Positions 1 to 5,350 of a stretch of 5,350 nt of DNA are shown here, piece by piece; within the stretch, counting starts at the first letter, position 1; each line of letters opens with the position of its first letter. Below the pieces are notes generated by a model, which was given only the letters and a program-made list of their open reading frames with translations, was not told the origin of the DNA and did not search any database. Both the position numbers and the translations under genes were made by a program. The DNA comes from Anaerolineales bacterium (GTDB lineage: Bacteria; Chloroflexota; Anaerolineae; Promineifilales; Promineifilaceae): the NCBI GenBank assembly GCA_020432595.1, contig JAGQGA010000407.1:1-5350 (forward strand), written 5' to 3'.

Positions 1-86
1 CGCAAAATGACGATCTACAGTATGCAGTCACACATCCTCACAAGTTACTCCCTTGGGCAGATCACAAAAGGTTGAATCACTCATGA
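1..86 (+). CDS. C-terminal end of an upstream gene (partial, function unknown)
   Basis: An open frame enters from the left edge (codons begin at base 3) and runs for 27 sense codons to a TGA at 84-86. The visible residues begin QNDDLQYAVTHPHKLLPWAD and then read HKRLNHS; there is no recognisable motif. The main support is position: its TGA overlaps the ATG of the next gene at 83 as ATGA, the usual layout of translationally coupled genes in polysaccharide operons. A competing open frame (codons from base 1, stop 73-75) exists, but it gives no such junction. By context the gene is probably another member of the glycosyltransferase cluster, which is inference only. The frame choice is moderately supported and the function is unknown. 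Confidence 0.45.
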   Translation, partial: QNDDLQYAVTHPHKLLPWADHKRLNHS

Positions 87-757
87 ACATGACAATTGTT
101 GTTGCCGCTTATCGTCTAGCAGAGCAGGCCATGCGCCAGTTTTTGGAATGGAATCAAACCGTATTTGAGAAGAACAATGTTCAGGTGCTAATGGTGACAG
201 ATAGAGAAGTTGATCTCCCATATGGCAACTGCCTTGTTTATCCCAAACAGCCACGTCACCTTTCTTTGCCCAGGGTAAATAATTATGGCATAAAGAGAGC
301 CGAGGGTATTGTTATTAAAAGTGACTTAGACATCATATTTTCAGACCAAATCCTTAACCATATCAGTAATGTTGTGCGGGATAGCTATGTGTTTATTGGC
401 ATTTGCGCGAATATTGATAGCTTGGCTGAAATGGATGCGAAGCCTTGGCATAGCTTTAAAAAACGTTTTTGGGGGTGGGGAGCATGTGTGGCTATGACGC
501 GGCACGATTGGGGAGCCTTGCATGGCTATAATGAAGAAATTTGGGGGTGGGGTGATGATGACCATGAGCTTGTTGCGCGTTTAAAATACCAATCTTGCTT
601 GTCGCTTAACAGCTTTTATCCTTTGTTTCATATGAACCATGACCAGCGGAAATCTTCAGAAGCTGATGCCTTTTTTCCTATTAGAAAACAAGAAAATGCA
701 GCATATATTGACGAGGCTTGGTATGAGGAGGCATGGGGAGAGGGTGCATATGATTAG
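83..757 (+). CDS. Glycosyltransferase, GT-A fold, galactosyltransferase C-terminal (Glyco_transf_7C)-like
   Basis: This 224-residue protein should transfer a sugar from a nucleotide-sugar donor during surface polysaccharide or glycan synthesis, probably at the cytoplasmic face of the membrane; no signal peptide or membrane segment is visible. The N-terminus MTIVVAAYRL is a typical GT-A first strand. RVNNYGIKRAEGIVIKSDLD (64-83) matches the 'N-x-G-x-x-x-A-x-G ... D-x-D' block, with a DLD metal/nucleotide site at 81-83. FWGWGACVAMTR (129-140) followed by GYNEEIWGWGDDDHELVARL (148-167) is the acceptor-side signature of the galactosyltransferase C-terminal family, which usually reads GWGGEDDD. 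FHMNHDQ (182-188) may be a late metal-binding histidine segment. ATG 83 is preferred because it overlaps the upstream stop as ATGA and has AAAGG at 67-71; the longer frame from a TTG at 53 would add ten unsupported residues. ATG 89 is an alternative. The family call is firm; donor and acceptor cannot be told. Confidence 0.85.
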   Translation: MNMTIVVAAYRLAEQAMRQFLEWNQTVFEKNNVQVLMVTDREVDLPYGNCLVYPKQPRHLSLPRVNNYGIKRAEGIVIKSDLDIIFSDQILNHISNVVRDSYVFIGICANIDSLAEMDAKPWHSFKKRFWGWGACVAMTRHDWGALHGYNEEIWGWGDDDHELVARLKYQSCLSLNSFYPLFHMNHDQRKSSEADAFFPIRKQENAAYIDEAWYEEAWGEGAYD

Positions 758-775
758 CTGTGAGCATGGGTTGTT

Positions 776-782
776 GAGAGGA
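776..782 (+). promoter_or_regulatory. Ribosome binding site of the GT2 gene
   Basis: GAGAGGA lies 4 bases before ATG 787 in the 29-base gap between the two glycosyltransferase genes. It fixes the GT2 start and suggests independent initiation on a shared transcript. Confidence 0.6.
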
Positions 783-786
783 ATCA

Positions 787-1569
787 ATGCAGGTTAAAAA
801 CGAATGTTGGCAAAGTGATGAATTATATAATTCGGCCGTTGTTGTTGTCGTACAGAGGAATGCTGGTTCGCGCATTGTGCGTGCTTTGGCTTCTGTTTAT
901 CGTCAAGATTATGATGATATAGGCATTCTATTTATTGATGATGCGTCAACAGACGATACAAAGGTGTTGGCAAGTGATTTCTTTGCCCAAAACATAGGTC
1001 GCGGTTTTAGTGTAGTGACACATTTCAATGCAAGCCAGACACCGAAGGTTGCTAGTTTGGATACGGCCATTAGGAAGTTTTGCAAGAATCCCGAATCCGT
1101 GATTTTTTGGTTGGATGGTGATGATGAGCTGCTGACAAATGAAGCAATTCGTGTGATGATGGAGGATCATCAAGTGTATGATGTGGTGTGGAGCCAGCAC
1201 GAATTTGTTAATTTGAAAAAGGGATTGACGTTTGGTGGTTTCTGTGCCTCAATGGAGTCTGATTGTCCACGGCAGCATCGTTGGGTTTCTTCACATTTAA
1301 AGAGTTTTAAGAATCATCTTTTCCAACGAATTGAGAATTGGATGCTAAGAGATGACGAAGGTGTGTATTATCCTTTTGCGGTGGATCGGGTTATTATGTA
1401 TCTGTTGATAGAGATGGTGGGGAAGGATAGATGTTTCTTTAGGGATAAGGTTTATTATCGCTATTATCATGCTACTCCCGAGCCTATTGTGCGATTGCAA
1501 AAGGAATGCGTTGAGAAGCTGGTGGTGCAAGAGCCGTTAGGGGCGCGATGGCAGGGATTTGTTCAATGA
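787..1569 (+). CDS. Family 2 glycosyltransferase
   Basis: This 260-residue protein is predicted to transfer a sugar from an activated donor to a growing glycan, working in the cytoplasm or at the inner membrane face. The N-terminal half is classical GT2: a hydrophobic strand AVVVVVQRNAG (17-27), then ALASVYRQDYDDIGILFIDD (33-52) and ASTDDT (53-58), the nucleotide-binding half. The DXD-type metal site is DGDD at 110-113, in FWLDGDDELL. SSHLKSFKNHLFQRI (168-182) resembles the helix that follows the donor site in many GT2 enzymes. DRVIMYLL (200-207) may hold the acidic catalytic base region, and DKVYYRYYHAT (220-230) matches the 'L-Y-Y-Y-R-x-H' ending of the catalytic domain. About 260 residues is a normal single-domain GT2 length, and no transmembrane helix is visible. 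It sits 29 bases after the first glycosyltransferase, apparently in the same operon. GC is about 41% with many T-ending codons, unlike the kinase gene downstream. The substrate is unknown. Confidence 0.9.
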   Translation: MQVKNECWQSDELYNSAVVVVVQRNAGSRIVRALASVYRQDYDDIGILFIDDASTDDTKVLASDFFAQNIGRGFSVVTHFNASQTPKVASLDTAIRKFCKNPESVIFWLDGDDELLTNEAIRVMMEDHQVYDVVWSQHEFVNLKKGLTFGGFCASMESDCPRQHRWVSSHLKSFKNHLFQRIENWMLRDDEGVYYPFAVDRVIMYLLIEMVGKDRCFFRDKVYYRYYHATPEPIVRLQKECVEKLVVQEPLGARWQGFVQ

Positions 1570-1594
1570 GTCGTTTTGCTCCTCTGAAAATAGG

Positions 1595-1614
1595 ACACGG
1601 ATGAACACGGATGA
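1595..1614 (+). repeat. Perfect tandem pair of the 10-mer ACACGGATGA
   Basis: ACACGGATGA occurs at 1595-1604 and immediately again at 1605-1614, followed by ATCTGCGTTC. The reverse complement reads TCATCCGTGTTCATCCGTGT, a wording that I recall as common in dispersed intergenic repeats of several environmental bacteria (recalled, not searched). A degraded copy, ACACGGACGA, is at 1688-1697. There are only two tight copies and no spacers, so this is not a CRISPR. Confidence 0.75.
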
Positions 1615-1647
1615 ATCTGCGTTCTGTTTTCATTCATGGTGGTCGGC
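1595..1647 (+). repeat. Dispersed-type intergenic repeat, copy A
   Basis: This module begins with the ACACGGATGA pair and ends with the 21-base block at 1627-1647 (TTTTCATTCATGGTGGTCGGC). Its two ends are weakly inverted relative to each other: CACGGATGAA on the left against a TTCATTCATGGTG-like right end. It could therefore fold into an imperfect hairpin in RNA or single-stranded DNA. It starts 26 bases after the GT2 stop. No transposase or clear target-site duplication is visible, so MITE status is unproven. Confidence 0.5.
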
Positions 1648-1687
1648 GTAGTCGGTGTCGTCTCCTGTGTAAACGGGACGCTGACAA

Positions 1688-1764
1688 ACACGGACGAACG
1701 TGGACAGAGAATAAATGTGAGTACTGTTGCCCGTTGTCTGTCATTTTCATTCATCGTGGTGGGC
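1688..1764 (+). repeat. Dispersed-type intergenic repeat, copy B (diverged, longer)
   Basis: This has the same layout as copy A: an ACACGGACGA start at 1688-1697, a longer variable middle, and the closing block TTTTCATTCATCGTGGTGGGC at 1744-1764, which matches copy A's block (1627-1647) at 19 of 21 bases. GGACAG near 1702-1707 and CTGTC near 1738-1742 are inverted partners, supporting a weak stem in the middle. Copies A and B are direct repeats about 117 bases apart at the closing block. Confidence 0.5.
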
Positions 1765-1772
1765 AATGGTCT

Positions 1773-1916
1773 ATGAATGTCTCCTTTGGAACGGGTGAAG
1801 ATGGTGCCTATTATATTAATGCTTGGTTGGCAAAGCTGCTGCAAATGGAGCGGGTTACGTTGCTTAGGGAGCGGTCTCTTGTGTTTGAATCAATTAATAT
1901 CCCAATACCTTTGTAG
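1773..1916 (+). CDS. Hypothetical 47-residue ORF, possibly a remnant of a glycosyltransferase C-terminus
   Basis: This frame starts at ATG 1773, just after repeat copy B, and ends in TAG 8 bases before the ATG at 1925. It encodes MNVSFGTGEDGAYYINAWLA at the start and closes with FESINIPIPL. The frame is open upstream to 1611, but that part is made of repeat sequence and gives a Cys/Arg-rich product unlike a protein, so it was left out. 'FGxGEDGAYY...' resembles the acidic catalytic segment of some GT2 enzymes followed by 'L..E.SLVFE', which would fit the severed end of a third glycosyltransferase. This resemblance is weak. No good Shine-Dalgarno precedes it. Its AT-rich composition matches the polysaccharide genes and not the kinase. 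It may be non-coding. Confidence 0.25.
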   Translation: MNVSFGTGEDGAYYINAWLAKLLQMERVTLLRERSLVFESINIPIPL

Positions 1917-1919
1917 GTT

Positions 1920-1924
1920 GTGAG
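1920..1924 (+). promoter_or_regulatory. Weak ribosome binding site deciding the kinase start
   Basis: GTGAG ends directly at the ATG of 1925, which leaves no spacer, but it is 6 bases before the second ATG at 1931. This favours 1931, as does the downstream copy, whose identity begins exactly at the matching ATG. Confidence 0.4.
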
Positions 1925-1930
1925 ATGCAA

Positions 1931-2007
1931 ATGATTAACGGCCGTTATCTCCTCCACAACAAACTAGGCCAAGGCGGCATGGGCATCGTCCACCGCGCCA
2001 CCGACCG
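1931..2007 (+). repeat. 77-base exact direct repeat, copy 1 (kinase gene start)
   Basis: The bases from ATG 1931 to 2007 are identical, without a mismatch, to 5274-5350; the offset is 3343 bases. Identity starts at the A of the start codon: the preceding base is A here and G in copy 2. It encodes the kinase N-terminus and ATP-binding loop. The right limit is unknown because copy 2 is cut by the window. Confidence 0.95.
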
Positions 2008-5000
2008 GCTGACGGGCGAAACGGTGGCCCTCAAACAGGTCTTTTTGCCTGTCGAGCAGCTTATGTTTAGCTCGCGCCCTGCTTCGCAAACCAATCGCGA
2101 GCTGCGGCTGGCGTTAGCGCACGAATTCCAAACCCTTGCCGGGTTGCGCCACCCCAATATCATCAGCGTGCTGGATTATGGCTTTGATGAAAACGGACAG
2201 CCGTTTTTTACGATGTCGTATTTGGAAGAGGCGCAAACGATTTTGGCGGCGGCAAACGGCCGTTCTGCTCCCGAAAAAGTCAATTTGCTCATCCAAACGC
2301 TCGAAGCCCTCGCCTACCTGCACCGGCGCGGCATTTTGCACCGTGATCTGAAACCCGACAATGTGCTGGTGGTGGGCGACACGGTGCGCGTGCTGGATTT
2401 TGGGCTGGCGGCGGCCAAGGAACAGGCCACCGACTCCGTTGGCAGTTGGCTCTACATGGCACCTGAGGTGCTGCTGGGGCAGCCAGCCACAGAAGCCAGC
2501 GACCTTTACGCAGTTGGTGTACTGGCCTACCGGCTATTAGCTGGCATTCATCCCTTTAATATCTATGCCGACGATACGATTGGGGAGATTTTGGCGGGCG
2601 AACCGGATTGGAGTAAGGTGCAGAGTGGAGGGGAATTAACGGCCGTTATTCAAAAGCTACTTAGCAAACAACCTGAACAACGGTACCAAAGAGCCTTTGA
2701 TGTACTGCAAGACCTGACGGCAACCGCAGGTCAATCGCTGCTAATAGAGACGGCCGCCATCCGCGAAAGCTACCTCCAAGCCGCCAAATTTGTGGGGCGC
2801 GAAACCGAAATGGCTCAGCTAACCGAAGCATTGCACCAAGCTACCAGCGGCACTGGCTCTACCTGGCTCATTGGTGGTGAAAGTGGCGTAGGCAAATCCC
2901 GGCTGCTCAACGAACTCCGCACCATTGCCCTGGTAAATGGTTTTCAGGTCATCCGGGGCCAAGCCGTCAAAGACGGTAGTATTCCCTACCAAATTTGGCG
3001 AGAGCCTGTGCGGCGGTTGCTTTTAACAACCACCATCAGCGATGTAGAAGCCAGTGTCCTAAAGGATTTTATTCCCGACATTCATCACCTGTTAGCACAC
3101 CCTGTTGCCAATGCCCCCACCTTAATCGGGCCTGCCTATCACGAACGGCTGCTCTTCACCATCCTCGATTTATTCCGGCGGCAGCAAACCCCCATGCTAT
3201 TTCTGGCTGAAGACCTTCACTGGACACAAGAGAGCCTGATCTGGCTCAAATTCTTAAGCCAATTTGCCAAAGGATTATCCCTCCTCATCATCGGCACCTA
3301 TCGTGACGATGAAAGGCCAGATTTGCCTGAGGCAATGCCACAGGCACAGATTCTAAAATTGCTGCGGCTAAATGAAACAGACATTGCCAGCCTGACCGAG
3401 GCCATGTTAGGCCCAGCCGGGAAAGAGCCAGCCTTACTCAATTTGCTGCAACAGGAAACCGAAGGTAACGCCTTTTTTATGGTTGAAGTGATGCGAGCTT
3501 TAGCCACAGAAGCAGGGGATCTGAGCCAGATTGGGCATATGACGCTGCCAAAGACCCTTCTGGTAGGTGGGGTGCAAGAAGTGCTGCAGCGTCGCATTGG
3601 ACGAATGCCTGCATGGGGACGGCCGTTATTACAATTAGCTGCCGTCATTGGCCGCCAATTCGATTTACACCTTCTCGCTACGCTATCACCCACCACAGAC
3701 TTGACCCAGTGGCTCACCCTAGGGGCAGAAGTGGCTCTCTTTGAAGTACAAGAAAACCAATGGCGTTTTAGCCATGACAAGCTGCGTGAAGCCGTACTTG
3801 CCGATCTACCACAAGGAGAACACAAATTGCTCCATCGGCAGGTAGCCGAAACAATTGAACAAACGTACTCTGGGGACGAAACACGCAACGAACAATTGAT
3901 GAGCCATTGGCGCAATGCGGGTGAAATAGCGAGAGAACTGCCCTACATCCTCAAGGTCGCCCGCGAAGTGCCCCATGGTCGCAGCAGTTTTCAATACGCG
4001 CTGGAACTAATCGCCCGTGGTCTATCACTGGCCGCACAAATCCAAGACATACCTACCCAGTTAGAACTAGTTATCGTCCAAAGCTCGATGTACCATGAAC
4101 TTGGTGAATATGCCGCAGCCCAGCAATGCCTGGAACAAGCCTTACCCCAAATCCAGGCACTGGGTCTCTACAAGCTGGAACACAAAGCGCACTACAATCT
4201 GTCTCGCATAGCCTGGCAGCTTGGCAATCATCAGATGATGGTTGACCAAGCCAACCAGTCTTATGTTCTGAGCCGTGAAACCGGGAATATGGCTGGCCTG
4301 GTAAACAGCCTTAACCAACTGGGGCTAGCCTACGACAGCTCTGGAGATATAGCGAAAGCCCGAGATTATTATCGCCAATGCCTAGAACTCGCCCGCCAAA
4401 TTGAAGATAATCGCTTTACCGCTATTGCTCTCAACAACATTGGCGAGGGATTTACCGACGAAGGGGATTATGTGAGTGCCTGTCAGTACTATTTAGATGC
4501 TTACGAGATTGATCAACATCGAGGGGATCGGCACGGGATGGCTATCCAGCTCGCGAATTTGGGCAATAATGCGCTGGCACGTGGCAGTTGGTCTGAGGCT
4601 CGCCAATATCTGGAGGAGAGTATCCAGATTGAACGCGATTTTGATTTGGGAACATGGTTGGGGCTGGCACTAAACAGCATGGCAATGGTAGAACTGATTG
4701 CAGGTAATCACCAAGCGGCTGAAGATTGCGTAATGGAGAATTTGATTCTGGCTGATACCTTAGGCAGTCGCCTCCATAAACCCGAGGCTTTGCTATGGCT
4801 TGGCTATCTGCGGCTGGTACACAACAACCTGATTGACGCCCTGAAGGCCTATAACCAGGCTGTAGAGATTGCTCGAGATACAGAGGTGGTTGTTTTGGTA
4901 GATGCTCTCGCCGGGCGAGCCTTTGCCCAAACTGACCCAACTGTAGCCTGGCAAGATTTATTGGAGGCACTTACCCTCGCCCAGCAAAACAACCTCGGAC

Positions 5001-5281
5001 GCTTGCGTATCAATGCCCTAACGATTGTTGCCAGCCTGTATGCGCGACAAGGGCAGCTTGAGCAAGCTGCCGAGCTTTGTGGGCTGTTAGATGCTCAGGG
5101 GAATTTTGACCATCAGGCAATACGCACGCTTTACCGGGAACCGCTTAAAGTAGAACTGCGTGCCAAATTGGGGGATTTGGTTTATGAGGAGACGAGCAAA
5201 CGGCTGCTAGGGCAGCCGTTACAGGATGTAGCCCAAGCTGTACTTGACTCCCGTCAAAAGGGCAAGGGGCAAGATGATTAA
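1931..5281 (+). CDS. Ser/Thr protein kinase - AAA_16 STAND ATPase - TPR signalling protein
   Basis: This 1116-residue multidomain cytoplasmic switch should phosphorylate Ser/Thr and couple ATP-driven STAND conformational change to TPR-mediated sensing; its partners are unknown. Numbering is from ATG 1931. The kinase domain (about 6-263) is complete: LGQGGMGIV (12-20), VALK with Lys35, Glu65 of helix C, HRDLKPDN (137-144, catalytic Asp139), DFG (156-158), APE (177-179). A linker leads to FVGRETEMAQL (287-297), the start of an AAA_16/STAND module with Walker A GESGVGKS (316-323), Walker B-like MLFLAEDLHW (422-431) and GTYRDDE (455-461). A winged-helix-like part ends in FSHDKLREAV (613-622). About nine TPR-like units of close to 40 residues fill 709-1059. 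The tail (LRAKLGDLVYEE..., then GQPLQDVAQAVL) resembles the ending of AfsR/MalT-like ATPases, so the protein looks full length. There is no transmembrane segment, PASTA, LuxR or cyclase domain. PknK of Mycobacterium shares the kinase-STAND plan. An alternative start is ATG 1925. The stop overlaps the next gene by 8 bases. Confidence 0.93.
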   Translation: MINGRYLLHNKLGQGGMGIVHRATDRLTGETVALKQVFLPVEQLMFSSRPASQTNRELRLALAHEFQTLAGLRHPNIISVLDYGFDENGQPFFTMSYLEEAQTILAAANGRSAPEKVNLLIQTLEALAYLHRRGILHRDLKPDNVLVVGDTVRVLDFGLAAAKEQATDSVGSWLYMAPEVLLGQPATEASDLYAVGVLAYRLLAGIHPFNIYADDTIGEILAGEPDWSKVQSGGELTAVIQKLLSKQPEQRYQRAFDVLQDLTATAGQSLLIETAAIRESYLQAAKFVGRETEMAQLTEALHQATSGTGSTWLIGGESGVGKSRLLNELRTIALVNGFQVIRGQAVKDGSIPYQIWREPVRRLLLTTTISDVEASVLKDFIPDIHHLLAHPVANAPTLIGPAYHERLLFTILDLFRRQQTPMLFLAEDLHWTQESLIWLKFLSQFAKGLSLLIIGTYRDDERPDLPEAMPQAQILKLLRLNETDIASLTEAMLGPAGKEPALLNLLQQETEGNAFFMVEVMRALATEAGDLSQIGHMTLPKTLLVGGVQEVLQRRIGRMPAWGRPLLQLAAVIGRQFDLHLLATLSPTTDLTQWLTLGAEVALFEVQENQWRFSHDKLREAVLADLPQGEHKLLHRQVAETIEQTYSGDETRNEQLMSHWRNAGEIARELPYILKVAREVPHGRSSFQYALELIARGLSLAAQIQDIPTQLELVIVQSSMYHELGEYAAAQQCLEQALPQIQALGLYKLEHKAHYNLSRIAWQLGNHQMMVDQANQSYVLSRETGNMAGLVNSLNQLGLAYDSSGDIAKARDYYRQCLELARQIEDNRFTAIALNNIGEGFTDEGDYVSACQYYLDAYEIDQHRGDRHGMAIQLANLGNNALARGSWSEARQYLEESIQIERDFDLGTWLGLALNSMAMVELIAGNHQAAEDCVMENLILADTLGSRLHKPEALLWLGYLRLVHNNLIDALKAYNQAVEIARDTEVVVLVDALAGRAFAQTDPTVAWQDLLEALTLAQQNNLGRLRINALTIVASLYARQGQLEQAAELCGLLDAQGNFDHQAIRTLYREPLKVELRAKLGDLVYEETSKRLLGQPLQDVAQAVLDSRQKGKGQDD
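1936..1947. repeat. Palindrome TAACGGCCGTTA, copy 1
   Basis: This perfect 12-base palindrome lies within the kinase start, with the AAC GGC CGT codons in phase. It is one of several copies in the window (also 2637-2648 and 5279-5290). Confidence 0.7.
2255..2264. repeat. Palindrome AACGGCCGTT, copy 2
   Basis: This perfect 10-base palindrome is inside the kinase coding region, in the same codon phase as copy 1 (Asn-Gly-Arg) but at an unrelated protein position. Confidence 0.65.
2637..2648. repeat. Palindrome TAACGGCCGTTA, copy 3
   Basis: This perfect 12-base palindrome near the end of the kinase domain is read in a different codon phase (Leu-Thr-Ala-Val). The DNA word, not the peptide, is what recurs. 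Confidence 0.7.
3619..3626. repeat. Palindrome core ACGGCCGT, copy 4
   Basis: The 8-base palindrome continues as ACGGCCGTTATT, matching the right flank at 2639-2650. It is read in the third codon phase (Gly-Arg-Pro-Leu), in the winged-helix-like region. Confidence 0.55.
5264..5269 (+). promoter_or_regulatory. Ribosome binding site of the downstream kinase copy, inside the first gene
   Basis: AAGGGG lies 4 bases before ATG 5274, within the last codons of the first kinase gene. It differs from the weak GTGAG before the first copy, so the two copies have unrelated initiation regions despite identical starts. Confidence 0.5.
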
Positions 5282-5350
5282 CGGCCGTTATCTCCTCCAC
5301 AACAAACTAGGCCAAGGCGGCATGGGCATCGTCCACCGCGCCACCGACCG
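5274..5350 (+). CDS. Start of a second, paralogous Ser/Thr kinase gene (cut by the window end)
   Basis: ATG 5274 overlaps the TAA of the previous gene (5279-5281) by 8 bases in another frame. The 25 complete codons visible encode MINGRYLLHNKLGQGGMGIV and then HRATD, identical to the first residues of the preceding kinase, including the glycine-rich ATP loop. It is therefore very likely a second kinase, probably of the same kinase-STAND-TPR design, translated by coupling to the first. Whether it is full length, truncated or divergent beyond the window cannot be seen. Confidence 0.8.
   Translation, partial: MINGRYLLHNKLGQGGMGIVHRATD
5274..5350 (+). repeat. 77-base exact direct repeat, copy 2 (start of the next gene)
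   Basis: This is identical to 1931-2007 including all synonymous positions. Such identity points to recent tandem duplication, gene conversion or an assembly repeat rather than protein-level conservation alone. Confidence 0.95.
5279..5290. repeat. Palindrome TAACGGCCGTTA, copy 5
   Basis: This copy spans the stop codon of the first kinase and the third to sixth codons of the second. It belongs to the 77-base repeat and so is not independent of copy 1. Confidence 0.7.

Follow-up and report, generated by a model that had tools for sequence, protein, structure and literature searches.

The window, that is, the whole stretch of 5,350 nucleotides analyzed here, ends with a copy of the beginning of its own largest gene, which raises the question whether genes of this type stand in a head-to-tail array and, if so, which of their parts are kept alike and by which process. 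Our results suggested that the window probably contains one complete member and the first codons of the next in a head-to-tail set of kinase-STAND-TPR genes. We consider it fairly likely that the kinase half of such genes has been exchanged repeatedly by recombination, with the result that many inputs act through one output. The coordinates of all features are shown in Table 1.

Table 1. Features of the window, with the fused two-unit ORFs of relatives in the last line
Feature	Position	Strand	Basis or remark
Glycosyltransferase-like ORF	53-757		Pfam scan
Glycosyltransferase-like ORF	787-1569		Pfam scan
Gene 1, 1118-aa Ser/Thr kinase - STAND ATPase - TPR protein	1925..5281	+	ORF, Pfam, motifs; alternative in-frame start 1931
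77-nt repeat, copy 1	1931..2007	+	Gene 1 codons 3-28, last codon cut
AACGGCCGTT palindrome in NGRY codons	1937..1946	+	Same site at 5280-5289 in second unit
Kinase domain, residues 10-255	1952..2689	+	Pfam; by change points, module shared up to about residue 230, nt ~2612
STAND ATPase (AAA_16), residues 288-445	2786..3259	+	Pfam; fold match 6mfv
TPR superhelix, residues ~668-1110, putative sensor	3926..5254	+	Pfam, structure model
AAGGGG, Shine-Dalgarno-like, inside gene 1	5264..5269	+	4 nt ahead of gene 2 ATG
Copy 2 of the 77-nt repeat, with the 25 visible codons of gene 2	5274..5350	+	Ends with the window
8-nt overlap ATGATTAA, gene 1 stop inside gene 2 start	5274..5281	+	Read from sequence
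Fused two-unit ORFs	P0005; L109:8256-17189; L110:1671-8600 (open at end)		1780, 2977, 2326 aa

Gene 1 is an intact-looking member of a family expanded in Chloroflexota. Its protein ends with KGKGQDD before one terminal TAA, and Pfam matches covered all three parts (Pkinase, 5.3e-41; AAA_16, 1.2e-19; TPR_12, 4.3e-25). The motifs GQGGMG, ALKQV, HRDLKPDN, DFG, APE, GGESGVGKS and LFLAEDLHW were found. With its Gly loop, Lys, HRD and DFG, the Pkinase domain has the marks of a Hanks-type bacterial Ser/Thr kinase and is predicted to be one. The remainder shows the layout of a STAND NTPase, a P-loop ATPase (Walker A and B) ahead of a helical region and a repeat sensor; this assignment is based on AAA_16, the motifs, the structure model and the best fold match, whose TM-scores are modest (6mfv, a STAND-TPR structure, 0.36/0.57; the second match was Avs3, 8dgc). 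The model was fair to good for the STAND and TPR parts (block means of 61-96, residues 291-1110), which were the only parts used in the fold search, and poor for the kinase part (pLDDT below 50 at residues 1-112), perhaps because of the small alignment of 14 rows. Upstream, GC content is about 42-43% in both glycosyltransferase-like ORFs, below the approximately 49-59% of the kinase gene. The ~355 bases between the second glycosyltransferase-like ORF and gene 1 (1570-1924), to which no gene was assigned, contain recurring phrases, namely ACACGGATGAACACGGATGAA (near 1590) and TTTTCATTCATSGTGGTSGGC (1627 and 1744). This segment had no match among plasmids, and no Rfam family reached its gathering score, the segment included. 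Reverse transcriptase was absent from the Pfam matches of the three ORFs scanned in the 5.35-kb window.

The initial annotation had proposed that the second gene starts with 77 bases identical to the first, silent sites included, and that its ATG lies within the last codons of gene 1. All of this was confirmed: positions 1931-2007 and 5274-5350 form an exact direct repeat at an offset of 3343 with zero mismatches, the 25 complete codons common to both copies, 23 of them degenerate, agree at every base, and the ATG at 5274 lies inside the overlap ATGATTAA. Every 16-, 20-, 25- and 31-mer repeat listed for the window comes from this pair. Since the repeat stops where the window stops, 77 nt is a lower bound; to the left, it extends by 0 bases. 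The further claim that identity begins exactly at the start codon was partly right, in that it begins at an in-frame ATG; that ATG (1931) is the second one, and gene 1 probably starts at the ATG at 1925, because the near-identical relative P0001 begins MQMINGRY. The start of gene 2, ATGATTAAC, holds a stop in both other reading frames, and thus an upstream gene in either frame terminates within 8 bases. Because an overlap of the type ATGATTAA leaves [DNHY]D as the only possible C-terminus of the upstream protein, this ending provides an indirect trace of the overlap in proteins. It was found in 4 of 20 close relatives (P0012, P0020, P0022 and P0007) and in 0 of 172 other retrieved proteins, a count that excludes the window and P0001 and uses a pattern chosen post hoc, so that its p-values are descriptive. 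Taken as a tandem array, the 5274 junction is likely, if short of proven: the window shows gene 2 for 25 codons, and relatives suggest that a second kinase-STAND gene probably follows. P0006 was considered as the actual gene 2 and set aside; its first codons fit exactly, yet those of P0010 fit equally well.

The palindrome AACGGCCGTT was exact at 1937, 2255, 2638 and 5280 in the window, with one further site at 3618 bearing 1 mismatch. It had 3823 copies in G411, 4045 in G412, 1898 in G413, 877 in G005, 149 in G001, 1 in G002 and 0 in G006, and its reversed control had 1-22 copies in the same seven genomes. It is thus highly iterated, as is the cyanobacterial HIP1, from which it differs in sequence; in the HIP1 paper (PMC4390886), 'Chloroflex' and 'ACGGCCGT' have 0 occurrences.

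Protein searches, from which the best 120 of 5727 and the best 120 of 5398 matches were taken, revealed among the best 120 a close clade of 21 proteins with 73-98% identity in the first 290 residues. The named ones are labeled Chloroflexota, Anaerolineales or Ardenticatenaceae. Several appear to share a contig, judging by the equal length of their longest one: P0002, P0012 and P0024 (47,879 nt), P0009, P0011, P0014, P0019 and P0021 (1,400,197 nt), and P0022 and P0029 (29,703 nt). P0140, for which the length is likewise 1,400,197 nt, showed a kinase identity of only 55% and falls outside the close clade, which weighs against the reading favored here. Two of 8 Chloroflexota genomes had 12 and 20 kinase-STAND-TPR matches at E <= 1e-100. 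Among plasmids, 224 records matched, all below 60% identity and none covering 80% of the query, and viral contigs gave 2 weak kinase matches. A genome scan of 555 relatives for a close relative retained 79 loci, and among these the best-segment identity was at most 51%. Among the candidates scored, kinase identity never exceeded 57% in 396 genomes of the class (full P0002 protein, E <= 1e-200, 2 candidates per genome), in 56 genomes of the order or in 154 from another order (kinase query).

Comparison of the window with 20 relatives (21 rows, with P0001 omitted as a near copy of the window) revealed that the parts of the protein behave differently. In the kinase, ortholog-like pairs (n=5) showed 86.7% identity and paralog pairs (n=205) 85.1%, whereas between the same two sets STAND identity fell from 83.8% to 47.0% and TPR identity from 76.0% to 21.4%; kinase and STAND identities were uncorrelated (r=-0.03). 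The kinase of P0002, for example, was 91% identical to that of P0012 and 90% to that of P0024, as against 86% to its own ortholog in the window. Paralog kinases are thus no less similar than ortholog kinases, unlike the segment that follows them, a conflict characteristic of concerted evolution. The change point fell at residues 230-251 in 8 of 13 paralog pairs tested and at 203, 205, 294, 329 and 341 in the other five, with gains of 46-141 lnL in the 13 paralog pairs against 1.8-10.2 in 5 ortholog pairs (largest for P0014-P0016). The expectation that shared kinase ends are joined to differing sensor ends therefore held among the relatives. The related idea of an array that diversifies its sensors was not supported: TPR parts were 72-81% identical in the 5 ortholog-like pairs, on which ground ongoing sensor hypervariation was dropped. 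What is unusual takes place in the kinase, where similarity is preserved. P0009 and P0018, on two contigs, were identical in the kinase at residues 3-305 and ~51% divergent after 329 (56/51/29% identical in STAND and TPR), as would result from an exchange not long ago or from copies mixed in assembly. Same-contig paralogs of the close clade were not significantly closer in the kinase than others (87.0 vs 84.9%, permutation p=0.15), so that any exchange may be ancient or may cross from one genome to another.

The kinase half also differed wholesale between lineages. The window and P0002 showed 74-79% STAND and 67-70% TPR identity to P0003, P0004 and G411b, and only 57-62% in the kinase (for the window alone, 74-78% in STAND and 58-62% in the kinase); P0012-G413b followed the pattern of window-G411b (80/75/55 against 55/61/43). 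In P0003, P0004 and G411b, the TPR part is followed by GAF and HisKA, both of which the window protein lacks. The kinase tree united G411a, G411b, G413a, G413b, P0003 and P0004, which the STAND tree distributed among the types of the window, P0012 and P0019, with G413a beside P0032; P0019 and P0007 clustered with G411a in the STAND tree only. These trees omit P0005b, P0040, P0017, P0044, G411e, P0069, P0123 and P0122 from the aligned set. A shared topology was rejected in all seven AU tests (p of 6.9e-5 or lower), three with STAND groups forced on kinase data and four with kinase groups forced on STAND data, on 27 rows that also omit P0018, P0008, P0028, P0032, P0005a, G008 and G411d; as the groups were named after the trees had been seen, these p-values are descriptive. 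The same STAND/TPR types were found with two different kinase lineages. In the relatives, the kinase half (residues 1 to ~230) has a history unlike that of the STAND-TPR half, being alike among paralogs and wholesale different between lineages. This separate evolution of the kinase and sensor halves is a broader and better supported finding than the tandem array at the junction.

The proposed tandem array had counterparts in head-to-tail kinase-STAND-TPR genes of relatives, some closely spaced and some fused. Two units are joined in the 2977-aa ORF of G411 (contig 55), which also includes GAF, HisKA, HATPase and receiver domains, and two in the 2326-aa ORF of G413 (contig 540); P0005 is fused as well. 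The L017 junction possibly has a 4-nt overlap, if the GTG at 2887 is the start, and the L021 junction has a 38-nt overlap when its only ATG ahead of the kinase is used; gaps separate the neighbors at L022, L038, L043 and L055. The array idea fared less well with regard to shared kinases. Kinase identity was clearly above STAND identity in four of ten neighboring pairs (L021, L043, G411 and G413), weakly so in one (L017) and not above it in five (L022, L038, L055, L115 and P0005). The fused neighbors in G411 showed 75-76% kinase identity, against 37-56% in pairs with any of three dispersed copies, and those in G413 showed 92/76 against 47-58 with its one dispersed copy. Signs of homogenization within one genome were seen in the G411 and G413 fused pairs and were not significant in the close clade (p=0.15). 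A silent-site test of four neighbor pairs gave p=3e-10 for G413 (the strongest, 102/139 against 61/163), 0.062 for G411, 0.066 for G002 and 0.7 for G006. Non-neighbor pairs, however, reached p<0.05 in 8 of 11 cases (G411b-G413b, 1.4e-8), so this test is not neighbor-specific and the 5' end of the kinase is generally richer in shared silent sites.

At least one apparent recombination event is visible in the first codons of P0003, whose STAND part is 99-100% identical to G411b. Up to its residue 20, P0003 was of the unit-a (G411a) type at all 7 informative sites; it matched the unit-b (G411b) type at 44 of 44 sites at residues 36-220 and again at 460 of 464 sites after 340; the stretch 228-277 was mixed, with 8 unit-a and 5 unit-b sites and others matching neither. 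The switch from a to b falls in window residues 12-28, within the stretch of the 77-base repeat. No in-register exact run longer than 16 bases was found in the first 240 bases of the G411 units, which makes an assembler mix of these two unlikely, although the P0003 strain may carry other copies.

Several other explanations have to be weighed against repeated exchange of the kinase half. The length of the repeat is that of the usual k of SPAdes (77), and a de Bruijn assembler with k=77 leaves an exact 77-base match at the sequence end when it meets a repeat. The contig may therefore stop one 77-mer into the repeat, and where gene 1 begins the graph may even combine sequence from two paralogs. 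The match ends exactly with the window, and the protein differs from P0001 at 5 of 1118 residues (40, 43, 44, 47 and 56), at all five of which the window equals its paralog P0006. Because the contig may end there just since a second copy exists, a chance calculation on the 23 degenerate codons would be unfair. On the other hand, such an end would still require that the repeat be real and 77 bases or longer, and that reads support the passage across 5273/5274. Fused units spaced 3306 and 3345 nt occur in two other genomes, and the four relatives ending in [DNHY]D carry the C-terminus expected from such an overlap. We thus regard an assembly effect as unlikely. Even less probable is that the entire 3.3-kb unit was simply duplicated in tandem not long ago, with no conversion, in which case gene 2 would equal gene 1 throughout. 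It fits the 77 nt without mismatch and the L055 and L115 neighbors, which are alike across kinase and STAND; yet P0006 and P0010 share the first 26 residues and differ in STAND and TPR (51/46/20% and 55/46/20% to the window), and whole-gene duplication does not produce the conflict between kinase and STAND trees.

The similarity of paralog kinases might also be due to strong purifying selection on the kinase with no recombination, since kinase motifs are conserved anyway. We consider this the least probable reading: in orthologs the kinase was hardly more conserved than STAND (86.7 vs 83.8%), between the two lineages (A and B) it was less conserved (57-62 vs 74-79%), and the two trees were strongly in conflict. 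A stronger competitor, which we nevertheless think rather improbable, is domain shuffling across genomes, whereby a single kinase cassette became attached to many STAND-TPR bodies among related genomes, with no conversion continuing inside arrays. The non-significant same-contig effect agrees with it, as does the kinase of P0018, identical to that of P0009 on another contig in spite of dissimilar STAND and TPR parts. However, the kinase type of G411 and G413 was common to the fused neighbors and not to the dispersed copies examined (3 and 1), and the P0003 junction joins types found side by side in G411.

If the kinase half is repeatedly exchanged, recombination between units would take place by gene conversion or unequal crossing-over, at least once within the conserved first codons, so that the kinase is swapped and each unit keeps its own TPR sensor. 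By analogy with STAND biology, a ligand on the TPR superhelix would open the ATPase, the opened subunits would cluster, and the N-terminal kinases might then phosphorylate each other and a common substrate; many inputs would thereby feed one output. The 8-nt gene overlap would couple translation of neighbors. A more far-reaching proposal, which we offer tentatively, is an NLR-like bacterial repertoire of one output and many inputs. In such a repertoire, the conserved start (ATGATTAAC and the first ~30 codons) would serve as a recombination and restart tag that ends the upstream gene in either other frame within 8 bases and restarts translation, and the array would swap, lose or gain sensor units while the common kinase drives the same pathway. 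Under kinase-limited exchange, paralogs are predicted to share substrates and differ in ligands. In addition, short-read assemblies of kinase-STAND genes may break or mix at gene starts.

Finally, we compared the protein with known systems. The literature titles listed, which covered few subscription papers, included none on kinase-limited concerted evolution in STAND proteins and no account of the logic of kinase-STAND-TPR proteins, which are numerous in Chloroflexota. STAND NTPases with TPR sensors (6mfv) are alike in the central P-loop ATPase and the C-terminal TPR superhelix, and the window protein differs from them by its N-terminal Hanks-type kinase, the putative output. The antiviral Avs proteins (8dgc) are likewise STAND proteins with a C-terminal sensor; the predicted effector of the window protein, unlike theirs, is a kinase. 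The 25 of 34 PADLOC families listed were all kinase families (PD-T4-6, mad6, Stk2, MkoA and C3a189) matching in the kinase, and these listed matches held no evidence of a defense role. The cyanobacterial HstK-type kinases (cbSTKIII: STK + GAF + HisKA), as described in PMC2176072, likewise place a Ser/Thr kinase in a multi-domain signaling protein; their C-terminal GAF and histidine kinase have no counterpart in the window gene, whose last part is the TPR region. For multicellular bacteria, conflict systems that combine STAND, TPR and, in some cases, kinases are described in PMC7159879 and PMC10907252. In the vWA-ternary systems treated in the former, most kinase domains have disrupted catalytic residues, whereas the window kinase has catalytic motifs. 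With regard to concerted evolution, the 26 genes with a long-lasting prokaryotic form (PMC6053082) likewise have paralogs more alike than orthologs; the text deals with genes such as tuf, fla and mtrA and makes no mention of a kinase, and in the window family one domain only is concerned. The NLR genes het-d and het-e of Podospora also show concerted evolution and homogenize their sensor WD40 repeats (PMC12222747), whereas in the window family the effector half appears to be the one homogenized. Kinase-limited exchange would thus mirror the fungal NLRs, where it is the sensor repeats that are homogenized.
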